From NCBI RefSeq assembly GCF_009663395.1, contig NZ_QKNW01000001.1:2108001-2172000 (forward strand): DNA of 64,000 nt, given 5' to 3'. Numbering within the stretch: position 1 is the stretch's first letter; each line of letters starts with the position of its first letter. The notes under the pieces were generated by a model. The model did not search any database. It had not been told where the DNA came from and saw only the letters and a program-made list of their open reading frames with translations. Source of the stretch: Halosegnis longus. Its GTDB lineage: Archaea; Halobacteriota; Halobacteria; Halobacteriales; Haloarculaceae. Shown piece after piece: positions 1 to 64,000 of the stretch. The position numbers and the translations under genes are program-made.

Positions 1-86
1 ACGATGAGCCGCCACTGTGACCCGATCTGTTCGAGTGAGTCGATGACGACACACGCCTCCTCGCTGTAGCGCTCTTGTGATGACAT
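1..86 (-). CDS. HxlR-family transcriptional regulator (partial, N-terminus only)
   Basis: Only the first 28 codons are inside the window; the gene runs off the left edge. The visible N-terminus contains the stretch CVVIDSLEQIGSQWRLI, which matches the opening helix of HxlR/DUF24 winged-helix regulators (bacterial pattern C-P-x(5)-L-x-x-I-G-G-K-W). The lone Cys near the N-terminus corresponds to the redox/quinone-sensing Cys of YodB and QsrR, although its role here is inferred. It is transcribed divergently from the dioxygenase/esterase pair at 152-1713 across a 65-bp gap, the usual arrangement of a local repressor. ATG at 86 is the only sensible start. The family call rests on a short fragment. 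Confidence 0.65.
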   Translation of the reverse strand, partial: MSSQERYSEEACVVIDSLEQIGSQWRLI

Positions 87-90
87 CGTT

Positions 91-151
91 GTTACCTACT
101 ATCCACTGTGTCCGCGAGCGTATAAGTAGTTACGGGCCACTATCAGGTAAC
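91..151. promoter_or_regulatory. Divergent promoter region with an inverted heptamer pair (candidate operator)
   Basis: The gap between the HxlR gene and the dioxygenase gene contains GTTACCT at 91-97 and its inverted copy AGGTAAC at 145-151, each lying beside one of the two start codons. A third, weaker relative (AGTAGTTAC) lies at 125-133. Repressor binding here could cover both transcription starts. The repeats are seen directly; the operator role is inferred from the divergent regulator. Confidence 0.4.
121..128 (+). promoter_or_regulatory. TATA box for the dioxygenase operon
   Basis: TATAAGTA is centred about 27 nt before the ATG at 152. That is the normal haloarchaeal TATA-to-start distance and implies a leaderless mRNA. 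It also favours the ATG at 152 over the in-frame upstream ATG at 77. Confidence 0.65.
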
Positions 152-1096
152 ATGGCGAAAGCACCGATTCAAGGACTCCACCACGTAACGAGCATGGCGA
201 GTGACCCGGACGAGACGGTCCGGTTCTTCCGGGACGTGCTCGGGCTTCGACTCGTGAAGCAGACGGTGAACTTCGACGACGTGACGACGTATCACCTCTA
301 CTTCGGCAACGAGACGGGCGAGCCGGGGACGGCGCTCACCGTCTTCCCGTTCGGGGAGGGACAGTCCGGCACCGTCGGCGCGGGACAGGTCGAGACGACC
401 GCCTTCCACGTCCCGGCCGGCAGTCTCGACTACTGGGCCGACCGATTCGACGACCACGACGTGGACCGCAACGAGATAACCGACCGGTTCGGCGAGCAGG
501 TGCTCGGCTTCCGCGACGGCGACGGCCTCCGGTACGAACTCGTCGCCAGCGACGAGGAGAGCGTCGAGCCGTGGGAGGGTAGCGACGTGCCCGCCGAACA
601 CGCGATTCGTGGCTTCCACTCCGTCACGCTCGCGCTCGTGGACACGACCGAGACGGCTGGGCTCCTCCAGTTCATGGGATACGAACAGACCGGCGAGGAG
701 GGCGACTACACCCGATTCGAGGCAGACGGCGAGTACGCGACGGTCGTCGACCTCCACGAGACGAGCGACCGCGGCCAGCCCGGACTCGGCACGGTCCACC
801 ACGTCGCCTTCCGCGTCCCCGACGACGACGCGCAGTTCGCGTGGCAGGAGGCGCTCTCCGAGGAGGGGTACGGCGTCACCGAGCAGAAGGACCGCCAGTA
901 CTTCCGCTCCATCTACTTCCGCGAACGCGGCGGGGTGCTGTTCGAGTTCGCGACCGACGGGCCCGGCTTCACGACCGACGAATCCGCCGACGAACTCGGC
1001 TCGTCGCTGAAGCTCCCCGAGTGGCTGGAAGGCGACCGCGAGCGCATCGAGGAGTCGCTGCCGGAGCTGACCGCGACGCCCGTGGAGGTGCGATGA
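152..1096 (+). CDS. VOC-family ring-cleaving dioxygenase (MhqO/LinE-like)
   Basis: A 314-aa protein made of two tandem glyoxalase/VOC modules (about residues 8-140 and 155-275), the size of the MhqO/PcpA/LinE extradiol hydroquinone dioxygenases. The second half keeps the metal-ligand pattern of such enzymes: GTVHHVAF, and a Glu in LFEFATD. Such enzymes open hydroquinone or related aromatic rings using Fe(II). The ATG at 152 is chosen because a TATA box precedes it by 27 nt. The stop overlaps the start of the esterase by 4 nt, so the two are co-transcribed. Together with the divergent HxlR regulator this resembles the bacterial mhq quinone-detoxification genes. Substrate is inferred; other VOC functions remain possible. 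Confidence 0.8.
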   Translation: MAKAPIQGLHHVTSMASDPDETVRFFRDVLGLRLVKQTVNFDDVTTYHLYFGNETGEPGTALTVFPFGEGQSGTVGAGQVETTAFHVPAGSLDYWADRFDDHDVDRNEITDRFGEQVLGFRDGDGLRYELVASDEESVEPWEGSDVPAEHAIRGFHSVTLALVDTTETAGLLQFMGYEQTGEEGDYTRFEADGEYATVVDLHETSDRGQPGLGTVHHVAFRVPDDDAQFAWQEALSEEGYGVTEQKDRQYFRSIYFRERGGVLFEFATDGPGFTTDESADELGSSLKLPEWLEGDRERIEESLPELTATPVEVR

Positions 1097-1713
1097 TGGT
1101 CCACGAGAACGAGCCGGCCCGCGCCGGCGCGGACCCCGAGGACGCCGAGGTCGGCGTCATCCTGACGCACGGCCGGGGCGCGACCGCACCCTCGATTCTC
1201 GCGATGGCACAGGAGTTCCCGCGCGAGGACGCCGCCTACGCCGCGCCGCAGGCGACGAACAACACGTGGTACCCCCACTCGTTCCTCGAGCCGGTCGAGA
1301 AGAACGAGCCGGGCCGCACCGACGGGCTGGCCGCCATCGACCGGCTCGTCTCCGAGTTCGTCGACGCCGGCATCCCCCGCGAGCGCATCCTGCTGGTCGG
1401 CTTCTCGCAGGGCGGCTGTCTCACGACCGAGTACGCCGCGCGGAACCCGACGGAGTACGGCGGCGTCGCCGCACTCTCGGGCGGGCTCATCGGTGACGAC
1501 CTCGGCGGCTACGAGGGCGACATGGAGGGGACCGAGGTGTTCCTCGGCTGCTCGGACGTGGACCCGCACATCCCGGTCGAGCGCGTCAACGACACCGAGG
1601 ACATCTTCGAGTCGCTGAACGCCACGGTCGAAAAGCGGCTCTACGAGGGGATGGGCCACGGCGTCAACGAGGACGAACTCGACTACCTGCGCGAGACGGT
1701 CACGAACCTCTAG
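1093..1713 (+). CDS. Phospholipase/carboxylesterase-family hydrolase (MhqD-like)
   Basis: A 206-aa alpha/beta hydrolase with the catalytic triad visible: nucleophile Ser in LVGFSQGGC, Asp in CSDVDPHIP and His in GMGHGVNEDE. Length and motifs match the carboxylesterase/phospholipase family that includes bacterial MhqD, encoded beside ring-cleaving dioxygenases in quinone-stress regulons. It starts inside the dioxygenase stop codon (ATGA overlap), giving translational coupling. An alternative ATG lies one codon downstream (1096). It is probably cytoplasmic, as no signal peptide is visible. The physiological substrate is unknown. Confidence 0.82.
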   Translation: MMVHENEPARAGADPEDAEVGVILTHGRGATAPSILAMAQEFPREDAAYAAPQATNNTWYPHSFLEPVEKNEPGRTDGLAAIDRLVSEFVDAGIPRERILLVGFSQGGCLTTEYAARNPTEYGGVAALSGGLIGDDLGGYEGDMEGTEVFLGCSDVDPHIPVERVNDTEDIFESLNATVEKRLYEGMGHGVNEDELDYLRETVTNL

Positions 1714-1907
1714 TCGCGCCGGCGGTTCACGAGCACGGCGAGCACCGCGAGAAAGAGCAGTCCGACGAGCGCGGCCAGCCACGCGCGACTCCCCGACGAG
1801 CCGTCACCGTCGTCTCGGGAGTCGTCGGTCTCAAGGACGGGCGTCTCGCCGCCGGTCGATACGGTTACGTCGCCGAAGTCGAGTCTGAGGAAGGTGAACT
1901 CTGCCAT
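1710..1907 (-). CDS. Small membrane protein with C-terminal transmembrane helix
   Basis: A 65-aa protein. An acidic, Asp/Ser/Gly-rich N-terminal half is followed by one hydrophobic helix (WLAALVGLLFLAVLAVLVN) and a basic tail (RRRD), suggesting a tail-anchored protein with the acidic part outside. It converges with the esterase, overlapping its last 4 nt. The start is taken at the Met followed by AEFTFLRLDFG. The first half has no recognised domain, and no function can be assigned. Confidence 0.6.
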   Translation of the reverse strand: MAEFTFLRLDFGDVTVSTGGETPVLETDDSRDDGDGSSGSRAWLAALVGLLFLAVLAVLVNRRRD

Positions 1908-1991
1908 ACCGTCGTGTCGACGCGGGGGCACCTAACGATTCTGGCCGCGAGGAGTCAGTACACACTTGTGGACGGCACCCACAGCCAGGGT

Positions 1992-3053
1992 ATGGAACAA
2001 CCACACAGAGAGTTCCTCGACTCACTGCTCGAAACCGCGACGCCGACCGGCTTCGAGACCGCCGGCCAGCGGGTCTTCCTCGATTACGTCGAGCCGTACG
2101 CCGACGAGGTTCGCACGGACACCTACGGCAACGCCGTCGCCGTCCACGAGGGCGACCCGGACGTGGACACCGCGGTCGCGCTCGCCGGCCACGGCGACGA
2201 AATCGGGCTGATGGTCCGTGACGTGACCGACGACGGCTTCCTCAAGCTGACCCGCATCGGCGGCTCGGACAAGACCGTCACGCAGGGCCAGTACGTCCTC
2301 GTCCACGGACGCGACGGCCCCGTCTCCGGCGTCGTCGGCCAGACCGCAATCCATCTGCGCGAGGGTGACGACGAGACGCCCGAAATCGCGGAGATGCACG
2401 TCGACATCGGTGCCGAGGACGAGGAGGAGGCGACCAACCTCGTCGAGACCGGCGACCCGATTACCTTCGACACCCGAATTCGCGACCTGCAAGGGTCGCT
2501 CGTCGCCGCCCGCGGGATGGACAATCGCACCGGCGTCTGGGCCGCGGCCGAGGGGTTCCGGCGCGCCGTTGAGGCCGACGCCGACGCGACGGTGTACGCC
2601 GTCTCGACGGTCCAAGAGGAAATCGGGCGGAAGGGCGCGGCGATGATCGCCTACGACCTCGACCCCGACGTGGTGCTCGCGGCCGACGTGGGCCACGCGA
2701 CGGACTCGCCCAACGCCCCGAACAAGAGCGCGAGCCTCGAACTCGGCTCCGGGCCGGGTATCGGGCGCGGCGCGGCGAACCACCCGGTCGTCGTCGAGGC
2801 CGTTCGCGACGTGGCCGACGACGAGGGTATCGACGTACAGCTGACCGCCGCGGGTCGCGACACCGGCACCGACGCCGAGAGCTTCTCGACGGCACGCGGC
2901 GGCCAGGCCGCGCTCAACGTCTCGATTCCGAACCGCTACATGCACACGCCGGTGGAGGTCATCGACACCGACGACCTCGACGACGTGGGCGAGCTGATGG
3001 GTCGGTTCGCCGCGAGCGCCGAGGAGTTTGCACCCTTCGCGGTCGACATCTAA
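1992..3053 (+). CDS. M42-family metallopeptidase (glutamyl aminopeptidase/endoglucanase-like)
   Basis: A 353-aa protein with the M42 (TET aminopeptidase) signature set: AGHGDEIGLMV (metal-binding His-x-Asp), RGMDNRTG (bridging Asp), STVQEEIGRKGA (catalytic Glu pair), LAADVGH, and the C-terminal NRYMHTPVEV His ligand. These two-zinc enzymes form large cytoplasmic tetrahedral complexes that trim peptides from the proteasome. The start at 1992 follows the family N-terminus (FLDSLLETATPTGFE); an in-frame upstream ATG at 1914 would add 26 unlikely residues. It converges with the histidine kinase gene, whose stop is immediately adjacent. Confidence 0.9.
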   Translation: MEQPHREFLDSLLETATPTGFETAGQRVFLDYVEPYADEVRTDTYGNAVAVHEGDPDVDTAVALAGHGDEIGLMVRDVTDDGFLKLTRIGGSDKTVTQGQYVLVHGRDGPVSGVVGQTAIHLREGDDETPEIAEMHVDIGAEDEEEATNLVETGDPITFDTRIRDLQGSLVAARGMDNRTGVWAAAEGFRRAVEADADATVYAVSTVQEEIGRKGAAMIAYDLDPDVVLAADVGHATDSPNAPNKSASLELGSGPGIGRGAANHPVVVEAVRDVADDEGIDVQLTAAGRDTGTDAESFSTARGGQAALNVSIPNRYMHTPVEVIDTDDLDDVGELMGRFAASAEEFAPFAVDI

Positions 3054-4775
3054 TCAGTCGGCGACGACGGCTCCCTCCTCGAGTGTCGCCTGTGCGTCCG
3101 TGATGATACGCACCGCGACGCCGCCGGCGTCCGACTCACCGACCGCCGCGCGCCAGTCGTGTGCGCGAGCCAGCGCGGCGATAATCGAGAGTCCGAAGCC
3201 GGTGTTTGCCGGCCGGGTCGTGTAGCCCGAGTCGAACACGCGTGCACGCTCCGACTCCGGTATCCCCGGCCCGTCGTCGGCGACCGTGAACCCCTCCTCG
3301 GTCACCTCGACCGTCACGCTCGTGTCGGGGCCGGCGTGCTCGATTGCGTTCCGGTAGGCGTTCTCGAAGAGCCGCCGGAGCCGTGACGGGTCGCCGTCGA
3401 CGGTCCGTTCACCCTGCACCTCGAGGTGGGCCTGCTCGGTGTCGAGCCGGTCCCACGCGTCTCGCGCGATGTCGGCGAGAGCGACCGGCTCCGGGTCCGT
3501 GACGGTCGCCCCCTCGCGGGCCTGCGTGAGCATGTTCTCTATCATCGTGTCCATCCGGTCGAGCGAGGTGGCCACCTGCGCCGCGTCGGGGTCGTCATGT
3601 TTGCACTCTAGTTCGCTTGCGTACATGCGTGCGGTCGCGAGCGGGGTCCGGAGGTCGTGTGCCAGGTTGTCGGCGAACTGGTCGAGCCGCTCGTTTTGCC
3701 GTTCCAGCTCCCGCTCGCGCTGTCGGCGCTCGGTCACGTCGCTGTACACCGTCGCCGTCCCGACCCGGATATCTCGCCCGTCGGTGAGCGACGACTGCGA
3801 GACGTGGAACCGTCGCGTCTCGCCGTCCACCTCGACGCGCACGTCCTCGTCCGGTCGTCCAGCCACCGGGGGTGCGTGTGCGAGCGGCGTCTCCTCGAAC
3901 ACCGCCGTCGCCGGGTCGCCGACCGCGTCGTCGGGGTCGACCCCGAGGAGCCTGCTGAGTCGCTCGTTCACGTCGAGCACCACGCCATCGGGGTCGGTCA
4001 CGGCGACGCCGTCGTCGAGTCCCTCGACCACGCGTCTGTGTGCGACGGGGACCGTGCCGAACACCCCGTAGCCGAACAACCCCCAGAGGACGAACGGCAC
4101 GCCGGCGGAGAACCCCCACGTCTCTATCGGGATGTGCGGGAACGGGTGAAGGTCGAAGATACCGACCCCCATCAACGCGAGCGCGGGGACGAACCCCGCG
4201 ACGAGGATGCGCCCCTGTCTGAGCAGCGTCCCCGACTGGCCGCGGTAGTAGTCGACGAGCGGCCACATGCTGTACACGGAGAGCGCGACGACGTAGAGGC
4301 CGAGCAGATACCCGCCGGGTCTGGTCGCGGCACCGTACACCTCGAGCGGTCCACTGGCCACGAGTCTGCTCGGTCCCGCGATGACGTGGACGGACTGATT
4401 GACGAGCGCGGCGGACAGTAAGACGAGCGGCGTCCCGGCGAGCACTGCTTGGACCGACCGCCGTGCCAACAGGTCCGTCCGGTCGCAGTACACCATCGCG
4501 AAGTAGAGGAGTGCGACCGAGCCGAGACAGGTGCTGAACACGTACGTCGTCAGTCCGAACAGCTGTTTGAGCGCGGGCACGGCGACGACCATCTCGCCGA
4601 ACACCGCCCCCGTTCCGATCGTGTGGACGATCGCGTAGAGCAGATAGCTCCGCGTCTGTGACGTGCGTTCGAGCCGCCCGACGAAGCCGATTGCGAGCAG
4701 GCCGACGACGAACGCCAGCACGGCCGCTGGGACGTAGGGGTGAGAAAGCGCCGCTGGGTCGAAAAGCGACACCAC
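3054..4775 (-). CDS. Membrane-bound sensor histidine kinase (7TM N-terminus, PAS, HisKA, HATPase)
   Basis: About 573 aa. The N-terminal half has seven hydrophobic helices. A PAS-like domain follows (GVAVTDPDGVVLDVN), then a linker (ERRQRERELERQN), the HisKA H-box NLAHDLRTPL with the phospho-acceptor His encoded at 3657-3659, and an HATPase_c domain with N-box ENAYRNAIEHAG, G1 DDGPGIP and G2 GFGLSI. The longest frame opens with a TTG at 4793. A TATA-like box at 4801-4807 instead predicts transcription starting near the GTG at 4775, so that start is used. No response regulator is adjacent, as is common for haloarchaeal orphan kinases. Ligand unknown. Confidence 0.88.
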   Translation of the reverse strand: MVSLFDPAALSHPYVPAAVLAFVVGLLAIGFVGRLERTSQTRSYLLYAIVHTIGTGAVFGEMVVAVPALKQLFGLTTYVFSTCLGSVALLYFAMVYCDRTDLLARRSVQAVLAGTPLVLLSAALVNQSVHVIAGPSRLVASGPLEVYGAATRPGGYLLGLYVVALSVYSMWPLVDYYRGQSGTLLRQGRILVAGFVPALALMGVGIFDLHPFPHIPIETWGFSAGVPFVLWGLFGYGVFGTVPVAHRRVVEGLDDGVAVTDPDGVVLDVNERLSRLLGVDPDDAVGDPATAVFEETPLAHAPPVAGRPDEDVRVEVDGETRRFHVSQSSLTDGRDIRVGTATVYSDVTERRQRERELERQNERLDQFADNLAHDLRTPLATARMYASELECKHDDPDAAQVATSLDRMDTMIENMLTQAREGATVTDPEPVALADIARDAWDRLDTEQAHLEVQGERTVDGDPSRLRRLFENAYRNAIEHAGPDTSVTVEVTEEGFTVADDGPGIPESERARVFDSGYTTRPANTGFGLSIIAALARAHDWRAAVGESDAGGVAVRIITDAQATLEEGAVVAD

Positions 4776-4800
4776 GTTATCAAAGAGACGCAAGCCCGGA

Positions 4801-4807
4801 TAATAAA
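4801..4807 (-). promoter_or_regulatory. TATA box for the histidine kinase
   Basis: On the minus strand the sequence reads TTTATTA, centred about 28 nt upstream of the GTG at 4775. This supports a leaderless GTG start rather than the TTG at 4793. Confidence 0.5.
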
Positions 4808-4897
4808 GCAGATGCTTTCATAGCCGGTATTCGACCGTCTCACCCGGTCACAATGGCATCGAGGCCCTGCTCGGGGGCGTCGGTGCGTCTCGGTGTG

Positions 4898-4903
4898 TTT
4901 AAG
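4898..4903 (+). promoter_or_regulatory. TATA box for lsm-rpl37e
   Basis: TTTAAG is centred about 27 nt before the ATG at 4927, consistent with a leaderless bicistronic lsm-rpl37e transcript. Confidence 0.5.
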
Positions 4904-4926
4904 CGTGGGCGTCTACCCGTTAGGGT

Positions 4927-5109
4927 ATGGCCGACCGACCGCTTGACGTACTGGAGGCGACACTCGGTGAGGAAGTGACGGTGACGCTGAAAGGCGGAGA
5001 GACGTTCGACGGTGAACTCACCGGCTACGACCAGCACATGAATCTCGTTCTCGACGGCGAGAACACAACGATTATCCGCGGGGACAACGTTGTCTCGATT
5101 CAACCATGA
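4927..5109 (+). CDS. lsm: Sm-like archaeal protein (Lsm)
   Basis: A 60-aa protein with both Sm motifs: Sm1 ([23 protein letters not shown]) and a short Sm2 with [10 protein letters not shown], typical of haloarchaeal Lsm, which is shortened between the motifs. It forms heptameric rings that bind U-rich RNA and small RNAs. Its stop overlaps the rpl37e start by 4 nt. This lsm-rpl37e pairing is an established archaeal gene order. Confidence 0.95.
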
Positions 5110-5282
5110 CCGGCGCAGGTACTCCGTCTCAAGGAAAGAAGAACAAGACGACACACGTGAAGTGCCGACGCTGTGGCGAGAAGTCCTACCACTCCCGCAA
5201 GAAGGTCTGCTCGTCGTGCGGCTTCGGCGAGTCCGCCAGCCGCCGCTCGTACGAGTGGCAGGGCAAGACGGGCGACAACTGA
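5106..5282 (+). CDS. rpl37e: 50S ribosomal protein L37e
   Basis: A 58-aa basic zinc-ribbon protein. It starts [14 protein letters not shown] and carries two Cys pairs (CRRCGEKS and CSSCGFG) spaced as in eL37, followed by the conserved RRSYEWQGK. It binds 23S rRNA in the large subunit. The start codon overlaps the lsm stop (ATGA), so it is translationally coupled to lsm. A short T-rich stretch just after its stop (5288-5292) may end the transcript. Confidence 0.95.
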
Positions 5283-5319
5283 ACTGCTTTTTCCCTCGCC
5301 GCGCTCGACACGCACAGCA

Positions 5320-5493
5320 ATGGGACTACTCGACACCGGCCCGTCTCGCGCCGGCGTCTTCTTTCTCGCTGGCGTCGCCGTCTCGACCGCCTTCGGCATC
5401 TCCATCGGCGAGCCACGCCTCGGTGTGACGACCGGGCTGGCCGCCGGTCTCGCGCTCGCCGTCTTCGGCTGGCTGTTCGTTCGGCCCGCCTGA
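5320..5493 (+). CDS. Small two-helix membrane protein, unknown function
   Basis: A 57-aa protein with two hydrophobic segments: VFFLAGVAVSTAFGISIG, and VTTGLAAGLALAVFGWLFV near the C-terminus. It is encoded between rpl37e and birA in the same direction. GC-rich codon use fits the genome, and the ATG at 5320 begins the only plausible reading. No recognised domain; it resembles the many short haloarchaeal membrane proteins of unknown function. Confidence 0.55.
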   Translation: MGLLDTGPSRAGVFFLAGVAVSTAFGISIGEPRLGVTTGLAAGLALAVFGWLFVRPA

Positions 5494-5527
5494 CAACCCT
5501 GAAGTCACCCCGGAGCCGATTGCGGGT

Positions 5528-6448
5528 ATGCAGGAGACGCGCGCGCTGATTCTCGACCGCCTCGCCGACGGCCCAGTGTCCGGGCCGACGCTCGCTTCCG
5601 AACTCGACATCTCGCGGGCGGCCGTCTGGAATCACGTCGAGACGCTTCGCGAGGCGGGATTCGAGATTCGCGACACCGACGACGGCTACACGCTCGCCGC
5701 GGTTCCGGAGTTCGGCGGCGCGGCGACGGCGTTCGAACTCGACGCCGACTTCGAGGTGGAGTACCACGACGAACTCGCGTCCACGAACGCGACGGCCCGC
5801 GACCGCGCGAGCGAAGGTGCGGAGAACGTGGTCGTCGTCGCCGAGCGACAGACCGGCGGCCGGGGCCGGCTCGACCGCGACTGGGAATCTCCTGACGGCG
5901 GTGTGTACGCCTCGCTCGTCGTCCGGCCCGACCTCCCGCCGGCACACGCGCCGGTGTACACCCTCGCCGCGGCCGTCGCCGTGGCCGACGCCGCCCGCGA
6001 CGCGGGAGTCGACGCCGGCATCAAGTGGCCCAACGACGTGCAGGTCGACGGACGGAAGCTCGCGGGCATCCTCACCGAGATGGAAGGCGAGGCCGACCGC
6101 GTCTCGTGGCTCGTCGTCGGCATCGGCGCGAACGCGAACGTCGACCCCGCCGACCTCCCTCGCGGGACGAGCATCGAGAGCGAGGTGGGTCCCGTGACGC
6201 GCCGGGAGTTCCTCGCGAGCATCGTCGACCGCTTTGCCGAACTCACCGACGACGTGGAGTCCATCGTCCCGGCGTGGCGCGAGCGCGCGGTCACGCTCGG
6301 CCAGCAGGTGCGCGTCGAGACGCCCCGCGAAACCATCGAAGGCGAAGCTATCGACGTCGAGTTTCCCGGGACGCTGCTCGTGGAGACCGACGACGGCGTG
6401 CGCCGAGTGACCGCCGGCGACTGCGAACACCTCCGGCCGCGCGAGTAG
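5528..6448 (+). CDS. birA: Bifunctional biotin protein ligase / biotin operon repressor
   Basis: A 306-aa protein. An N-terminal winged helix (residues 1-60, with the motif SRAAVWNHVETLREAGF) is followed by the biotinyl-AMP ligase core with the GRGRLDR ATP loop, KWPNDV and the KLAGILTE Lys, and a C-terminal SH3-like cap. It attaches biotin to acyl-CoA carboxylase carrier protein, and the HTH suggests it also senses biotin. It converges with the amidohydrolase gene; the two stop codons abut. Confidence 0.93.
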   Translation: MQETRALILDRLADGPVSGPTLASELDISRAAVWNHVETLREAGFEIRDTDDGYTLAAVPEFGGAATAFELDADFEVEYHDELASTNATARDRASEGAENVVVVAERQTGGRGRLDRDWESPDGGVYASLVVRPDLPPAHAPVYTLAAAVAVADAARDAGVDAGIKWPNDVQVDGRKLAGILTEMEGEADRVSWLVVGIGANANVDPADLPRGTSIESEVGPVTRREFLASIVDRFAELTDDVESIVPAWRERAVTLGQQVRVETPRETIEGEAIDVEFPGTLLVETDDGVRRVTAGDCEHLRPRE

Positions 6449-7468
6449 CTACAGAACCACGTCGCGCACGTCGCTCACGCCGGCCCGTCGCACGACCGCC
6501 CGAACGGGGTCACACGAACCGGTGAGGTTGTGGCTGTCGCCGTCGAGCAGCTGGAGCTTCGCGGGTCGCCCCTCCTCGATGAGACCGTGCTCCTTGCCGG
6601 CGATTTTCGCGCCGTTGCGCGTCGCCATCCGAAGAATCTCGGGAGCCGGCAGCGTGGAGTGTTTCGCCGTGAACTCCATCTCGCGGAACATACTCGGGGA
6701 GTTGAGCATGACGTTGTCGGTGCCGAGCGCGAGCATCGTCGTCTCGGCCAGCGTTTCGAACGCCGGTAGTCCGACCTCGGTGACGAGATTCGACCGGGGA
6801 CAACAGACGATGGGAATCTCAGCGTCGGCGACTCGCTCGCGCTGGTCGGGGGTCGTGTACACCATGTGGACGAGGTGGTCGGGGTCGTACGCGAGCGCGG
6901 CGTCCACGTCCTGGCTGTCGCGCTCGCCCGCGTGGATGCCGAACAGCTTGCCGGCCTCGCGGGTCGCTTTGCGCGCTGAACCGAACTCGTTGTCCCGTGC
7001 GCCGCTGGCTCCGAAGCCGTCGCCCGCAGCCATCGCGGCGACCTCCTCGCGCCCGAAGACGACCGGCTCGACAGGGCTGTCGCGGGCCGCGTCGTGGAGT
7101 CGGCTCACGCCTTCCGCGCCGCCCTCGCGGAACTCGAGGAACGTCGCCGTACCCGCCTCGCGCATGAACGCGATGGAGCGACGCATCGCCGCGACCATCT
7201 CCTCGCGGGGCGTCTCTCGCAGGAGTCGGTGTTTGAGCCCGTCCGGCGGCGCGACGAGTTCGTCCAGCGAGAGGCCGCGGCCGGCTTCCTTCGCGATCGA
7301 GTCGCCGATGTGGGTGTGGGCGTTCACGAACGCCGGCAGAATCCAGTCGTCGCGCTCGACGCTGGCCGCCTCGATACTCGCGATGGTTCCGTCCTCGACG
7401 ACGACGCGCCCCTCGACCGGCTCGAACTCGGGGCCGCGGAAGACAAGCCCCTCGTGGGTCTCCGTCAT
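6449..7468 (-). CDS. Amidohydrolase-superfamily metal-dependent hydrolase
   Basis: A 339-aa amidohydrolase/chlorohydrolase-type protein. It has the metal site HxH at residues 51-53 (VNAHTHIGDS), a His in IHAGERD, the next His in HLVHMVYTT and the catalytic Asp in ALGTDNVML. This motif series fits the Trz/Atz/cytosine deaminase-like branch, so it probably deaminates or hydrolyses a nucleobase-like or other cyclic amide; the substrate is not deducible. It is translationally coupled (ATGA, 4 nt) to the upstream HD-domain gene. Confidence 0.82.
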   Translation of the reverse strand: MTETHEGLVFRGPEFEPVEGRVVVEDGTIASIEAASVERDDWILPAFVNAHTHIGDSIAKEAGRGLSLDELVAPPDGLKHRLLRETPREEMVAAMRRSIAFMREAGTATFLEFREGGAEGVSRLHDAARDSPVEPVVFGREEVAAMAAGDGFGASGARDNEFGSARKATREAGKLFGIHAGERDSQDVDAALAYDPDHLVHMVYTTPDQRERVADAEIPIVCCPRSNLVTEVGLPAFETLAETTMLALGTDNVMLNSPSMFREMEFTAKHSTLPAPEILRMATRNGAKIAGKEHGLIEEGRPAKLQLLDGDSHNLTGSCDPVRAVVRRAGVSDVRDVVL

Positions 7469-8682
7469 GCGCCGTACTCGTCGAGCGTCTGGTGGATTCC
7501 CTGTCGCACGTCGACGACGAGCGCGTCGAGGTCGAGGCCGAGTACGTCCTCCGTGGCGACGCCGACCGCGTCGGTCTCGTCGGCGGGTGCGTACACTCCG
7601 AGCCGCCACTGCTCGCGCTGGACCGTCTGGAGCGCGCTCACGAGCGTCGACTGCGTGCCGAGTTCGCGCACCTCGCCGTTGACGACGACCTGCGTGCTCG
7701 ACTCCTTCATGCTCGGCTCGCCGGGCACGTCGAGAATCACGTCGTCGGGCGAGACGCCGGCCCGGGCGGCGATGTCACGCTCCCACGCCTGCCGCTGCTC
7801 GAAGTCGGCGGTGATGTACTCGTCGGGCACGTCGGCGTACTCCGCCCAGACGGCGCGCTTGAACAGGTCGCGCTCGTCGAGCCGGCGGGCGTACTCGCTG
7901 GTGGCCGGCTCGTCTCGAAGCGCGACCATCAGCTCGTAGTCGTCCCAGCGCCGGAACGTCTCGACTGGCACCTCGCCGACGAGTTCGTCGGTCGCTCGCC
8001 GGAGCATCGCCTTCGAGATGCGGGCGACGTGGTGGGAGTAGACGGTCGGGTTCATCAGGGCGCGTGCCAACAGCAGCGACTCGGCCGACTGGACGTTCCC
8101 CTCGGCGAGCACGAGTTCGCCGCCGACGAGCCGAAGCTCGCGCACGAGCCGGCCGTGGTCGATAGTGCCGTACGGCACTCCGGTGTGGTGGGCGTCCCGA
8201 ACCAGGTAATCCATCCGGTCCACGTCGAGTTCCCCGGAGACGAGCTGGCCGAGTTCGCCGTCGCCGGCGATGAGGTCCGCCACCCGGTCGGGGTCGATGT
8301 CGTGGCCGACGAGGATGCGCTCGACCGGACTCCCGCGGATGAGGTCGTGCACGTCGTCGTGTGATTTGCCGGCCTCGCGTTCGAGCACGTCCTCGGTGTT
8401 GTGCGAGAAGGGGGTGTGACCGATGTCGTGCAGCAGTGCGGCCGCGCGGACGCGCTCGGCCTGCGGCCCCTCGATGCCGAGGTGGCCCAGCGCCTCGTTC
8501 GCGAGGTGGTAGACGCCGAGCGAGTGCTCGAAGCGGGTGTGGTTCGCGCTCGGGTAGACGAACGAGGCGGTTCCCAACTGCGTGATACGGCGGAGCCGCT
8601 GGAGGGCGGGCGTGTCGAGGAGGTCCTCCGTGACACCCTCGACGGCGATGTGGTCGTGGACGGAGTCCTTGATACTGCTCAT
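7465..8682 (-). CDS. HD-domain phosphohydrolase (SAMHD1/dGTPase-like)
   Basis: A 405-aa protein with the HD superfamily pattern H...HD...D: TRFEHSLGVYHLA (His53), LLHDIGHTPFSH (His85-Asp86), then LDVDRMDYLVRDAHHTG with the distal Asp. The arrangement and size match the dGTPase/SAMHD1-like branch, suggesting a dNTP or nucleotide phosphohydrolase. It starts at ATG 8682, whose first bases overlap the stop of a 10-codon ORF at 8679-8711. It is followed by the amidohydrolase with a 4-nt overlap. Confidence 0.85.
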   Translation of the reverse strand: MSSIKDSVHDHIAVEGVTEDLLDTPALQRLRRITQLGTASFVYPSANHTRFEHSLGVYHLANEALGHLGIEGPQAERVRAAALLHDIGHTPFSHNTEDVLEREAGKSHDDVHDLIRGSPVERILVGHDIDPDRVADLIAGDGELGQLVSGELDVDRMDYLVRDAHHTGVPYGTIDHGRLVRELRLVGGELVLAEGNVQSAESLLLARALMNPTVYSHHVARISKAMLRRATDELVGEVPVETFRRWDDYELMVALRDEPATSEYARRLDERDLFKRAVWAEYADVPDEYITADFEQRQAWERDIAARAGVSPDDVILDVPGEPSMKESSTQVVVNGEVRELGTQSTLVSALQTVQREQWRLGVYAPADETDAVGVATEDVLGLDLDALVVDVRQGIHQTLDEYGA

Positions 8683-8711
8683 CGGACTCCCTCCGCGTCG
8701 GTCGCGCTCAT
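8679..8711 (-). CDS. Leaderless micro-ORF (MSATDAEGVR) coupled to the HD-domain gene
   Basis: A 10-codon ORF begins at the position predicted for transcription start: the T-rich TATA box at 8736-8743 is centred about 27 nt upstream. It ends with a TGA that overlaps the ATG of the HD gene (ATGA). It could be a leader peptide feeding ribosomes into the HD gene. The geometry is seen directly; translation is inferred. See the matching cases at 22474 and 31331. Confidence 0.35.
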   Translation of the reverse strand: MSATDAEGVR

Positions 8712-8735
8712 ACGTCGCGGTTCGGTCGGCTTTCG

Positions 8736-8743
8736 GTAAAAAA
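8736..8743 (-). promoter_or_regulatory. TATA box upstream of the HD-domain/amidohydrolase operon
   Basis: On the minus strand it reads TTTTTTAC, a typical haloarchaeal TATA element. Its spacing points to a transcript starting at about 8711, not at the HD start codon 8682. The same T-run lies just past the stop of the Nudix gene on the same strand and could also end that transcript. Confidence 0.5.
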
Positions 8744-8750
8744 CGTCGTC

Positions 8751-9356
8751 TCAGACCGGGAACTCGGCGTCGGGGTCGACGACCCGGTCCGGCTCGGCCG
8801 GCTGTCGCCACGCCGTCGCGAGTTCGAGAAACTGGACGAGCATCCAGCCGGTCGCCCCCCAGACGGTGTAGCCGTCGACGTGGAAGAAGTGGAGTCGGAC
8901 GTTGCCGCGTTGTGGGTGGTCTCGCTCCTCGCTCTCGTAGTTGTCGAGGTCGACGAGCTCCTCGACGGGTAACGGAACGACTTCGGCTACCTCGCGGTCG
9001 TCCGGCACCCACGTCTGGTCGGGCGCGCGGACGACGAACGGCCGGACGGCGTATCCGGAAACCGTCGCGATGTCGTCCAGCTGGCCGACGTACTCGACGG
9101 CGTCGGTGTGCATGTCGACCTCCTCGCGCGCCTCCCGGAGCGCGGTGGCGTAGAGGTCCTCGTCGGACGGCTCGCGCCCGCCGCCGGGAAACGACATCTG
9201 GCCGGCGTGCTCGCCGAGGTGGTCGGCCTTCTTGATGAAGAGCAGATACTCGCTGCCGGCGCGCTCGACGATGGGGACGACGACGGCCGCCTCCCGCTCT
9301 TCCGTCATCGCCGTCACGGGGGTGTGGGCGGCGACCGCGTCGAGCGCGAGGTCCAT
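8751..9356 (-). CDS. Nudix hydrolase (CoA pyrophosphatase-like)
   Basis: A 201-aa protein with the Nudix box GGGREPSDEDLYATALREAREEVDM, in which the usual Gly near the end is Asp but the catalytic R-E-x-x-E-E core is intact. An upstream QMSFPGGG element is typical of the CoA-pyrophosphatase (YeaB/NUDT7-like) branch. It probably cleaves CoA or a related nucleotide diphosphate. ATG 9356 is preferred because a TTATGT element lies about 26 nt upstream on the minus strand; an in-frame Met 11 codons earlier is less likely. Confidence 0.85.
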   Translation of the reverse strand: MDLALDAVAAHTPVTAMTEEREAAVVVPIVERAGSEYLLFIKKADHLGEHAGQMSFPGGGREPSDEDLYATALREAREEVDMHTDAVEYVGQLDDIATVSGYAVRPFVVRAPDQTWVPDDREVAEVVPLPVEELVDLDNYESEERDHPQRGNVRLHFFHVDGYTVWGATGWMLVQFLELATAWRQPAEPDRVVDPDAEFPV

Positions 9357-9431
9357 ACCCGCTGGTCGTGTGGCCGGGACATAAGTCACCCGGCGCGGGC
9401 GAGCGTTTCACTTTCGCTCCGGTCGCGACAC

Positions 9432-9441
9432 CCCTATATCG
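9432..9441 (+). promoter_or_regulatory. TATA box for mre11-rad50
   Basis: CCTATATCGC is centred about 27 nt before the mre11 ATG at 9463, predicting a leaderless transcript. Confidence 0.6.
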
Positions 9442-9462
9442 CGGGAGCCAGAAATCCGAGCC

Positions 9463-10695
9463 ATGACACGGGTGATACACACTGGCGACACCCACCTCGG
9501 CTACCGGCAGTACCACCTGCCGGAGCGGCGGCAGGACTTCCTCGACGCGTTCCAGCGCGTCGCCGACGACGCCGTCGCAGACGAGGTGGACGCGGTCGTC
9601 CACGCCGGCGACCTGTTCCACGACCGGAAGCCGGGACTCGCCGACCTGCTCGGCACCATCGACGTGCTCCGGACGCTTTCCGACGCCGACATCCCCTTCC
9701 TCGCCGTCGTCGGCAACCACGAGACGACCCGCGACGGCGAGTGGCTCGACCTGTTCGAGTCGATGGGACTCGTCGTTCGCCTCGACGACTCACCGACCGT
9801 CGTTGGCGACACGGCCTTCTACGGGCTGGATTTCGTTCCCCGCGCCAAGCGAGACGACCTCGACTACCAGTTCGAGCCGCACGACGCCGACCACGCCGCA
9901 CTGGTCTCCCACGGGCTGTTCGAGCCGCTCGTCCCCGACTACGGCAACGTCGACTGGGACGCCGCCGAGGTGCTCGACGCCGCGAACGTCGGCTTCGACG
10001 CCTTCCTGCTCGGCGACGAACACACGCCCGAGCGCGTCGAACTCGACGGCTGTTGGGTCACCTACTGCGGGTCGACCGAACGCGCCTCCGCCAGCGAGGA
10101 GGCCGAACGCGGCTACAACATCGTCGAGTTCGCGGACGGCGAAGCCCGCATCTCCCGCCGCGGCATCCCGACCCGCGAGTTCGTCTTCGTCACCGTCGAC
10201 CTCGGGCCGGGCGAGGGACTCGACCGGGTGCGCGAACAGGTCGCCCAACACGACCTCGAGGACGCGGTCGTCATCGTCTCCATCGAAGGCGAGGGCGAGG
10301 AGATTGCCCCCGCCCGCGTGGAGTCGTTCATCGCCGATCGCGGGGCGCTTACGGCCCGCGTCCGCGACCGTCGCGAGTACACCGCCGAATCGGGGGAGGT
10401 GGAAGTCTCCTTCGCCGACCCCGACGACGCGGTCGAGGACCGGCTCCGCGAGATGGAACTCTCCGAGGCCGCCCGCGACATCGACGAGACCGTCCGGGCC
10501 TCGAAGCTCGCCGACTCGAACGTCGCCGACACGGTGGAATCGCGCGTCGCCGACCTCGTCGACGACGGCGACCTCGCGGCGTTGCCGGGCGATGCTACCG
10601 AACAAGACTCCGAACAGTCGACCGAAGACGGGACAGGCGAGCAGACGGAGCAAGCGGGAGCCGATGGGCAGGCCTCGATGGGTGAGTTTCAGTGA
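9463..10695 (+). CDS. mre11: DNA double-strand break repair nuclease Mre11
   Basis: A 410-aa calcineurin-type nuclease with the ordered di-manganese motifs HTGDTHLG (residues 6-13), [15 protein letters not shown] and SHGLFEPL, and a later LLGDEH. The C-terminal third is acidic and Gln/Glu-rich, likely a haloarchaeal tail. Mre11 resects DNA ends in complex with Rad50, encoded next with a 4-nt GTGA overlap. In haloarchaea the complex is reported to restrain homologous recombination at breaks. Confidence 0.96.
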
Positions 10696-13382
10696 GGTTC
10701 GAACGGCTCCGGCTCTCGAACTTCAAGTGTTACGCCGACACCGACCTCGAACTGTCGCCTGGTGTGACCGTCATCCACGGGCTGAACGGCTCCGGCAAGT
10801 CGTCGCTGCTTGAGGCGTGTTTCTTCGCGCTCTACGGGGCGCGCGCCCTCGACCAGACGCTCGACGAGTTGGTCACCATCGGCGCTGAGGAGGCGTCCGT
10901 CGACCTGTGGTTCGCCCACGACGGCGGTCACTACCACATCAAGCGCGAACTCAAACAGCGGGGCGACGGCGTCCAGACGACGACCTGCGTGCTGGAGGGC
11001 GACGAGGAGACCATCGAGGGAGCACGCGACGTGCGCAGCGCCGTCACCGACCTCCTCCGGATGGACGCCTCGGCGTTCGTCAACTGCGCGTACGTCCGGC
11101 AGGGCGAGGTGAACAAGCTCATCAACGCCTCGCCGAGCCAGCGACAGGACATGATCGACGACCTGCTTCAGCTCGGAAAGCTGGAGGAGTACCGCGAACG
11201 CGCATCCGACGCTCGCGTCGGGGTCGGCCGCGTGCGCGACAGCAAGCGCGGCGCGCTCGATGACCTCGATAGCCAAATCGAACAGAAGGAAAACGAGGAG
11301 TACCACGACCAACTGAACGCGCTGAAGAGCGACCTCGCGGAGGTGCGGAAAAAAATCGACAGCTACGAGCAGAACCGCGAGCGCGCGCAGGCCGAGTACG
11401 ACGCTGCCCAGGAGATACTCGACGAGTACGAACAGCGCCGCGAGGAGCTGGCCGAAATCGAGCGCGACATCGAGTCGCTGACCGAGGAGATTCGCGAGAC
11501 GGAGCAAACGCGCGGCGAGATGGGGGACCGAATCGCCGAGATTCGCGAGGAACGGGAGGACGAACGCGAGACAGCCGGTGACCTACTCGCGGAGACGGAC
11601 ATCGACGCTCCGCTCGATGAGATCGACGGCGAGACGCTGTCCGACCGCCTCGACGCGCTGCGCGAGGAGCGCGAACAGCTACAGGAGCGGCTCAACGACC
11701 AGCGGCTCGAAATCCAGCAGTACGACACGGAAGCCGAGACCGCACGCGAGCGCGCGACGGAACTCGACGCCGAGGCCGAGCAGAAGCGAGCGGAAGCCGC
11801 AGACCTCGAAGCCGACCTCGAAGCTACCCGCGAACGAGTCGCGCAGACCCGCGAGAAAATCGAGACGCTGGAGACGGAAATCGAGGAGACGAGCGCCACT
11901 TTCGAGGATGCCCCGGTCGACCCCGACGAGACGGATGCGTACCGCGAGTCGGTCGCGGACGAGCTGACGGCGTGTCGCGAGGAGTTGGCGACGACGAAGA
12001 CCGAACTGGAGAACGCCCGCGCGACGCTCGCCGAAACCGAGGACCTGCTCGACGCGGGCAAGTGTCCCGAGTGCGGCCAGTCGGTCGACGGTGCGCCACA
12101 CGTCGAGACGCTGGACGAGGAGCGCGAGGCGGTCGAGCGACTGGAGACCGACGTGGACGAACTCCGAGAGCGGCGCGACGACCTCGAAACCAAGCTGGAG
12201 CGGGCGGAGTCGCTCGCCGACGCCGCGGAGGAGCTCACCCGACTGCGCGACGAGCGCGACCAGCTGGAGACGCTGGTCGAGGAACGCGAGAGCGGCGTCA
12301 CCGAGACGGAAGAGCGAATCGAGACGCTGCGCGAGGAGGCGGCCGAACTGGAAGACGAGGCCGACGAGAAGCGCGAGGCGGCGAGCGAGGCCGACGAACA
12401 GGCCGCGGCGGCCCGCGAGCAGATGGGTGAACTCAACGCGGAGGCCGCGGAGCTGAAACAGCAGATCGAGCGCGTCGAGTCGCTGTCGGACGCGCTCGCG
12501 AGCATCGAATCGCTGTCGGACGAACTCGACACGCTGCGCGAGCGCAAACGAAACCTCGCCGAGCAGAACGAGCTTCGCAACGAACGCCTCGCCGAGAAGC
12601 GCGAGCGGCGCGACGACCTCGAATCACGGGTCGACGACGACGCCATCGCGGACGCGAAATCGCGCAAGGAGAACGCCGAGGAGTATCTCGACGACGTGGA
12701 GCCGGAGCTTGACCGACTCGAAGCCGAACGCGACGAGCTTCAGGCGAACATCGGTGCCGTCGAGAACAGCATCGCGGAGCTGGAGTCGCTGCGCGAGCGG
12801 CGCGAGCAGCTGGCCGAGACGGTCGCCCGGCTGGACGAGCTGTACGAGGAGACCGAGCGGCTCCAGACCACCTACGCGGACCTGCGTGCTGAGCTTCGCC
12901 AGCAGAACGTCCAGAAGCTCGAACGAATGTTGAACGAGACGTTCGACCTCATCTACGAGAACGACGCCTACTCGCACATCGAGCTCGACGGCGAGTACGC
13001 GCTGACGGTGTACCAGAAGGACGGCGACCCGCTCGACCCCGAACAGCTGTCGGGCGGTGAGCGGGCCATCTTCAACCTCTCGCTGCGGTGTGCCATCTAC
13101 CGGCTGCTGGCGGAAGGTATCGACGGGGCCGCGCCGCTTCCGCCGCTCATCCTCGACGAGCCGACGGTGTTCCTCGATTCGGGCCACGTCTCGAAGCTCG
13201 TGGATCTCATCGAGTCGATGACCGACCTCGGCGTGGCCCAGATTCTCGTCGTTAGCCACGACGAGGAACTCGTGACCGCGGCGGACGAACTCGTCACGGT
13301 GGAGAAAGACTCGACGACGAATCGGTCGTCCGTCGAGCGCCGGGACGCGGCCGACGCGACTGCTCTCGCCGCGTTCAACTGA
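10692..13382 (+). CDS. rad50: DNA double-strand break repair ATPase Rad50
   Basis: An 896-aa SMC-like ATPase starting with GTG inside the mre11 stop. It has Walker [10 protein letters not shown] (about residues 30-38) and a long Glu/Arg-rich coiled coil interrupted at residues 458-461 by the zinc hook KCPECGQ. The second coil is followed by the ABC signature [15 protein letters not shown], Walker [13 protein letters not shown] and a D-loop. It tethers DNA ends through the hook and regulates Mre11. It converges with the small gene at 13384, one base apart. Confidence 0.97.
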
Positions 13383-13383
13383 G

Positions 13384-13797
13384 CTATTCGAGCAGCGTCT
13401 CGACCGCCTGCTCGCCAGTCTCGGTGAGCTGGTAGCCGCGCTCGCCGGCGACGACGGTCTCCTCGACCAGCCCAGCCGCCCGGAGTTCGGTGACGAGTCC
13501 GAGCGCGTCCGACTCACACAGCGAGTAGGCGTCCATCAGTTCCCGGGCGGGACGGGGCTTCGCTCGGAGTTCGAGGACGAGACCGAGCATCTGGTCGTCG
13601 TGGGCGGCGCGGACGAGTCGTCGCACGGGGTCGGGGATTGCGCTCGCGGCCGTCTCCAGCGGGTCGGCGTCGAGCATCGTCAGCTCCTCGGTCGGGACGT
13701 ACCGCTGGTCGCCGGTCTCGGGGTCACGGACGCGCGAGGAGTCACCGGATTTCGTGAGGAGCAGATACCGCTTCCCCTCGTGTTCGACGGCTCTCAT
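13384..13797 (-). CDS. Haloarchaeal winged-helix-like protein, unknown function
   Basis: A 137-aa protein. The N-terminal 40 residues look like a small beta domain (RAVEHEGKRYLLLTKSGDSS). The C-terminal half reads as a winged helix (PARELMDAYSLCESDALGLVTELRAAGLVEE, then TETGEQAV). No catalytic residues were recognised. It is encoded between rad50 and polB, coupled by ATGA overlap to the upstream membrane-protein gene. A regulatory or DNA-binding role is inferred from fold appearance only. Confidence 0.65.
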   Translation of the reverse strand: MRAVEHEGKRYLLLTKSGDSSRVRDPETGDQRYVPTEELTMLDADPLETAASAIPDPVRRLVRAAHDDQMLGLVLELRAKPRPARELMDAYSLCESDALGLVTELRAAGLVEETVVAGERGYQLTETGEQAVETLLE

Positions 13798-14162
13798 TCG
13801 CTCCCCCCGTGTTTTCGGACGAGCAGGTAGGTGCGGACGAGCGCGACCGTGCCGACGAGCATCGCGCCGCCGCCGAGGGTGTACCGGCCCCGGAAGTACG
13901 CTAACAGCGCACCCAACGCGAGCGCGAACAGGCCGAGATTCGCGAGGAGCACGGCGGAAAAGAAGCCGCGGGCCAACTCCTCGTCAACGTCGGCGGCCAT
14001 CTCGTCGGCGTCGGCGGTCGTTCCCGCCGACTCACCGGTGTCGATGGACGGGATATCGGGGCCGAGACTAGCGGGGTCGAACTCCTCGGGTTCGTGTTCC
14101 GTTCCGTCGGAGTCGGCGAACTCCTCCATCCGCTGTTCGACGGCGTCGCGCTCGTCGCTCAC
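13794..14162 (-). CDS. Haloarchaeal membrane protein with two helices, unknown function
   Basis: About 122 aa. A charged, acidic N-terminal region (EEFADSDGTEHEPEEFDP) is followed by two predicted membrane helices (FFSAVLLANLGLFALALGALLAYF and GGGAMLVGTVALVRTYLLV). A GTG at 14162 followed by SDERDAVEQRMEEF is taken as start because the reading upstream of it loses the acidic haloarchaeal composition. The stop overlaps the next start by 4 nt, so the two small genes form an operon. Function unknown. Confidence 0.6.
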   Translation of the reverse strand: MSDERDAVEQRMEEFADSDGTEHEPEEFDPASLGPDIPSIDTGESAGTTADADEMAADVDEELARGFFSAVLLANLGLFALALGALLAYFRGRYTLGGGAMLVGTVALVRTYLLVRKHGGSE

Positions 14163-14206
14163 TACCTGATGGAGGCCGTCGAGGGCGAAAAAGCTGGTCG
14201 TCGGGG

Positions 14207-14374
14207 TTAGAGCATCTCCTCGAGGTCGAGCGTCTCGTCCGCTTGGAGCCACGCCGCCGGCTCCGCTGCGTCGTAGAAGACGACCCCGCCTTCCGTCTCG
14301 TAGGCCTCGACGGTGAGGTCCGTCGGTTCTGGGGTCGGTTCGGCCGCGTCCGTCGTGGTCGGCAGTTCGGTCAT
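14207..14374 (-). CDS. Small acidic haloarchaeal protein, unknown function
   Basis: A 55-aa protein starting MTELPTTTDAAEPTPEPTD and ending AAWLQADETLDLEEML. The compact C-terminal half (EGGVVFYDAAEPAAWLQ) looks structured; the N-terminus is Thr/Pro/Glu-rich. On the minus strand a GCATATACC element around 14396-14404 sits about 27 nt upstream of ATG 14374, supporting this start and a leaderless transcript. It is divergent from polB with a 102-bp gap. Confidence 0.55.
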   Translation of the reverse strand: MTELPTTTDAAEPTPEPTDLTVEAYETEGGVVFYDAAEPAAWLQADETLDLEEML

Positions 14375-14476
14375 CGATCTGTGGTAGACCATGACATGGT
14401 ATATGCTTTCCGGCCACGGTGATTTGCGTCCGCGCTCACCGATGTCTTTAGTGGGGCGGAGGGGCAACCGCTCACA

Positions 14477-17400
14477 ATGAGTTCTACCGGGACGACGCTC
14501 GCCGACTTCGGCGGCGGCGAGGAGGTCGAGGAAGCCCGCCACGTCACCGAGGGCGACGAGGTCGGCGAGCTGGTCGACCTCTCCGAGTACCAGTTTCCCG
14601 ACGCCGACGGCACCGTCGAGGTGAGCGTCACGCAGGTGGATTACACCGTCGAGGGGTTCGGCGACGACGAGTACCCCGTGCTCCACATCTTCGGCCGCAC
14701 CGAAGCCGACGAGGCCGAACACATCCGCGTCTTCGACTTCCAGCCGTACTTCTACACGCCCGTCGACGACCTCGACCACGAGCCTGCCGACGGGGAGCGT
14801 GCCCTCCGCGAGGCGGATTTCGAGGACGACCGCCTGATGGAGGAACGAATCGTCGGGCTCGAGACGAAGGGCCAGCGCGACCCCTCGCTCGATGACCCGA
14901 AAGCCGACGAGGTCGTCATCTACGAGTCCATCCGCGGACAGGACCTGGTGAAGGTGTTCGGCCAGACGCCCCGCGACGTGGGGCAACTCCGCGACCGGTT
15001 CGACCACTACGAGGCGGACATCCTCTTCCCGAATCGCCTGCTCATCGACAAGGACATCACCGCCGGCGTCCGCGTCCCCGACCAGCGTGCCGAGGACGGG
15101 AGCGTCAAGGTCCACCACGAGCAGATTACCCCGACGGACCTGAGCGTCGACCCGCGCGTCCACACCTTCGATATCGAGGTGGACGACCGGTCGGGGTTCC
15201 CGGAGGACGGCGAGGAGAAGATCATCTGCATGACGAGCCACGACTCCTACCGCGGTGAGTACGTCGCGTGGCTCTACGACGCCCCCGACGCGACCGTCCC
15301 CGCGCCCGAGACGATCGACTTCGACTTCTTCGACGCCGAGTCCGACACCGAACTCCGGGTGTTCGACACCGAGGAGGCGATGCACGAGGATTATCTCGAC
15401 TACCTTGCGGAGACGGACCCCGACGTGTTGACGGGGTGGAACTTCGACGACTTCGACGCCCCCTACTACGTCGCCCGACTGGAGGAACTCGGCCTGGAGT
15501 CGGACCTGCTGTCTCGCGTCGACGAGGTGTGGGACTCCGGGTGGGGTGGCCCGAACATCAAGGGGCGGGTCGTCTTCGATTTGCTGTACGCGTATGAGCG
15601 CCGCCAGTACTCCGAACTCGACTCCTACCGGCTTGACGCCGTCGCCGAACAGGAACTTGGCGTCGGGAAAGAGCGGTACACCGGCGACATCGGCGACCTC
15701 TGGGAGCAGGACCCCGCCCGCCTGCTGGAGTACAATCTCCGGGACGTGGAGCTGTGTGTCGAAATCGACGAGAAGGTCGACCTCATCTCCTTCTGGAGCG
15801 AGGTGGCGACGTTCGTCGGCTGTAAGCTGGAGGACGCGACGACGCCCGGCGACGCGGTCGACCTCTACATCCTCCACAAGGTCCACGGCGACTTCGCGCT
15901 CCCGTCGAAGGGGACCGTCGAGTCCGAGGATTACGAGGGCGGTGCGGTGTTCGACCCGATTTCGGGCATCCGTGAGAACGTCACCGTGCTGGACCTGAAG
16001 TCGCTGTATCCGATGTGCATGGTGACGACGAACGCGAGCCCCGAGACGAAGGTCGACCCCGCGGAGTACGACGGGGAGACGTACCGCGCCCCCAACGGCA
16101 CCCACTTCCGGAAGGAGCCGGACGGCATCATCCGGGAGATGGTCGACGAGCTGTTGACCGAACGCGAGAACAAGAAGGCGGCCCGCGACGAGTACGACCC
16201 CGAGGACGCCGAGTACAAGCGCTACGACTCACAGCAGGCCGCCGTGAAGGTCATCATGAACTGCTTTGCGTCGGATACGGATGTGCTCACCCCGAACGGT
16301 ATCCAGAATATTCGTAACCTCGAAATCGGTGACGAGGTATACTCTCTCGACCCGGAGACAATGGAGATGGAGGTGAAGCCTGTCGTTGCTACACAGGAGT
16401 ACCCTGACTATCGTGGAGAGATGGTCGATATCGAGACGAGTAAAATCGATTTCAGCGTCACGCCGAACCACCGAATGCTCGTCCGGAAGGACGATAAAAA
16501 CGGCGCGTCGTGGGAGGGGTTCCGCTTCGTTGAGGCTGGTGAGCTGAACGAGAGTTCACATTACGAGCTTCCCCACGATTGGACAGGCCCTGACGGAGCT
16601 CGACTTGGCACTGTTGACCTGACCGAGCGACTCGACGGCGGCTATGAGGTTTGGGCGGACAACGATGTGCACGGCCATACGCTTGCGAGCGAGCTCGATT
16701 ACTACCCAGAGAAGATACACAAAGCCGACGAGGATACCACCGGCTACGTGTTCTCGGCCGAAGCGTTCGAACGCCATCGAGAGTATCTTGACGACCACTG
16801 CTCGAACTTCTACGTCCACGCCGAGCGCGGCCGCAAGTGGGTTCCACGGTTCTACGACGGCGATGACTTCCTCGAACTGCTGGCGTGGTACATCACCGAA
16901 GGGTCGGTGTACACCTCCGAGGAGAAGCAGTTTGGTGAGCAACTTCGCGGGTCGGCGACGACAGTACAGATTGCACAGAATGCACTCCCTGACGGTGGGA
17001 TTGTGGCCGACACGGCTACTGGTGACCACGCCAAAATCGGCAGGCTACTCGATCGGATGGGGTTCGACTACTACGTTGACGGAAGCGGGTATCAGTTCAC
17101 CTCACAACTGCTTGGTCAGTGGTTCGAAACCATCGCTGGTGAGAACAGCTTCGAGAAGCGGATTCCCGACTTCGTCTTTGACCTCTGCCACGAGCAGAAG
17201 CGTGCGTTTCTCGATACGCTGATCGCGGGTGACGGAGACAGACAGCAGAACAGCTGGCGGTACACGACTTCCAGTGAGCAACTTCGCGACGATGTGCTCC
17301 GGCTCTGTGCACATCTCGGGCTAACAGCGAACTACAACTACGACAGTGGGTCGTGGCGAATCTACTGCACGGAGAACGCGAACAACAGCGTCAGGATGCA

Positions 17401-18559
17401 CCGCTCCGGCGGAACGAGTACCGCAACCGACGGTGCATACTGTGTTACGGTCAAAGACAATCACACGCTGCTTGCTGGACAAAACGGGACGTTCCAGTTC
17501 GTCGGGCAATCGCTGTACGGTGTCCTCGGCTGGGATCGATTCCGCCTGTACGACAAGGAGATGGGTGCAGCCGTCACCGCGACGGGTCGAGAGGTCATCG
17601 AGTACACCGACGAGGTCGTCCAGAATCAGGGATATGAGGTTGCCTACGGCGACACCGACTCAGTTATGCTACAGCTTGGGGAGATCTCGCCGGACGATGT
17701 CGACGGGGATGTGGCTATCACGGACGAAATGCGGGCAAAACACCCCGAAATGGACGAAGCGGAGTTGGAGACCGTTGCGGCGACGATACAGAAGGGATTC
17801 GAGCTCGAAACGGCTATCAACGAATCGTACGATGAGTTCGCCCTCGAACAGCTCAACGCGGAGTTCCACCGGTTCCAAATCGAGTTCGAGAAGCTGTACC
17901 GGCGCTTCTTCCAGGCGGGAAAGAAGAAACGCTACGCCGGCCACATCATCTGGAAGGAGGGGAAAGACGTCGACGACATCGACATCACGGGCTTCGAGTA
18001 CAAGCGGTCGGACATCGCGCCGGTGACGAAGGAGGTCCAGAAGAACGTCCTCGACATGATCGTCACCGAGGGCGACGTGGAGGGGGTCAAGGAGTACGTC
18101 CACGACACCATCGCCGAATTCCAGAAGGGTGAACGGCCACTGGACGACATCGGCATCCCGGGCGGTATCGGGAAGAAGCTCGACGCCTACGACACGGACA
18201 CCGCCCATGTGCGCGGTGCGAAGTACGCGAACCTCCTGCTTGGAACCAACTTCCAGCGCGGCTCGAAGCCGAAGCGGCTGTATCTCCAGAAGGTGCATCC
18301 CGACTTCTGGACACACGCCGAGGAGGAACTCGGACTCGACCCACAGCGGGACCCGCTGTACGGCGAATTCAAGCGCGACCCTGACGTCATCTGCTTCGAG
18401 TACGCCGACGAGGTTCCGAATTCCTTCGAGGTCGACTGGGACAAAATGTTGGAAAAGACGCTTCGCGGGCCGATTGAGCGGATTCTGGAGTCGCTCGACG
18501 TGTCGTGGGAGGAGGTCAGAGATGGCCAAGAGCAAACTGGACTCAGCAGTTTCATGTGA
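14477..18559 (+). CDS. polB: Family-B DNA polymerase with in-frame intein
   Basis: A 1360-aa precursor. The 3'-5' exonuclease domain has its ExoI Asp/Glu at residues 232/234 (TFDIEVDD). Polymerase motif A is DLKSLYP at 506. Motif B (KVIMN|SLYG) is split by a 416-residue intein at 596-1011, and motif C YGDTDS follows near 1056-1061. Without the intein the polymerase is 944 aa, the usual haloarchaeal PolB size. It is the main replicative or repair B-family polymerase. Codon use is shifted toward A/T-ending codons in the intein and in about 330 bp of downstream extein. A G-rich GGCGGAGGGG stretch precedes the ATG by about 16 nt and could act as a ribosome binding site. Confidence 0.96.
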   Translation: MSSTGTTLADFGGGEEVEEARHVTEGDEVGELVDLSEYQFPDADGTVEVSVTQVDYTVEGFGDDEYPVLHIFGRTEADEAEHIRVFDFQPYFYTPVDDLDHEPADGERALREADFEDDRLMEERIVGLETKGQRDPSLDDPKADEVVIYESIRGQDLVKVFGQTPRDVGQLRDRFDHYEADILFPNRLLIDKDITAGVRVPDQRAEDGSVKVHHEQITPTDLSVDPRVHTFDIEVDDRSGFPEDGEEKIICMTSHDSYRGEYVAWLYDAPDATVPAPETIDFDFFDAESDTELRVFDTEEAMHEDYLDYLAETDPDVLTGWNFDDFDAPYYVARLEELGLESDLLSRVDEVWDSGWGGPNIKGRVVFDLLYAYERRQYSELDSYRLDAVAEQELGVGKERYTGDIGDLWEQDPARLLEYNLRDVELCVEIDEKVDLISFWSEVATFVGCKLEDATTPGDAVDLYILHKVHGDFALPSKGTVESEDYEGGAVFDPISGIRENVTVLDLKSLYPMCMVTTNASPETKVDPAEYDGETYRAPNGTHFRKEPDGIIREMVDELLTERENKKAARDEYDPEDAEYKRYDSQQAAVKVIMNCFASDTDVLTPNGIQNIRNLEIGDEVYSLDPETMEMEVKPVVATQEYPDYRGEMVDIETSKIDFSVTPNHRMLVRKDDKNGASWEGFRFVEAGELNESSHYELPHDWTGPDGARLGTVDLTERLDGGYEVWADNDVHGHTLASELDYYPEKIHKADEDTTGYVFSAEAFERHREYLDDHCSNFYVHAERGRKWVPRFYDGDDFLELLAWYITEGSVYTSEEKQFGEQLRGSATTVQIAQNALPDGGIVADTATGDHAKIGRLLDRMGFDYYVDGSGYQFTSQLLGQWFETIAGENSFEKRIPDFVFDLCHEQKRAFLDTLIAGDGDRQQNSWRYTTSSEQLRDDVLRLCAHLGLTANYNYDSGSWRIYCTENANNSVRMHRSGGTSTATDGAYCVTVKDNHTLLAGQNGTFQFVGQSLYGVLGWDRFRLYDKEMGAAVTATGREVIEYTDEVVQNQGYEVAYGDTDSVMLQLGEISPDDVDGDVAITDEMRAKHPEMDEAELETVAATIQKGFELETAINESYDEFALEQLNAEFHRFQIEFEKLYRRFFQAGKKKRYAGHIIWKEGKDVDDIDITGFEYKRSDIAPVTKEVQKNVLDMIVTEGDVEGVKEYVHDTIAEFQKGERPLDDIGIPGGIGKKLDAYDTDTAHVRGAKYANLLLGTNFQRGSKPKRLYLQKVHPDFWTHAEEELGLDPQRDPLYGEFKRDPDVICFEYADEVPNSFEVDWDKMLEKTLRGPIERILESLDVSWEEVRDGQEQTGLSSFM
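16262..17509 (+). mobile_element. PolB intein (LAGLIDADG homing-endonuclease type) in motif B
   Basis: A 416-codon insertion exactly between Asn595 and a Ser (host motif KVIMN|SLYG). It begins CFASDTDVLTPNG (block A, Cys1). It has a block B Thr-x-x-His in SVTPNHRML, and dodecapeptides LLAWYITEGSV (Glu808) and FLDTLIAGDGD (Asp919). It ends in a block F AYCVTVKDNHTLLAG followed by FQFVGQ, then Ser as the +1 nucleophile. The terminal Gly-Gln replaces the usual His-Asn. The endonuclease acidic residues look intact. About a third of its codons end in A/T, against about 5 percent in the upstream extein, consistent with horizontal acquisition. Confidence 0.93.
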
Positions 18560-18661
18560 GGAGTTTTCGAAATCCAAAACAGAGTTGTCGAAGCCGAAAT
18601 ATCGGCGGTCGCACCCGTAAGCATTAACCGCGTCTCTCCCCTCCTTCCTATTGTTCTACCA

Positions 18662-19576
18662 ATGGCAACACTCGAACTCAACAACCTCCACGCAGAGGTG
18701 GCCGAGGAGGGTGGCGAGACCATCCTTCGCGGCGTCGACCTAGAAGTATCCTCGGGCGAGATTCACGCGCTCATGGGGCCGAACGGCTCGGGCAAGTCCA
18801 CGACGGCGAAAATCGTCGCCGGACACCCGGCGTATCGCGTCACCGAGGGGGAAGTGCTGCTCCACCTCAACGAGGCGGAGTTCGAGGACGACGACATCGA
18901 CATCGACGAGGAGGACCTGACCTGGGACCTGCTCGAACTCGAACCGAACGAGCGCGCCGCGCTCGGAATCTTCCTCGCCTTCCAGTATCCCGCCGAAATC
19001 GAGGGCGTGACGATGGTGAACTTCCTGCGAACGGCCCTCAACGCGAAAATCGAAGAGCGCGAGGAGCTGTTCGAGGACGACGACGGCGACGACGAGGAAG
19101 AAGAGGACGCCGGCTACGACACGTCCCCGATGGAAGGTGACGTGGACGAGGGCGAGGTCGGCGTCGCGGAGTTCCAGCAGCTCCTCCAGGAGAAGATGGA
19201 ACTGCTCGACATGGACGAGAAGTTCGCACAGCGATACCTCAACGCCGGCTTCTCCGGCGGCGAGAAGAAGCAAAACGAGGTGCTGCAGGCGGCCATCCTC
19301 GAACCCTCGATTGCGGTGCTCGACGAGATCGACTCCGGGCTCGACATCGACCGCCTGCAGGACGTTGCCAACGGCATCAACGCCTTGCGCGATGAAGTCG
19401 GCACGGGCGTCCTCCAGATCACCCACTACCAGCGTATCCTCGATTACATCGAGCCGGACTACGTCCACATCATGCTCGACGGGAAAGTCGTGAAGGAAGG
19501 CGACGCAGAGCTCGCAAAGGAGCTCGAAGAGAAGGGGTACGACTGGGTCCGCGAGGAAGTGTACGAGACGGCCTAA
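18662..19576 (+). CDS. sufC: Fe-S cluster assembly ATPase SufC
   Basis: A 304-aa ABC ATPase with Walker A GPNGSGKSTT, Q-loop AFQYPAEIEGV, signature FSGGEKKQNE, Walker B IAVLDEIDSGLD and the H-loop His in ITHYQR. It carries an extra acidic insertion of about 35 residues (around EELFEDDDGDDEEEED), typical of halophilic SufC. It energises the SufBCD scaffold for Fe-S cluster assembly in the cytoplasm. First gene of sufCBD, with sufB starting 33 nt later. A GCATTAACC element around 18623-18631 is a weak promoter candidate. Confidence 0.96.
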   Translation: MATLELNNLHAEVAEEGGETILRGVDLEVSSGEIHALMGPNGSGKSTTAKIVAGHPAYRVTEGEVLLHLNEAEFEDDDIDIDEEDLTWDLLELEPNERAALGIFLAFQYPAEIEGVTMVNFLRTALNAKIEEREELFEDDDGDDEEEEDAGYDTSPMEGDVDEGEVGVAEFQQLLQEKMELLDMDEKFAQRYLNAGFSGGEKKQNEVLQAAILEPSIAVLDEIDSGLDIDRLQDVANGINALRDEVGTGVLQITHYQRILDYIEPDYVHIMLDGKVVKEGDAELAKELEEKGYDWVREEVYETA

Positions 19577-19608
19577 CGCACATACGTATCCACCACTAAC
19601 ATTAACCA

Positions 19609-21039
19609 ATGAGTTCAGATCAAGACCACCTCAAAGAGACCGAGACCGAGGCCCGCTTCGAGTTCAAGAAGGAGGAGTCGTCCGCCTTCAAGACGGAGAA
19701 GGGGCTGACCGAGGAGACGATCCGCGTCATCTCGGAAGACAAAGACGAACCCGAGTGGATGCTGGAGCGCCGGCTCCGCGCCCTCAAGCAGTTCCAGCAG
19801 ATGCCGATGCCGACGGATTGGCCCGGCCAGCCGGACCTGTCCGAGGTCGACATCGCCGACATCGTCCCGTACATCCGCCCGGACATCGAGACGCGCGGCG
19901 GCGCGGAAGACTGGGACGACCTCCCGGAAGAGATTCGCGACACCTTCGACAAGCTCGGCATTCCGGAAGCAGAGCGCAACGCCCTCTCCGGCGTCGGTGC
20001 ACAGTACGAGTCCGAGATTGTGTACCAGAACATGCAAGAGCAGTGGGAGGAGAAGGGCGTCGTCTTCTGTGACATGGACAAGGCCGTCCAGGAGCACGAA
20101 GAGCTCGTCAAGGAGTACTTCATGACGAAGAACGTCCCCGCCAGCGACAACAAGTTCGCCGCGCTCCACGGCGCAATCTGGTCGGGGGGCTCGTTCGTCT
20201 ACGTCCCGGAAGACGTGACGGTGCAGATGCCGATTCAGGCGTACTTCCGCATGAACTCTGAGGGGATGGGCCAGTTCGAGCACACGCTCATCATCGCCGA
20301 GGAGAACTCCGAGGTCCACTACATCGAGGGCTGTTCGGCACCCAAATACAGCCACTTCAATCTCCACTCCGGCGGCGTCGAGGTGTTCGTCGGCGAGGGA
20401 GCACACGTCCAGTACTCCACGGTGCAAAACTGGTCGAAGAACACGTACAACCTCAACACCAAGCGCGCCATCGTCGAGAAGGACGGGACGATGGAGTGGG
20501 TCTCCGGCTCCATGGGGTCGAAGGCGACAATGCTGTACCCGTCGTCCGTGCTGAAGGGTCCGGGCGCGACCGACAACCACATCACCATCGCCTTCGCGGG
20601 CGAGGGGCAGAACATCGACACCGGCGCGAAGGTGTACCACAACGCGCCGAACACGAAATCCACCATCGAGTCGAAGTCCATCTCGAAGGACGGCGGCCGG
20701 ACGAACTACCGCGGTCTCGTCCACATCGCCGACGGCGCGGAGAACTCCTCCACGTCCGTCGAGTGTGACGCCCTGATGTTCGACAACGAGTCGACCTCCG
20801 ACACGATGCCGTACATGGAGATTCAGGAGTCGAAGGTCGACGTGGCCCACGAGGCGACCGTCGGCAAAATCGGCGACGAGGACGTGTTCTACCTCCAGTC
20901 GCGCGGTCTCGACGACGACGACGCAAAGCAGATGATCGTCGCCGGCTTCATCGAGCCGATTACGGAGGAACTCCCCATCGAGTACGCCGTCGAACTGAAC
21001 CGACTCATCGAACTCGAGATGGAGGGATCGCTCGGATGA
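19609..21039 (+). CDS. sufB: Fe-S cluster assembly scaffold SufB
   Basis: A 476-aa protein with the SufB core: SGGSFVYVPEDVTVQMPIQ, the NLHSGGVEVFVGEGAHVQYSTVQNW region, GSKATMLYPSSVLKG and the conserved C-terminal SRGLDDDDAKQMIVAGF. It accepts sulfur and builds the cluster with SufC and SufD. It overlaps sufD by 4 nt (ATGA). Complete, of usual length and with typical haloarchaeal codon use. Confidence 0.97.
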   Translation: MSSDQDHLKETETEARFEFKKEESSAFKTEKGLTEETIRVISEDKDEPEWMLERRLRALKQFQQMPMPTDWPGQPDLSEVDIADIVPYIRPDIETRGGAEDWDDLPEEIRDTFDKLGIPEAERNALSGVGAQYESEIVYQNMQEQWEEKGVVFCDMDKAVQEHEELVKEYFMTKNVPASDNKFAALHGAIWSGGSFVYVPEDVTVQMPIQAYFRMNSEGMGQFEHTLIIAEENSEVHYIEGCSAPKYSHFNLHSGGVEVFVGEGAHVQYSTVQNWSKNTYNLNTKRAIVEKDGTMEWVSGSMGSKATMLYPSSVLKGPGATDNHITIAFAGEGQNIDTGAKVYHNAPNTKSTIESKSISKDGGRTNYRGLVHIADGAENSSTSVECDALMFDNESTSDTMPYMEIQESKVDVAHEATVGKIGDEDVFYLQSRGLDDDDAKQMIVAGFIEPITEELPIEYAVELNRLIELEMEGSLG

Positions 21040-22307
21040 GCACGCAGGTACACGCCTCAGTCGACGAGGCGACGGTCCGCCAGCTCTCCGAGGAACTCGG
21101 CGAGCCGGAGTGGCTGCTGGAGACGCGACTCGACGCGCTCGATGCGCTCTCCGAGCTTGATTTCCCGGACGTCATCCAGACGCCGGGGCGGCTGTGGACG
21201 GACCTCTCGGACCTCGATTACGATTCGCTCGTCGACCCGCTCAACGCGGCCGAGGAGAAAGATCAGGTCGGTCCCGACGACGTCGAGGTGCTCTCCTTCG
21301 CGGAGGCCGTCGACGAACACGAGGACCTGCTCAAGGAACACTTCGGCTCCGTCGTCGACCCGCAGACGAACTACCTAACCGCGCTCTCGACGGCGCTGTT
21401 CTCGACGGGGACGGTCGTTCACGTCCCCGAGAAGGTCGACGCGGAGGACGTGAAGGTCCGCACAACGATGAACAGCCGCTCGCTGTTCAACTACACGCTC
21501 GTCGTCGCCGAGGAGTCGTCGTCCGTGACGCTGCTCGAACGACAGGATAGCGCGGAGCTACGCTCCGCGGACCGTTCGAGCGGGCAGAGCCCGCGAGAAG
21601 AGACGGGCGACGACGTGGAGGGCAACCGCTACTACAGCGGGCTCGTCGAGGTATCGGCGGGCGAGAACGCGTACGTCCAGTACGGCTCGCTCCAGAACCT
21701 CGACCAGACGACGTACAACTACCAGCTGAAGGAGGGCGTCGCCGACACCTACGGACAGGTGGACTTCATCGACTGTAACGCCGGCTCCCGACTGTCGAAG
21801 TCGAGCGTCGAGACGCACCTCGAGGGCGACAGCTCCGAGACGAAGATCGTCGGCGCCTTCTACGGCCACGAGGACCAGCACTTCGACATCGACGCGCGGG
21901 TCTGGCACCGCAACGAGAACACGACGGCCGACCTCGTGACGCGTGGCGTCATCGACGACGAGGCGCGCTCCGTCTACGAGGGCGTCCAGGACGTCGGTCG
22001 CGACGCGTGGAACACCTCCTCGTACCAGCGGGAGAACACGCTGATGCTCTCCGACGAGAGCGAGGCCGACGCGTCTCCGAAGCTCATCATCAACAACCAC
22101 GACACCGAGGCCTCCCACTCCGCGACGGTGGGCCAGGTGGACGACGAGGACATGTTCTACATGGCCTCGCGTGCCGTGCCGGAACGGACGGCCAAGAACA
22201 TGCTCGTCGAGGGGTTCTACGTCCCCGTCCTCGAGGAAATCGAGGTCGACGAGCTGCGCGACGACTTCCGGGCGCTCGTCCGCGAGCGTCTCGCGAACCG
22301 AGAGTAA
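21036..22307 (+). CDS. sufD: Fe-S cluster assembly protein SufD
   Basis: A 423-aa SufB paralogue: NYLTALSTALFSTGTVVHVPEKV, the beta-helix core, and the C-terminal SRAVPERTAKNMLVEGFYVPVLEEI. It heterodimerises with SufB and binds SufC. An unusual Ser/Arg-rich stretch (about residues 172-192, around SAELRSADRSSGQSPREE) is encoded by two palindromes at 21551-21594 and looks like an in-frame insertion in a loop; it is otherwise intact. Starts inside the sufB stop. Confidence 0.94.
   Translation: MSTQVHASVDEATVRQLSEELGEPEWLLETRLDALDALSELDFPDVIQTPGRLWTDLSDLDYDSLVDPLNAAEEKDQVGPDDVEVLSFAEAVDEHEDLLKEHFGSVVDPQTNYLTALSTALFSTGTVVHVPEKVDAEDVKVRTTMNSRSLFNYTLVVAEESSSVTLLERQDSAELRSADRSSGQSPREETGDDVEGNRYYSGLVEVSAGENAYVQYGSLQNLDQTTYNYQLKEGVADTYGQVDFIDCNAGSRLSKSSVETHLEGDSSETKIVGAFYGHEDQHFDIDARVWHRNENTTADLVTRGVIDDEARSVYEGVQDVGRDAWNTSSYQRENTLMLSDESEADASPKLIINNHDTEASHSATVGQVDDEDMFYMASRAVPERTAKNMLVEGFYVPVLEEIEVDELRDDFRALVRERLANRE
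21551..21594. repeat. Palindromic insert inside sufD
   Basis: Two hairpins lie in tandem inside the coding region: CGCGGAGC/GCTCCGCG (21551-21558 and 21562-21569, 3-nt loop) and GCGGGC/GCCCGC (21580-21585 and 21589-21594, 3-nt loop). They encode a low-complexity Ser/Arg stretch unlike the rest of SufD and keep the frame. This is probably a small palindromic repeat tolerated in a surface loop. Confidence 0.55.
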
Positions 22308-22413
22308 CGCGTTCCGGTTGCTCGTGGGGACACGATCTCACGGCGGCTCGGACCGCGCGTGATTTCCTGCTTCTCTCTCGATTTTTGCACGCACAGCGAC
22401 CGGCGTCGCCGAA

Positions 22414-22434
22414 CTGTGTGGGCCTGCCACACAG
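22414..22434. promoter_or_regulatory. 21-bp palindrome upstream of the ferritin-like/sirR operon (candidate operator)
   Basis: Perfect 8-bp arms CTGTGTGG and CCACACAG surround a 5-nt centre. The palindrome lies just upstream of the TATA element at 22444-22451 of an operon ending in a DtxR/SirR-type metal regulator. Autoregulation by that protein is a reasonable inference but is not shown by the sequence. Confidence 0.5.
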
Positions 22435-22443
22435 GTGGAAGGG

Positions 22444-22451
22444 CTTATTGT
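22444..22451 (+). promoter_or_regulatory. TATA box for the ferritin-like/sirR operon
   Basis: CTTATTGT is centred about 27 nt before an ATG at 22474 and 76 nt before the GTG of the ferritin-like gene. The transcript therefore probably begins at the micro-ORF. Confidence 0.5.
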
Positions 22452-22473
22452 GACGCCTCTCTCACCTGCCAGT

Positions 22474-22527
22474 ATGTACGAGGTATCGTTGTCGGGGGCA
22501 GACGGGCGACGGAGGGACCGGCGGTGA
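22474..22527 (+). CDS. Leaderless micro-ORF (17 codons) coupled to the ferritin-like gene
   Basis: ATG at 22474 lies at the predicted transcription start. The ORF encodes MYEVSLSGADGRRRDRR and its TGA overlaps the GTG of the next gene (GTGA). It may be a leader peptide allowing coupled translation, or the next protein may simply be initiated internally. The sequence supports the geometry only. Confidence 0.35.
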   Translation: MYEVSLSGADGRRRDRR

Positions 22528-23006
22528 GTCTCTCCTATCCGGTCGCCAACGACCACCAGCTCGCGCGGCTCCTCCAGATTGGGATGGTGTTAGAGGAAGT
22601 CATCGAGGCGCGGGCGGGGAAACACTACGAAACGCTCGGCGAGGACGAGCGCGACGAGGAGGTCGAGACGCTGCTCGAACACGCGGCGACCGAGTCGGCA
22701 CGCCACCGCGGGGAACTCGAAGCGCTCATCGACGCGCTCGACGCCGACCCCGTCGCCTACGAGGAGATCGAACAGCTCGTTGCGGCCCGCTACGAGTCGG
22801 ACACCGACACCGACGGCGTGTTGTACGACCAGCTCGCTAACGAGGAGACCGCCTACAAGTTCTACGACGACCTCATCGAGGCAATCGAGGGGTCGAGCGT
22901 GGAGTTCACGATCGAGCGCGAGACGCTGCTCGACACCCTCCGAGAGATTCGCGCGGACGAGAAAGCCGGCGTCGAAGACGTGACCCAACTGATGGAGACA
23001 CGATGA
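22524..23006 (+). CDS. Ferritin-like helical-bundle protein
   Basis: A 160-aa, highly acidic, all-helical protein starting with GTG (SLSYPVANDHQLARLLQIG). It has repeated acidic/His helices (EEVIEARAGKHYE, ATESARHRGELEAL, NEETAYKFYDDLIEAI) compatible with a ferritin/rubrerythrin-like four-helix fold, although a full di-iron EXXH pattern is not obvious. It overlaps the DtxR-type regulator gene by 4 nt, suggesting a role in metal handling. An in-frame upstream extension is unlikely because its composition is not haloarchaeal. Confidence 0.6.
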   Translation: MSLSYPVANDHQLARLLQIGMVLEEVIEARAGKHYETLGEDERDEEVETLLEHAATESARHRGELEALIDALDADPVAYEEIEQLVAARYESDTDTDGVLYDQLANEETAYKFYDDLIEAIEGSSVEFTIERETLLDTLREIRADEKAGVEDVTQLMETR

Positions 23007-23449
23007 ACACACAGCGACAGTATCTCAAAGCGGTGTATCTGATTCAAGAAGCGACCGACGGCCCGGCCTCGACGGGGGCGATTGCCGACACCGTCGACGT
23101 GTCGCCGGCCAGCGCGAACGAGATGATTGGCAAGCTCCAGGAGCGCGGCCTTGCCGACCACGAGAAGTACAAGGGTGTCTCGCTCACCGACGAGGGCATC
23201 ATGCGAGCGCGGGAAGCTCTCGAAACGTACTGTATCATCGAGCGGTTCCTCGTCGAGGTGCTCGAAGTCGAGGAGGACGCCTTCCGCGGGGAGGCCAAGC
23301 AACTGGAGTCGGTCATCGATGATACGGTCGCCGACCGTCTGGACACGATCATCGACCGCGCCGAGCAGTGTCCCGACTGCTTCGACGCCGACGCCGACAT
23401 GTGCTCGCTGCTCGAATCCGAACTGCCGAGTTCGGAAGCCGCCGACTGA
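23003..23449 (+). CDS. sirR: DtxR/SirR-family metal-dependent transcriptional regulator
   Basis: A 148-aa protein. The winged helix (QRQYLKAVYLIQEATDGPASTGAIADTVDVSPASANEMIGKL) is followed by the dimerisation and metal-binding region (ECs such as LVEVLEVEEDAFRGEAKQLE) and a Cys pair near the C-terminus (AEQCPDCFDADADMC). The family represses iron or manganese uptake genes when metal is bound. The C-terminal SH3 domain of long DtxR proteins is absent, as in other short haloarchaeal members. Co-operonic with the ferritin-like gene (ATGA overlap). Confidence 0.9.
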   Translation: MNTQRQYLKAVYLIQEATDGPASTGAIADTVDVSPASANEMIGKLQERGLADHEKYKGVSLTDEGIMRAREALETYCIIERFLVEVLEVEEDAFRGEAKQLESVIDDTVADRLDTIIDRAEQCPDCFDADADMCSLLESELPSSEAAD

Positions 23450-23492
23450 CATCCTTCGTCCCTGCACACAGCGCAGACTGTCCAGTTGACAT

Positions 23493-24251
23493 ATGCCAAA
23501 TTCCGAGTGCCCGACATGTAATCGCTCGCTCGCAACAGAACAAGGTATGCGTCAACACCACACGAAAGTGCACGGGACCCCACTTCCCAACCGGACGTGC
23601 GAGAGCTGCCGTGACCGATTTTACGACCCGAAGTCACGCCGCACGTACTGTAAGTCGTGCTACACTGGCAGGGGACAACAGAACGGGAACTGGAAGGACG
23701 CAAAAACCGAAGCGACCTGTCGCAACTGTGAGTCAACGTTCGAATACTACCCGTCGGAGAAAACTGGCGTGTTCTGTGGTGACTGTGTAGAAAACACCGA
23801 ATCATTTCTGGGAACACCATCTCACGAGCTACGCCGTGCGCCACGGAAATCGTTCAGTTGTGAACAGTGTGGCGACTCGTTCGAACTGCTGGCGTCCGCT
23901 GTCGACGGGGCGATGAACCGCGGTCGGTTCTGTTCTCACGACTGTCGGTCTACGTGGCTGTCACAGAACCGAACTGGACCAGCACACCATCAGTGGGTGG
24001 CTGAGGAAGGGAGTTACAGCGGAGCGTGGTGGCAGGTTCGGTCCCGTGCGCTTGAACGCGACGAACACACCTGTCAACACTGCGGTGCTGGAGTAGAGGA
24101 ACTCGGGCAAAACCCAGACGTTCACCACATCACACCGGTCCGGACTTTTGAGGACCCAGACGATGCTCACCACCTCGATAACGTCGTCTGTCTCTGTCGA
24201 ACGTGTCACCCGAAAGTGGAAGCCGGTTCGCTTCCCTGCCCCGAGATTTAA
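23493..24251 (+). CDS. HNH endonuclease with an array of zinc-binding motifs
   Basis: A 252-aa protein. An N-terminal C2H2 finger (CPTCNRSLATEQGMRQHHTKVH, spacing C-x2-C-x12-H-x4-H) is followed by three further Cys-pair modules (CESC...CKSC, CRNC...CGDC, CEQC...CSHDC). A C-terminal HNH domain follows, with CQHCGAG, DVHHITPV and LCRTCHPK. Such freestanding HNH proteins are often homing-type mobile genes. It sits alone between sirR and tRNA-Gln and uses more A/T-ending codons than its neighbours, suggesting transfer. The target site is unknown. Confidence 0.8.
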   Translation: MPNSECPTCNRSLATEQGMRQHHTKVHGTPLPNRTCESCRDRFYDPKSRRTYCKSCYTGRGQQNGNWKDAKTEATCRNCESTFEYYPSEKTGVFCGDCVENTESFLGTPSHELRRAPRKSFSCEQCGDSFELLASAVDGAMNRGRFCSHDCRSTWLSQNRTGPAHHQWVAEEGSYSGAWWQVRSRALERDEHTCQHCGAGVEELGQNPDVHHITPVRTFEDPDDAHHLDNVVCLCRTCHPKVEAGSLPCPEI

Positions 24252-24290
24252 CAGAAGACTATAGTACGAGAGGCAGTTACCCCAGAATGT

Positions 24291-24393
24291 AGTCCCGTGG
24301 TGTAGTGGCCAATCATAGCGGCCTTTGGATGTGCTCAGTGTGGACTGACACAGGAGAAAGCCGTTGACGGCAGTTCGAATCTGCCCGGGACTA
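24291..24393 (+). tRNA. tRNA-Gln (anticodon TTG) with an intron of about 30 nt
   Basis: The acceptor stem AGTCCCG (24291-24297) pairs with CGGGACT (24386-24392) and A is the discriminator. The anticodon arm GCGGC/GCCGT holds loop CTTTGGA with anticodon TTG at 24325-24327. The T arm is GGCAG-TTCGAAT-CTGCC. About 30 nt (24329-24358) interrupt the loop between positions 37 and 38, the canonical archaeal intron site cut by the splicing endonuclease. A TATA-like ACTATAGTAC lies about 27 nt upstream. The 3' end abuts the alaX stop codon on the other strand. The 3' CCA is not encoded. Confidence 0.93.
24329..24358 (+). other. tRNA-Gln intron
   Basis: A 30-nt insertion after position 37 of the anticodon loop. 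Removing it restores the loop CTTTGGA on a five-pair stem. The exact boundaries could shift by a base or two because the 3' end has a run of As. It is too short to encode a protein. Confidence 0.75.
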
Positions 24394-25110
24394 TCACTCC
24401 ACCTCGAAGCGAATCCGCTCTTCCCCCGCGCCGGCGCTTTCTCGCTCCGTAATCTCCACTGCACCGATGTCACCCGTCTGTTCGACGTGCGTTCCCGCAC
24501 AGGCCGTGCGGTCGAAGATACCGTCTTCTCCGTCGATTTCGACGATTCTGAGCTCGGTTATCGACTCGGGAAGGAGTTCGATGCGGGTGCGTTCCGGGTC
24601 GAGTTCGGATTCTGCCGTCTCGCGGTCGAGAGTGTACCACCGAACGCCGCGGTCGGCCTCGACGTGCGCGTTCATCTGAGCTTCGATGTCCGCGAGGTCG
24701 GTCTCGTCGAATCGGTCGTAGGCCGCATCGAGTCGGGCGTAGTCGGTGTAAATCTGATTGCCGCGGGTCGGGGCGTCGTACTCGTCGAGCAGTATCGCCG
24801 AAAGGAGATGCTGGGCGGTGTGGTATCGCGTTAGCGTGTCTCGCCGCTCGGCGTCGATGGCTCCGGTGACGACCGCACCTTCGGCGGGTGGCTCGCCGGT
24901 GACCCGGTGGTAGATAGTATCTGACTTCTGTACGTCGGTGACGGTCCACTCGCGGTCGTCGGTCGCGAGCGTACCGTGGTCTGCCGGCTGGCCGCCGCCC
25001 TCCGGATAGAAGTGCGTCCGGTCGAGGACGACTCGGTCGTCGAGGCTGCGTTCGACGGTCGCCTCGAAGCGGCGCGTGTCCGAGGAATCGAGATACAGCG
25101 CGTCGGTCAT
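24394..25110 (-). CDS. alaX: Alanyl-tRNA editing protein AlaX (class II-type)
   Basis: A 238-aa AlaRS-editing homologue. It has an N-terminal beta-barrel with the Gly-rich FYPEGGGQPADHG, the zinc-site motif H-x3-H at residues 97-101 (RYHTAQHLLS) and the second half of the site CAGTH at 204-208. It hydrolyses mischarged Ser-tRNA(Ala). Start at ATG 25110, with a CTTGATACCC element about 27 nt upstream on the minus strand. Longer readings from 25260 lose the haloarchaeal composition. Confidence 0.93.
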   Translation of the reverse strand: MTDALYLDSSDTRRFEATVERSLDDRVVLDRTHFYPEGGGQPADHGTLATDDREWTVTDVQKSDTIYHRVTGEPPAEGAVVTGAIDAERRDTLTRYHTAQHLLSAILLDEYDAPTRGNQIYTDYARLDAAYDRFDETDLADIEAQMNAHVEADRGVRWYTLDRETAESELDPERTRIELLPESITELRIVEIDGEDGIFDRTACAGTHVEQTGDIGAVEITERESAGAGEERIRFEVE

Positions 25111-25219
25111 ACCGGAACACGGGGCGCGACGGGTATCAAGCCTGTCGTAACGCTGAATAGACGCACTCGCCTGTGTACAGGTAAGATGATTATCGTCCGC
25201 TCTATTCGACGTTTCAGAG

Positions 25220-25924
25220 GTGACCGGGATGGGTGTTGAGATACAGGAAAACCCCGTCACGGACGAGGAGTTCGAGGAGATGGCCGGATTCGTGCACGAT
25301 TATCTCGCGGCGTCGGTCGAGACCGAACAGGAGGGCGGACGGATGCGCTGGTACCCGTGGCACTCCGCCGAGTACCGGTTCAACCACATCCGCAACGTGA
25401 CGAGCATCGCCCGCCACATTGCCCGCGAGGAGGGCGCAAACGAGGACGTGACCCGCGTCGCGGCCATCTTCCACGACGTTGCGAAGCTGGAGGCCGACCA
25501 GGACGAACACGCCGAGGTCGGCGCGAACATCGCCCGGCAGTATCTGGAGTCGCACGGCGACTACCCCGACTCGTTCATCGACCAGGTGTGTGGCGCGGTT
25601 CGCGACCACTCGTTCCAGGGAGACCTGCGCGACGTGCCACTGGAGGCGCGGTGTCTGATGGAGGCCGACCTGCTCGATAAGGTCGGTGCGAACGGGACGA
25701 TGCTGATGTTGCTCCGGATGGGGTACGAGGCCCGAACGCACATGGACGCCAACGAGATGGTTGGCCGCGTGCTCGAACGCGGTGAGGACGCCGTCGCGCG
25801 CATCGTCTCCGACACTGCCGAGTCGATCGCTCACCAGCGGCTCAAGCGCGTCCGGTGGTTCAAGGAGTGGCTCGAAGCCGAAATCGCTGAGATGGAGCGC
25901 ATCGAGACGCCCATCGACGGCTAA
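25220..25924 (+). CDS. HD-domain metal-dependent phosphohydrolase (YfbR/RelA-HD-like)
   Basis: A 234-aa protein (231 aa from the in-frame ATG at 25229). It has the HD pattern FNHIRNVTSIARHIA, AAIFHDVAKLEAD and a distal Asp in MEADLLDKVGANG. The substrate is unknown; small HD proteins of this type act on nucleotides or other phosphate esters. A TTATCG element around 25190-25195 is about 28 nt before the GTG at 25220, making a leaderless GTG start possible. It converges with the LysE gene, overlapping 4 nt. Confidence 0.8.
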   Translation: MTGMGVEIQENPVTDEEFEEMAGFVHDYLAASVETEQEGGRMRWYPWHSAEYRFNHIRNVTSIARHIAREEGANEDVTRVAAIFHDVAKLEADQDEHAEVGANIARQYLESHGDYPDSFIDQVCGAVRDHSFQGDLRDVPLEARCLMEADLLDKVGANGTMLMLLRMGYEARTHMDANEMVGRVLERGEDAVARIVSDTAESIAHQRLKRVRWFKEWLEAEIAEMERIETPIDG

Positions 25925-26595
25925 ATCAGTCCGAGCGTCGCGGTGCCGTCGTAGAGGAAGTAACAGCCGAACCCGGCAAGCACCGCGGCCGAGAGATACG
26001 CGACGACCGGCGCGAGCGCGTCGATGCGTGCCTTCGCCGCCGCGAGCGCGGCCGGAAACGCCGTCACCCAGAGACCGATACCCGCAAACAGTCCGACGAG
26101 CAGCGCGGGCGACCCCGTCTCGACGACGAGAACGCCCGCGAGCGACGCCGACGCCTCCGCGAGCACGTCGATGCGTCCAGGTTCGAGTAGCCCGACGCCG
26201 ACCGTGAGCCAGAAGACGATCTGGTAGGGGTTCGTCAACGCGAGGACGAACGCCTTCTGGAAGCCTTTCCCTTCTGCCGGTGCCGTCTCACCAGTGTAGG
26301 TATCCTGTACGTCCTCGATTGCGCCGTAGGCGTAATACAGCATGAGACACCCCCCGACGAGAACCATCACCCCTCGAAGCCGCTGGAACTGCTCGATGAA
26401 CGTGACGACGCCGAACAGAGCGAGCAGGAAGAAGACGAAGTCGGCGGTCGCCGCGCCGAGTCCCGCGCGTGCGCCGGCGAGTCGCCCACGGACGACGGCC
26501 TCCTCGGCGATGACGGCGTTCATCGGGCCGGGCGGCGCAGCGAGCGCCAGACCGAACACCATCCCGGCGAGCAGCGAGACGACGGTGTCTATCAC
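25921..26595 (-). CDS. LysE-family amino-acid exporter
   Basis: A 224-aa membrane protein with six hydrophobic helices. It has the LysE/RhtB family signature near the N-terminus (LALAAPPGPMNAVIAEEAV) and, in the middle, ALTNPYQIVFWLTVGVGL. It probably exports an amino acid or related metabolite. The GTG at 26595 is preferred to the longer reading because a T-rich TTTTTAC element lies about 25 nt upstream on the minus strand. Substrate not deducible. Confidence 0.85.
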   Translation of the reverse strand: MIDTVVSLLAGMVFGLALAAPPGPMNAVIAEEAVVRGRLAGARAGLGAATADFVFFLLALFGVVTFIEQFQRLRGVMVLVGGCLMLYYAYGAIEDVQDTYTGETAPAEGKGFQKAFVLALTNPYQIVFWLTVGVGLLEPGRIDVLAEASASLAGVLVVETGSPALLVGLFAGIGLWVTAFPAALAAAKARIDALAPVVAYLSAAVLAGFGCYFLYDGTATLGLI

Positions 26596-26639
26596 GACGG
26601 GTCGAATGACGACAGCAGTAAAAACAGTTCGTATCTGCG

Positions 26640-28010
26640 TCAGTACTTCGCTTCCGCGCCGGTCTTCGCGTACACGTCGTCCATGATGGCGTCGCGTTCG
26701 GCCCGCCACGACGCGATACCGGCCGGCGAGTCGGGGTACGACTCGTAGTGGTCGAGCAGCCGGTCGGCGAGTCCCTTCGTCTGGTAGAGGTCGTAGACGG
26801 TGTCGAGGTGGCCGCGTGCCTTCCAGGCGGTCTTGATCGCGAGGGGAATCGACATTCCCGACGAACCGGAGTAGAGGGCGTTCGCAATCTGCTCGCCGGG
26901 AATGACGCCGGCGAGGGCGGTCAGGTCGTCGATACCGTTTGCCATCGCGAAGATGTTGTACACGTCGAGGGCCGCATACCGCGCGCCGAAGTGGTCCATC
27001 ACCTTGGTGTTGTACTCCCAGAGTTCATCCTCGTCGCCGACGGCGTCGTGCTCGATGGCGTGCATCGCCTGCTCTGCGGCGTACTTGCCGGCGTAGGCGG
27101 CACCGGCGATACCACCGCCGGAAATCGGGTTGACGTGCGCGGCCGAGTCGCCGGCGGCGATGTACCCCGGCGCGGTCGCAGAATCGTAGGTCCGACGGGT
27201 CGGCAGCGCCGCGCCGAGCTTGTCTTTCACCTCTGCGCCCTCGAACTCGGGGCGCTTGCTGATGTCTTCGCGCAGATCCTGGACGAGCTTCATCGGTTCC
27301 TCGCTCATCTGGAACCCGAGTCCGACGTTGATTTCGGTCGGCGTGCGCGGGAAGTACCAGAGATAGCCGGCAGACCGCTTGGTCGGCTTGAGCACGAGCG
27401 CGTCGTCCCACTCGACCGGCTCCTCCACTTCGAGGACCTCGCGGTACGCGGAGGAGAACTGCGAGTAGCGGACGTTCGTGTCGAAGGTCGCCTCGGAGAA
27501 GTCGGCCTTGTCCTGCAGGATGGAGAGAGCCCCTGCGCCGTCGATGACCATCTCGGCCTCGTAGGTAATCGGCTCTCCCTTCCGGCGACCGGTGAAGCCG
27601 GTGACGCGGCCGTCTTCCTGTGTCACGTCCTGCACGACGGTGTCGTAGTGGAACTCGACGCCGGCGTCGGCGGCCGTTTCGAGGAGGATACGACCGTACT
27701 TGTAGCGGTCGATGACGGCCAGCTCTCCGGGAACTGGGATGTCGAGCTCGACGCCCTGACTCGGGGCCTCGAAGCGACCGTGGTCCACGTCAGTGTTGGT
27801 GAAGGCGGGTTCGAGCGCCGACTTCGGAATCGCCTCGGGGAACTTGTTTGCGCCCTTCAGGGCGTCACCACAGGCGATGTGGCCGGCCTCCTGCTCGTCT
27901 TTCCGCTCGACGATGACAGTGTCGTAGCCGGCCCGTGCGAGCGTCGTCGCGGCATAACAGCCGCTCGTGCCCGCACCGACGATTGCGACATCGGCGGTGT
28001 GCGTACTCAT
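26640..28010 (-). CDS. Geranylgeranyl reductase-family flavoprotein
   Basis: A 456-aa FAD-dependent reductase: Rossmann DVAIVGAGTSGCYAATTL at the N-terminus, a middle GAGALSI region, and the second FAD motif AAGDSAAHVNPISGGGIAGA. The family saturates the geranylgeranyl chains of archaeal lipids or reduces other prenyl groups. It is one of two such genes in the window (see 45457). Start ATG 28010, with GTTTTAGCC about 25 nt upstream on the minus strand. It is divergent from a 2Fe-2S ferredoxin that is a plausible electron donor (inference). Confidence 0.85.
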   Translation of the reverse strand: MSTHTADVAIVGAGTSGCYAATTLARAGYDTVIVERKDEQEAGHIACGDALKGANKFPEAIPKSALEPAFTNTDVDHGRFEAPSQGVELDIPVPGELAVIDRYKYGRILLETAADAGVEFHYDTVVQDVTQEDGRVTGFTGRRKGEPITYEAEMVIDGAGALSILQDKADFSEATFDTNVRYSQFSSAYREVLEVEEPVEWDDALVLKPTKRSAGYLWYFPRTPTEINVGLGFQMSEEPMKLVQDLREDISKRPEFEGAEVKDKLGAALPTRRTYDSATAPGYIAAGDSAAHVNPISGGGIAGAAYAGKYAAEQAMHAIEHDAVGDEDELWEYNTKVMDHFGARYAALDVYNIFAMANGIDDLTALAGVIPGEQIANALYSGSSGMSIPLAIKTAWKARGHLDTVYDLYQTKGLADRLLDHYESYPDSPAGIASWRAERDAIMDDVYAKTGAEAKY

Positions 28011-28103
28011 TATCCCTTCTGGCGACCGGACGGCTAAAACTCTTTTCAGGCGGGGCGGAACGCGTCGGTAAAGAGTTTTGAGGTAACTCGCCGTACCCCA
28101 GTT

Positions 28104-28442
28104 ATGACCGAGTACACCGTGGAGTTCGTCGGCACCGGCGAGACGATTACCTGCTCCGAGACGGAGACCATCCTCTCGCGGTGTCTGGAGGAGGGTATCG
28201 CACAGGAGTACTCCTGTCGCGTCGGCATGTGTCTGGCCTGTACGGCCAAGATTCACGACGGTGAGGTCGAACAGACCATCGTCGAGAAGCGCGGCTTCAC
28301 GGAGGAGGAAGCCGAGGAGTACGCACTCACCTGCATGGCGCGCCCGAAATCTGACCTGAAACTCGAACGCGGCGTCTACCCGCCGAGCATCGAGAACGAC
28401 GCCGCGACGGGAGAGGCCGGCTCCGCGTTCGCCGACGACTAA
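28104..28442 (+). CDS. Plant-type [2Fe-2S] ferredoxin
   Basis: A 112-aa ferredoxin with Cys38, Cys43, Cys46 and Cys77 in the C-x4-C-x2-C-x30-C pattern (YSCRVGMCLACTA and LTCMARP). It lacks the long N-terminal acidic extension of the major haloarchaeal ferredoxin, so it is probably an accessory electron carrier. It is divergently paired with the geranylgeranyl reductase-like flavoprotein and converges with the amidase gene (4-nt overlap). Confidence 0.93.
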   Translation: MTEYTVEFVGTGETITCSETETILSRCLEEGIAQEYSCRVGMCLACTAKIHDGEVEQTIVEKRGFTEEEAEEYALTCMARPKSDLKLERGVYPPSIENDAATGEAGSAFADD

Positions 28443-29881
28443 CTATCCGGATAGGCGTCGAGCCACGGATTCGCCCGCTCGAACGCCCGTGCCGTCGCGA
28501 GCAACTGTTTTTCCGTGTAGCGGTTGCCGACCAACTGCAGGCCGACCGGGAGCCCGTCGTCGGTCAGTCCCGCGGGGACGGAGACGACCGGGTGGCCGGT
28601 GACGTTGAACACCCACGGGAGCGACCAGTCGGTGAGCGTGCCGTTCGCGGGTTCGCCGGCGATCTCGGTCGGGTCGTCTTCTTCGAGCGGGAAGGGAGGC
28701 ACTGCGAGCGTGGGACAGACCAGCGCGTCGTGGTCGCCGATAGCGGCTTCGATTGCCTCGTACATCGCCGTCCGGACGACGTTCTGGGCGTTGTGCTCGA
28801 CGGCGTCGTGACCCTCGCCGAGCGCGATGGTCGCGAGCAGCGACGACGACACGTCGTCGGCGTGCTCGCCGGCGAGGTCGATACCGTACTCCCGCTCGAC
28901 GTTCTCCGCGAGCGTGGCGAACTTCGCCGTCGCCTGCAGCGAGAACGCGTGATTCAGGTCGCCCTTCGACGGTCCGTCGACGCCGACCGTCTCGACGGTC
29001 GCTCCGTCGTTCTCGACGGCGTCGAGTGCACGCTCCACCTGCTCAGAGACGGCATCCTCGATGGTGAACAGTCCGCCGAGGTCGGAGGCGTACGCGAGTG
29101 ATACGTCGGTCGTCGCCGTCTCTACTGCCGCGTGGTACCCCCCGTCCGTCGGGACCGAGAAGGGGTCGCGGTCGTCCTGTCCGGCCACCACGTCAAGCAT
29201 GACCGCGAGGTCCTCGACGGTCCGTGCCATCGGTCCCGTCACGCCCGTCGGGGTGTGCGAGGAGAACGTGTCGATGCCCGAGCCGTTGGGCACGAGTCCG
29301 AACGAGGGCTTCACGCTGGCGACGTGACAACAGGAGGCCGGGACGCGCAGCGAGCCGCCCACGTCCGAGCCGGTGGCGATCGTCGCCAGTCCGTCGGCAA
29401 GCGCCGCGGCGGACCCGCCGGAGGAGCCGCCCGCGATGCGGTCGGGGGCAAAGGGCGTCCCGGTCGCGCCGACGAGCTTGTTGTCGGTCCGCGGCTTGTG
29501 ACCGAACTCCGGCGTGTTCGTCTTCCCGAGGACGATAGCTCCCGCGGCTTCGAGCCGTTCGGTGATGATCGCGTCCTCGTCGGCAATGTGGTCTGCGAAC
29601 GGCTTCGCACCGAACGTCGTCCGGACGCCTGCCTTGTGGGCGTAGAGGTCTTTTAGTGCGAGCGGAACGCCGTGGAGCGGACCGAGGTCCTCCCCGGCCT
29701 CGGCCGCTGTCTCGGCGCTCGCTGCGGCCTCGCGTGCCTCGTCTTCGATGACCGTCACGTAGGCGTTCGTGCGGTCGTTGCGCTCCTCGATACGGGCCAG
29801 CATCTCCTCGACCAGTGCTACCGGCGAGATGTCGCCGGCCTTCACGCCCTCGGCGATCTCCACTGCACTTCGCGTGTCCAT
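28439..29881 (-). CDS. Amidase (amidase-signature family)
   Basis: A 480-aa protein with the Ser-Ser-Lys triad of the amidase signature family: Lys in GVPLALKDLYA, cis-Ser and nucleophile Ser in GGSSGGSAAALADGLATIATGSDVGGS. Full family length, with no GatB or GatC neighbour, so it is more likely a stand-alone amidase than GatA; GatA cannot be fully excluded. A TTAGTTACC element about 25 nt upstream of ATG 29881 supports the start. Confidence 0.87.
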   Translation of the reverse strand: MDTRSAVEIAEGVKAGDISPVALVEEMLARIEERNDRTNAYVTVIEDEAREAAASAETAAEAGEDLGPLHGVPLALKDLYAHKAGVRTTFGAKPFADHIADEDAIITERLEAAGAIVLGKTNTPEFGHKPRTDNKLVGATGTPFAPDRIAGGSSGGSAAALADGLATIATGSDVGGSLRVPASCCHVASVKPSFGLVPNGSGIDTFSSHTPTGVTGPMARTVEDLAVMLDVVAGQDDRDPFSVPTDGGYHAAVETATTDVSLAYASDLGGLFTIEDAVSEQVERALDAVENDGATVETVGVDGPSKGDLNHAFSLQATAKFATLAENVEREYGIDLAGEHADDVSSSLLATIALGEGHDAVEHNAQNVVRTAMYEAIEAAIGDHDALVCPTLAVPPFPLEEDDPTEIAGEPANGTLTDWSLPWVFNVTGHPVVSVPAGLTDDGLPVGLQLVGNRYTEKQLLATARAFERANPWLDAYPDS

Positions 29882-30070
29882 GTCGCCCGAGTCACAGAGC
29901 GGTAACTAAGCAGTTGTGCCGGGCGAGCAGGCGGCGGCCGCCGTGGTGCGCGTGCCACGCTCGGCCCCCGGCGGGACCGGTGGTCTCGCGACCGTCGGAC
30001 GCACCACGCTACTGGTCAGCGCACGGGCTGTGTGGCCGCGGTATGTAACAAAAATCTGTGTCTCGACCCG

Positions 30071-31132
30071 TCAGTCGTCTGCCGGTTCGGCGGCCTCGTC
30101 GAGGTCGACCGGCGGGGCCGCGGCCTCGGCGTTGTGCTCGCGGGCGCGAGCGCGGAGCTCCTCCGAGATGCCGGGGGCGGCCGACTGCTCGATGTCGCCG
30201 CCCTGTGCTTCGATGTCGTCGAGCGACATCGGGAAGGTGCGGAGGTCGTAGTGGTTCTGGATGCCACAGCGGGCACCCTCACCCATCGCGGTCGGAATCT
30301 GGTTGTGGCCCGGCGTGATGTCGCCGACGGCGAAGACGCCATCGGCGGTGGTCTTCCCGTGGTCGTCGACGGCGATGGTGCCGTCGTCGTTGAGTTCGGC
30401 CCCGAGCTTCTCGGCCAGCGCGGTGTTGTAGTCGCTGCCGTACATCGGGAAGCCGCCGCGGTACTCGCGGGTCTCCCCGTCCGCGAAGGTGAACGATTCG
30501 AGCCAGCCGTCCTCGCCTTTCTCCATCGACTCGATCTCCTCGTGGACCACGTCGACGGGGTGGGCAGCGAGCTGGCGGTCGGTCTCGTCGCTCCACTCCG
30601 GCTCGTCGCCGCGGGTGAGCAGGTCGACCTCGTCGGTGAAGTTCAGCATAATCATGGCGACCTTCGCGGCTGCCTCGCCGGTTCCCATCACGAAGACGGG
30701 CTGGTCCACGAACATGTACGCGTCACAGTGGAGACACCAGTGTAGGCCGCGTCCCGTTCGAGGGAGCGGCGGGTCCGGTCGCACGTCGGAGAAGCCGGTC
30801 GCGAGCACGACGTGTTCGGTGACGACCGAGAGGTTGCCGGCGGTCACGTCGAAGCGACCGTCTTCGCGGCGCTCGATGTCGCTCACGAAGTCCTGGTGGT
30901 AGTCGGCCCCGTACTCCTCAATCTGCTCGCGCGCGGTCTGTAGGAACTCGTTGCCACTCGTCTCCTCGGAAACCCCGATGACGTTGTGGGTGTCGAGCAT
31001 CATCGCGGCACGGCCGCCTCCGCGATTGATCATCGCGGTGTCGTGGCCCAGCCGCGTCGTGTAGAGCGCCGTCGTGAGACCCGCCGGCCCGCCGCCGACG
31101 ACCGTCACTTCGTACTCCGCTGTGTCGGACAT
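30071..31132 (-). CDS. Thioredoxin reductase-like NAD(P)/FAD oxidoreductase
   Basis: A 353-aa flavoprotein. FAD-binding TVVGGGPAGLTTALY is followed by a CxxC-type centre (HWCLHCDAY), a second nucleotide motif around FVMGTGEAAAKVA and the C-terminal FAD loop DGVFAVGDITPG. It has an extra C-terminal tail of about 45 residues after the usual end, so it differs from canonical TrxB. It is probably a thiol or ferredoxin/thioredoxin-type reductase. A GTTATGG element 26 nt upstream on the minus strand supports ATG 31132. A T5 run at about 30049-30053 may be its terminator. Confidence 0.8.
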   Translation of the reverse strand: MSDTAEYEVTVVGGGPAGLTTALYTTRLGHDTAMINRGGGRAAMMLDTHNVIGVSEETSGNEFLQTAREQIEEYGADYHQDFVSDIERREDGRFDVTAGNLSVVTEHVVLATGFSDVRPDPPLPRTGRGLHWCLHCDAYMFVDQPVFVMGTGEAAAKVAMIMLNFTDEVDLLTRGDEPEWSDETDRQLAAHPVDVVHEEIESMEKGEDGWLESFTFADGETREYRGGFPMYGSDYNTALAEKLGAELNDDGTIAVDDHGKTTADGVFAVGDITPGHNQIPTAMGEGARCGIQNHYDLRTFPMSLDDIEAQGGDIEQSAAPGISEELRARAREHNAEAAAPPVDLDEAAEPADD

Positions 31133-31210
31133 ACAGTACGTACGTCTGGGGGAACCATAACTTCAATGTGAGTCGGCGGTAACCGACTGTCTCTCGAATC
31201 TGTTAGCTAC

Positions 31211-31242
31211 GAACCCGCTGATTTCGCGGGGTAGCGGGGTTC
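31211..31242. repeat. Imperfect hairpin in the gap between the flavoprotein gene and the next operon
   Basis: GAACCCGCT (31211-31219) pairs with AGCGGGGTTC (31233-31242) with one bulged G, around a 13-nt centre. It lies in the 245-bp divergent gap. A perfect 10-bp palindrome TATGTACATA follows at 31296-31305. Either could be a protein-binding site; no function is shown. Confidence 0.35.
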
Positions 31243-31330
31243 ACGCGCTCGTCCGACGTGTCTACTGTCAGAAAGATTTACAAGCCGAGAGATTATATGT
31301 ACATAGTCCGTACTGTAGGGTAGACCCAGC

Positions 31331-31381
31331 ATGAAGGAGCAGGGACCCACATTACTGGCTTATCGGGGGAATCAACGATGA
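31331..31381 (+). CDS. Micro-ORF (16 codons) coupled to the downstream unknown gene
   Basis: ATG 31331 opens MKEQGPTLLAYRGNQR, and its TGA overlaps the ATG of the next gene (ATGA). A TATA-like element (TATATGTACATA, 31294-31305) lies about 30 nt upstream, so this ATG is the first start codon of the transcript. This is the third such case in the window. Translation is inferred. Confidence 0.35.
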   Translation: MKEQGPTLLAYRGNQR

Positions 31382-32028
31382 ACAGTCGCGTATTCCGACT
31401 TCATTCCACGCTCGAACTGCCGTTGGATGACGTCCACGAGTTCTTCGAGGAAACCGACCTTCCGGTCGAAATCGAGGACATCGAGATTACTCGTCGAAAC
31501 AACACTCTCATTGTCAAGGCCGTCTCCGCCGAGGACAATATCTCCAAGTACACGCCAACTGCCCAGCTGAAAGCCAGCATCGCTGAAAATCGCGTGTACG
31601 AAAACGAGGACGGCGAGTGGGTCGAGGAGCCGCCCGAGGAGGCACAGCCCGGCTTCGGTGGCGGAAGCAGTAGCAGCAGTAGCAGCAGCGGCGACAGCCC
31701 CTCTTGGGGGTCGCTCGCTCAAGCAGAGGAGGAAGAGGAGCCGGAAATCAACTCCAAACTCCGCGAGTACGCCTGCTTCAAGGGCGACCGCGAGACCGTG
31801 CTCCAGAACACAGCGCTCCAGTACCCGATGTTCGAGGTGCTGTGTGACCTTGCCCGCTACGCCGAGCGTGGTGAACTGACGGCCATCGCCGCCGTCGACG
31901 ACACGCTCGAAGCCCACCGCATCGTCGAGGGCGAAGACCGCGCCGCGACCATCGAAATCGTCGAGGACCCGCGCGAGCGCGAGGCCGAAAACACGGTGCA
32001 GTGGCGCGACAACAAGTTCATCAACTGA
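31378..32028 (+). CDS. Haloarchaeal protein of unknown function with Ser-rich linker
   Basis: A 216-aa acidic protein. The N-terminal alpha/beta domain (residues 1-70, containing TLELPLDDVHEFFEE) is followed by a Gly/Ser linker with a run of eight Ser. The C-terminal domain begins INSKLREYACFKGDRETVLQN and looks helical. No catalytic motif was recognised. It follows a 16-codon micro-ORF with ATGA overlap. A T-rich stretch (GATTTTTCAC at 32043-32052) just after the stop may terminate it. Confidence 0.65.
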   Translation: MNSRVFRLHSTLELPLDDVHEFFEETDLPVEIEDIEITRRNNTLIVKAVSAEDNISKYTPTAQLKASIAENRVYENEDGEWVEEPPEEAQPGFGGGSSSSSSSSGDSPSWGSLAQAEEEEEPEINSKLREYACFKGDRETVLQNTALQYPMFEVLCDLARYAERGELTAIAAVDDTLEAHRIVEGEDRAATIEIVEDPREREAENTVQWRDNKFIN

Positions 32029-32103
32029 ACCGCTCCCTTCTCCGATTTTTCACGCTCCCCGACAGCGCCGGAACCGTCGTAACCCGAAAGAGGTTTTTGC
32101 CTC

Positions 32104-32119
32104 TAATTAGATGTAATTA
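32104..32119. promoter_or_regulatory. AT-rich inverted repeat at the start of the CysD-like gene
   Basis: TAATTA-GATG-TAATTA lies between a TATA-like GGTTTTTGCC (32092-32101) and the ATG at 32125. It covers the expected start-site region of a leaderless transcript. Its extreme AT content stands out in a GC-rich genome and suggests a repressor site. The repressor is unknown. Confidence 0.45.
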
Positions 32120-32124
32120 CCAGG

Positions 32125-33096
32125 ATGACAGAGTTTCCGGAGTACCTGAACGTCGATTACACCGACGGCGAAGGCGAGGACCCAGAGGATTACCCGAACA
32201 TCGAAGACAAGCTCCAGAAGGCGCTCGACGTGGTCGAGACGGGCCTGCGCGAGTACGAGAACCCGGCCGTGATGTGGACCGGCGGCAAAGACTCCACGCT
32301 CACGCTCTACTTCGTGAAGGAGGTCGTCGAGCAGTACGACGACATCGAGATGCCGCCCGCGGTGTTCATCGACCACTTCCAGCACTTCGATGAACTCATC
32401 GAGTTCGCCGAGCGGTGGGCAGACCGGTGGGACATCGACCTGAAGTACGCCCGCAACGACGACGTGGGCAACTACGTCGACGCCAACGGGCTCACGCCCG
32501 GCGACGACATCCCGGTCGATGAGCTCTCCGAGCACAACCAACACCACATCCGCAACATCCTCGAGTACGAGGAGGACACGTTCCCGTTCCTGCTGGACAC
32601 CTACGTCGGCAACCACCTCCTCAAGACGGTCGCGCTGAACGACACGCTCGAATCCGAGGGTATCGACGGCATTATCTCGGGCATCCGCTGGGACGAACAG
32701 GACGCCCGCGCGGACGAGACGTTCTTCTCGCCGCGCCACGACCCGGACATCTACCCGCCCCACGACCGCATCCAGCCCATCCTGCAGTTCAAGGAAGCCG
32801 ACGTGTGGCAGGCGTTCTGGTACTTCGTCGTCCCCGAGACGGTCGACGGCTACCCGGACGACGGCTACGTGCCCCAGAGCTTCGACGACCTCCCGAACGA
32901 CCTCACCCACGAGGATATCCCGGTGTCGCCGAAGTACTTCGCGGGCTTCCGCTCGCTCGGCTCCGAGATCTCGACCGACAAGTCCGCCGAGGAGCCGGCG
33001 TGGCTCCAGGACATGGAGAACACGACCGAGCGCGCAGGCCGCGCACAGGACAAAGAGGACCTGATGGGCCGGCTGCGCGACCTCGGCTACATGTAA
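32125..33096 (+). CDS. CysD-like PP-loop nucleotidyltransferase-family protein (cysteine-free)
   Basis: A 323-aa adenine-nucleotide alpha hydrolase with PP-loop MWTGGKDSTLT and the motif GIRWDEQDARADETFFSPR, which resembles the RRDEEKSRAKER stretch of CysD (ATP sulfurylase small subunit). A second shared region is HDRIQPILQFKEADVWQAFW. There is no cysteine in the whole protein, so the catalytic Cys of PAPS/APS reductases (ECGLH) is missing and a reductase role is unlikely. No cysN-type GTPase is adjacent. It probably adenylates sulfate or another oxyanion; the substrate is inferred. Confidence 0.75.
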   Translation: MTEFPEYLNVDYTDGEGEDPEDYPNIEDKLQKALDVVETGLREYENPAVMWTGGKDSTLTLYFVKEVVEQYDDIEMPPAVFIDHFQHFDELIEFAERWADRWDIDLKYARNDDVGNYVDANGLTPGDDIPVDELSEHNQHHIRNILEYEEDTFPFLLDTYVGNHLLKTVALNDTLESEGIDGIISGIRWDEQDARADETFFSPRHDPDIYPPHDRIQPILQFKEADVWQAFWYFVVPETVDGYPDDGYVPQSFDDLPNDLTHEDIPVSPKYFAGFRSLGSEISTDKSAEEPAWLQDMENTTERAGRAQDKEDLMGRLRDLGYM

Positions 33097-33147
33097 AACG
33101 CGGGCAGTCAGCTTCTCAGTTCTGTTTCCGACCGGATATCGACGGCC

Positions 33148-33345
33148 TCAGAGGCCGCTCGCGCGGTTTTCGCCCAGCTTCACGCCCAGTATCAGACAGA
33201 TTGCACCGAACACCAGCATGGACGGGCCGACCATCATCAGGATGGTCGACGTCCCCATCGGAATCGGCGCGAGAATCAGGGCGAGCAGCGCCACAACCAC
33301 CAGTCCGATGAACAGTCCGCCAGTCGTCGTCTCGTTGAACTCCAT
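33148..33345 (-). CDS. Small two-helix membrane protein, unknown function
   Basis: A 65-aa protein starting MEFNETTTGG, with helix FIGLVVVALLALILAPI, a short loop, and helix MMVGPSMLVFGAICLILGVKLGENR. Typical of short haloarchaeal integral membrane proteins. It converges with the CysD-like gene. The start is the Met with haloarchaeal composition; the longer reading upstream is Arg-rich and out of character. Confidence 0.6.
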   Translation of the reverse strand: MEFNETTTGGLFIGLVVVALLALILAPIPMGTSTILMMVGPSMLVFGAICLILGVKLGENRASGL

Positions 33346-33389
33346 ACGCGACGATGGGGGCGCTCGGGCAAAAGTCGTTTGCGCGCGGG

Positions 33390-34142
33390 TCACTCCTCGG
33401 TCGGGCGAACGACGTTCGCGAGCGTGACGACGACACCGAAGAGCCACCCCAGCGGCACCGCGATACCGAACCACATGATGACGTACGCGACCCCTTCGAG
33501 GTCGTACGACGCGCGAAGCGTCTCCGCCAGTGCCGGCGGCGCGACGTTATCGAGGAAGTACACCGCGAGGTCGAAGCTCCCCGGGAGCACGGCGTCGGCG
33601 ACCGTCGGCGAGTACAGCGCCGCGACGACCGGCGGGAGAAACAGCGCGGTCATCGCGAACGGGTAGCCGAGCAGGACGGTGACGAATCGCCCGCCGAGCC
33701 TGCGGAAGGCGAGCGCGAGCAGGCTCGCGAACACGGCAGTGACGGAGGCGGCCGCGACGGCGTAAAATCCCTCGGCGGTCGCGCCGAACTGGACGCGGGC
33801 GGCGGCCGTCAGCCCGCCCCACAGGAGCAGCGAGAGCAGCAGTATCCCGACGCCGCCGACCCTTGCGACGCCGCTGTCGAGTCGCGTCGCGTGAAACCGC
33901 ACCGCGAAGCCGGCGAGAACGAAGGGGTAGATGAACGCGACGAGCGGGACGCCGAGCAGCGACCAGAGCCGGTACTTCAGCTTGTCACCCGTCGTCGTCG
34001 GCTGCCACTTGCCGAGCACGGAGTGTTTCCGCCCGCGCTGGCGGGGAAACACGAGCTGCATCCACGACTCGTGGAGCGCGATGATGTCGACCTTCAGCCC
34101 GTGGAGGATGCCCTCGCGCTCGCGGGGTTGCTCGGCTGCCAT
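33390..34142 (-). CDS. Haloarchaeal multi-pass membrane protein, unknown function
   Basis: A 250-aa protein. A soluble N-terminal part of about 60 residues (VDIIALHESWMQLVFPRQRGRKHSVLGKW) is followed by about six hydrophobic helices and a short acidic C-terminus. No transporter or enzyme motif was recognised. It lies between two other minus-strand genes with gaps of 40-45 bp. Start taken at Met 34142; a Met 15 nt further upstream is possible. Confidence 0.65.
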   Translation of the reverse strand: MAAEQPREREGILHGLKVDIIALHESWMQLVFPRQRGRKHSVLGKWQPTTTGDKLKYRLWSLLGVPLVAFIYPFVLAGFAVRFHATRLDSGVARVGGVGILLLSLLLWGGLTAAARVQFGATAEGFYAVAAASVTAVFASLLALAFRRLGGRFVTVLLGYPFAMTALFLPPVVAALYSPTVADAVLPGSFDLAVYFLDNVAPPALAETLRASYDLEGVAYVIMWFGIAVPLGWLFGVVVTLANVVRPTEE

Positions 34143-34182
34143 ACCGGTGTCTCTCACCCGGCGACCGTCAACGTTGCGACCT

Positions 34183-35451
34183 TCAGCCCAGCCGCTCGAT
34201 AGTACCCACGAGCGTGTCGATACCGATGGGGATGGTCTCTTCTTCCACGTCGAACGTCGCGGTGTGGTGACCGCCGGGGTGGGAGGTGCCGATACAGACG
34301 TAGCAGGCGTCGCCGCCGTTGTCCTGGACGTACTGCATCAGGTAGGTCGCGTCCTCGCTGCCCCCGAGGTCGCCGCGGCGGACGAGCGACTCGACGCTAT
34401 CGACGGTGCCGGCGGCCTCGGCGACGAGGTCGACGAGCGACTCGTCGCTGGTCGCGCTCGGCGCGTCACCGACCACGTTCACGTCGACTTCACAGCCGTA
34501 CGCCTGCGCGGACCCTTCGAGCGCGTCCATCGCCCGCTCGTGGACGAACTCCTTCAGCTCGGTCGTCTCGCCGCGCACCTCGATTTCCATCGTCGCCGAC
34601 TCGGGGATGATGTTCGAGGCCGTCCCGCCCTCGACGCGGCCGGCGTTGACGCGGGTCGCGCCGTCGGAGTGGCGCGGAATCCCGTAGAGGCCTTGCACGG
34701 CTGCGGCCATCGCCTGTACGGCGTTGCGTCCTTCCTCGGGCTTCGCGCCGGCGTGGCCCGGATGACCCGTGAACTCGGCGTGGAGCTGCGCGACCGCGAG
34801 GAACCCGTCGATACCCGCGACGACCTCGCCAGTCGGGTAATCGAGCCCGACGTGGAGCGCGAGCATGTGGTCCACGTCGTCGAGGTGGCCGGACTCGGCC
34901 ATCGCCTTCCCGCCGCCGACGACCTCCTCTGCCGGCTGGAACAGAATCTTGAACGTGCCCGCGAAGTCGGACTCCTTCACGCGTTCGAGGATGCCTAACC
35001 CGATCGTCGCGTGGGCGTCGTGGCCGCAGGCGTGCATGTGACCCTCGTTGTCCGAGCGGAACCCCTCCGCGGTCGGCAGATGCTCCGAGCGCTCGGACTC
35101 CTTTTGCGGGAGCGCGTCGATATCGACCCGGAGCGCGACGGTCGGTCCCTCACCTTTCTTGAGAACGGCAACTGCACCGGTGTGGCCACCTTCCGCGGCC
35201 GCCAGTACGTCCTCGCGGGCACCCTTCTTGCGGGCGCGCTCTCGCCACGACTCGATTTCCTCGGCGTCGGGGACGGCCATCCGCGCCTCGCTCTTGAGGG
35301 CGTCGCGGCCGAGATACAGTTCGTCGACGCCGATGCGTTCGAGTTCGTCGACGATGCGGGAGGTGGTGTAGAACTCGCGCCAGGCCGGCTCCGGATACTG
35401 GTGGAGGTCACGCCGGAAGGCGACGAGTGCGTCGCGAGTTGTCAGGCTCAT
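34183..35451 (-). CDS. M20-family metallopeptidase/amidohydrolase (AbgA-like)
   Basis: A 422-aa protein with the M20D hallmark GHMHACGHDAH (Cys and His metal ligands), the EEVVGGGKAM Glu region, the dimerisation-domain His in LALHVGLD, and a C-terminal metal His in SHPGGHH. It probably hydrolyses N-acyl amino acids or p-aminobenzoyl-glutamate-type amides. ATG 35451 is preferred to the TTG at 35463. An insertion after about residue 55 (KSEARMAVPDAEEIESWRE) matches the AbgA-type length. Confidence 0.85.
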   Translation of the reverse strand: MSLTTRDALVAFRRDLHQYPEPAWREFYTTSRIVDELERIGVDELYLGRDALKSEARMAVPDAEEIESWRERARKKGAREDVLAAAEGGHTGAVAVLKKGEGPTVALRVDIDALPQKESERSEHLPTAEGFRSDNEGHMHACGHDAHATIGLGILERVKESDFAGTFKILFQPAEEVVGGGKAMAESGHLDDVDHMLALHVGLDYPTGEVVAGIDGFLAVAQLHAEFTGHPGHAGAKPEEGRNAVQAMAAAVQGLYGIPRHSDGATRVNAGRVEGGTASNIIPESATMEIEVRGETTELKEFVHERAMDALEGSAQAYGCEVDVNVVGDAPSATSDESLVDLVAEAAGTVDSVESLVRRGDLGGSEDATYLMQYVQDNGGDACYVCIGTSHPGGHHTATFDVEEETIPIGIDTLVGTIERLG

Positions 35452-35488
35452 ACCCTCACTCAACGTGCGACCGTCAAAAGTCTCGCCG

Positions 35489-35812
35489 TCAGGTGCCGAC
35501 GCCGCTCCGCTGTTCGACGTTCGCCTCGACGTGGATGCTCTCGGGGTACTCGTCGCCGGCCACCTCGCGGGCGAACTGGTCGTGGTCGTGAATCTCGATG
35601 TCGCGGGTGTAGACGCTGAACTTCCACGGCTCGAACCCGTCGCCCGGCTTGAGTCGCTTGTACTGGGGCGCGGACACCTCCGTCGCGGGGTGGGGGTGTG
35701 GTCCCTTCAGCTGGACGCCCTTGTGGGCGGCGCGCTCCTTGATGTCGTTGACCACGCGGTCCAGCACCTCGCGGTCCCCGCTCTCGAAGGAGAGCTTCGT
35801 GACGAATGGCAT
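35489..35812 (-). CDS. uS10/mL48-like ribosomal-protein-family protein
   Basis: A 107-aa protein (MPFVTKLSFESGDREVLD). The alternating strand-helix pattern, the KGPHPHPATEVSAP loop and the FSVYTRDIEIHDHDQF strand resemble the ribosomal protein S10 fold, but it is not the main S10. It is encoded between the M20 peptidase and trpC, divergent from trpC. A ribosome-associated role is inferred from fold resemblance only. Confidence 0.6.
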   Translation of the reverse strand: MPFVTKLSFESGDREVLDRVVNDIKERAAHKGVQLKGPHPHPATEVSAPQYKRLKPGDGFEPWKFSVYTRDIEIHDHDQFAREVAGDEYPESIHVEANVEQRSGVGT

Positions 35813-35914
35813 ACCCGGTCGTTCGTCGGCACGGGGAAAAACGCGCCGTTCGACCGCTGGCCCCGCGCTGATGGCACAACGCTTTTGCACAGATACACCC
35901 ACTGATGTACATAT

Positions 35915-36673
35915 ATGAACGCCGACGAGATGGCCCCCGAGGTGCGGTCGATCCTCGACGCGGCCCGCGACCGTGGCGGCGGCGACGGGCGCGTGTCCGT
36001 CGACCCGCGCTCGCTCGCGGACGCGTTCGCGAGCGCCGAAGCCGACGGTCGCGTCCCGCTCATCGCGGAGGTCAAGCCCACCAGCCCGACGACGGACGGT
36101 GAACGCCGCGACGACCCAGTCGACCTGGCACGCGAGATGGTTGCCGGCGGCGCTGCCGCCCTCTCGGTGCTCACCGAACCCGACCACTTCGGCGGCTCCG
36201 TCGAGACCCTCGAACGGGTGCGCGCGGCCGTCGACGTGCCCGTCCTCCGGAAGGATTTCCTCCTCGACGAGGCGGCCCTCGACGTGGCCGAAGCCGACGT
36301 GGTACTGCTCATCGCGCGGTTTCTGGGCGACGACCTCGAACCGATGCTCGCCGCGGCCCGCGACCGCGGTTTTCAGGTGCTCGTGGAGACGCACACCCGC
36401 GCGGAACTCGACCGCGCCGTCGCGGCCGGCGCGGAGTTCATCGGCGTCAACAACCGCGACCTCGCGGAACTGGAAGTCGACCTCGCGACCTTCGAGTCCG
36501 TCGCGCCGACGGCCCCCGAGAGCGTCACGCTGATAGCGGAGAGCGGCATACATACGGTAGACGACGTGCGACGGATGCGCACGGCCGGGGCCGACGCCCT
36601 GCTCGTCGGCTCGGCGATCATGGACGGCGACGTCGAGCAGAACACACACCGACTCACACATGCCAGAGACTGA
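35915..36673 (+). CDS. trpC: Indole-3-glycerol-phosphate synthase
   Basis: A 252-aa TIM barrel. It has the catalytic Lys in [15 protein letters not shown], the second Lys in [11 protein letters not shown], Glu/Asn in GVNNRDL and the phosphate-binding Ser/Gly in TLIAESGI and LLVGSAIM. It closes the indole ring from carboxyphenylaminodeoxyribulose phosphate, the penultimate tryptophan stage. First gene of trpCBA, overlapping trpB by 14 nt. A palindromic ATGTACAT directly precedes the ATG and may mark the promoter or an operator. Confidence 0.96.
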
Positions 36674-37940
36674 CACAACGTTCGGCGACTACGGCGGCCA
36701 GTACGTCCCCGAGGCACTGATGCCCGCGATAGAGGAGTTGACCGACGCCTACGAGCGGTACGTCCTCAACAACGAGGACGGCTTCATGGACGAGTTCCGT
36801 GAACGCATCCGCGACTTCGGCGGCCGGCCGACCCCGCTCCAGCGCGCGGACAACCTTTCTGAACGCTACGACCGCGACATCTACCTCAAGCGCGAGGACC
36901 TGCTCCACGGCGGCGCGCACAAGCTGAACAACGCGCTCGGCCAGGTGTTGCTTGCGAAGTACATGGGCAAAGAGCGCATCATCGCCGAGACGGGCGCGGG
37001 CCAACACGGCACCGCGACCGCGATGGCCGCCGCCCACCTCGATATGCCCTGCGAGATTTACATGGGTCGCCGGGACGTGAACCGCCAGCGACCCAACGTG
37101 TTCCGCATGCGCATCAACGGTGCCGAGGTCAACCCCGTCGACACCGGCCGCGGTACCCTGAAGGAGGCGATTTCCGAGACCATGCGCGACTGGGCCACGA
37201 CCGTCGAGAACACCCACTACGTCATCGGCTCCATCGTCGGTCCGGCACCGTTCCCCGCGATGGTGCGTGACTTCCACCGGATCATCTCCGAGGAGACGCG
37301 CCGGCAGACCCGCGAGCAGTACGGTCGGCTTCCGGATTCGGTCGTCGCCTGCGCCGGCGGCGGCTCGAACACGATGGGCATCTTCGCCGACTTCACCAGC
37401 GACTCCCCCTTCTCGACGGCCCCCGACTCGAACACCGACGCCGACGATGACGTGTCGCTGTTCGCCGTCGAGGCGGGCGGCTCCTCGCTCGACGTGGACG
37501 AGGAACGCGGCGTCGCGCCCAACTCGGCCTCGCTCTCGACGGGGAGTGAGGGCGTCCTCCACGGTGCCCGCACCAAGCTCCTCCAGAACAGCGACGGCCA
37601 AATCATGGAGTCTCACTCCGTCTCCTCCGGACTCGACTACGCGGGCGTCGGTCCCGAACTCGCGAAGCTCGTCGACGACGAGCGCGTCACGCCGGTGAAC
37701 GTCGACGACGACGCCGCGCTGGAGGCGTTCCACCGCCTCTCACAGGAGGAAGGGATCATCCCGGCCCTCGAAACGGCTCACGCGCTCGCCTTCCTCGAAA
37801 CCGAAACCGACGCCGACCTCGGTGAGTTCGTCGTCGTGAACGTCTCCGGTCGCGGCGACAAGGACCTCGAAGCCGCGCTGGAAGAAACCGCACAACGCGA
37901 CATTCCGAACGCGCCGGCGATGGAGGTCTTCGATGAGTAA
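36660..37940 (+). CDS. trpB: Tryptophan synthase beta subunit
   Basis: A 426-aa PLP enzyme with the Schiff-base Lys88 in [14 protein letters not shown] and the phosphate loop [13 protein letters not shown]. The [11 protein letters not shown] region is intact. A short acidic haloarchaeal insertion lies around residues 255-262 ([10 protein letters not shown]). It condenses indole with serine. It overlaps trpC and trpA (8 nt), so the three are coupled. It is the TrpB1 type expected to pair with TrpA. Confidence 0.97.
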
Positions 37941-38748
37941 TCCGGCCATCGACGCCGCCTTCGCCGACGAACCGGCCTTCATCCCGTATCTCGCCGCCGG
38001 CGACCCCAGCTACGACGCCTCGCTCGAATACGTCGAGGCGTTGGCCCGCGGCGGGGCCGACATCATCGAACTCGGCTTGCCGTTCTCGGAGCCGATTGCC
38101 GAGGGGTCGACCATCCAGAACGCCATCGTTCGCTCCCTGCAGGGCGGGATGACGGTCGGCCGCTACTTCGAGTTCGTCACCGACCTCGACGTCGACGTGC
38201 CGGTCGTCTGCATGACCTACTACAATCTCATTTACCAGTACGGCGACGAACCGGGCCCGGAGCCGTTCGTCCGGAAGGCGAAGTCCGTGGGCATCGACGG
38301 GTTCGTCGTTCCCGACCTCCCCGCCGAGGAGGCCGACCCGCTGCGCGAGGCGTGTGACGAACACGGTCTCGACCTGGTGTTCATCGTCGCACCAACGACG
38401 GACGACGAGCGACTCGACCGGCTCGTCTCGCTGTCCTCCGGGTATCTGTACGTGCAGGCGCGACTCGGCGTCACCGGGGCGCGCGACGACGTGAGCAGCG
38501 AAACCACGTCGAGTCTCGACCGACTCGCCGCGTACGACATTCCCAAGGCGGTCGGCTTCGGTATCAAGACCGGCGAGCACGCACGCGACATAATTGCCGG
38601 TGGCGCTGACGGGATTATCGTCGGCAGCGCACTGGTGGATATCATCGCCGAGGGGACGGAGGCGGACGCCCCGACCGAGGAGACGGCGGCCGAACTCGAA
38701 TCGCTCTGTGAAGAACTGAAGGCGGGCGCGCTGGAGGGCGCACAGTAG
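37933..38748 (+). CDS. trpA: Tryptophan synthase alpha subunit
   Basis: A 271-aa TIM barrel. It has the catalytic Glu47 in [11 protein letters not shown] and the phosphate-binding GFGIKT...[12 protein letters not shown]. The residue equivalent to bacterial alpha-Asp60 appears to be Glu ([11 protein letters not shown], Glu57) instead of Asp. It splits indole-glycerol phosphate and passes indole to TrpB. The following aldolase gene starts 5 nt after its stop, so the operon extends into shikimate synthesis. Confidence 0.95.
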
Positions 38749-38752
38749 ACAC

Positions 38753-39538
38753 ATGCACACAGGACTCAACGCACGACTCGACCGGATTCGCACCGACGGT
38801 AACTACTTCATCGTCCCGATGGACCACGGCATCACGATGGGTGCCGTCACCGGCCTGAAGGACATCGAATCGACGATCGACGGCGTCACCCGCGGCGGTG
38901 CAGACGCCGTCCTCACCCAGAAGGGAATCGCCCCGCGCGTCCACCCGAACAAAAACGAGAAGGGGTACATCATCCACCTGAACGCCTCCACGACCATCGG
39001 GCCGGACGAGGACGACAAGCGGATGTCAGGCACGGTTGAGGAGGCCGTTCGTGCCGGCGCGGACGCCGTCTCGCTCCACATCAACGTCGGCTCCCAGTAC
39101 GAGCCGAAGCAGCTGGAGGACCTCGCACGGGTGACCGACGAGGCGACGCGGCTCGGCATTCCCGTCCTCGCGATGGCGTACGCCCGCGGCGAGGGTATCG
39201 ACAGCACGGACCCCGAATCCCTCGGTCACGCCGTCCGCTTCGCCGAGGAACTGGGCGCGGATGTCGTCAAGACGGGCTACTCCGGCGACCCCGACAGCTT
39301 CGAGCACGTCGTCGAGTCGACGCGCCTGCCGGTCGTCATCGCCGGCGGCTCGAAGGGGACGAACCGCGAGACCATCGAGGCCGTCCGCGGGACGATGGAC
39401 GCCGGCGGCGCGGGCGTCTCGATGGGTCGCTCCATCTTCCAACACGACGACCCCGAGGCTATCGCCACCGCCGTCAGCGCCGTCGTCCACGACGACGCCA
39501 CCACCGACGAGGCGCTCGACCGCGCCGACCTCGCGTAG
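38753..39538 (+). CDS. 2-amino-3,7-dideoxy-D-threo-hept-6-ulosonate synthase (archaeal shikimate entry)
   Basis: A 261-aa class I fructose-bisphosphate aldolase homologue. MDHGITMG near the N-terminus, a Schiff-base Lys in DVVKTGYSGD and the phosphate-binding GGSKG and GRSIFQ motifs match the archaeal ADH synthase. That enzyme condenses 6-deoxy-5-ketofructose 1-phosphate with aspartate semialdehyde, replacing DAHP synthase. It follows trpA by 4 nt, linking pathway entry with the tryptophan branch. A true FBP aldolase is the main alternative, but the pathway context favours this call. Confidence 0.88.
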   Translation: MHTGLNARLDRIRTDGNYFIVPMDHGITMGAVTGLKDIESTIDGVTRGGADAVLTQKGIAPRVHPNKNEKGYIIHLNASTTIGPDEDDKRMSGTVEEAVRAGADAVSLHINVGSQYEPKQLEDLARVTDEATRLGIPVLAMAYARGEGIDSTDPESLGHAVRFAEELGADVVKTGYSGDPDSFEHVVESTRLPVVIAGGSKGTNRETIEAVRGTMDAGGAGVSMGRSIFQHDDPEAIATAVSAVVHDDATTDEALDRADLA

Positions 39539-39569
39539 TTTTACACCGTCTCGTCTTGTCGCCGTCGCC

Positions 39570-40358
39570 ATGGGCACAGTCAGTTACGACTTCGACGGCG
39601 AGACGGTCGTCGTAACCGGCGGCGCGAGCGGCATCGGACGGGCGGCCGCGGTCGCCTTCGCCGGTGCCGGCGCGTCGGTCGTCGTCGCGGACATTCGCGA
39701 GGAGCCGAAAGACCGGGACGCGACGACGCCGACACACGACCTCATCACCGATACCGGCGGCGAGGCGACCTTCGTCGAGACGGACGTGTCGACTCCGGAC
39801 GACGTACGCGACGCCGTCGAGCGAGCGCGCGAGTACGGCGGCGTCGACGTGATGGTGAACAACGCTGGGGTGAACCGCCACGGACACCCGACCGACCTCG
39901 ACGCGGCGGACCTCGATGCGATGTACGAGGTGAACGTCCGGGGCGTCCACCTCGGCACGCAGATCGCGGCCGAAGACATGCTCGACCGCGACGCTCCCGG
40001 CTGCATCGTCAACACCGCCTCCATCTCATCGAACGACGCCCAACACGGGCAGGTCGGCTACGACGCTACCAAGGGAGCGATTCGGATGCACACCCGGACC
40101 GCGGCGCTCGACCTCGCCGACGACGGCATCCGGGTCAACGCCGTCGCACCGGGCCAGATTGCGACGGAGTTCTCCGAGGGGTGGACCGAGGAGGCGGAGA
40201 CCGGCGCGCGCGAAGACGACCTCCTGAAGCCCGTCCCGCTTGGCCGGGCCGGCCATCCCGAAGACGTCGCGCCGGCGTTTCTCTGGCTAGCGAGTGAGGC
40301 TGCCGGGTACGTCACCGGCGAACTGCTCCACGTCGACGGCGGCTGGCAGGTCTCGTAG
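39570..40358 (+). CDS. Short-chain dehydrogenase/reductase
   Basis: A 262-aa classical SDR. It has the coenzyme loop TGGASGIGRAAA, VNNAGVNRHG, catalytic Ser in NTASISSND, Tyr-x3-Lys in GYDATKGAI, and the C-terminal VTGELLHVDGGWQ typical of 3-oxoacyl/alcohol-type SDRs. A TTTTAC element (about 39540-39545) lies about 27 nt before ATG 39570, so it has its own promoter and is not simply part of the trp operon. The Asp in VVADIR favours NAD(H). Substrate unknown. Confidence 0.88.
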   Translation: MGTVSYDFDGETVVVTGGASGIGRAAAVAFAGAGASVVVADIREEPKDRDATTPTHDLITDTGGEATFVETDVSTPDDVRDAVERAREYGGVDVMVNNAGVNRHGHPTDLDAADLDAMYEVNVRGVHLGTQIAAEDMLDRDAPGCIVNTASISSNDAQHGQVGYDATKGAIRMHTRTAALDLADDGIRVNAVAPGQIATEFSEGWTEEAETGAREDDLLKPVPLGRAGHPEDVAPAFLWLASEAAGYVTGELLHVDGGWQVS

Positions 40359-40359
40359 C

Positions 40360-40809
40360 TCACAGGTGGAAGGGGTTCTCCGAGCGCACGAGCATCACGT
40401 CGTAGCCGCGGTCGGCGGTGACGCCGCCGGCGACACTCGATAAGGACGTGACCATCGTCCCGGCGTTCTCGCTGCCGATGAAGACGACGCTCGCGTCTGC
40501 ATCCTTGGCGACGCGTCGGAGGCGCGCGGCAATCGTCCCGGCGGGCGCGTGGCGGTCGACGTACTCGAACCGGACGGTGGCCTCGGGCGCGAGGTGGTGG
40601 ACGCGCTCGGTGACTCGGGTCTCGATCGTCTCGCGGTCGAACGACTCTCCCGGCCGCAACCAATCTCTGTCGCGGGCGTACGCTGTGTTTCCCTGCGGGA
40701 GCACCGTCACCGCGAGCAGCTCGGCGTCGAAGCCGGTAGAGAACATCACCGCGCGCAACAGCGCCGCTTCCGACAGCGGCGACCCGTCGAACGGAACGAA
40801 CAGCACCAT
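40360..40809 (-). CDS. Universal stress protein (UspA family)
   Basis: A 149-aa alpha/beta protein beginning LFVPFDGSPLSEAAL, with the later VVFIGSENAGTM that corresponds to the ATP-binding G-x2-G-x9-G region, although the glycine spacing is not canonical. UspA proteins bind ATP and act in stress tolerance. Single-domain, cytoplasmic. It converges with the SDR, their ends one base apart. Confidence 0.8.
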   Translation of the reverse strand: MVLFVPFDGSPLSEAALLRAVMFSTGFDAELLAVTVLPQGNTAYARDRDWLRPGESFDRETIETRVTERVHHLAPEATVRFEYVDRHAPAGTIAARLRRVAKDADASVVFIGSENAGTMVTSLSSVAGGVTADRGYDVMLVRSENPFHL

Positions 40810-40840
40810 ACCCGTGGTACGCGCGACCGGTAATTAGCGG

Positions 40841-41530
40841 TTACTCAAGCAGCCGCGTGAGGTCCGAGAGCGACTCCAGCGTGTGGTCCGGCGTGTGGGT
40901 GTCTGCCCGCTTGCCGCGGTCGCCCTCGCGGGGGTACCACGCCGTCTGGAGACCAGCGCCGCCGGCACCGGCTACGTCGTGGTGGAGCGAGTTCCCGACG
41001 TAGAGCGTCTCGGTCGGGTCGGCGTTCAGGTCGGTGAGCGCGCGGTCGAACGGCTCGCGGGCCGGCTTGGGCGGCGTCTCCGCGCCGGCGTACACGGTCG
41101 TGTCGAACGCCGACTGCAGGTCGAGCGCGCGGAGCTTCTGTCGTTGCACCTCGGGCCCGCCGTTCGTGATGAGCCCGACCGGGCCGAGCGCGCGGGCCGC
41201 ATCGAGTGCGGCCTCCGCGCCGGGACGAAAGCGCACGTCAGTGTGGTCGGTCGCAGCCTCGTACGTCCGGGCGAGCGTCTCGGCTGACTCCGTCGGCCCG
41301 CCGTGGCGCTTTGCCGCCGCCCGGAACAGATACGTCAGGAACTGGTGGTCGTCGTCCGCGTCGGGCGTCTCCGAGGCCAGCGCCCACAGTTCGTCACTGG
41401 AGCAGAAGCGACCGACGCCGGCCCGACGAAACGCCGTGTTCAGGGTCTCGTCGCCGTCTTGCCGATACTCGATGAGGGTGTCGTCTAAGTCGAAACACAC
41501 CGTCTCGACCGACGACCGCGAGAGAGTCAT
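40841..41530 (-). CDS. HAD-superfamily hydrolase
   Basis: A 229-aa protein with HAD motif I CFDLDDTLIEY (nucleophile Asp), motif II Thr/Ser in GLITNG, motif III Lys in PPKPAREPF and motif IV TLYVGNSLHHDV. It has a helical C1 cap, like phosphoglycolate phosphatase/YjjG-type enzymes. It is probably a small-molecule phosphatase. ATG 41530; longer readings upstream lose composition. It is divergent from the methyltransferase. Confidence 0.86.
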   Translation of the reverse strand: MTLSRSSVETVCFDLDDTLIEYRQDGDETLNTAFRRAGVGRFCSSDELWALASETPDADDDHQFLTYLFRAAAKRHGGPTESAETLARTYEAATDHTDVRFRPGAEAALDAARALGPVGLITNGGPEVQRQKLRALDLQSAFDTTVYAGAETPPKPAREPFDRALTDLNADPTETLYVGNSLHHDVAGAGGAGLQTAWYPREGDRGKRADTHTPDHTLESLSDLTRLLE

Positions 41531-41609
41531 ACAACAGGTGACAGCTACCCGGACAAAAGCCGTTCGGCTGTGCGATTCAGACCGCAAGACCCGTAAGCGC
41601 GACCCTCTC

Positions 41610-42620
41610 GTGGAGAGTGTGGAGACGAGCCACGAGGTGCGAGTCGGCGACGCACGCGACCTCTCGGTGGGGAGTGTCGACCTCGTGGTCACCTCGCCGC
41701 CGTACCCGATGGTGGAGATGTGGGACGACAGCTTCACCGCACAAGACCCCGCTATCGGGGCGGCACTCGACGCCGCAGACGGCGACCGTGCCTTCCAGCT
41801 GATGCACGACGTGCTCGACGACGTGTGGGCGCGACTCGCCGACGCCGTGAGCGACGGCGGTATCGTCGCAATCAACGTCGGCGACGCCACCCGCAACACG
41901 GGTGAGTTCCAGCAGTACCCCAACGCCGCGGAAATCACCAGCCGGATGCGGAGCCACGGGTTCAGCACGCTCCCCGATATCCTCTGGCGCAAGCCGACCA
42001 ACGCACAAAACAAGTTCATGGGCAGCGGGATGCTACCGACGAACGCCTACCCGACGCTCGAACACGAGCACATCCTCCTGTTTCGCAACGGGGGGCCCCG
42101 GGAGTTCCCACCCAGCGACGAGACGCGCTACGAGTCGGCGTACTTCTGGGACGAGCGGAACACGTGGTTTTCGGACGCGTGGGAGATTCGCGGCCGTCGC
42201 CAGACCCTCTCCGACGGCGGCCGCGACCGGTCGGGCGCGTTCCCGTTCGAGGTGCCCTACCGGCTCGTCTCGATGTTCTCCGTCTACGGCGACACGGTGC
42301 TCGACCCCTTCTGGGGGACCGGCACTACGTCGCTTGCAGCACTCGTCGCGGGCCGCAACTCCGTCGGCTACGAGCGCGACGGCTCGCTCCTCTCGGCCTT
42401 CGAGCAGGCAGTCACAGAGGCCCCGACCCTTTCGAGTGAGGTCGTCGGCGAGCGACTCGACAGCCAGCACGCCTTCGCCGCCGACCACCCCACCAGCTAC
42501 GAGGCCGACCACTACGACTTCGGCGTGAAGACGCGCCGCGAGCGCCGGATTCGCCTCTACGAGGTCGCGGACGTGAGCCGCGACGGTCGGACGTGGCACG
42601 CGACGTACGACCCCGTCTGA
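41610..42620 (+). CDS. Orphan site-specific DNA methyltransferase (N4-cytosine/N6-adenine, beta-class order)
   Basis: A 336-aa protein with motif IV TSPPYPMVEMWD (residues 28-39) placed before the SAM-binding FxGxG-type motif DPFWGTGTTS (about 232). This is the beta-class order. A second GTG at 41619 is an alternative start. No restriction endonuclease is adjacent. Haloarchaea typically carry an orphan CTAG methyltransferase (Zim), and CTAG is very rare in this window, so that is the favoured but unproven specificity. The C-terminal 60 residues are basic and could contact DNA. Confidence 0.82.
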   Translation: MESVETSHEVRVGDARDLSVGSVDLVVTSPPYPMVEMWDDSFTAQDPAIGAALDAADGDRAFQLMHDVLDDVWARLADAVSDGGIVAINVGDATRNTGEFQQYPNAAEITSRMRSHGFSTLPDILWRKPTNAQNKFMGSGMLPTNAYPTLEHEHILLFRNGGPREFPPSDETRYESAYFWDERNTWFSDAWEIRGRRQTLSDGGRDRSGAFPFEVPYRLVSMFSVYGDTVLDPFWGTGTTSLAALVAGRNSVGYERDGSLLSAFEQAVTEAPTLSSEVVGERLDSQHAFAADHPTSYEADHYDFGVKTRRERRIRLYEVADVSRDGRTWHATYDPV

Positions 42621-42663
42621 GCCGTGTCGTCGGGGTTTTCATCCCACCGCGCAACCTTCGGGT

Positions 42664-43347
42664 ATGACCGACTACGCGCTCGATTTCGAGCGGTTCCGAC
42701 TCGCCGCCTCGACGGCCACGCTCGCCGACGAACCCGCGGCCCGCGACCACGCCGACCTCGTCGAGTTCCGGATGGACCTCGCCGCCGACCCGCTCGACCA
42801 GCTCGCCGACTACGACGGCGACCTCCCCCTCCTGTGCACGAACCGTCCGACGTGGGAGGGTGGCGAGGCCGGCGACGACGGGCGGCTGGACGCGCTCGAA
42901 ACGGCGAGCGAGCACGACGCCGTCGCCGCAATCGACGTCGAGGTCGCCGCCATCGAGGACGGCGCACAGCCGACGCTCGAGTACGCCCACGAGCACGACG
43001 CCGCAGTAATCGCAAGCGTCCACGACTTCGAGGGAACGCCCGAGAGCGAGCAGCTGGCGCGACTGCTGGCGCGGGCGGCCGCGGCCGGCGACGTTGGCAA
43101 GCTCGCCGTCACGGCGGAGACGCGCGAGGAGACGCTTCGACTGCTCTCGATTACGCACGCGATGACCCGGGAGGGTGCGGCCGTCGCGACGATGGCGATG
43201 GGCGAGGTCGGGGCGCACACCCGCGCGGTCGCGCCGGGCTACGGCTCGAAGCTCGGCTACGCGCCCGTCGACCCCGCCGACGCGACCGCGCCCGGCCAGT
43301 ACGACCTCGAAACGCTCGCGGGCCTCGTGGAGTCGCTATCAGAATAA
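42664..43347 (+). CDS. aroD: 3-dehydroquinate dehydratase type I
   Basis: A 227-aa type I enzyme. It has EFRMDL (catalytic Glu), LLCTNRP, His in IASVHDFEG, Schiff-base Lys in DVGKLAVTAE and the C-terminal AMGEVGAHTRAVAPGYGSKLGYA loop. It makes 3-dehydroshikimate, the third common step. Encoded 44 nt after the methyltransferase and convergent with 3-dehydroquinate synthase II, its upstream pathway partner. Confidence 0.95.
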   Translation: MTDYALDFERFRLAASTATLADEPAARDHADLVEFRMDLAADPLDQLADYDGDLPLLCTNRPTWEGGEAGDDGRLDALETASEHDAVAAIDVEVAAIEDGAQPTLEYAHEHDAAVIASVHDFEGTPESEQLARLLARAAAAGDVGKLAVTAETREETLRLLSITHAMTREGAAVATMAMGEVGAHTRAVAPGYGSKLGYAPVDPADATAPGQYDLETLAGLVESLSE

Positions 43348-43359
43348 GCTGCGGGGGGA

Positions 43360-44520
43360 TTACTTCTCGATGATGCTCTCGTCGACTTCCTCGCCGAAGT
43401 GGCGGGCGGTGTCCTCGTAGTAGACGAGAATCTCGTCGCCGGCCTCGAGTTCGGTCACCGCCGTCCGGCCATCTTCGGTGGCGACCTTGATGGTCTCGGC
43501 GTTCTGGAGTAAGGTCTCGATGCGGTCGCCGTTTTCCGTTTCGGCCTCGACGCGGAACATCGGGCGTTTCTCGATTTTCGCACGACCCACGATTGCCTCA
43601 CGCGTCGAGCCGTCCGTCGCGACGATCTGTACCTCGTCGCCGGAGCCGAGTTCGGCCAGATACTTCGTCCCGCCGCCGGGCGTGCGGGCGTAGGCGTGGA
43701 CCGCGCCCGCGTTCACGCGGAACGGGCGGGAGGCGACGTACGGCGACTCGGCGGTCTCGGCGTGGACGAAGAACAGCCCCCGCGACATCGAGCCGACCAA
43801 CATCCCCTCGTCGTGGTCGAACATCGAGCCGGTGTCGACACAGACGCGGTCGGCGCTGCCGGTCTCCTCGACGGCGGTGACGGTCGCGTACTCCAAATCG
43901 AGCTGTTCGCGCTCGGAGGCGTCGCGCACGTCCACCACGTCTCGAATCGTCCCCACGTCGCCGCTGTCGAGTAGGACGGCGTCGGCACCGAGTTCGAGCG
44001 TCTCGAAGGCGGTGCGAGCCTCCTCGGCGTTGCGCACACCGGTGACGAGCTCCGTCTCGTCGCCGATGCGCGCGATGAGATTCTCGAGCGGGATGATCTG
44101 CCAGTCCTCGCCGATGACGACGGTGTAGTCGGCCTCGGTGGCGGCCTCCTGCGCGAACGTCTCGTACTCTTGGTTCAGAATCCGGACGTAGGAGGCGTCG
44201 GCGTTGCCACGACGCAGCGTCGTCAGGTCCGCACTCCCGGAGAAATCAGACGGGAGGTCGACCGTCGAATCGCCCTCGCCGCCCTTCCCGACGACGCGGA
44301 TGTCCGGTTCGCCGTAGTCGTCGTCGCTGTCCATCACGTGCACGTCGTCACCGACGAAGGCGGCCACGGTCACCTGTCCGAGTTCGCGGACGCGGTCGAC
44401 GTCCTTCGCATCGACGAGAACGACGTCGACGCCGGCCTCCAGCCCGGCGGTGATGCGCTCGCGGCGTGTCTCCCAGTCGCCGACGGTGTCGTCGGCCTTC
44501 AGCCAGACAGAGCGTGTCAT
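43360..44520 (-). CDS. 3-dehydroquinate synthase II (archaeal AroB')
   Basis: A 386-aa protein matching the archaeal DHQS II family: VWLKADDTVGDWETRRERITAGLEAGVD, IPLENLIA, the DTGSMFDHDEGMLVGSMSRGLFFVHAE block, NAGAVHAYARTPGGGTKYLAEL and a C-terminal regulatory-like beta domain. It oxidatively deaminates and cyclises ADH to 3-dehydroquinate. With the synthase at 38753 and aroD it completes the first three steps of the archaeal shikimate route within 6 kb. Confidence 0.96.
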   Translation of the reverse strand: MTRSVWLKADDTVGDWETRRERITAGLEAGVDVVLVDAKDVDRVRELGQVTVAAFVGDDVHVMDSDDDYGEPDIRVVGKGGEGDSTVDLPSDFSGSADLTTLRRGNADASYVRILNQEYETFAQEAATEADYTVVIGEDWQIIPLENLIARIGDETELVTGVRNAEEARTAFETLELGADAVLLDSGDVGTIRDVVDVRDASEREQLDLEYATVTAVEETGSADRVCVDTGSMFDHDEGMLVGSMSRGLFFVHAETAESPYVASRPFRVNAGAVHAYARTPGGGTKYLAELGSGDEVQIVATDGSTREAIVGRAKIEKRPMFRVEAETENGDRIETLLQNAETIKVATEDGRTAVTELEAGDEILVYYEDTARHFGEEVDESIIEK

Positions 44521-44563
44521 ACCGGAGATTCGAGAAGCCGAATCTTGAACGTGGCGAAAGGGG

Positions 44564-45400
44564 TTACGCCCAGCTGTCCGGACCGAAATCCGGATTCACG
44601 CACCGCTCTGTCGTCTCGATGGCGTCGATTGCCTCGATATCCTCGTCGTCGAGTTCGAGGGCCAGACTCTCCCAGTTATCGCGGATGTGACTCTCGCTGG
44701 TCGCCTTCGGAATCGCAGTGACGCCCTTCTCGCGCAGCCACGCCAGACTCACCTGCGGCTCGCTCACGTCGTGTTTGTCGGCGATGTCGGAGACGGTCGG
44801 CATCTCGAAGACGCCGCCGCGAGCGAGCGGGGAGTACGCGACAAGTTCGATGTCGGCGTCCGCACAGTACTCGCGCAGTGCTTCCTGTCGGAGCTGCGGA
44901 TGCATCTCCACCTGATTGACGAACACGTCGTCGCCGAGCACGTCCCGTGCGGCGTCGAGGTGCTCCGGCTCGAAGTTGGAGACGCCGATGCGCTCGATGA
45001 GCCCATCCTCCTTCAGTTCGGCAAACGCCGACAGCGTCTCCTCGGCGTCGTACGCCCCGGCCGGCCAGTGAACGTACATCAGGTCCACGTACTCCGTACC
45101 GAGCTTTTCGAGACTCTCCTTGGTGGAGGCGATAACGTCGTCGTGGCCGAGCTTCGGTATCCACACCTTCGAGGCGAGGAAGATGTCCTCACGCGGCACG
45201 TCGGCGGCGGCGATACCGTCACCGACACCCTCCTCGTTGCCGTAGATTTGGGCGGTGTCGATGTGGCGATACCCCATCTCCAGTGCGGACTGGACGGAGT
45301 CTGCGACCTGCTGTTGGTCGTCGTTCTCCCACGTGCCCAGTCCGAAGACGGGCATGCCGTCGCGTACCGGAACCTCGTCGGTCGACTGTTGTTGTGACAT
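44564..45400 (-). CDS. Aldo/keto reductase
   Basis: A 278-aa AKR. It has catalytic Asp/Tyr in RHIDTAQIYGNEEGVG, Lys in FLASKVWI and His in MYVHWPAGAYD. The NADPH-binding end is VTAIPKATSESHIRDNW. It probably reduces aldehydes such as methylglyoxal or 2,5-diketogluconate-type substrates; specificity is not deducible. Complete and of normal length. Confidence 0.9.
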   Translation of the reverse strand: MSQQQSTDEVPVRDGMPVFGLGTWENDDQQQVADSVQSALEMGYRHIDTAQIYGNEEGVGDGIAAADVPREDIFLASKVWIPKLGHDDVIASTKESLEKLGTEYVDLMYVHWPAGAYDAEETLSAFAELKEDGLIERIGVSNFEPEHLDAARDVLGDDVFVNQVEMHPQLRQEALREYCADADIELVAYSPLARGGVFEMPTVSDIADKHDVSEPQVSLAWLREKGVTAIPKATSESHIRDNWESLALELDDEDIEAIDAIETTERCVNPDFGPDSWA

Positions 45401-45456
45401 ACGTCCGGATACACGACGAGACGGAAAACGGCTTACGGTCGCGGCGGGTCCCCGCG

Positions 45457-46731
45457 CTACGAGAGCGGGTTCCAGCGGCCGTAGGGGTCGGTGATGCGGT
45501 TGCGCGCGAGCTGGGCGAGATACGACAAATCGCCCGGTTCGAGGAGCTTGGCGATAGAACGCAGACTTCCGGTGTTTGCACTCGACAGCGTGTCGTTCGG
45601 CAGCTCACGCATGGTGCGGACGAACCGGTCGTACCGGTCGTTGTCGACGAGATACAACAGCTCGGTCATGAGCAGCCGCTTCGACATCTTCGGTGCGACC
45701 TGCTCGCTCCAGAGCCCGTCGTAGATGCTCATCTCGTCGGCGGAGACGTTGCGGTCCGTCCCCGTCAGACAGTGGTCAGCAGTCACCGCCGCCGCGCGAC
45801 CCGACTTCATCCCCTGGTGAATTCCCTCGCCCCACAGCGGGTCGATGGTCGGAACGGTGTCGCCGACGGCCATGAAGCCGTCCGTCGAGAGCGAGCCGGG
45901 CATCTGGATGTGCGCCGACCCCCGGAGGATGTGCTCTCCCTCCATGGCTTGTGCGCCCTCGAACCGCGGGTCGGTCTCCCGCCAGTAGTCGAGGTAGTCG
46001 TCGATGCGCATATCGTCGCGTGCGACCTCGTCGTGGCGCTCGTTCTGGATGTAACAGACGCCGACCTTCGCGGTGTCGCCGCCGGTGTGGAAAATCCACG
46101 AGTAGCCGCCGGGCGCGATGTCGTGGTCGAGCCGCAGCATCATCGACCCGGTGAGGTCGGCGTACTCCTCGTGGTCGAGGTTCAGCCCTTCCAGCTTGTA
46201 GTCGATGCCGATAGCCTGGTTCGCGCGGTGGAGGTTCACCACGTCGAGTTTCTTCGCCAGCGACGCGCTCGGCCCCGTCGCGTCCACGACGATGTCGGCG
46301 TGGACTTCCTTGGACCCGTCGTACGTCACGCCGACGACGCGGCCGTTCTCGGTGATGGGCGTGTTCACCCGCGCGTCGAAGCGCACTTCCGCACCGTTCT
46401 CGCGGGCCTCCTCGACGAGCCACTGCTTGAACGCCACGAAATCGAGGACCGCGCCCGGCTGCTCCTGTTCGTAGTGGTCGTTCGGCGACTCGACGATGAC
46501 GCTGTCCGTGAACTGCTCCACGAGGCGGTCGGGAACGCCGAATGCGCCGGTCATCCGCGGGAACGTTCCGGCGGTCGATTTGTTGCTCTGGCGCGGGAAC
46601 TCGTCTTCGGGTTCGGTCTCTAAGAGGAGGACATCGTAGTCGCGTGCGGCGAGGTCCCGGGCACACTGTCCCCCGGCCGGACCTGCGCCGGCGATGATGA
46701 CGTCGAAGTTGTCGGCATCGTCTCCGCTCAT
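45457..46731 (-). CDS. Geranylgeranyl reductase-family FAD-dependent oxidoreductase
   Basis: A 424-aa protein. It has FAD motif DVIIAGAGPAGGQCARDLA, a central VVDATGPSASLAKKL and the second FAD motif FMAVGDTVPTIDPLWGEGIHQGMKSGR. It is likely a second prenyl-chain reductase for lipids, or a carotenoid- or menaquinone-related reductase. It lies downstream of korAB on the same strand; ferredoxin reduced by KorAB is a plausible electron source (inference). The C-terminus ends in a soluble helical tail. Confidence 0.82.
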   Translation of the reverse strand: MSGDDADNFDVIIAGAGPAGGQCARDLAARDYDVLLLETEPEDEFPRQSNKSTAGTFPRMTGAFGVPDRLVEQFTDSVIVESPNDHYEQEQPGAVLDFVAFKQWLVEEARENGAEVRFDARVNTPITENGRVVGVTYDGSKEVHADIVVDATGPSASLAKKLDVVNLHRANQAIGIDYKLEGLNLDHEEYADLTGSMMLRLDHDIAPGGYSWIFHTGGDTAKVGVCYIQNERHDEVARDDMRIDDYLDYWRETDPRFEGAQAMEGEHILRGSAHIQMPGSLSTDGFMAVGDTVPTIDPLWGEGIHQGMKSGRAAAVTADHCLTGTDRNVSADEMSIYDGLWSEQVAPKMSKRLLMTELLYLVDNDRYDRFVRTMRELPNDTLSSANTGSLRSIAKLLEPGDLSYLAQLARNRITDPYGRWNPLS

Positions 46732-46844
46732 ACAGATTACGCGTGCTCCCGGCTATCAGGCGTTTCGGTTGGGGACCGTCGCCCCCCTCGCTTCGGAGCC
46801 GAGTGCCGCAGCTGTCGGACGGCAAAAACGGAAAGAAGTCGGCG

Positions 46845-47711
46845 TTAGTAGAACTCGCGCACGAGGTCCATCGCCTCCTCCGGCGGGGACTCCTCGATGT
46901 CGGCCATGTTCTCGGTCGCGCCTTCGAGTTCGTTGTACGGCGTCGAAGACTCGTCCTGATAGAGGACGCCCTGGTACTCGGTCTCGCGGTCGAGAATCTT
47001 CTCTTTCGCGGCGTCGTAGTCCGTCGGATCGTGGTCGGAGTCGCCGACGTCGACGAGCGAGTCGCGGAAGTAGTCGTACGTGTCCACGTCGTTGAACGTG
47101 ACGCACGGCGAGAAGACGTTCACGAAGCCGAAGCCGTCGTGTTCGACGGCCTTCTGGACGATTTCTGCGTGTCGCTGTGCGTCCGACGAGAACGACTGCG
47201 CGATGAAGCTGCCGCCGGCGGCCATCGCGAGCGCCAGCGGATTGATGGGCTGTTGGTGGGTGCCGTCCGGCGAGGTCGAAGTCTCGAAGTCCTCGCGCGA
47301 GGTCGGCGAGAACTGCCCCTTCGTCAGCCCGTAGATGCGGTTGTCCATGACGACGTACGTCATGTCGACGTTGCGGCGCACGGCGTGGACGAAGTGCCCG
47401 GCACCAATCGAGTAGCCGTCACCGTCACCGCCCGCGACCATCACTTCGAGGTCGGGGTTGGCCATCTTCACGCCCGTGCCGACCGGGAGCGCGCGCCCGT
47501 GCACGCCGTGAAGCGCGTACGAGTGCATGTACGTCCCGATCTTCCCCGAGCAGCCGATACCCGCGACGACGAACGTGTCGTCCGGGGTGTTGCCCGTCTG
47601 GGCCAGTGCTTTCATCATCCCGTTCATCGTCCCGAAGTCACCGCAGCCGGGACACCAGGTTGGTTGTTTGTCGGACTTGAAGTCGACGAATCTGACGTTG
47701 TCTGAGCTCAT
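46845..47711 (-). CDS. korB: 2-oxoacid:ferredoxin oxidoreductase beta subunit
   Basis: A 288-aa TPP subunit. It has WCPGCGDFGTMNG, GIGCSGKIGTYMHSYALHGVHGRALPVGTGVK, and the TPP/Mg motif AGGDGDGYSIG...VVMDNRIYGLTKGQ. No 4Fe-4S ferredoxin domain is visible beyond the CxxC near the N-terminus and a distal Cys in FSPCVTF, typical of haloarchaeal two-subunit enzymes. It overlaps korA by 4 nt. It decarboxylates 2-oxoglutarate or a related acid to the acyl-CoA with ferredoxin. Confidence 0.93.
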   Translation of the reverse strand: MSSDNVRFVDFKSDKQPTWCPGCGDFGTMNGMMKALAQTGNTPDDTFVVAGIGCSGKIGTYMHSYALHGVHGRALPVGTGVKMANPDLEVMVAGGDGDGYSIGAGHFVHAVRRNVDMTYVVMDNRIYGLTKGQFSPTSREDFETSTSPDGTHQQPINPLALAMAAGGSFIAQSFSSDAQRHAEIVQKAVEHDGFGFVNVFSPCVTFNDVDTYDYFRDSLVDVGDSDHDPTDYDAAKEKILDRETEYQGVLYQDESSTPYNELEGATENMADIEESPPEEAMDLVREFY

Positions 47712-49477
47712 GCTTGCACCTCCGCCTCGTCGACGATGCCAAGGGCCTCCTTGAGCTCGCCGGCGAGTTCGTCCGCCTTGAAGCGGACACCGTTGTACTT
47801 GTTGACCCGCTGCACCCGCTGGAGCGTGTCGTGTTCTAACACGTCCGCGAACTGCCCGGTCGCGTTACACTCCACGACGACGACATCCTCCGCGCGCTCG
47901 AACTCCTCGGTGAGGTCCGGCCGCGGGAACAGATACGGCACCGACAGGACGCGAATGTCCACGTCGTCTTCCTCCAGGAGGTCGATTGCCTCGCGGAGCG
48001 CGCCCTCGTTGGACCCCCACGAGACGACGAGGTTGTCGCTGTCCTCGTTCCCGAACTCGCGGGGCGAGAGGTCCTCCTGTTCGCGAGCGGTCTCGACCTT
48101 CCGGTTGCGCTTGTCCACCTGCTCGATGCGCATGTCGGTGGACTCCGTTCGGCGACCGAGCTCGTCGTGTTCGAGACCGGTGCTCATGTGTGCACCCTCC
48201 TCCGTGCCCGGGAAGGCACGCGGGGAGACGCCGTCGTCGGTGATGGCGTGCGGCTTGAAGTGGCCGGACTCGTCCTGCCACTCCTCGATGGAGTCTTCGT
48301 CGACGACCTTCCCGCGGTCGATTTCGACGTCGTCCATGTCGAAGACCTCCGGCGGGAACGTCTGTTCCGTGACGGCCATCGCGAGGTCCGACAGGACGTA
48401 CACGGGCGTCTGGTACTGCTCGGCGAGGTTGAACGCCTCGACGGTCTTCCAGAAACACTCCGAGACGCTGGACGGCGCGAGGACGAACCGCGGAATCTCG
48501 CCGTGCCCACCGTACAGGGCCATATTCAGGTCGCCCTGCTCCTGTTTCGTCGGCATCCCCGTCGAGGGACCGGAGCGCATCACGTCGGCGATGACGAGCG
48601 GGGTCTCCGAGGTGGCGATGAGACCGAACGTCTCGGCCATCAGGTCGATACCCGGGCCGGAGGTGGCGGTCATCGACCGCGCACCCGCGCGGGCCGCGCC
48701 GAGTGCCATGTTGATGGCCGACAGCTCGTCTTCCGCCTGGACGACGTTCCCGCCGAAGCGCTCGATGCGCCCCTTCAGATACGTCATCACGTCGGTCGCG
48801 GGCGTAATCGGATAGCCGGCGTAGAAGCGACAGCCGGCGGCGATTGCGCCCATACCGATTGCCTCGTCACCGTTGAGGAGGACGTAGTCGTTGTCGGTCG
48901 TCTCCAGCTCGTACGGCGTCGAGAGGTCGTACTCCTCCTGGACGTACTCCTGGCCGAGTCGGGCCGCCTCCTTGTTGTTGGCGACGATGGACTCGCCTTT
49001 GTTGCCGAAGCGCTTTTCGAGCGACTCGTCGAGATTCTCGATCGGGAACTCAGACACCTCACACGCGGCACCGAGCGCGACGATGTTGCGCATGATTGCG
49101 CCCCCGGCGTCCTCGGCGAGCCGCTTGAGCGGCACGTCGAGTCCGAACATCTCCCCGGGCGCTTCGAAGTCCGACATCATCGAGCGTTCGCCGTCGAAGA
49201 TGATGATCGAGTCGTCGTGTAGTTCGTCCATGTTCTCCTCGACGGTGCGCTCGGTCAGCGCGATGAGGATGTCGAGGCGATCGACCACGCTCTCGACGCG
49301 GTCAACGGACGTGCGAACCTTGTAGGCCGTGTAGCCACCGCGGATCCGGGAGGCGAAATCCTTCGAGGTGAAGACGTGTCGTCCCGCCCGCGAGAGAGCC
49401 TGAGCGAAGATCTTCCCCGTGGAGTCGATCCCGTCGCCGGCTTCCCCGCCGACGGCCCAGTTGAGGTCCTCTGTCAT
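47708..49477 (-). CDS. korA: 2-oxoacid:ferredoxin oxidoreductase alpha subunit (gamma-alpha fusion)
   Basis: A 589-aa fusion. The N-terminal gamma domain (residues 1-190, with VGGEAGDGIDSTGKIFAQALSRAGR and FASRIRGGY) is followed by the alpha domain from about residue 200 (LNGDEAIGMGAIAAGCRFYAGYPITPATDVM). It binds CoA and the substrate. Upstream of korB with ATGA overlap. Start ATG 49477, with a TTAACG element about 30 nt upstream on the minus strand. The pair feeds reduced ferredoxin to other reactions; 2-oxoglutarate is the favoured substrate by family. Confidence 0.92.
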   Translation of the reverse strand: MTEDLNWAVGGEAGDGIDSTGKIFAQALSRAGRHVFTSKDFASRIRGGYTAYKVRTSVDRVESVVDRLDILIALTERTVEENMDELHDDSIIIFDGERSMMSDFEAPGEMFGLDVPLKRLAEDAGGAIMRNIVALGAACEVSEFPIENLDESLEKRFGNKGESIVANNKEAARLGQEYVQEEYDLSTPYELETTDNDYVLLNGDEAIGMGAIAAGCRFYAGYPITPATDVMTYLKGRIERFGGNVVQAEDELSAINMALGAARAGARSMTATSGPGIDLMAETFGLIATSETPLVIADVMRSGPSTGMPTKQEQGDLNMALYGGHGEIPRFVLAPSSVSECFWKTVEAFNLAEQYQTPVYVLSDLAMAVTEQTFPPEVFDMDDVEIDRGKVVDEDSIEEWQDESGHFKPHAITDDGVSPRAFPGTEEGAHMSTGLEHDELGRRTESTDMRIEQVDKRNRKVETAREQEDLSPREFGNEDSDNLVVSWGSNEGALREAIDLLEEDDVDIRVLSVPYLFPRPDLTEEFERAEDVVVVECNATGQFADVLEHDTLQRVQRVNKYNGVRFKADELAGELKEALGIVDEAEVQA

Positions 49478-49689
49478 GCTGTGTTGCGATTCACTCCGCC
49501 GGACGTTAAGACTTCTGAATAGCCTACTCCGCGCTATCTCGAATCCCTCGAAGGACGGGCAAATACCGGCGATTACGGCCCGTTTCCACAACTCTGTCCA
49601 CGCAGTCGCACAGAAGCGTTCGAACGTCCAATCGCGCCCGGCGGCCGCTGACCGAAAGTGCCTTTCACCGCCCGCCACTCCCCACCGGT

Positions 49690-50325
49690 ATGGAACCCAC
49701 CGAAACGACCGTCCGTACCGTCCGCGATGTCGGTCCCGACACCGTCGCTATCGACCTCGATACGCCCGCCGACTTCGAGGGCAAACCCGGCCAGTTCGTG
49801 AAGCTCTCGACCATCATCGACGGCGAGCAGGAGGCCCGATTCTACACGATTTCCTCGCCCGATACCGAGGAGACGTTCGAACTCACCGTCGGCTACGACC
49901 CCGAGGACGGCGGCGACTTCTCCGAGTATCTCCTCTCGCTCGACGCCGGCAACGCCGTCACCGTCACTGGCCCGTTCGGCTCCGACTTCTACGAGGGGGA
50001 ATCCGCGTCGCTCGTGCTCGCCGGGGGGCCGGGCGTCGGTCCCGCGGTCGGCATCGCCGAGGCCGCCGTCCGCGCCGGCAACGACGTGACCGTCGTTTAC
50101 TTCGACGACGAGCCGGTTCACGCCGAGCGGCTCGACGCCCTCGCAGCCGACGCCGAAGTTCACGTCGTTGACGACGAGGACGGCTTCCGCGATGCCGTCG
50201 CGGCCAGCTTCGACGACCAGCAGCTGTTCGTCTACGGCTTCGCCGACTTCCTCGAACTCGCCGAGGATGCTATCGAGGACGCGGGCGGGAGCTTCGAGGA
50301 CGCGAAGGTGGAGAACTTCGGCTGA
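49690..50325 (+). CDS. FNR-like FAD-dependent oxidoreductase
   Basis: A 211-aa protein with the ferredoxin-NADP reductase fold: FAD motif ARFYTISSP (R-x-Y-[TS]), pyrophosphate-binding GGDFSEYL, and the nucleotide-binding LVLAGGPGVGPAVGIAEAA. No ferredoxin domain is attached. It probably moves electrons between a flavin or ferredoxin and NAD(P)H, which fits its place beside korA. A C-rich CCTTTCACC at about 49660 is a weak promoter candidate. Confidence 0.82.
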   Translation: MEPTETTVRTVRDVGPDTVAIDLDTPADFEGKPGQFVKLSTIIDGEQEARFYTISSPDTEETFELTVGYDPEDGGDFSEYLLSLDAGNAVTVTGPFGSDFYEGESASLVLAGGPGVGPAVGIAEAAVRAGNDVTVVYFDDEPVHAERLDALAADAEVHVVDDEDGFRDAVAASFDDQQLFVYGFADFLELAEDAIEDAGGSFEDAKVENFG

Positions 50326-50330
50326 GCACC

Positions 50331-50472
50331 TTTTTCGCCGCTCGGGTGTCCTCGGCACGGCTTCGCCGTGCCTGTGGGCACCGCTCGGGCGAAAAATCTG
50401 CACCAAAATCCGCAGCCGAGCCTCCCTGCGGTCGGCTCGGTGAAACGGCGCGCTCGCGGTGCTCGCGCGCCG
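50331..50472. repeat. Array of hairpins in the intergenic region
   Basis: Just after the FNR-like stop lies an outer inverted repeat TTTTTCGCC (50331-50339) / GGCGAAAAA (50388-50396) enclosing GGCACGGC/GCCGTGCC (50354-50361, 50365-50372, loop TTC). Two further hairpins follow: CCGAGCC/GGCTCGG (50416-50422, 50434-50440) and CGGCGCGC/GCGCGCCG (50446-50453, 50465-50472). The T-rich edge may help termination. The array looks like a haloarchaeal noncoding repeat element. Confidence 0.5.
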
Positions 50473-50541
50473 CATGCTGGACGTAGTGGTTTTCATCGAT
50501 TTCGGCAGTTTCTTTCAGTTCGCCTCGATGGTTGTTCTCCG

Positions 50542-51123
50542 ATGGTCTCACACAACGCCGACACCGTCCGGTCGCGGCTCGCTCGCCTCACCGACGAGTA
50601 CGACCCCGAGGTTATCGAAGAGCGCGAGACGCTGGACGACGACCTCTTCGCCGAACTCGCCGACTACGCGGCCGACGGCTACACCGGCGGCGGCTACGCG
50701 TGGGTCGTACGCGAATCGCCGCCCGACCTGTCGGATTCGATGCCCGACGCCGAGGACATAGCGGAACCCTACCCCCGCGTCCTCCTCGGCTACGGGCGCG
50801 GCGACAGCGCGTGGGGACCGACCGGCGGGGGCAGAGAAGACGGCGAGACCTACGAGGAAGCCGCACAGCGCGAGGTGTTCGAGGAGACCGGCACCGAGTG
50901 TTCGGTCACCGACTGCCGGCGCGTTCGCCATCTCGTCAGCGAGTCGGAGACGGGCGAGGGGACGATTCACACGCTGTGGGTCACGTTCCTCGCTGCGGAG
51001 ACGGGCGGCAGCATCGACGTACAGGAATCGGAACTCAACGGCGCGGCGTGGTTCCACGACCTCCCCGACCGACTCCACCCGACGGTCGAAGACCGGCCCC
51101 TCTCGTGGGACGAGTGGGGTTAG
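50542..51123 (+). CDS. Nudix hydrolase
   Basis: A 193-aa protein with a canonical Nudix box GGGREDGETYEEAAQREVFEETGTE. An N-terminal extension of about 90 residues precedes it, including LFAELADYAADGYTGGGYAWVVRE. The substrate is unknown: a nucleoside diphosphate derivative. It converges with the epimerase gene with 4-nt overlap. ATG 50542 is chosen because the sequence before it is the hairpin repeat. Confidence 0.85.
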   Translation: MVSHNADTVRSRLARLTDEYDPEVIEERETLDDDLFAELADYAADGYTGGGYAWVVRESPPDLSDSMPDAEDIAEPYPRVLLGYGRGDSAWGPTGGGREDGETYEEAAQREVFEETGTECSVTDCRRVRHLVSESETGEGTIHTLWVTFLAAETGGSIDVQESELNGAAWFHDLPDRLHPTVEDRPLSWDEWG

Positions 51124-51506
51124 TGTTCGACGAACTCGACGAGCATCCCGCCCGTCGACTTGGGGTGGAGGAAGGCAACGTCGTGACCCCACGCGCCGTC
51201 GCGCGGCTCCTCGTCGATGAGCTCGACACCCTGCTCGCGTGCGCGTTCGAGCGCAGCCTCGATGTCGTCGGTCGCGAAGGCGAGGTGGTGAATCCCCGGC
51301 CCGTTCGCGTCGAGATAGCCGGCGATTGCGCCCTCGCCGTCGACGGGTTCGATGAGTTCGAGGTAGTCGCCGCCAACGTCGAGAAAGGCGATTCGCATCC
51401 CGTCGAACAGTTCCTCGTGGGCGACCTCGGCGTCGAGTAAGTCTTCGAAACAGAACAGCAGCGAGTCGAGGTCGGTCGTCGCGAGCCCGGTGTGGTCGAG
51501 GTGCAT
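51120..51506 (-). CDS. mce: Methylmalonyl-CoA epimerase
   Basis: A 128-aa VOC protein. It has His in HLDHTGLATTD, Glu in YLELIEPVDG, His in GIHHLAFATDDI and a C-terminal Glu in GMLVEFVEH: the metal set of the epimerase. It interconverts (R)- and (S)-methylmalonyl-CoA, and the mutase large subunit lies 1 kb upstream on the same strand. The intervening channel gene is unrelated by function but co-directional. Confidence 0.93.
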   Translation of the reverse strand: MHLDHTGLATTDLDSLLFCFEDLLDAEVAHEELFDGMRIAFLDVGGDYLELIEPVDGEGAIAGYLDANGPGIHHLAFATDDIEAALERAREQGVELIDEEPRDGAWGHDVAFLHPKSTGGMLVEFVEH

Positions 51507-51551
51507 ACCCGACAATCGGCGACCGCCACCAACAGCGTTGTGCTCGTCGGC

Positions 51552-52508
51552 TCAGTCGTCGTCCTGCTGTGGCACGTACGACCGCCCGGCGCGCTCGCCG
51601 ACGAAGAGTTCTTTCGTCGTGAGCCGGCGGTCGACCCCGTCGGCTCTGGCGATGTCCAGCCGCTCTTCGGTCGTCTGGAAGTAGTTGACGACGGTGACGA
51701 GGACGACCCCCCCGACCGTGTTGCCCAACAGGACGGGCACGACGAATCCACCGAGCGCCGGGGCCAGCCCGACGGTTCCGTTGAACACGAGATACATCCC
51801 CTCGGTGAAGGAGACGACGACGTGGAAGAGGTCACCCAGCGGAACGGCGAGGAAGGCGAGATAGATGACGAGCACCCGCGCCACGTCGTCGCGGACGGCG
51901 TACACGAGCCAGACGATGCCGGCGACGATGAGGCCCGCGAAGGCGGCCTTGAAAAACAGCGTCACCGGCGTCGCCTCGATCCCTTTCCGCGCTAGGTCGG
52001 TCGCGGCCGCCGCGCTCTCCGACGAGAACACGCCCGTCTGTGACAACACGAGCGCCCCCGCCAGCCCGCCGGTGAAGTTGCCGAGCAGGACGATACCCCA
52101 GATGGAAAGCAGCCGCGGCACGCTGATGAGCCGCTCCAACAGCAACACCACGGGCGGGAGCGTGTTCTCCGTGTACAGCTGGTAGCCACCGAGGATGATG
52201 AAGACGAACCCGAGCGGATACAGGAGAACGCTGGCGATTGGTGCTCCTCCCGTCGCGGCCGTCATGGAGGCGTACAGCAGGTAGGTGACGGTGATGGCGA
52301 ACCCCGCCGCGAGCGCGCTGAAGAACAGTTCACGCGCCCCCGTCGTCGCCTCCTCGTCGGCCGCGACGACGATACGCTGGAACACTTCGTGGGTCTCGAA
52401 CCGGTCTCTGACGGTGTGGCCGACGGCGGGCGCGCCGCTTCGCGACCGCTCGATGGCCGTCCGGACGGTCTCGCCGTCCGTCTCCGACTGCTCGGTGTCG
52501 TCGCTCAT
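51552..52508 (-). CDS. Formate/nitrite transporter-family channel
   Basis: A 318-aa membrane protein with about six helices. The FNT signature regions are visible: LLGNFTGGLAGALVL in the middle and PVLLGNTVGGVVLVTVVNY near the C-terminus. The N-terminal 60 residues are soluble and acidic. FNT proteins conduct monovalent anions such as formate or nitrite. It resembles the YfdC-type branch with a long N-terminus. Placed between mutA and mce. Anion specificity not deducible. Confidence 0.85.
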   Translation of the reverse strand: MSDDTEQSETDGETVRTAIERSRSGAPAVGHTVRDRFETHEVFQRIVVAADEEATTGARELFFSALAAGFAITVTYLLYASMTAATGGAPIASVLLYPLGFVFIILGGYQLYTENTLPPVVLLLERLISVPRLLSIWGIVLLGNFTGGLAGALVLSQTGVFSSESAAAATDLARKGIEATPVTLFFKAAFAGLIVAGIVWLVYAVRDDVARVLVIYLAFLAVPLGDLFHVVVSFTEGMYLVFNGTVGLAPALGGFVVPVLLGNTVGGVVLVTVVNYFQTTEERLDIARADGVDRRLTTKELFVGERAGRSYVPQQDDD

Positions 52509-52556
52509 GTTCACGTCGAACGACTGGCCAACTCAAAAAATCCAGCTACTTCCGTC

Positions 52557-54233
52557 TCAGATGCCGGCGCGGTGCTCGCCGAACACGTCACGCATCGCGT
52601 TCGCAATCTCGCCCGTCGTCGCGTACGCCTTCACCGCGTCGACGATGGCCGGCATCACGTTCTCGTCGGAGTCACACACCTCGCGCAGTTCGTCGAGGGC
52701 TTCCTCGACGGCCTCGCTGTCGCGGTCCTCCCGCAGCTGCTGAACGCGCTCCTTCTGGCGCTCCTGTTCCTCCTCGCTGACTTCCTCGATGTCCTCTTCC
52801 GGCTCCTCGTCGACCTGGTAGTCGTTGACGCCGACGATGGTGCGCTCGCCGGTCTCGATTTCGCGCTGGCGCTCGAAGGCCACGTCCTGAATCTGGCCCT
52901 GCACCCAGCCGGACTCGACGGCCTCCTGCATCCCGCCGCGCTCGTCCACCTCGTCGATAATCTCGAACGCCTCCGCCTCGATGTCGTCGGTGAGACTCTC
53001 GACGTAGTAACTGCCAGCAAGCGGGTCAATCGTATCTGCTGCACCCGACTCGTGGGCGAGAATCTGTTGGGTTCGCAGCGCGGTCCGGACGGACTTCTCG
53101 GTCGGCAGCGACAGCGCCTCGTCTTTCCCGTTCGTGTGGAGCGACTGCGTGCCGCCCAACACGGCCGCGAGCGCCTGATACCCCACCCGGACGACGTTGT
53201 TCTCGATCTGCTGGGCGGTGAGCGTCGACCCGGCCGTCTGGGTGTGGAACTTCAGCTGTTTGGAGGCGTCCTTCTGGGCGTCGAACCGCTCGTCCATAAT
53301 CTGGTACCACATCCGGCGGGCGGCCCGGAACTTCGCGACCTCCTCTAAGATGTTGTTGTAGGAGGCGAAGAAGAAACTCAACTGCGGGGCGAACTCGTCC
53401 ACGTCCTGGCCGGCCTCGATTGCCCGCTCGACGTACTCCATCCCGTCCGCGAGGGTGAAGGCGATCTCCTGTGCGGCCGTCGAGCCGGCCTCCCGGATGT
53501 GGTACCCCGAGATGGAGATGGTGTTGAAGTTCGGAATCTCCTCGGCGGAGAACTCGAAGATGTCCGTAATCAGTCGCATCGACGGCTCCGGCGGGAAGAT
53601 GTAGGTGTTGCGCGCGATGTACTCCTTCAGCACGTCGTTTTGAATCGTCCCGCGCAGTTCCTCGCGGGGGACGCCCTGCTTGTCGCCGACGGCGATGTAC
53701 ATCGCCAGCAGAATCGAGGCGGGGGCGTTGATGGTCATCGACGTGCTCACCTCGTCCAGCGAGATGCCGTCGAACACCGTCTCGAAGTCGGCGAGCGAGT
53801 CGATGGCGACCCCCGACTTCCCGACCTCGCCTTGTGCCATGTCGGCGTCCGAGTCGTACCCCATCTGTGTCGGAAGGTCGAACGCCATCGACAGCCCCGA
53901 GGATCCCTCGTCGATGAGATACTGGAACCGCTCGTTGGTCTCTGCTGCGGTCCCCATCCCGGCGTACTGGCGCATCGTCCACAGTCGCCCGCGATACATC
54001 GTGGAGTAGACGCCCCGCGTGAACGGGGCCTCAGCGGGATAGCCGGCGTCGTCCTCGTAGTCGTGGTCGTCGATGTCGGCCGGCGTGTACAGCGGGTCGA
54101 CCTCGCGACCGCCGGTGTCGGTGGTGAACTCCTCTTTGCGCTCGCCGAACCGGTCGACCGTCGGCTCGAAGGTCTCCTCGTGCCACTCTTCTTTCCCCTC
54201 GCGAATCGCGGCGAGGTCCTCGTCGTCGAACAT
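52557..54233 (-). CDS. mutA: Methylmalonyl-CoA mutase large subunit (catalytic domain)
   Basis: A 558-aa barrel subunit. It has the substrate-binding TMYRGRLWTMRQYAGMGTA, AFDLPTQMGYDSD, the catalytic-region NTISISGYHIREAGSTAAQEIAFTL and the conserved SLHTNGKDEALSLPTE. It lacks the C-terminal B12-binding domain, which in archaea is a separate small subunit encoded elsewhere. It interconverts methylmalonyl-CoA and succinyl-CoA, with the epimerase downstream. A charged Glu/Arg stretch near residues 475-500 is typical of the halophilic form. Confidence 0.95.
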   Translation of the reverse strand: MFDDEDLAAIREGKEEWHEETFEPTVDRFGERKEEFTTDTGGREVDPLYTPADIDDHDYEDDAGYPAEAPFTRGVYSTMYRGRLWTMRQYAGMGTAAETNERFQYLIDEGSSGLSMAFDLPTQMGYDSDADMAQGEVGKSGVAIDSLADFETVFDGISLDEVSTSMTINAPASILLAMYIAVGDKQGVPREELRGTIQNDVLKEYIARNTYIFPPEPSMRLITDIFEFSAEEIPNFNTISISGYHIREAGSTAAQEIAFTLADGMEYVERAIEAGQDVDEFAPQLSFFFASYNNILEEVAKFRAARRMWYQIMDERFDAQKDASKQLKFHTQTAGSTLTAQQIENNVVRVGYQALAAVLGGTQSLHTNGKDEALSLPTEKSVRTALRTQQILAHESGAADTIDPLAGSYYVESLTDDIEAEAFEIIDEVDERGGMQEAVESGWVQGQIQDVAFERQREIETGERTIVGVNDYQVDEEPEEDIEEVSEEEQERQKERVQQLREDRDSEAVEEALDELREVCDSDENVMPAIVDAVKAYATTGEIANAMRDVFGEHRAGI

Positions 54234-54352
54234 ACCACCGCTCCGTTCCGGCGTCGCTTAACGGTTGGTGGGTCACCGACGACCGCTCGCCTGTTCTCTC
54301 GGACATCGCCCTCGGTCGGCGTCCTATTGTGTCCCTTGTACACCTCCAAACA

Positions 54353-54360
54353 TTTAATAT
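54353..54360 (+). promoter_or_regulatory. TATA box for the secreted hydrolase
   Basis: TTTAATAT is centred about 28 nt before the GTG at 54384. An out-of-frame ATG at 54379 starts a 17-codon ORF (MPWQIVTRRRRRGETY) that would overlap the gene. The in-frame GTG gives the Tat signal and is preferred. Confidence 0.6.
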
Positions 54361-54383
54361 TCGTATGTACTCGGAGTTATGCC

Positions 54384-56150
54384 GTGGCAGATAGTGACAC
54401 GCAGACGACGGAGACGCGGCGAAACGTACTGAAGTATCTCGGCGCGGCGACGGGACTTGCCCTCGCGGGGAGCCAGCTGGACCCGTTCGCTCACCCGGTG
54501 GCGGCACTGGAAAGCGACGAGGCGACCTTCGAGCGCGACGAGCGCCGAATCGAATCCTTCGACGGGACCGAACTCGCGGCCACGTTCTATGAGCCGACGA
54601 GCGAGGGACCCCACCCTGCGATCCTGATGACCCACGGGTGGGGTGGGAACAAGAGCGACCTCCAGCCGCTCGCGGAGGTGTACGCGAGCAACGGATTCGT
54701 CGCGCTGGCGTACACCTCCCGCGGGTTCGGACAGGGAGAAAACGCCGACCCTTCCGGCGGCGAGGTCCACTCGACGAGCGAACTCGAACGACAGGACGCG
54801 AGCGCACTCATCGACTATCTCGCCGGACAGACCGCGGTGATGACGGACGGCGAGAACAACCCGCGAATCGGGATGGACGGCACCTCCTACGGGGGTGGGA
54901 TTCAGATGCGAACCGCCTCCGTCGACGATCGGCTCGACTCCATCGTTCCGCGGGCGACGTGGAACAACCTCGCCCAGTCGCTCGCCCCGAACGGCGTCAT
55001 CAAACGCGGCTGGATCGAGGCGCTCGAATACGGCGCACAGACCGGCGACATCTCCGAGGAGAACACGGCGACGACGAGCGGCGTGCTCGAACGCGGCCGA
55101 ATGACCGAGGCCGACCGAGAGTACTACCGCCAGCGCTCGCCCGTCTCGTACGACGCCATCGAGGACACCCCGGCACTTGTGATTCCGGAACTCACCGACC
55201 AGCTGTTCCCGATTAACGAGGGCGTACGGAACGCCCGGAAGCTCCAGTCGGACGGGAGCACAACGACGCTCGTGCTCGGACAGGACGGGACTCACATCCT
55301 CGGGCGGGCCGACAGCTACCCGCCGGGGTCGGAAACGTCCAGGGAGTTCGTCGGCCAGCTGGCGCTTCAGTGGCAGGAAGCCCGGCTCAAGGACGGCGAC
55401 ATCGACGTGTCGCCGCTCCACTACTACGACGCGCAGGCAGACGAGTTCATGGCCGCCGAGGAGTACCCCCCGCACCCGGAGCGCTCGACGACGAGGACAC
55501 TCTCCGAGGCGGTCGAACTCGACGGCGCGGAGGGGAACGTCGCGGGCGTCGATATCGAGATTACCGAGGCGACCGAGGTTCTCGGCATTCCGTCGCTCAG
55601 CGTCGACCTGACGCCGACCGGCGAGGGACGAAGCCACCTGTTCGTCGCCCTCCAGCGCGTTCGCGACGGTGAGGCGACGACAATCAAGGACAAGGTGACG
55701 CCGCAGGCCGTCACGGAGTCCGGCGAACTCGAACTCGACCTGTTCGGCGTGCACGCGCACCTCGAAGCCGGCGACACGCTGCGGGTGGCGATGAGCGCCC
55801 GCGAGGACGACCTCACCGCCGCCGAGGTCATTGACCTCTTCGGCGGGTCGCTGTACCGACCGTCGGACGACAACGCGGGCATCGAACTGGCTGCCGACAC
55901 CGAGGTCGAACTGTCGATTCCGGCGAGTCAGGCGCTGTCTGCGCCTGCGACCGCAACCCCGACCGCGACCGATACGGAGACGGCGACTGCGACCGCGACG
56001 GACACCGCCACAGAGCAGACGAGTACGAGTGGGAGCCAGCCCGGATTCGGGGTGCCGGCGGCCCTCGGGGGCGCAGGTGGACTCAGCTATCTGCTCTCCC
56101 GACGGTTCGGGCGGTCGGAGTCGACCGAATCAGCCGAGGGCGACGACTGA
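54384..56150 (+). CDS. Exported CocE/Xaa-Pro dipeptidyl-peptidase-like hydrolase with Tat signal and PGF-CTERM
   Basis: A 588-aa protein. A Tat-type signal peptide (TRRNVLKYLGAATGLALAG) is followed by an alpha/beta hydrolase: GMDGTSYGGGIQMR with nucleophile Ser, an Asp in ELTDQLFPI, and His in GQDGTHIL. A C-terminal beta-sandwich of X-Pro-peptidase type follows, then a Thr-rich linker (TATPTATDTETATATATD) and a PGF-CTERM-like tail QPGFGVPAALGGAGGLSYLLSRR. It is exported folded and lipid-anchored by archaeosortase (inference). Probably a surface peptidase or esterase. GTG start fits the TATA box. Confidence 0.85.
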   Translation: MADSDTQTTETRRNVLKYLGAATGLALAGSQLDPFAHPVAALESDEATFERDERRIESFDGTELAATFYEPTSEGPHPAILMTHGWGGNKSDLQPLAEVYASNGFVALAYTSRGFGQGENADPSGGEVHSTSELERQDASALIDYLAGQTAVMTDGENNPRIGMDGTSYGGGIQMRTASVDDRLDSIVPRATWNNLAQSLAPNGVIKRGWIEALEYGAQTGDISEENTATTSGVLERGRMTEADREYYRQRSPVSYDAIEDTPALVIPELTDQLFPINEGVRNARKLQSDGSTTTLVLGQDGTHILGRADSYPPGSETSREFVGQLALQWQEARLKDGDIDVSPLHYYDAQADEFMAAEEYPPHPERSTTRTLSEAVELDGAEGNVAGVDIEITEATEVLGIPSLSVDLTPTGEGRSHLFVALQRVRDGEATTIKDKVTPQAVTESGELELDLFGVHAHLEAGDTLRVAMSAREDDLTAAEVIDLFGGSLYRPSDDNAGIELAADTEVELSIPASQALSAPATATPTATDTETATATATDTATEQTSTSGSQPGFGVPAALGGAGGLSYLLSRRFGRSESTESAEGDD

Positions 56151-56168
56151 CGCTGCGGCGTCCATCTC

Positions 56169-56651
56169 TCACTCGGCCAGCAGTTCGACCAGCGTCTCCA
56201 GCGAGTACGACGACAGCGCGCGGGCGTCGTCGTACAGCGTCTCGATGACGTACGTCGAGTTCGTGCGTTCGACAGCCGAAATCTCCTCGAACTCACGGAG
56301 CAGTCGTCCGACGGCGTCCTCGTCGGGCAGGTGTGCGACGGCCACGAAGTCCGTCTCGCCCATCGTCGAGAGCAGGGTCGTCACGCCCTCCAGTTCGACA
56401 ATCTCGTCGGCTACGTCGCTGTGCTTGCCGGCGTAGTCTGCCAACACCTCCACCAGAATCGTCACACCGAGCCCGAGCGCGTCGAGGTCGATATCGTAGA
56501 GGTCGTTCTCGATGATGCCCGCCTCGCGCAGATTGTTGAGTCGGTAGTGAACCGTCGAGACCGGAATGTCGGTTTCCTCGTGAATCCGCTCTGGACTGCC
56601 GGTCCCCAACTCCGAGATGGCCTTCAGTATCGCGAGATCGCGCTCGTCCAT
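56169..56651 (-). CDS. Lrp/AsnC-family transcriptional regulator
   Basis: A 160-aa protein. The N-terminal helix-turn-helix (DLAILKAISELGTGSPERIHEETDIPVSTVHYRLNNL) is followed by an RAM-type ligand/oligomerisation domain (VTILVEVLADYAGKHSDVADEIVELEGVTTLLSTMGETDFV) and a variable C-terminal helix. Such proteins regulate amino-acid metabolism and transport in archaea. It is next to, and divergent from, a DMT exporter that is a plausible target. Confidence 0.9.
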   Translation of the reverse strand: MDERDLAILKAISELGTGSPERIHEETDIPVSTVHYRLNNLREAGIIENDLYDIDLDALGLGVTILVEVLADYAGKHSDVADEIVELEGVTTLLSTMGETDFVAVAHLPDEDAVGRLLREFEEISAVERTNSTYVIETLYDDARALSSYSLETLVELLAE

Positions 56652-56817
56652 ACCAATCCTGTAGCGGCCCGCCTGATAATTCCACTCCTATCTAAGATAC
56701 GCGCCGATTCTCGAACCCAATCCGAACTATCTCCAATCCGCACGGTTTTGCTCTCAACCATTTGTCTCTGTTTCGAATAGCTTATTACCAGATGTGGCTT
56801 TCACCGGAACAGAACCA

Positions 56818-57753
56818 ATGAATCTCGATTCTCTTTGGAGTCGGCTCCCAACGGCTCCCCTACTGTTCGTCACGGTTGCACTGTTGTGGGGCGGCTCGTT
56901 CGTCGCCATCGAGCGCGGCGTCGAGTCGTGGCCGCCGCTGCTATTCGCGGGGCTGCGGTACGCGCTGGCCGGGGTCCTCGTGCTCGGAATCGCTCGACTC
57001 CGACACACACAGCTTGCCGTCCGCACGCGCGACGACTGGCTCGCCGTCGCGGTGACGGGCGTGTTCATCATCTTCGCCCACCACGCGCTCCTGTACGTCG
57101 GCCAAGAGACGGTTCCCGGTGCGGTCGCGTCGGCGCTCATCGCACTCTCCCCGGTCGTGACCGTTCTGCTCGCGCCCCTCGTCGTCGGTGACGACCGACT
57201 CACGCCGGTCGCGCTAGTCGGTGTCGCCGTCGGCTTCCTCGGCGCGGTGACGATTGCCGGTCCCGGCGGCGGCGGTGACCTCCGCGGTATCGCGCTCATC
57301 GCCGGCGCGACCGTCGCCTTCGCCCTCGGCAGTCTTCTCCTGCGACGGGTCGAGCCGACCCTCTCGCTCGCCGGGATGCAGGGGTGGGGAATGCTGCTCG
57401 GTGCCGGACTGTTGCTCGTCGGCAGTCGCGGGCTGGGCGAGCCGCTCACAATCCCGGGTTCGCCCGTCGCGCTCGCGACGCTCGTGTACCTCGTCGTCGG
57501 TCCGGGCGTCATCGCGTTCTTGCTCTACTTCCGGCTGCTCGCGACCGTCGGCCCGTCGCGCGCGAACCTCGTCGGCTACCTCGAACCGGTCGCGGCGACG
57601 GGACTCGCGGTGCTTCTACTGGGGTACGAGCCGACGCTCGAAACGCTGGTCGGCTTCGCGCTCGTGGCCGTGGGCTTCGCGCTCGTTGACGGTCGCCGCG
57701 TTCGCGGGGTCGCTCGCACCCTCGCCGGTCGGGTTCGCGCGTCGGTGGCATAA
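56818..57753 (+). CDS. DMT-superfamily (EamA) transporter
   Basis: A 311-aa protein with about ten hydrophobic helices in two EamA repeats. The first begins TVALLWGGSFVAIERGV, and the second shows ATVAFALGSLLLRRV and LVGYLEPVAATGLAVLLLGYEPTLE. It is probably an exporter of metabolites or amino acids. A CTTATTACC element at 56780-56788 places the transcript start just ahead of ATG 56818; an in-frame GTG at 56794 is an alternative. The Lrp-type regulator next door may control it. Confidence 0.87.
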   Translation: MNLDSLWSRLPTAPLLFVTVALLWGGSFVAIERGVESWPPLLFAGLRYALAGVLVLGIARLRHTQLAVRTRDDWLAVAVTGVFIIFAHHALLYVGQETVPGAVASALIALSPVVTVLLAPLVVGDDRLTPVALVGVAVGFLGAVTIAGPGGGGDLRGIALIAGATVAFALGSLLLRRVEPTLSLAGMQGWGMLLGAGLLLVGSRGLGEPLTIPGSPVALATLVYLVVGPGVIAFLLYFRLLATVGPSRANLVGYLEPVAATGLAVLLLGYEPTLETLVGFALVAVGFALVDGRRVRGVARTLAGRVRASVA

Positions 57754-57811
57754 CGCGTAGAAGATCGGTGGTCGCGCTCACCCGGTGTCGTACACCGTTG
57801 AGCCGGAACCG

Positions 57812-58384
57812 TTACCCAGTATCGTACTTGTACGTCGCCGAGTCGCTGTCGATGCCGAAGTCCTCGGGCGACTCGGTCGGCTCCGGCTCTGTGCCGACGT
57901 TTTCGGCGGCGTTCTTGAACCGCTCGCGGAGCTTCTCGGGCATCGAGAAGCCGTCGCTGTCGATGACCATCGGAATCACCGTGTCGTGGCGTTCGCGCTT
58001 TTCGTCCAATCGCTTCTGGAGCGCGTCGGGGAGCTCGTCGGCGTCGACCGGTTCGAAGCCGAACTGCGCGAGATACTCGTGTGCGGGCGAGAGCGCGTAC
58101 ACGCGGTCGTACCCCTCGATGCCGGCGTTGCGAATCAGTCGCTCGACGATGTGGGCCCCGACGCCGTTCCCCTCCCAGCTGTCGAGGACGCCGATGCTCG
58201 TCAGCTCACAGACGTCGTCGTCGCGGTGGACCCGGAAGCGGCCGAAGCCGGTCTTCGAGGTGGAGTCGTCATCGACCGCGATGACGTAGTCGCGGGAGCG
58301 GAACGCCGTGTCGTCGAGTCCCATCGCCTCGATGTGGTCGAGGAGCCACGCCTCGTCGCGGTTCCGTGCATCCCTGACGTACAT
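57812..58384 (-). CDS. GNAT-family N-acetyltransferase
   Basis: A 190-aa protein. The acetyl-CoA pyrophosphate loop is LTSIGVLDSWEGNGVGAHIVERLI (Q/R-x-x-G-x-G/A type) and the preceding strand reads GFGRFRV. Residues 150-190 are an acidic, disordered tail. The acceptor is unknown. Start at Met 58384 (MYVRDARNRDEAWLL); upstream reading is compositionally unlike. Confidence 0.8.
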   Translation of the reverse strand: MYVRDARNRDEAWLLDHIEAMGLDDTAFRSRDYVIAVDDDSTSKTGFGRFRVHRDDDVCELTSIGVLDSWEGNGVGAHIVERLIRNAGIEGYDRVYALSPAHEYLAQFGFEPVDADELPDALQKRLDEKRERHDTVIPMVIDSDGFSMPEKLRERFKNAAENVGTEPEPTESPEDFGIDSDSATYKYDTG

Positions 58385-58438
58385 ACCCGCGGGTAGGACG
58401 CGGGGGCTGAAAACTCCTCGCCAGAGGACGGTAACTCT

Positions 58439-59476
58439 ATGCCGATGGCTTCGTACGTCCCGCCAATGCGTCAGTATCTCGACCTCGTGGCCGACACCCT
58501 CGCCGCCGGCACCCACAAGCCGAACCGGACGGGCGTCGACACGATTTCCGACTTCTCACACCACTACACCGTCGACCTCCAGGAGGGGTTCCCGCTGCTC
58601 ACGACGAAGGACCTCTCGGGCTTTCGGTGGAACTCGCTCATCCACGAACTGCTCTGGTATCTCTCCGGCGAGGAACACATCCGGGACCTCCGCGAGGAGA
58701 CGGGTATCTGGGACGCGTGGGCCGACGACGATGGGCACCTCGACACCGCGTACGGCCGCTTCTGGCGACGCTTTCCGGTCCCGGAGGAGCCGGCCCAACT
58801 GCCCGGCGAGTCGTGGGCCGGTGGGGACGAGCTCCACCGGTGGCAGAACGACGACGGCACCTTCGACCAGCTCGCGTACGCCATCGAACAGCTGAACGAG
58901 AACCCCCACTCCCGGCGTATCGTCGTGAACGCGTGGCACCCGGCCAACGCGACGGTCTCGACACTCCCGCCGTGTCACTACACCTTCGTGTTCAACGTAC
59001 AGGACGGGCGACTCAACACCCACCTCACCCAGCGCTCGGGCGACATCGCGCTGGGGGTGCCGTTCAACATCGCGGCCTACTCGCTGCTCACCCACGCCGT
59101 CGCCAACCGGACGGGCCTCGATGTCGGGGAGTTCGGCCATACCATCGTCGATTCGCACATCTACTGTGGGACGGACGCCCGCGCCGACTGGTACGCCGAC
59201 AACCTCGCCGACCTCCAGTCGCGGGTCGCTGCCGTGGACACGCGCGAGGGATACGCCGACGTGCGCGAGTGGCTCGAATCCACTGCCCCGGCTGAATCTG
59301 CGGGCGACGAACAGACCGACCACGTCCCCGGACTGCTCACCCAGCTCTCCCGAGCGCCGCGCGAGCGCCCGTCGATGACGGTCGCCGACAAGCCGCTCGA
59401 CGACCTCGCGTTCGACGACTTCCAGCTGTCGGGCTACGACCCCGCGCCGGGCATCCCCTTCTCCGTGGCCGAATGA
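58439..59476 (+). CDS. thyA: Thymidylate synthase
   Basis: A 345-aa (336 from the internal Met) ThyA. It has RTGVDTISDFS, LLTTKDLSGFRWNSLIHELLWYLSG, catalytic Cys at residue 179 in STLPPCHYTF, QRSGDIALGVPFNIAAYS and HIYCGT. It makes dTMP with methylene-THF. Two start regions are possible: ATG 58439, supported by a weak TATA-like GAAAACTC about 27 nt upstream, or Met 58466, where the family N-terminus MRQYLDLV begins. A haloarchaeal insertion lies before the C-terminal domain (ESTAPAESAGDEQTDH). Overlaps folA by 4 nt. Confidence 0.94.
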   Translation: MPMASYVPPMRQYLDLVADTLAAGTHKPNRTGVDTISDFSHHYTVDLQEGFPLLTTKDLSGFRWNSLIHELLWYLSGEEHIRDLREETGIWDAWADDDGHLDTAYGRFWRRFPVPEEPAQLPGESWAGGDELHRWQNDDGTFDQLAYAIEQLNENPHSRRIVVNAWHPANATVSTLPPCHYTFVFNVQDGRLNTHLTQRSGDIALGVPFNIAAYSLLTHAVANRTGLDVGEFGHTIVDSHIYCGTDARADWYADNLADLQSRVAAVDTREGYADVREWLESTAPAESAGDEQTDHVPGLLTQLSRAPRERPSMTVADKPLDDLAFDDFQLSGYDPAPGIPFSVAE

Positions 59477-59970
59477 GTCCGGATATCGACCTCACCCTCG
59501 TCGCCGCCGTCGCCGCAAACGGCGTCATCGGGCGCGACGGCGAGATGCCGTGGTACTACCCTGAGGACCTCGCGCACTTCAAATCGCTCACGACCGGCCA
59601 CCCGGTCATCATGGGGCGGAAGACGTACGACTCCATCGCGGCCCGGCTCGACGGCCCGCTGCCCGACCGCACGAACATCGTCCTCTCGGGGTCGTCGCTC
59701 GAGTTGCCCGAGGGTGCCCTCCACGCGGCGGACACCGACGAAGCGCTCGCGCTCGCTGCCGACCGCGACGACGAGGCGTTCGTCATCGGTGGCGCGACGG
59801 TGTACGAGCAGTTCATGGGCCGCGCCGACCGGCTGGTGCTCACCGAACTCGCCGACAGCTACGAGGGTGACACCCACTTTCCGGAGTTCGGCGACGAGTG
59901 GGTCGAGACGGAGCGAGACGAGCACGACGAGTTCGCGTTCGTCACCTATCGACGCGCCGCCGCCGAGTGA
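59473..59970 (+). CDS. folA: Dihydrofolate reductase
   Basis: A 165-aa DHFR. It has LVAAVAANGVIGRDGEMPWYYPEDL (Asp30-type acidic residue at the Glu in YPEDL region), VIMGRKTYDSI, and the NADPH-binding FVIGGATVYEQFM. It regenerates tetrahydrofolate oxidised by ThyA, and the ATGA overlap with thyA couples the two. Complete; the C-terminus EWVETERDEHDEFAF is typically acidic. Confidence 0.95.
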   Translation: MSPDIDLTLVAAVAANGVIGRDGEMPWYYPEDLAHFKSLTTGHPVIMGRKTYDSIAARLDGPLPDRTNIVLSGSSLELPEGALHAADTDEALALAADRDDEAFVIGGATVYEQFMGRADRLVLTELADSYEGDTHFPEFGDEWVETERDEHDEFAFVTYRRAAAE

Positions 59971-60047
59971 GAAACCCAGCCACGGAGCCGCCAAAACGCA
60001 ACCGTTATACGATACACCGCGCTACCCGAAAGTACGCTACGAGGCGT

Positions 60048-60122
60048 GCTCTGGTGGTGTAGTCCGGCCAATCATATCACCCTCTCACGGTGATGACCAG
60101 GGTTCGAATCCCTGCCGGAGCA
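60048..60122 (+). tRNA. tRNA-Glu (anticodon CTC)
   Basis: A 75-nt cloverleaf. Acceptor GCTCTGG (60048-60054) pairs with CCGGAGC (60115-60121), including one G-U pair, with A as discriminator. The anticodon arm TCACC-CTCTCAC-GGTGA gives anticodon CTC, and the T arm is CAGGG-TTCGAAT-CCCTG. No intron. The 3' CCA is not encoded. Its 3' end is duplicated 142 bp downstream. Confidence 0.97.
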
Positions 60123-60124
60123 TT
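60101..60124 (+). repeat. Direct repeat, copy 1 (3' end of tRNA-Glu plus 2 nt)
   Basis: A 24-bp block from the T loop to just past the tRNA 3' end recurs exactly at 60243-60266. The T-arm 5' strand is not shared, as expected of an integrase core site in the T-loop/acceptor region of a tRNA gene. Confidence 0.8.
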
Positions 60125-60143
60125 CTGACGTAACTAACCGAAG

Positions 60144-60165
60144 AGCAACCGCTGTGCGTGTTGCT
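60144..60165 (+). repeat. Hairpin downstream of tRNA-Glu, copy 1
   Basis: Arms AGCAAC (60144-60149) and GTTGCT (60160-60165) with a 10-nt loop. The related hairpin at 60288-60309 lies the same distance past the repeated tRNA end (43 versus 45 nt from repeat start). Confidence 0.6.
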
Positions 60166-60242
60166 CCGACGGGAACGCCGACGCCGCTTGCTGGCTTCGA
60201 ACGAGACCGAACGCGCACAGCGAAGCGAGCACGTTCGGGCGT

Positions 60243-60266
60243 GGTTCGAATCCCTGCCGGAGCATT
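60243..60266 (+). repeat. Direct repeat, copy 2 (duplicated tRNA-Glu 3' end; candidate att site)
   Basis: An exact copy of 60101-60124 without the 5' part of the tRNA. The 118 bp between the copies contains no gene. It could be the attachment-site scar of a lost integrative element, or a local tandem duplication, since similarity extends about 45 bp past each copy. Confidence 0.75.
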
Positions 60267-60287
60267 TCTGCGACGACCAACGTGTGG

Positions 60288-60309
60288 AGCGACAGCCGTG
60301 CGCGTCGCC
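60288..60309 (+). repeat. Hairpin downstream of tRNA-Glu, copy 2
   Basis: Arms AGCGAC (60288-60293) and GTCGCC (60304-60309). Relative to copy 1, the fourth pair A-T has become G-C on both strands of the stem (a compensatory change), while the outermost pair is lost. Confidence 0.55.
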
Positions 60310-60350
60310 CGAACCGTCGGCTTCTCGGTGGGGGCCGTCGAAGCCGACGT

Positions 60351-61658
60351 ATGACCGACGGTCACGCCCTCGCGCGCCGGTGTCTCCGGGCGGGTATCGA
60401 CGCCGCACACCCCGAGACGGTCGTCCGAGACCGACTCTCGCTCGACGGCGGGACGCTCACCATCGCCGGCCGCGCCTACGACCTCGACAGCTACGAGCGG
60501 GTGGTCGTCGTCGGTGGCGGAAACGCCGCCGGCACGGTCGCGACGGAACTCGAATCGCTGCTCTGCGACCGTATCGACACCGGGGTCGTCGTCACCGACC
60601 TCCCGACGGCGACGGAGCGAATCGAGCAGGTCGAGGGCGCGCATCCACGGCCGAACGAAACTGCCGTCGCCGGCACCGACCGCGTCCGGGAGCTGCTCGC
60701 CGCGGCCGACGCGCAGACCCTCGTGCTCGCCGTCGTCACCGGCGGAGCCAGCGCGCTCCTCCCTGCTCCGGCGGGCGATCTCTCGCTTGCCGATCTCCGT
60801 GCGACCACCGACGAACTGCTGGCGAGCGGCGCGAGCATCGGCGAGATGAACGCCGTCCGCAAACACCTCTCGGCGACGAAAGGGGGGCGACTGGCGAGCG
60901 TCGCTGCGCCCGCCACGGTCGCGACACTCCTGTTCAGCGACGTGGTCGGCGACGATGCCAGCGTCATCGGCAGCGGTCCGTTCACGCCCGACGACACCAC
61001 CTACGGTGACGCGCTCGCGGTCGCCGACCGCTACACTCTCGACCTCCCGACCGCGGCCGTCGACCACCTCCGGGCAGGACGGGACGGCGAACACACGGAG
61101 ACGCCAGACGCCGACGCACCGGCCTTCGAGCGCGTGACCGAGCACCTGCTCGCGAGCAACCACACTGCGGCGCGGGCAGCCCTCGACGTGGCGCGTGCGG
61201 CCGGCTACGAGCCGCTGTTGCTCTCGACGCGCATCCGTGGCGAGGCGCGGGAAGCAGCCAAGTCGGCAGTCGCGGTCGGGGAGGAAATCGCGGCGACGGG
61301 GAACCCCGTCGAGCCGCCGGCGGTCCTCGTTACCGGCGGCGAGACGACCGTGACGGTTCGGACGGACTCGCCGGGAACCGGCGGGCCGAACACCGAGTAC
61401 GCGCTGTCTGCCGCGCTCGAACTCGACACGTCGGGCGTGGTCGTCGCCGCCCTCGACACGGACGGCATCGACGGTAACGGCTCACTCGCGGGGGCGAGCG
61501 TCGACGGCTCCACGGTGGCGCCGGAGAACCGACGACGGGCGCAGCGCGCGCTCGACAGCCACGACGCCGCGACGTATCTCGGCGGGTGTGACGCAGCTAT
61601 CGACACAGGGGCGACGGGGACCAACGTGAACGACCTGCGCGTGGTCGTCGTCGAGTAA
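60351..61658 (+). CDS. Glycerate 2-kinase (DUF4147/MOFRL type)
   Basis: A 435-aa protein. The N-terminal DUF4147 domain (VVVVGGGNAAGTVATEL, VVTGGASALLPAPAGDLSL, GEMNAVRKHLSATKGGRLA) is followed by the C-terminal MOFRL domain (VTGGETTVTV, GGPNTEYALSAALEL, AALDTDGIDGNGSLAGA). It phosphorylates D-glycerate to 2-phosphoglycerate, feeding lower glycolysis. ATG 60351 is the start; the region before it is the tRNA-derived repeat. Complete. Confidence 0.9.
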   Translation: MTDGHALARRCLRAGIDAAHPETVVRDRLSLDGGTLTIAGRAYDLDSYERVVVVGGGNAAGTVATELESLLCDRIDTGVVVTDLPTATERIEQVEGAHPRPNETAVAGTDRVRELLAAADAQTLVLAVVTGGASALLPAPAGDLSLADLRATTDELLASGASIGEMNAVRKHLSATKGGRLASVAAPATVATLLFSDVVGDDASVIGSGPFTPDDTTYGDALAVADRYTLDLPTAAVDHLRAGRDGEHTETPDADAPAFERVTEHLLASNHTAARAALDVARAAGYEPLLLSTRIRGEAREAAKSAVAVGEEIAATGNPVEPPAVLVTGGETTVTVRTDSPGTGGPNTEYALSAALELDTSGVVVAALDTDGIDGNGSLAGASVDGSTVAPENRRRAQRALDSHDAATYLGGCDAAIDTGATGTNVNDLRVVVVE

Positions 61659-63365
61659 TCAGCGATTCCGGGTGACGCTGCGTTCTGCCACCTTCGCGCC
61701 GGCCGCGACCGTCCGACTGCGCGAGCGTTGGAACGACCGCCACAACACGACGCCCCCGCCGGCCGTCGCGAGCGCCATCCCGCCGGCGGCGAGGGGCGCG
61801 CCGAACGCGACGAGCGCGCTGGTCGCCAGTCCGCCGACGCCGACGCCGATACCGAGCGAGACGCGCGCGACCAGCTTCCGGAGAATGCTCGGGTCCTCGC
61901 GGTAGAGGAAGGTGAGCGCCGCGTCGCCGCGAACGATTGTCGAGAGGGTGTCCTCGCCCTTCGCGGGGACGTTGACGAACGCCTCCGTCGTCGTTCGGAG
62001 GATAGCCGCTATCTCGTCGCGGGCGATGTCGGTCGCGCCGAGGTCGTCGACCCCCTTCTCCGTGACGAGGTCGGTCACCGTCTCGATGAAGTCGAACTCC
62101 TCGTCGAGCGTGCGGGTGACGCCTTCCAGCACCGTCGCGACCCGGACGATGAGCGCGAGGTCCTGCGGGAGCCGGAACGGGAAGTCGCTGATGTCGCCGA
62201 CGGCTGCCTGAAACTCCCTGATGTACTGTTGTATCTGCTCCTGCTCGAACGGCTGGCCTTCGAGCTGTTGGATGACGAGCGCGAACACCTCTCGCATCAG
62301 CTCGCGGTCGACCTGGGGGTCGAGCGCGCCCATGTCGATGAACGCGTCGATGACGCGGTCGATATCGTCGGTCGCGAGCCCGACGTAGAAGTCGAGAATC
62401 TGGTCGCGCCGGGCCTGCGAGAGCCGCCCGACGACGCCGAAGTCGTAGAAGACGATGGAGCCGTTGTCGAGCACGGAGAGATTTCCGGGGTGCGGGTCGG
62501 CGTGGAAAATCCCGTCCTCGACAATCATCTGGAAGTAGATGCGCGCGAGCCGCTCGACGATCTCCGTCGGGTCGAGTCCCTTCGATTCGAGCGTCGACAC
62601 GTCCGTTATCTTCGTCCCCTCGACGTACTCCATCGTGAGCACGCGGGTCGTCGAGCGGTCGTCGACGACGGCCGGAATCGTCACCTCGGGGTCGTCGCCG
62701 AAGTTGTCCCGCACCTCGTTCAGCCGGTCGGCCTCGGCCTCGTAGTCCATCTCGCCGCGAATCGTCGAGGCGAACTCGTCTGCCAGATTCTCCATCGTGA
62801 ACTGCTGGCCGGGCGGGGCAAACCGGAGCAAGAGCGGCAGCAGCGTCTCCACGACGATGAGGTCGCTCTCGACGCGTTCACGGATGTTGGGTCGGAGCAC
62901 CTTCACGGCGACCGGCTCACCCTCGTAGGTCGCGGTGTACACCTGGCCGAGCGAGGCTCCGCTCATGGCCGCGCGGTCGAAGTCGTCGAACGCCTCGTCG
63001 ACGGGGCCGAGCGCCGTCTCGAACACCGGGCGAATCGACTCCCACGGCTCCGGCGGGACTTCGTCCTGCAGCGAGGACAGCTCCTCGATGTAGGCCGGCG
63101 GGAGCACGTCCGGCCGGGTGGAGAGTATCTGGCCCACCTTCACGAACGTCGGTCCCAAGTCGAGCAACACGTCGAGGAGATACCTCGCGCGCCGCCGCTG
63201 GTCGTCGACGGTCACGTTCCGGCGGCGACCGAACAGCAGGAATCGGCGGCGGTCGCGGGCAAAGGCGAGCGCGAGCGGGAGGAACGCCCGGATGACGGCG
63301 ACGAACCGCCGGAGCGTCCGGCGTCTGTTCGGCTCCGGGTCGTCGACGGGGTCGCTCGCTGACAC
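61659..63365 (-). CDS. ABC1/UbiB-family atypical protein kinase
   Basis: A 568-aa protein. It has the KxGQ motif FVKVGQILSTRPDVLPP, the Ala-rich loop SGASLGQVYTATY, the ATP Lys in VAVKVLRP, EGTKITD, the catalytic FHADPHPGNL and the DFG-like VFYDFGVVG. Two C-terminal hydrophobic helices (VGVGGLATSALVAFGAPLAAGGMALATAG) anchor it to the membrane. Family members support quinone/prenyl-lipid metabolism. A GTG at 63365 is taken as start; upstream the composition becomes Arg/Ser-rich. Confidence 0.9.
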   Translation of the reverse strand: MSASDPVDDPEPNRRRTLRRFVAVIRAFLPLALAFARDRRRFLLFGRRRNVTVDDQRRRARYLLDVLLDLGPTFVKVGQILSTRPDVLPPAYIEELSSLQDEVPPEPWESIRPVFETALGPVDEAFDDFDRAAMSGASLGQVYTATYEGEPVAVKVLRPNIRERVESDLIVVETLLPLLLRFAPPGQQFTMENLADEFASTIRGEMDYEAEADRLNEVRDNFGDDPEVTIPAVVDDRSTTRVLTMEYVEGTKITDVSTLESKGLDPTEIVERLARIYFQMIVEDGIFHADPHPGNLSVLDNGSIVFYDFGVVGRLSQARRDQILDFYVGLATDDIDRVIDAFIDMGALDPQVDRELMREVFALVIQQLEGQPFEQEQIQQYIREFQAAVGDISDFPFRLPQDLALIVRVATVLEGVTRTLDEEFDFIETVTDLVTEKGVDDLGATDIARDEIAAILRTTTEAFVNVPAKGEDTLSTIVRGDAALTFLYREDPSILRKLVARVSLGIGVGVGGLATSALVAFGAPLAAGGMALATAGGGVVLWRSFQRSRSRTVAAGAKVAERSVTRNR

Positions 63366-63402
63366 AGCCGACCTTCGTGCGCGGCGAGCAAATGGTTGTT
63401 CC

Positions 63403-63888
63403 CTACAGGTCGTCCAGTTGGTCGAACGTCTCCGCCAGCGTGCCGGAGTTGTCGACCACGAGGTCCGGCGCGTCGAGCGGCTCGTACTGCTCGCGGAACA
63501 GCTCGTACACCTCGATGTCGGCGTCGCTCTCGTCGTCGGTGCGCTCGCGGATTCGCTCGCGCACGACGGCGTCGTCACACTCGACGCCGACGAGCCGGAA
63601 CGTCGCGCCGGTCTCCTCGGCCACGGCGCGGGCCGCGTCCCGGACGGCGCGCGTCTTGAACGTGGCGTCGACGACGACGCTCTCGGAGTCGAGTCGCTCG
63701 CGGGCGCGGTCGAGCACCTCGTCGTAGACGGTCTCGGTCTCGGCGTCGGTGTACTCCGGGGCGTCGTACAGCTCCTTGCGGACCACGTCCGTGCGGAGGA
63801 CGGTCGCGTCGATGCGGTCGGCGATGGCCTCCGCGACCGTCGTCTTCCCCGTTCCGGGGACTCCGGAGACGGCGACCAGCGTGTTCAC
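63403..63888 (-). CDS. P-loop kinase-like ATPase (gluconate/aminoglycoside-type)
   Basis: A 161-aa P-loop protein: Walker A AVSGVPGTGKTTVAEAI, the RTDVVRKELYDAPEYT acceptor-side region, VVVDATFKTRAVRD (Walker B-like) and RERIRERTDD lid. The pattern fits small kinases such as AAA_33/zeta-toxin/gluconokinase relatives. The GTG at 63888 is used because a TTACTATC element (about 63915-63922 on the minus strand) lies about 27 nt upstream; a second GTG at 63894 and an ATG at 63939 are alternatives. Substrate unknown. Confidence 0.78.
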   Translation of the reverse strand: MNTLVAVSGVPGTGKTTVAEAIADRIDATVLRTDVVRKELYDAPEYTDAETETVYDEVLDRARERLDSESVVVDATFKTRAVRDAARAVAEETGATFRLVGVECDDAVVRERIRERTDDESDADIEVYELFREQYEPLDAPDLVVDNSGTLAETFDQLDDL

Positions 63889-63947
63889 AGCCACAGTCCC
63901 CGACGGCCGATAGTAACTGTTTGGAGTGACGACGACCATGTGTACGT

Positions 63948-64000
63948 ATGTATCTCTCGCCCGCCGTCCGAACGGCTCGCGACGACCCCACAGAGGGAGC
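63948..64000 (+). CDS. Possible start of a further gene (partial)
   Basis: An open frame from ATG 63948 runs off the right edge, reading MYLSPAVRTARDDPTEGA so far. It is divergent from the P-loop kinase gene. A weak TAGTAACTGT around 63911-63920 could be its promoter. Too little is visible to name it or to be sure it is coding; another frame opens at ATG 63938. Confidence 0.3.
   Translation, partial: MYLSPAVRTARDDPTEG

Follow-up and report, generated by a model that had tools for sequence, protein, structure and literature searches.

A foreign palm block beside the PolB motif B intein of Halosegnis longus and its probable origin by homing with co-conversion

Introduction

Co-conversion of DNA flanking a mobile element is known from crosses. 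The haloarchaeal PolB inteins polB-a, polB-b, polB-c and polB-d lie in the same gene as the intein described here and are patchily distributed and horizontally spread (PMC4071816). The accessible portion of that study covers intein presence and phylogeny, while the mosaic flanks are treated here; the motif B site of our locus is probably allele polB-b. Two Haloferax inteins labelled polB-c in that study cluster with polB-b. The PolB intein of Haloferax elongans (genome G361, locus L138), listed there as polB-c, sits in motif B; this position could account for the grouping and points to a possible site misassignment.

The polB intein of Haloferax volcanii, likewise in a haloarchaeal polB, has an active endonuclease; its homing in vivo proceeds by gene conversion and depends on flank length (PMC3024317). 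Outside the two Haloferax species that carry the foreign block type described here, the sampled members of this genus either show no polB intein or have polB interrupted at motif C (with a His-Asn end in the two examined), so the H. volcanii intein probably does not belong to the motif B family with Gly-Gln ends. For the mcm-d inteins, and for the phage endonucleases cited with them (PMC10643990), donor flank is copied along with the mobile element, as we propose here; a single flanking residue is concerned in mcm-d, whereas the polB block comprises ~95 codons and a 27-residue insertion and recurs in eight or more genera. Functional inteins with a C-terminal Gln, as well as inteins lacking the penultimate His, are on record, and splicing by Gln cyclisation is established for the Gln-ended inteins of Pyrococcus abyssi PolII and CIV ribonucleotide reductase (PMC4031507). 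By comparison, the Gly-Gln end reported here, known from sequence, is shared by almost an entire family that occupies two PolB sites.

Results

The polB gene and its motif B intein

The analyzed stretch (hereinafter designated the window) comprises 64,000 nt of the Halosegnis longus genome. The polB precursor gene (PolB1, 1360 aa) occupies positions 14477-18559 on the + strand, which carries all window features given below, and consists of an N-extein (14477-16261), a 416-aa intein (16262-17509) and a C-extein (17510-18559). PolB is interrupted after Asn595, at KVIMN|SLYG in motif B (hereinafter designated site B), and the insert (aa 596-1011) starts with Cys and ends with ...FQFVGQ|SLYG. It contains a Hint splicing domain and a LAGLIDADG endonuclease domain. 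All splicing landmarks were found, namely Cys1, the block B TPNH (intein aa 67-70; 16460-16471), the conserved His in the block F region DNHTLLAG (17456-17479) and Ser+1 following the C-terminal Gly-Gln (17504-17509). The two LAGLIDADG-type motifs are LAWYITEG (aa 207-214; 16880-16903) and LIAGDG (aa 320-325; 17219-17236), whose patterns recur in 83 and 104 of 109 site-B inteins, respectively, and the Pfam family LAGLIDADG_3 (PF14528) matches aa 311-363 (7.8e-8). The intein thereby shows the Cys nucleophile with TxxH, the Ser+1 and the paired endonuclease motifs of a class 1 LAGLIDADG intein, with Gly-Gln in place of the C-terminal His-Asn. Cys1, seen directly in the window, is present in all 114 site-B sequences, in which it was fixed by the search pattern.

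About one-quarter of the 392 sampled haloarchaeal genomes hold a full-length homolog with at least 62% identity and a frame without stops; the negative calls in this survey, which scored the four top candidates of each genome, are not fully reliable. The intact frames in all homologs lend indirect support to the splicing and DNA cleavage activities predicted for the window intein. A second polB-like gene of the same genome (G000, contig C3:42283-43452, L279), located outside the window on a contig of small size, has its own intein, which is 46% identical to that of the window.

The Gly-Gln end is a family trait

An earlier, sequence-only reading of the window regarded Gly-Gln as an oddity of this intein, yet it turns out to be the rule. 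The 110 extracted site-B inteins end in GQ (104), SQ (1), GN (4) or SN (1), with an extraction pattern that allowed Q or N as the last residue and G or S alone before it, and all 27 site-A haloarchaeal PolB inteins, extracted with Q alone as the last residue, end in GQ. For the inteins of motif C and site Z the end is HN, as their patterns specify; other ends could escape these patterns. A degenerate or special end is ruled out by the family-wide distribution. The Gly-Gln end is an inherited trait of the family and most likely functional, given that many genomes carry these inteins within a conserved motif of the polymerase.

An Asn end (GN or SN) occurs in five site-B inteins, namely those of Haloarcula amylolytica (G201, L125), G084 (L139), G394 (L213), G381 (L187) and SW_10_66_29 (L200). 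Three of the five are only 351-354 aa long, and the endonuclease domain may be getting lost.

A foreign block downstream of the intein

The first extein codons 3' of the intein (codons 0-23; 17510-17581) are nearly identical among relatives at the amino acid level. They are followed by a block (17582-17866) of a long, Haloarcula-like type (hereinafter designated the long block, as opposed to the short block of other alleles), which ends at HRFQIE. The window and its congener G003 share 93% of amino acids upstream, 93% downstream and 57% from codon 24 to HRF. A 27-residue insertion past motif C (DVDGDVAITDEMRAKHPEMDEAELETVAA; approximate position 17696-17782), typical of Haloarcula, is present in the window and in the most closely related genome, G002, taken as the sister species Halosegnis rubeus (F17-44), and is absent from the four other Halosegnis genomes. 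Many additional block residues of these two genomes are common to other genera and missing in the same four. The motif C intein site (YGD|TDS; 17653/17654) is vacant in the window and filled in congeners G003 and G005.

Phylogenetic tests locate the conflict in the block. With the insertion columns excluded, a clade of the six Halosegnis species is incompatible with the block (AU p = 2.6e-5); this value comes from a careful search with 40 rows and columns slightly different from those of a first, quick search, which returned p = 0.26 because its free tree was poor. The flanks, in turn, reject a clade of long-block alleles (AU p = 6.6e-51), and both the upstream and the downstream extein place the window firmly among Halosegnis, including the remainder of the C-extein (17867-18559), which is native. 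Transfer of the whole polB gene is ruled out by the flank identities and trees. Counted from the intein, the extein from about codon +24 to codon +118 (17582-17866) is almost certainly foreign.

The replacement is one-sided, with no foreign signal seen upstream of the intein. Its 3' edge is sharp at HRFQIE (17867), right after which silent divergence falls to the congener level, and its 5' edge lies within codons 0-24, which hold too few informative silent sites; in some genera (e.g., G007 and G084) these codons look native. The sequence-only reading had predicted a foreign downstream and a native upstream extein and had proposed that relatives be aligned and the change of phylogeny mapped; these results agree with the prediction, as the block does not group with the relatives of the upstream extein.

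Codon usage around the intein

The same reading was built on A/T-ending codons, and its counts were reproduced: 7 of 140 codons directly upstream of the intein and 31 of 120 downstream (17510-17870) end in A or T, and 35% do so in the first bin of 40 codons that begins within the intein. Bins after 17870 hold 1-7 such codons per 40, the genome-wide codon norm being taken from neighboring genes, and the proposed boundary at ~17,870 coincides with the phylogenetic switch back at HRFQIE (17867). In the last bin of polB, which that reading had passed over, A/T-ending codons climb to 30%.

The interpretation of the shift as a trace of co-conversion did not survive. Pooled alleles gave a larger downstream excess of A/T-ending codons with the intein (LB+ vs SB-, p = 1e-4), but this signal vanished in the within-genus comparison, in which the 17 genera holding both intein states differ by 0.1 points in codons 0-57 (p = 1.0). 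Intein-free alleles also show elevated A/T-ending codon usage in codons 24-57 (23.7% vs 14.6%). Given that the intein makes no difference within genera, the codon shift alone is no evidence of foreign origin. In codons 0-8 past motif B, silent divergence is high (~50%) in most alleles, even between intein-free congeners, possibly as a result of codon choice or of escape from endonuclease cleavage.

Recurrence of the block and its link to the intein

The same mosaic is found across haloarchaea. In eight genera (g1, g3, g20, g21, g26, g37, g40 and g65), a long-block allele is 90-97% identical to a short-block congener upstream and 90-98% downstream, compared with 58-74% in the block, and nucleotide profiles of long-block alleles repeat this pattern. 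(In these codes, g65 is Haloferax and g6 is Haloarcula; genome G019 is Salinibaculum litoreum.) At least 16 changes of the long state are required on a tree built from the flanks of 168 alleles. In 12 independent pairs, drawn from a set in which intein-bearing short alleles were oversampled, the site-B intein goes with the long state in 8.8 and against it in 0.1 (median p = 0.004).

A whole-family survey of 146 genomes, in which nearly all candidates per genome were scored, gave a similar picture. Outside Haloarcula, all 15 close long-block alleles carry the site-B intein, as opposed to 10 of the 29 within that genus (Fisher p = 1.5e-5), with the long/short cut-off and the limit of at least 73% identity for the close type chosen after the data had been seen; counted by genus, and with four genera of other families added, the figure is 12 of 12 (p = 9e-5). 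The excess outside Haloarcula makes random import from the Haloarcula pool unlikely. Of 15 Haloferax species, exactly two have a site-B intein, and they are the same two that have a long block. The match stops at motif C in six further species, and both of those that were examined have an intein there.

The intein also leaves a footprint at equal block type. In congener pairs that share the block type and differ in the intein, silent divergence over 57 codons downstream is 1.90 vs 1.42 times that of the flank (paired p = 0.008), while no significant effect is seen upstream (1.20 vs 1.10, p = 0.11); several tests of this footprint type were run, and the p values are without multiple-testing correction. 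Two marks of a co-conversion tract are thus present, a flank whose phylogeny differs from the rest of the gene and an association of block and element over independent lineages, and a third, a codon shift specific to intein-bearing alleles, is absent across the 17 genera compared. The original proposal of intein-linked downstream co-conversion is strengthened by the recurrence and the independent pairs and loses the GC3 shift, which is not intein-specific within genera.

Origin of the block

The best account of these observations, to which we assign a probability of roughly 0.58, is intein-driven homing with downstream co-conversion. The replacement would have taken place in the common ancestor of the window species and its sister H. 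rubeus. The intein endonuclease would have cut an empty polB allele, which would have been repaired from a long-block donor bearing the intein, with copying running downstream through motif C and upstream copying being short or nil. The ends would have rejoined in a conserved stretch near HRFQIEFEKLYRRFF, where donor and recipient are alike, such that ~95 codons were replaced by the long, insertion-bearing form seen in sampled Haloarcula. Block and intein would have reached the window lineage in a single event. This account suggests that selfish elements drag parts of an essential gene between species, and in nature co-conversion appears to act repeatedly, exchanging a section of the DNA polymerase palm, including a 27-residue insertion, across genera and families. 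The system also makes tract length and direction testable, as Haloferax offers genetics, intein-free relatives and species with both long block and intein.

The intein phylogeny speaks against a single event. The inteins of the window genome (G000) and G002 are sister to that of the short-block congener G003 (80%), so in Halosegnis the intein may be older than the block and the two may have arrived separately. The block would then stem from a separate homologous exchange, unrelated to the site-B intein, that crossed over in the conserved stretch at either end of the block, in a lineage whose ancestor already held the intein. The block is bounded by conserved sequence in all genera, the codons between intein and block (0-24) are not clearly foreign, and many site-B inteins occur in short-block alleles. 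Moreover, across long-block alleles the congruence between intein and block distances is no higher than that with flank distances (partial Mantel, partial r 0.05, p = 0.30); for G307 with g21, intein and block are congruent. A separate exchange fails, however, to predict the presence of the intein with close long blocks outside Haloarcula (15/15 vs 10/29; pairs p = 0.004) or an intein-dependent downstream footprint at equal block type, and we consider it doubtful. A regional preference for certain codons past motif B, in a gene free of foreign sequence, would account for the elevated A/T-ending usage of intein-free alleles and for the missing within-genus association, but it leaves the insertion and the strong phylogenetic conflict unexplained, is refuted for the window block by the AU test and deserves next to no credence.

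The position of motif C inside the block raises the question of whether the block moved or persists owing to events at that site, be it the homing or loss of inteins there or selection favoring block variants resistant to the motif C endonuclease. Among site-B-positive alleles, motif C inteins occur in 2 of 33 with a long block and in 21 of 66 with a short one, but the independent pairs (3.5 against, 0.2 with; median p = 0.25) give no significant signal and some long-block alleles (G029 and G394) do hold a motif C intein, which leaves this explanation quite unlikely. Functional coupling, in which a palm of the long form accommodates or requires the intein for folding or splicing and selection keeps the pair by whatever route it arose, is consistent with the block-intein association and with the raised A/T-ending usage in the surrounding codons of many alleles. 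We regard it as improbable, as 19 Haloarcula genomes have the long block without the intein and many short-block alleles have the intein.

Long blocks without the intein and split polB genes

Beyond the alleles that fit intein homing with co-conversion, six long-type alleles from four genera are without the intein and are 57-67% identical to the window in the block region. In all six, polB is split into two reading frames, with the break just past KKRYAG(S/L)K.W and an apparent ATG of its own for the second piece (L206, minus strand, in G088; L207 in G354; L208:3706-4575 in G368; L326 in G430; L327 in G447; L328 in G439). These genes look like genes broken by a homing endonuclease gene, by analogy with phage genes-in-pieces. 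Genus g89 (G267 and G314) has a long block of another shape (57-58%) in which neither the intein nor a NUMOD3-type element was detected, so the rule that block and element go together is not absolute.

As a lead and not as proof, homing elements at either side of the block may accompany its replacement. A tentative extension holds that two unrelated homing elements, the site-B intein on the 5' side and a NUMOD3 endonuclease gene ~30 codons past the 3' end, have each repeatedly carried the block between genera, in which case the 27-residue palm insertion could be a passenger of selfish DNA. An Rfam search of the split-polB loci gave no match. Four of the six loci hold a homologous ~290-aa ORF between the polB pieces, and the one examined contains NUMOD3 motifs (PF07460, 1.3e-7). 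A short spacer separates the pieces in G354, and the second piece of the G430 gene starts again 303 bp downstream. The G439 gene is itself a mosaic, with 91% and 89% identity to congeners outside the block and 40% inside.
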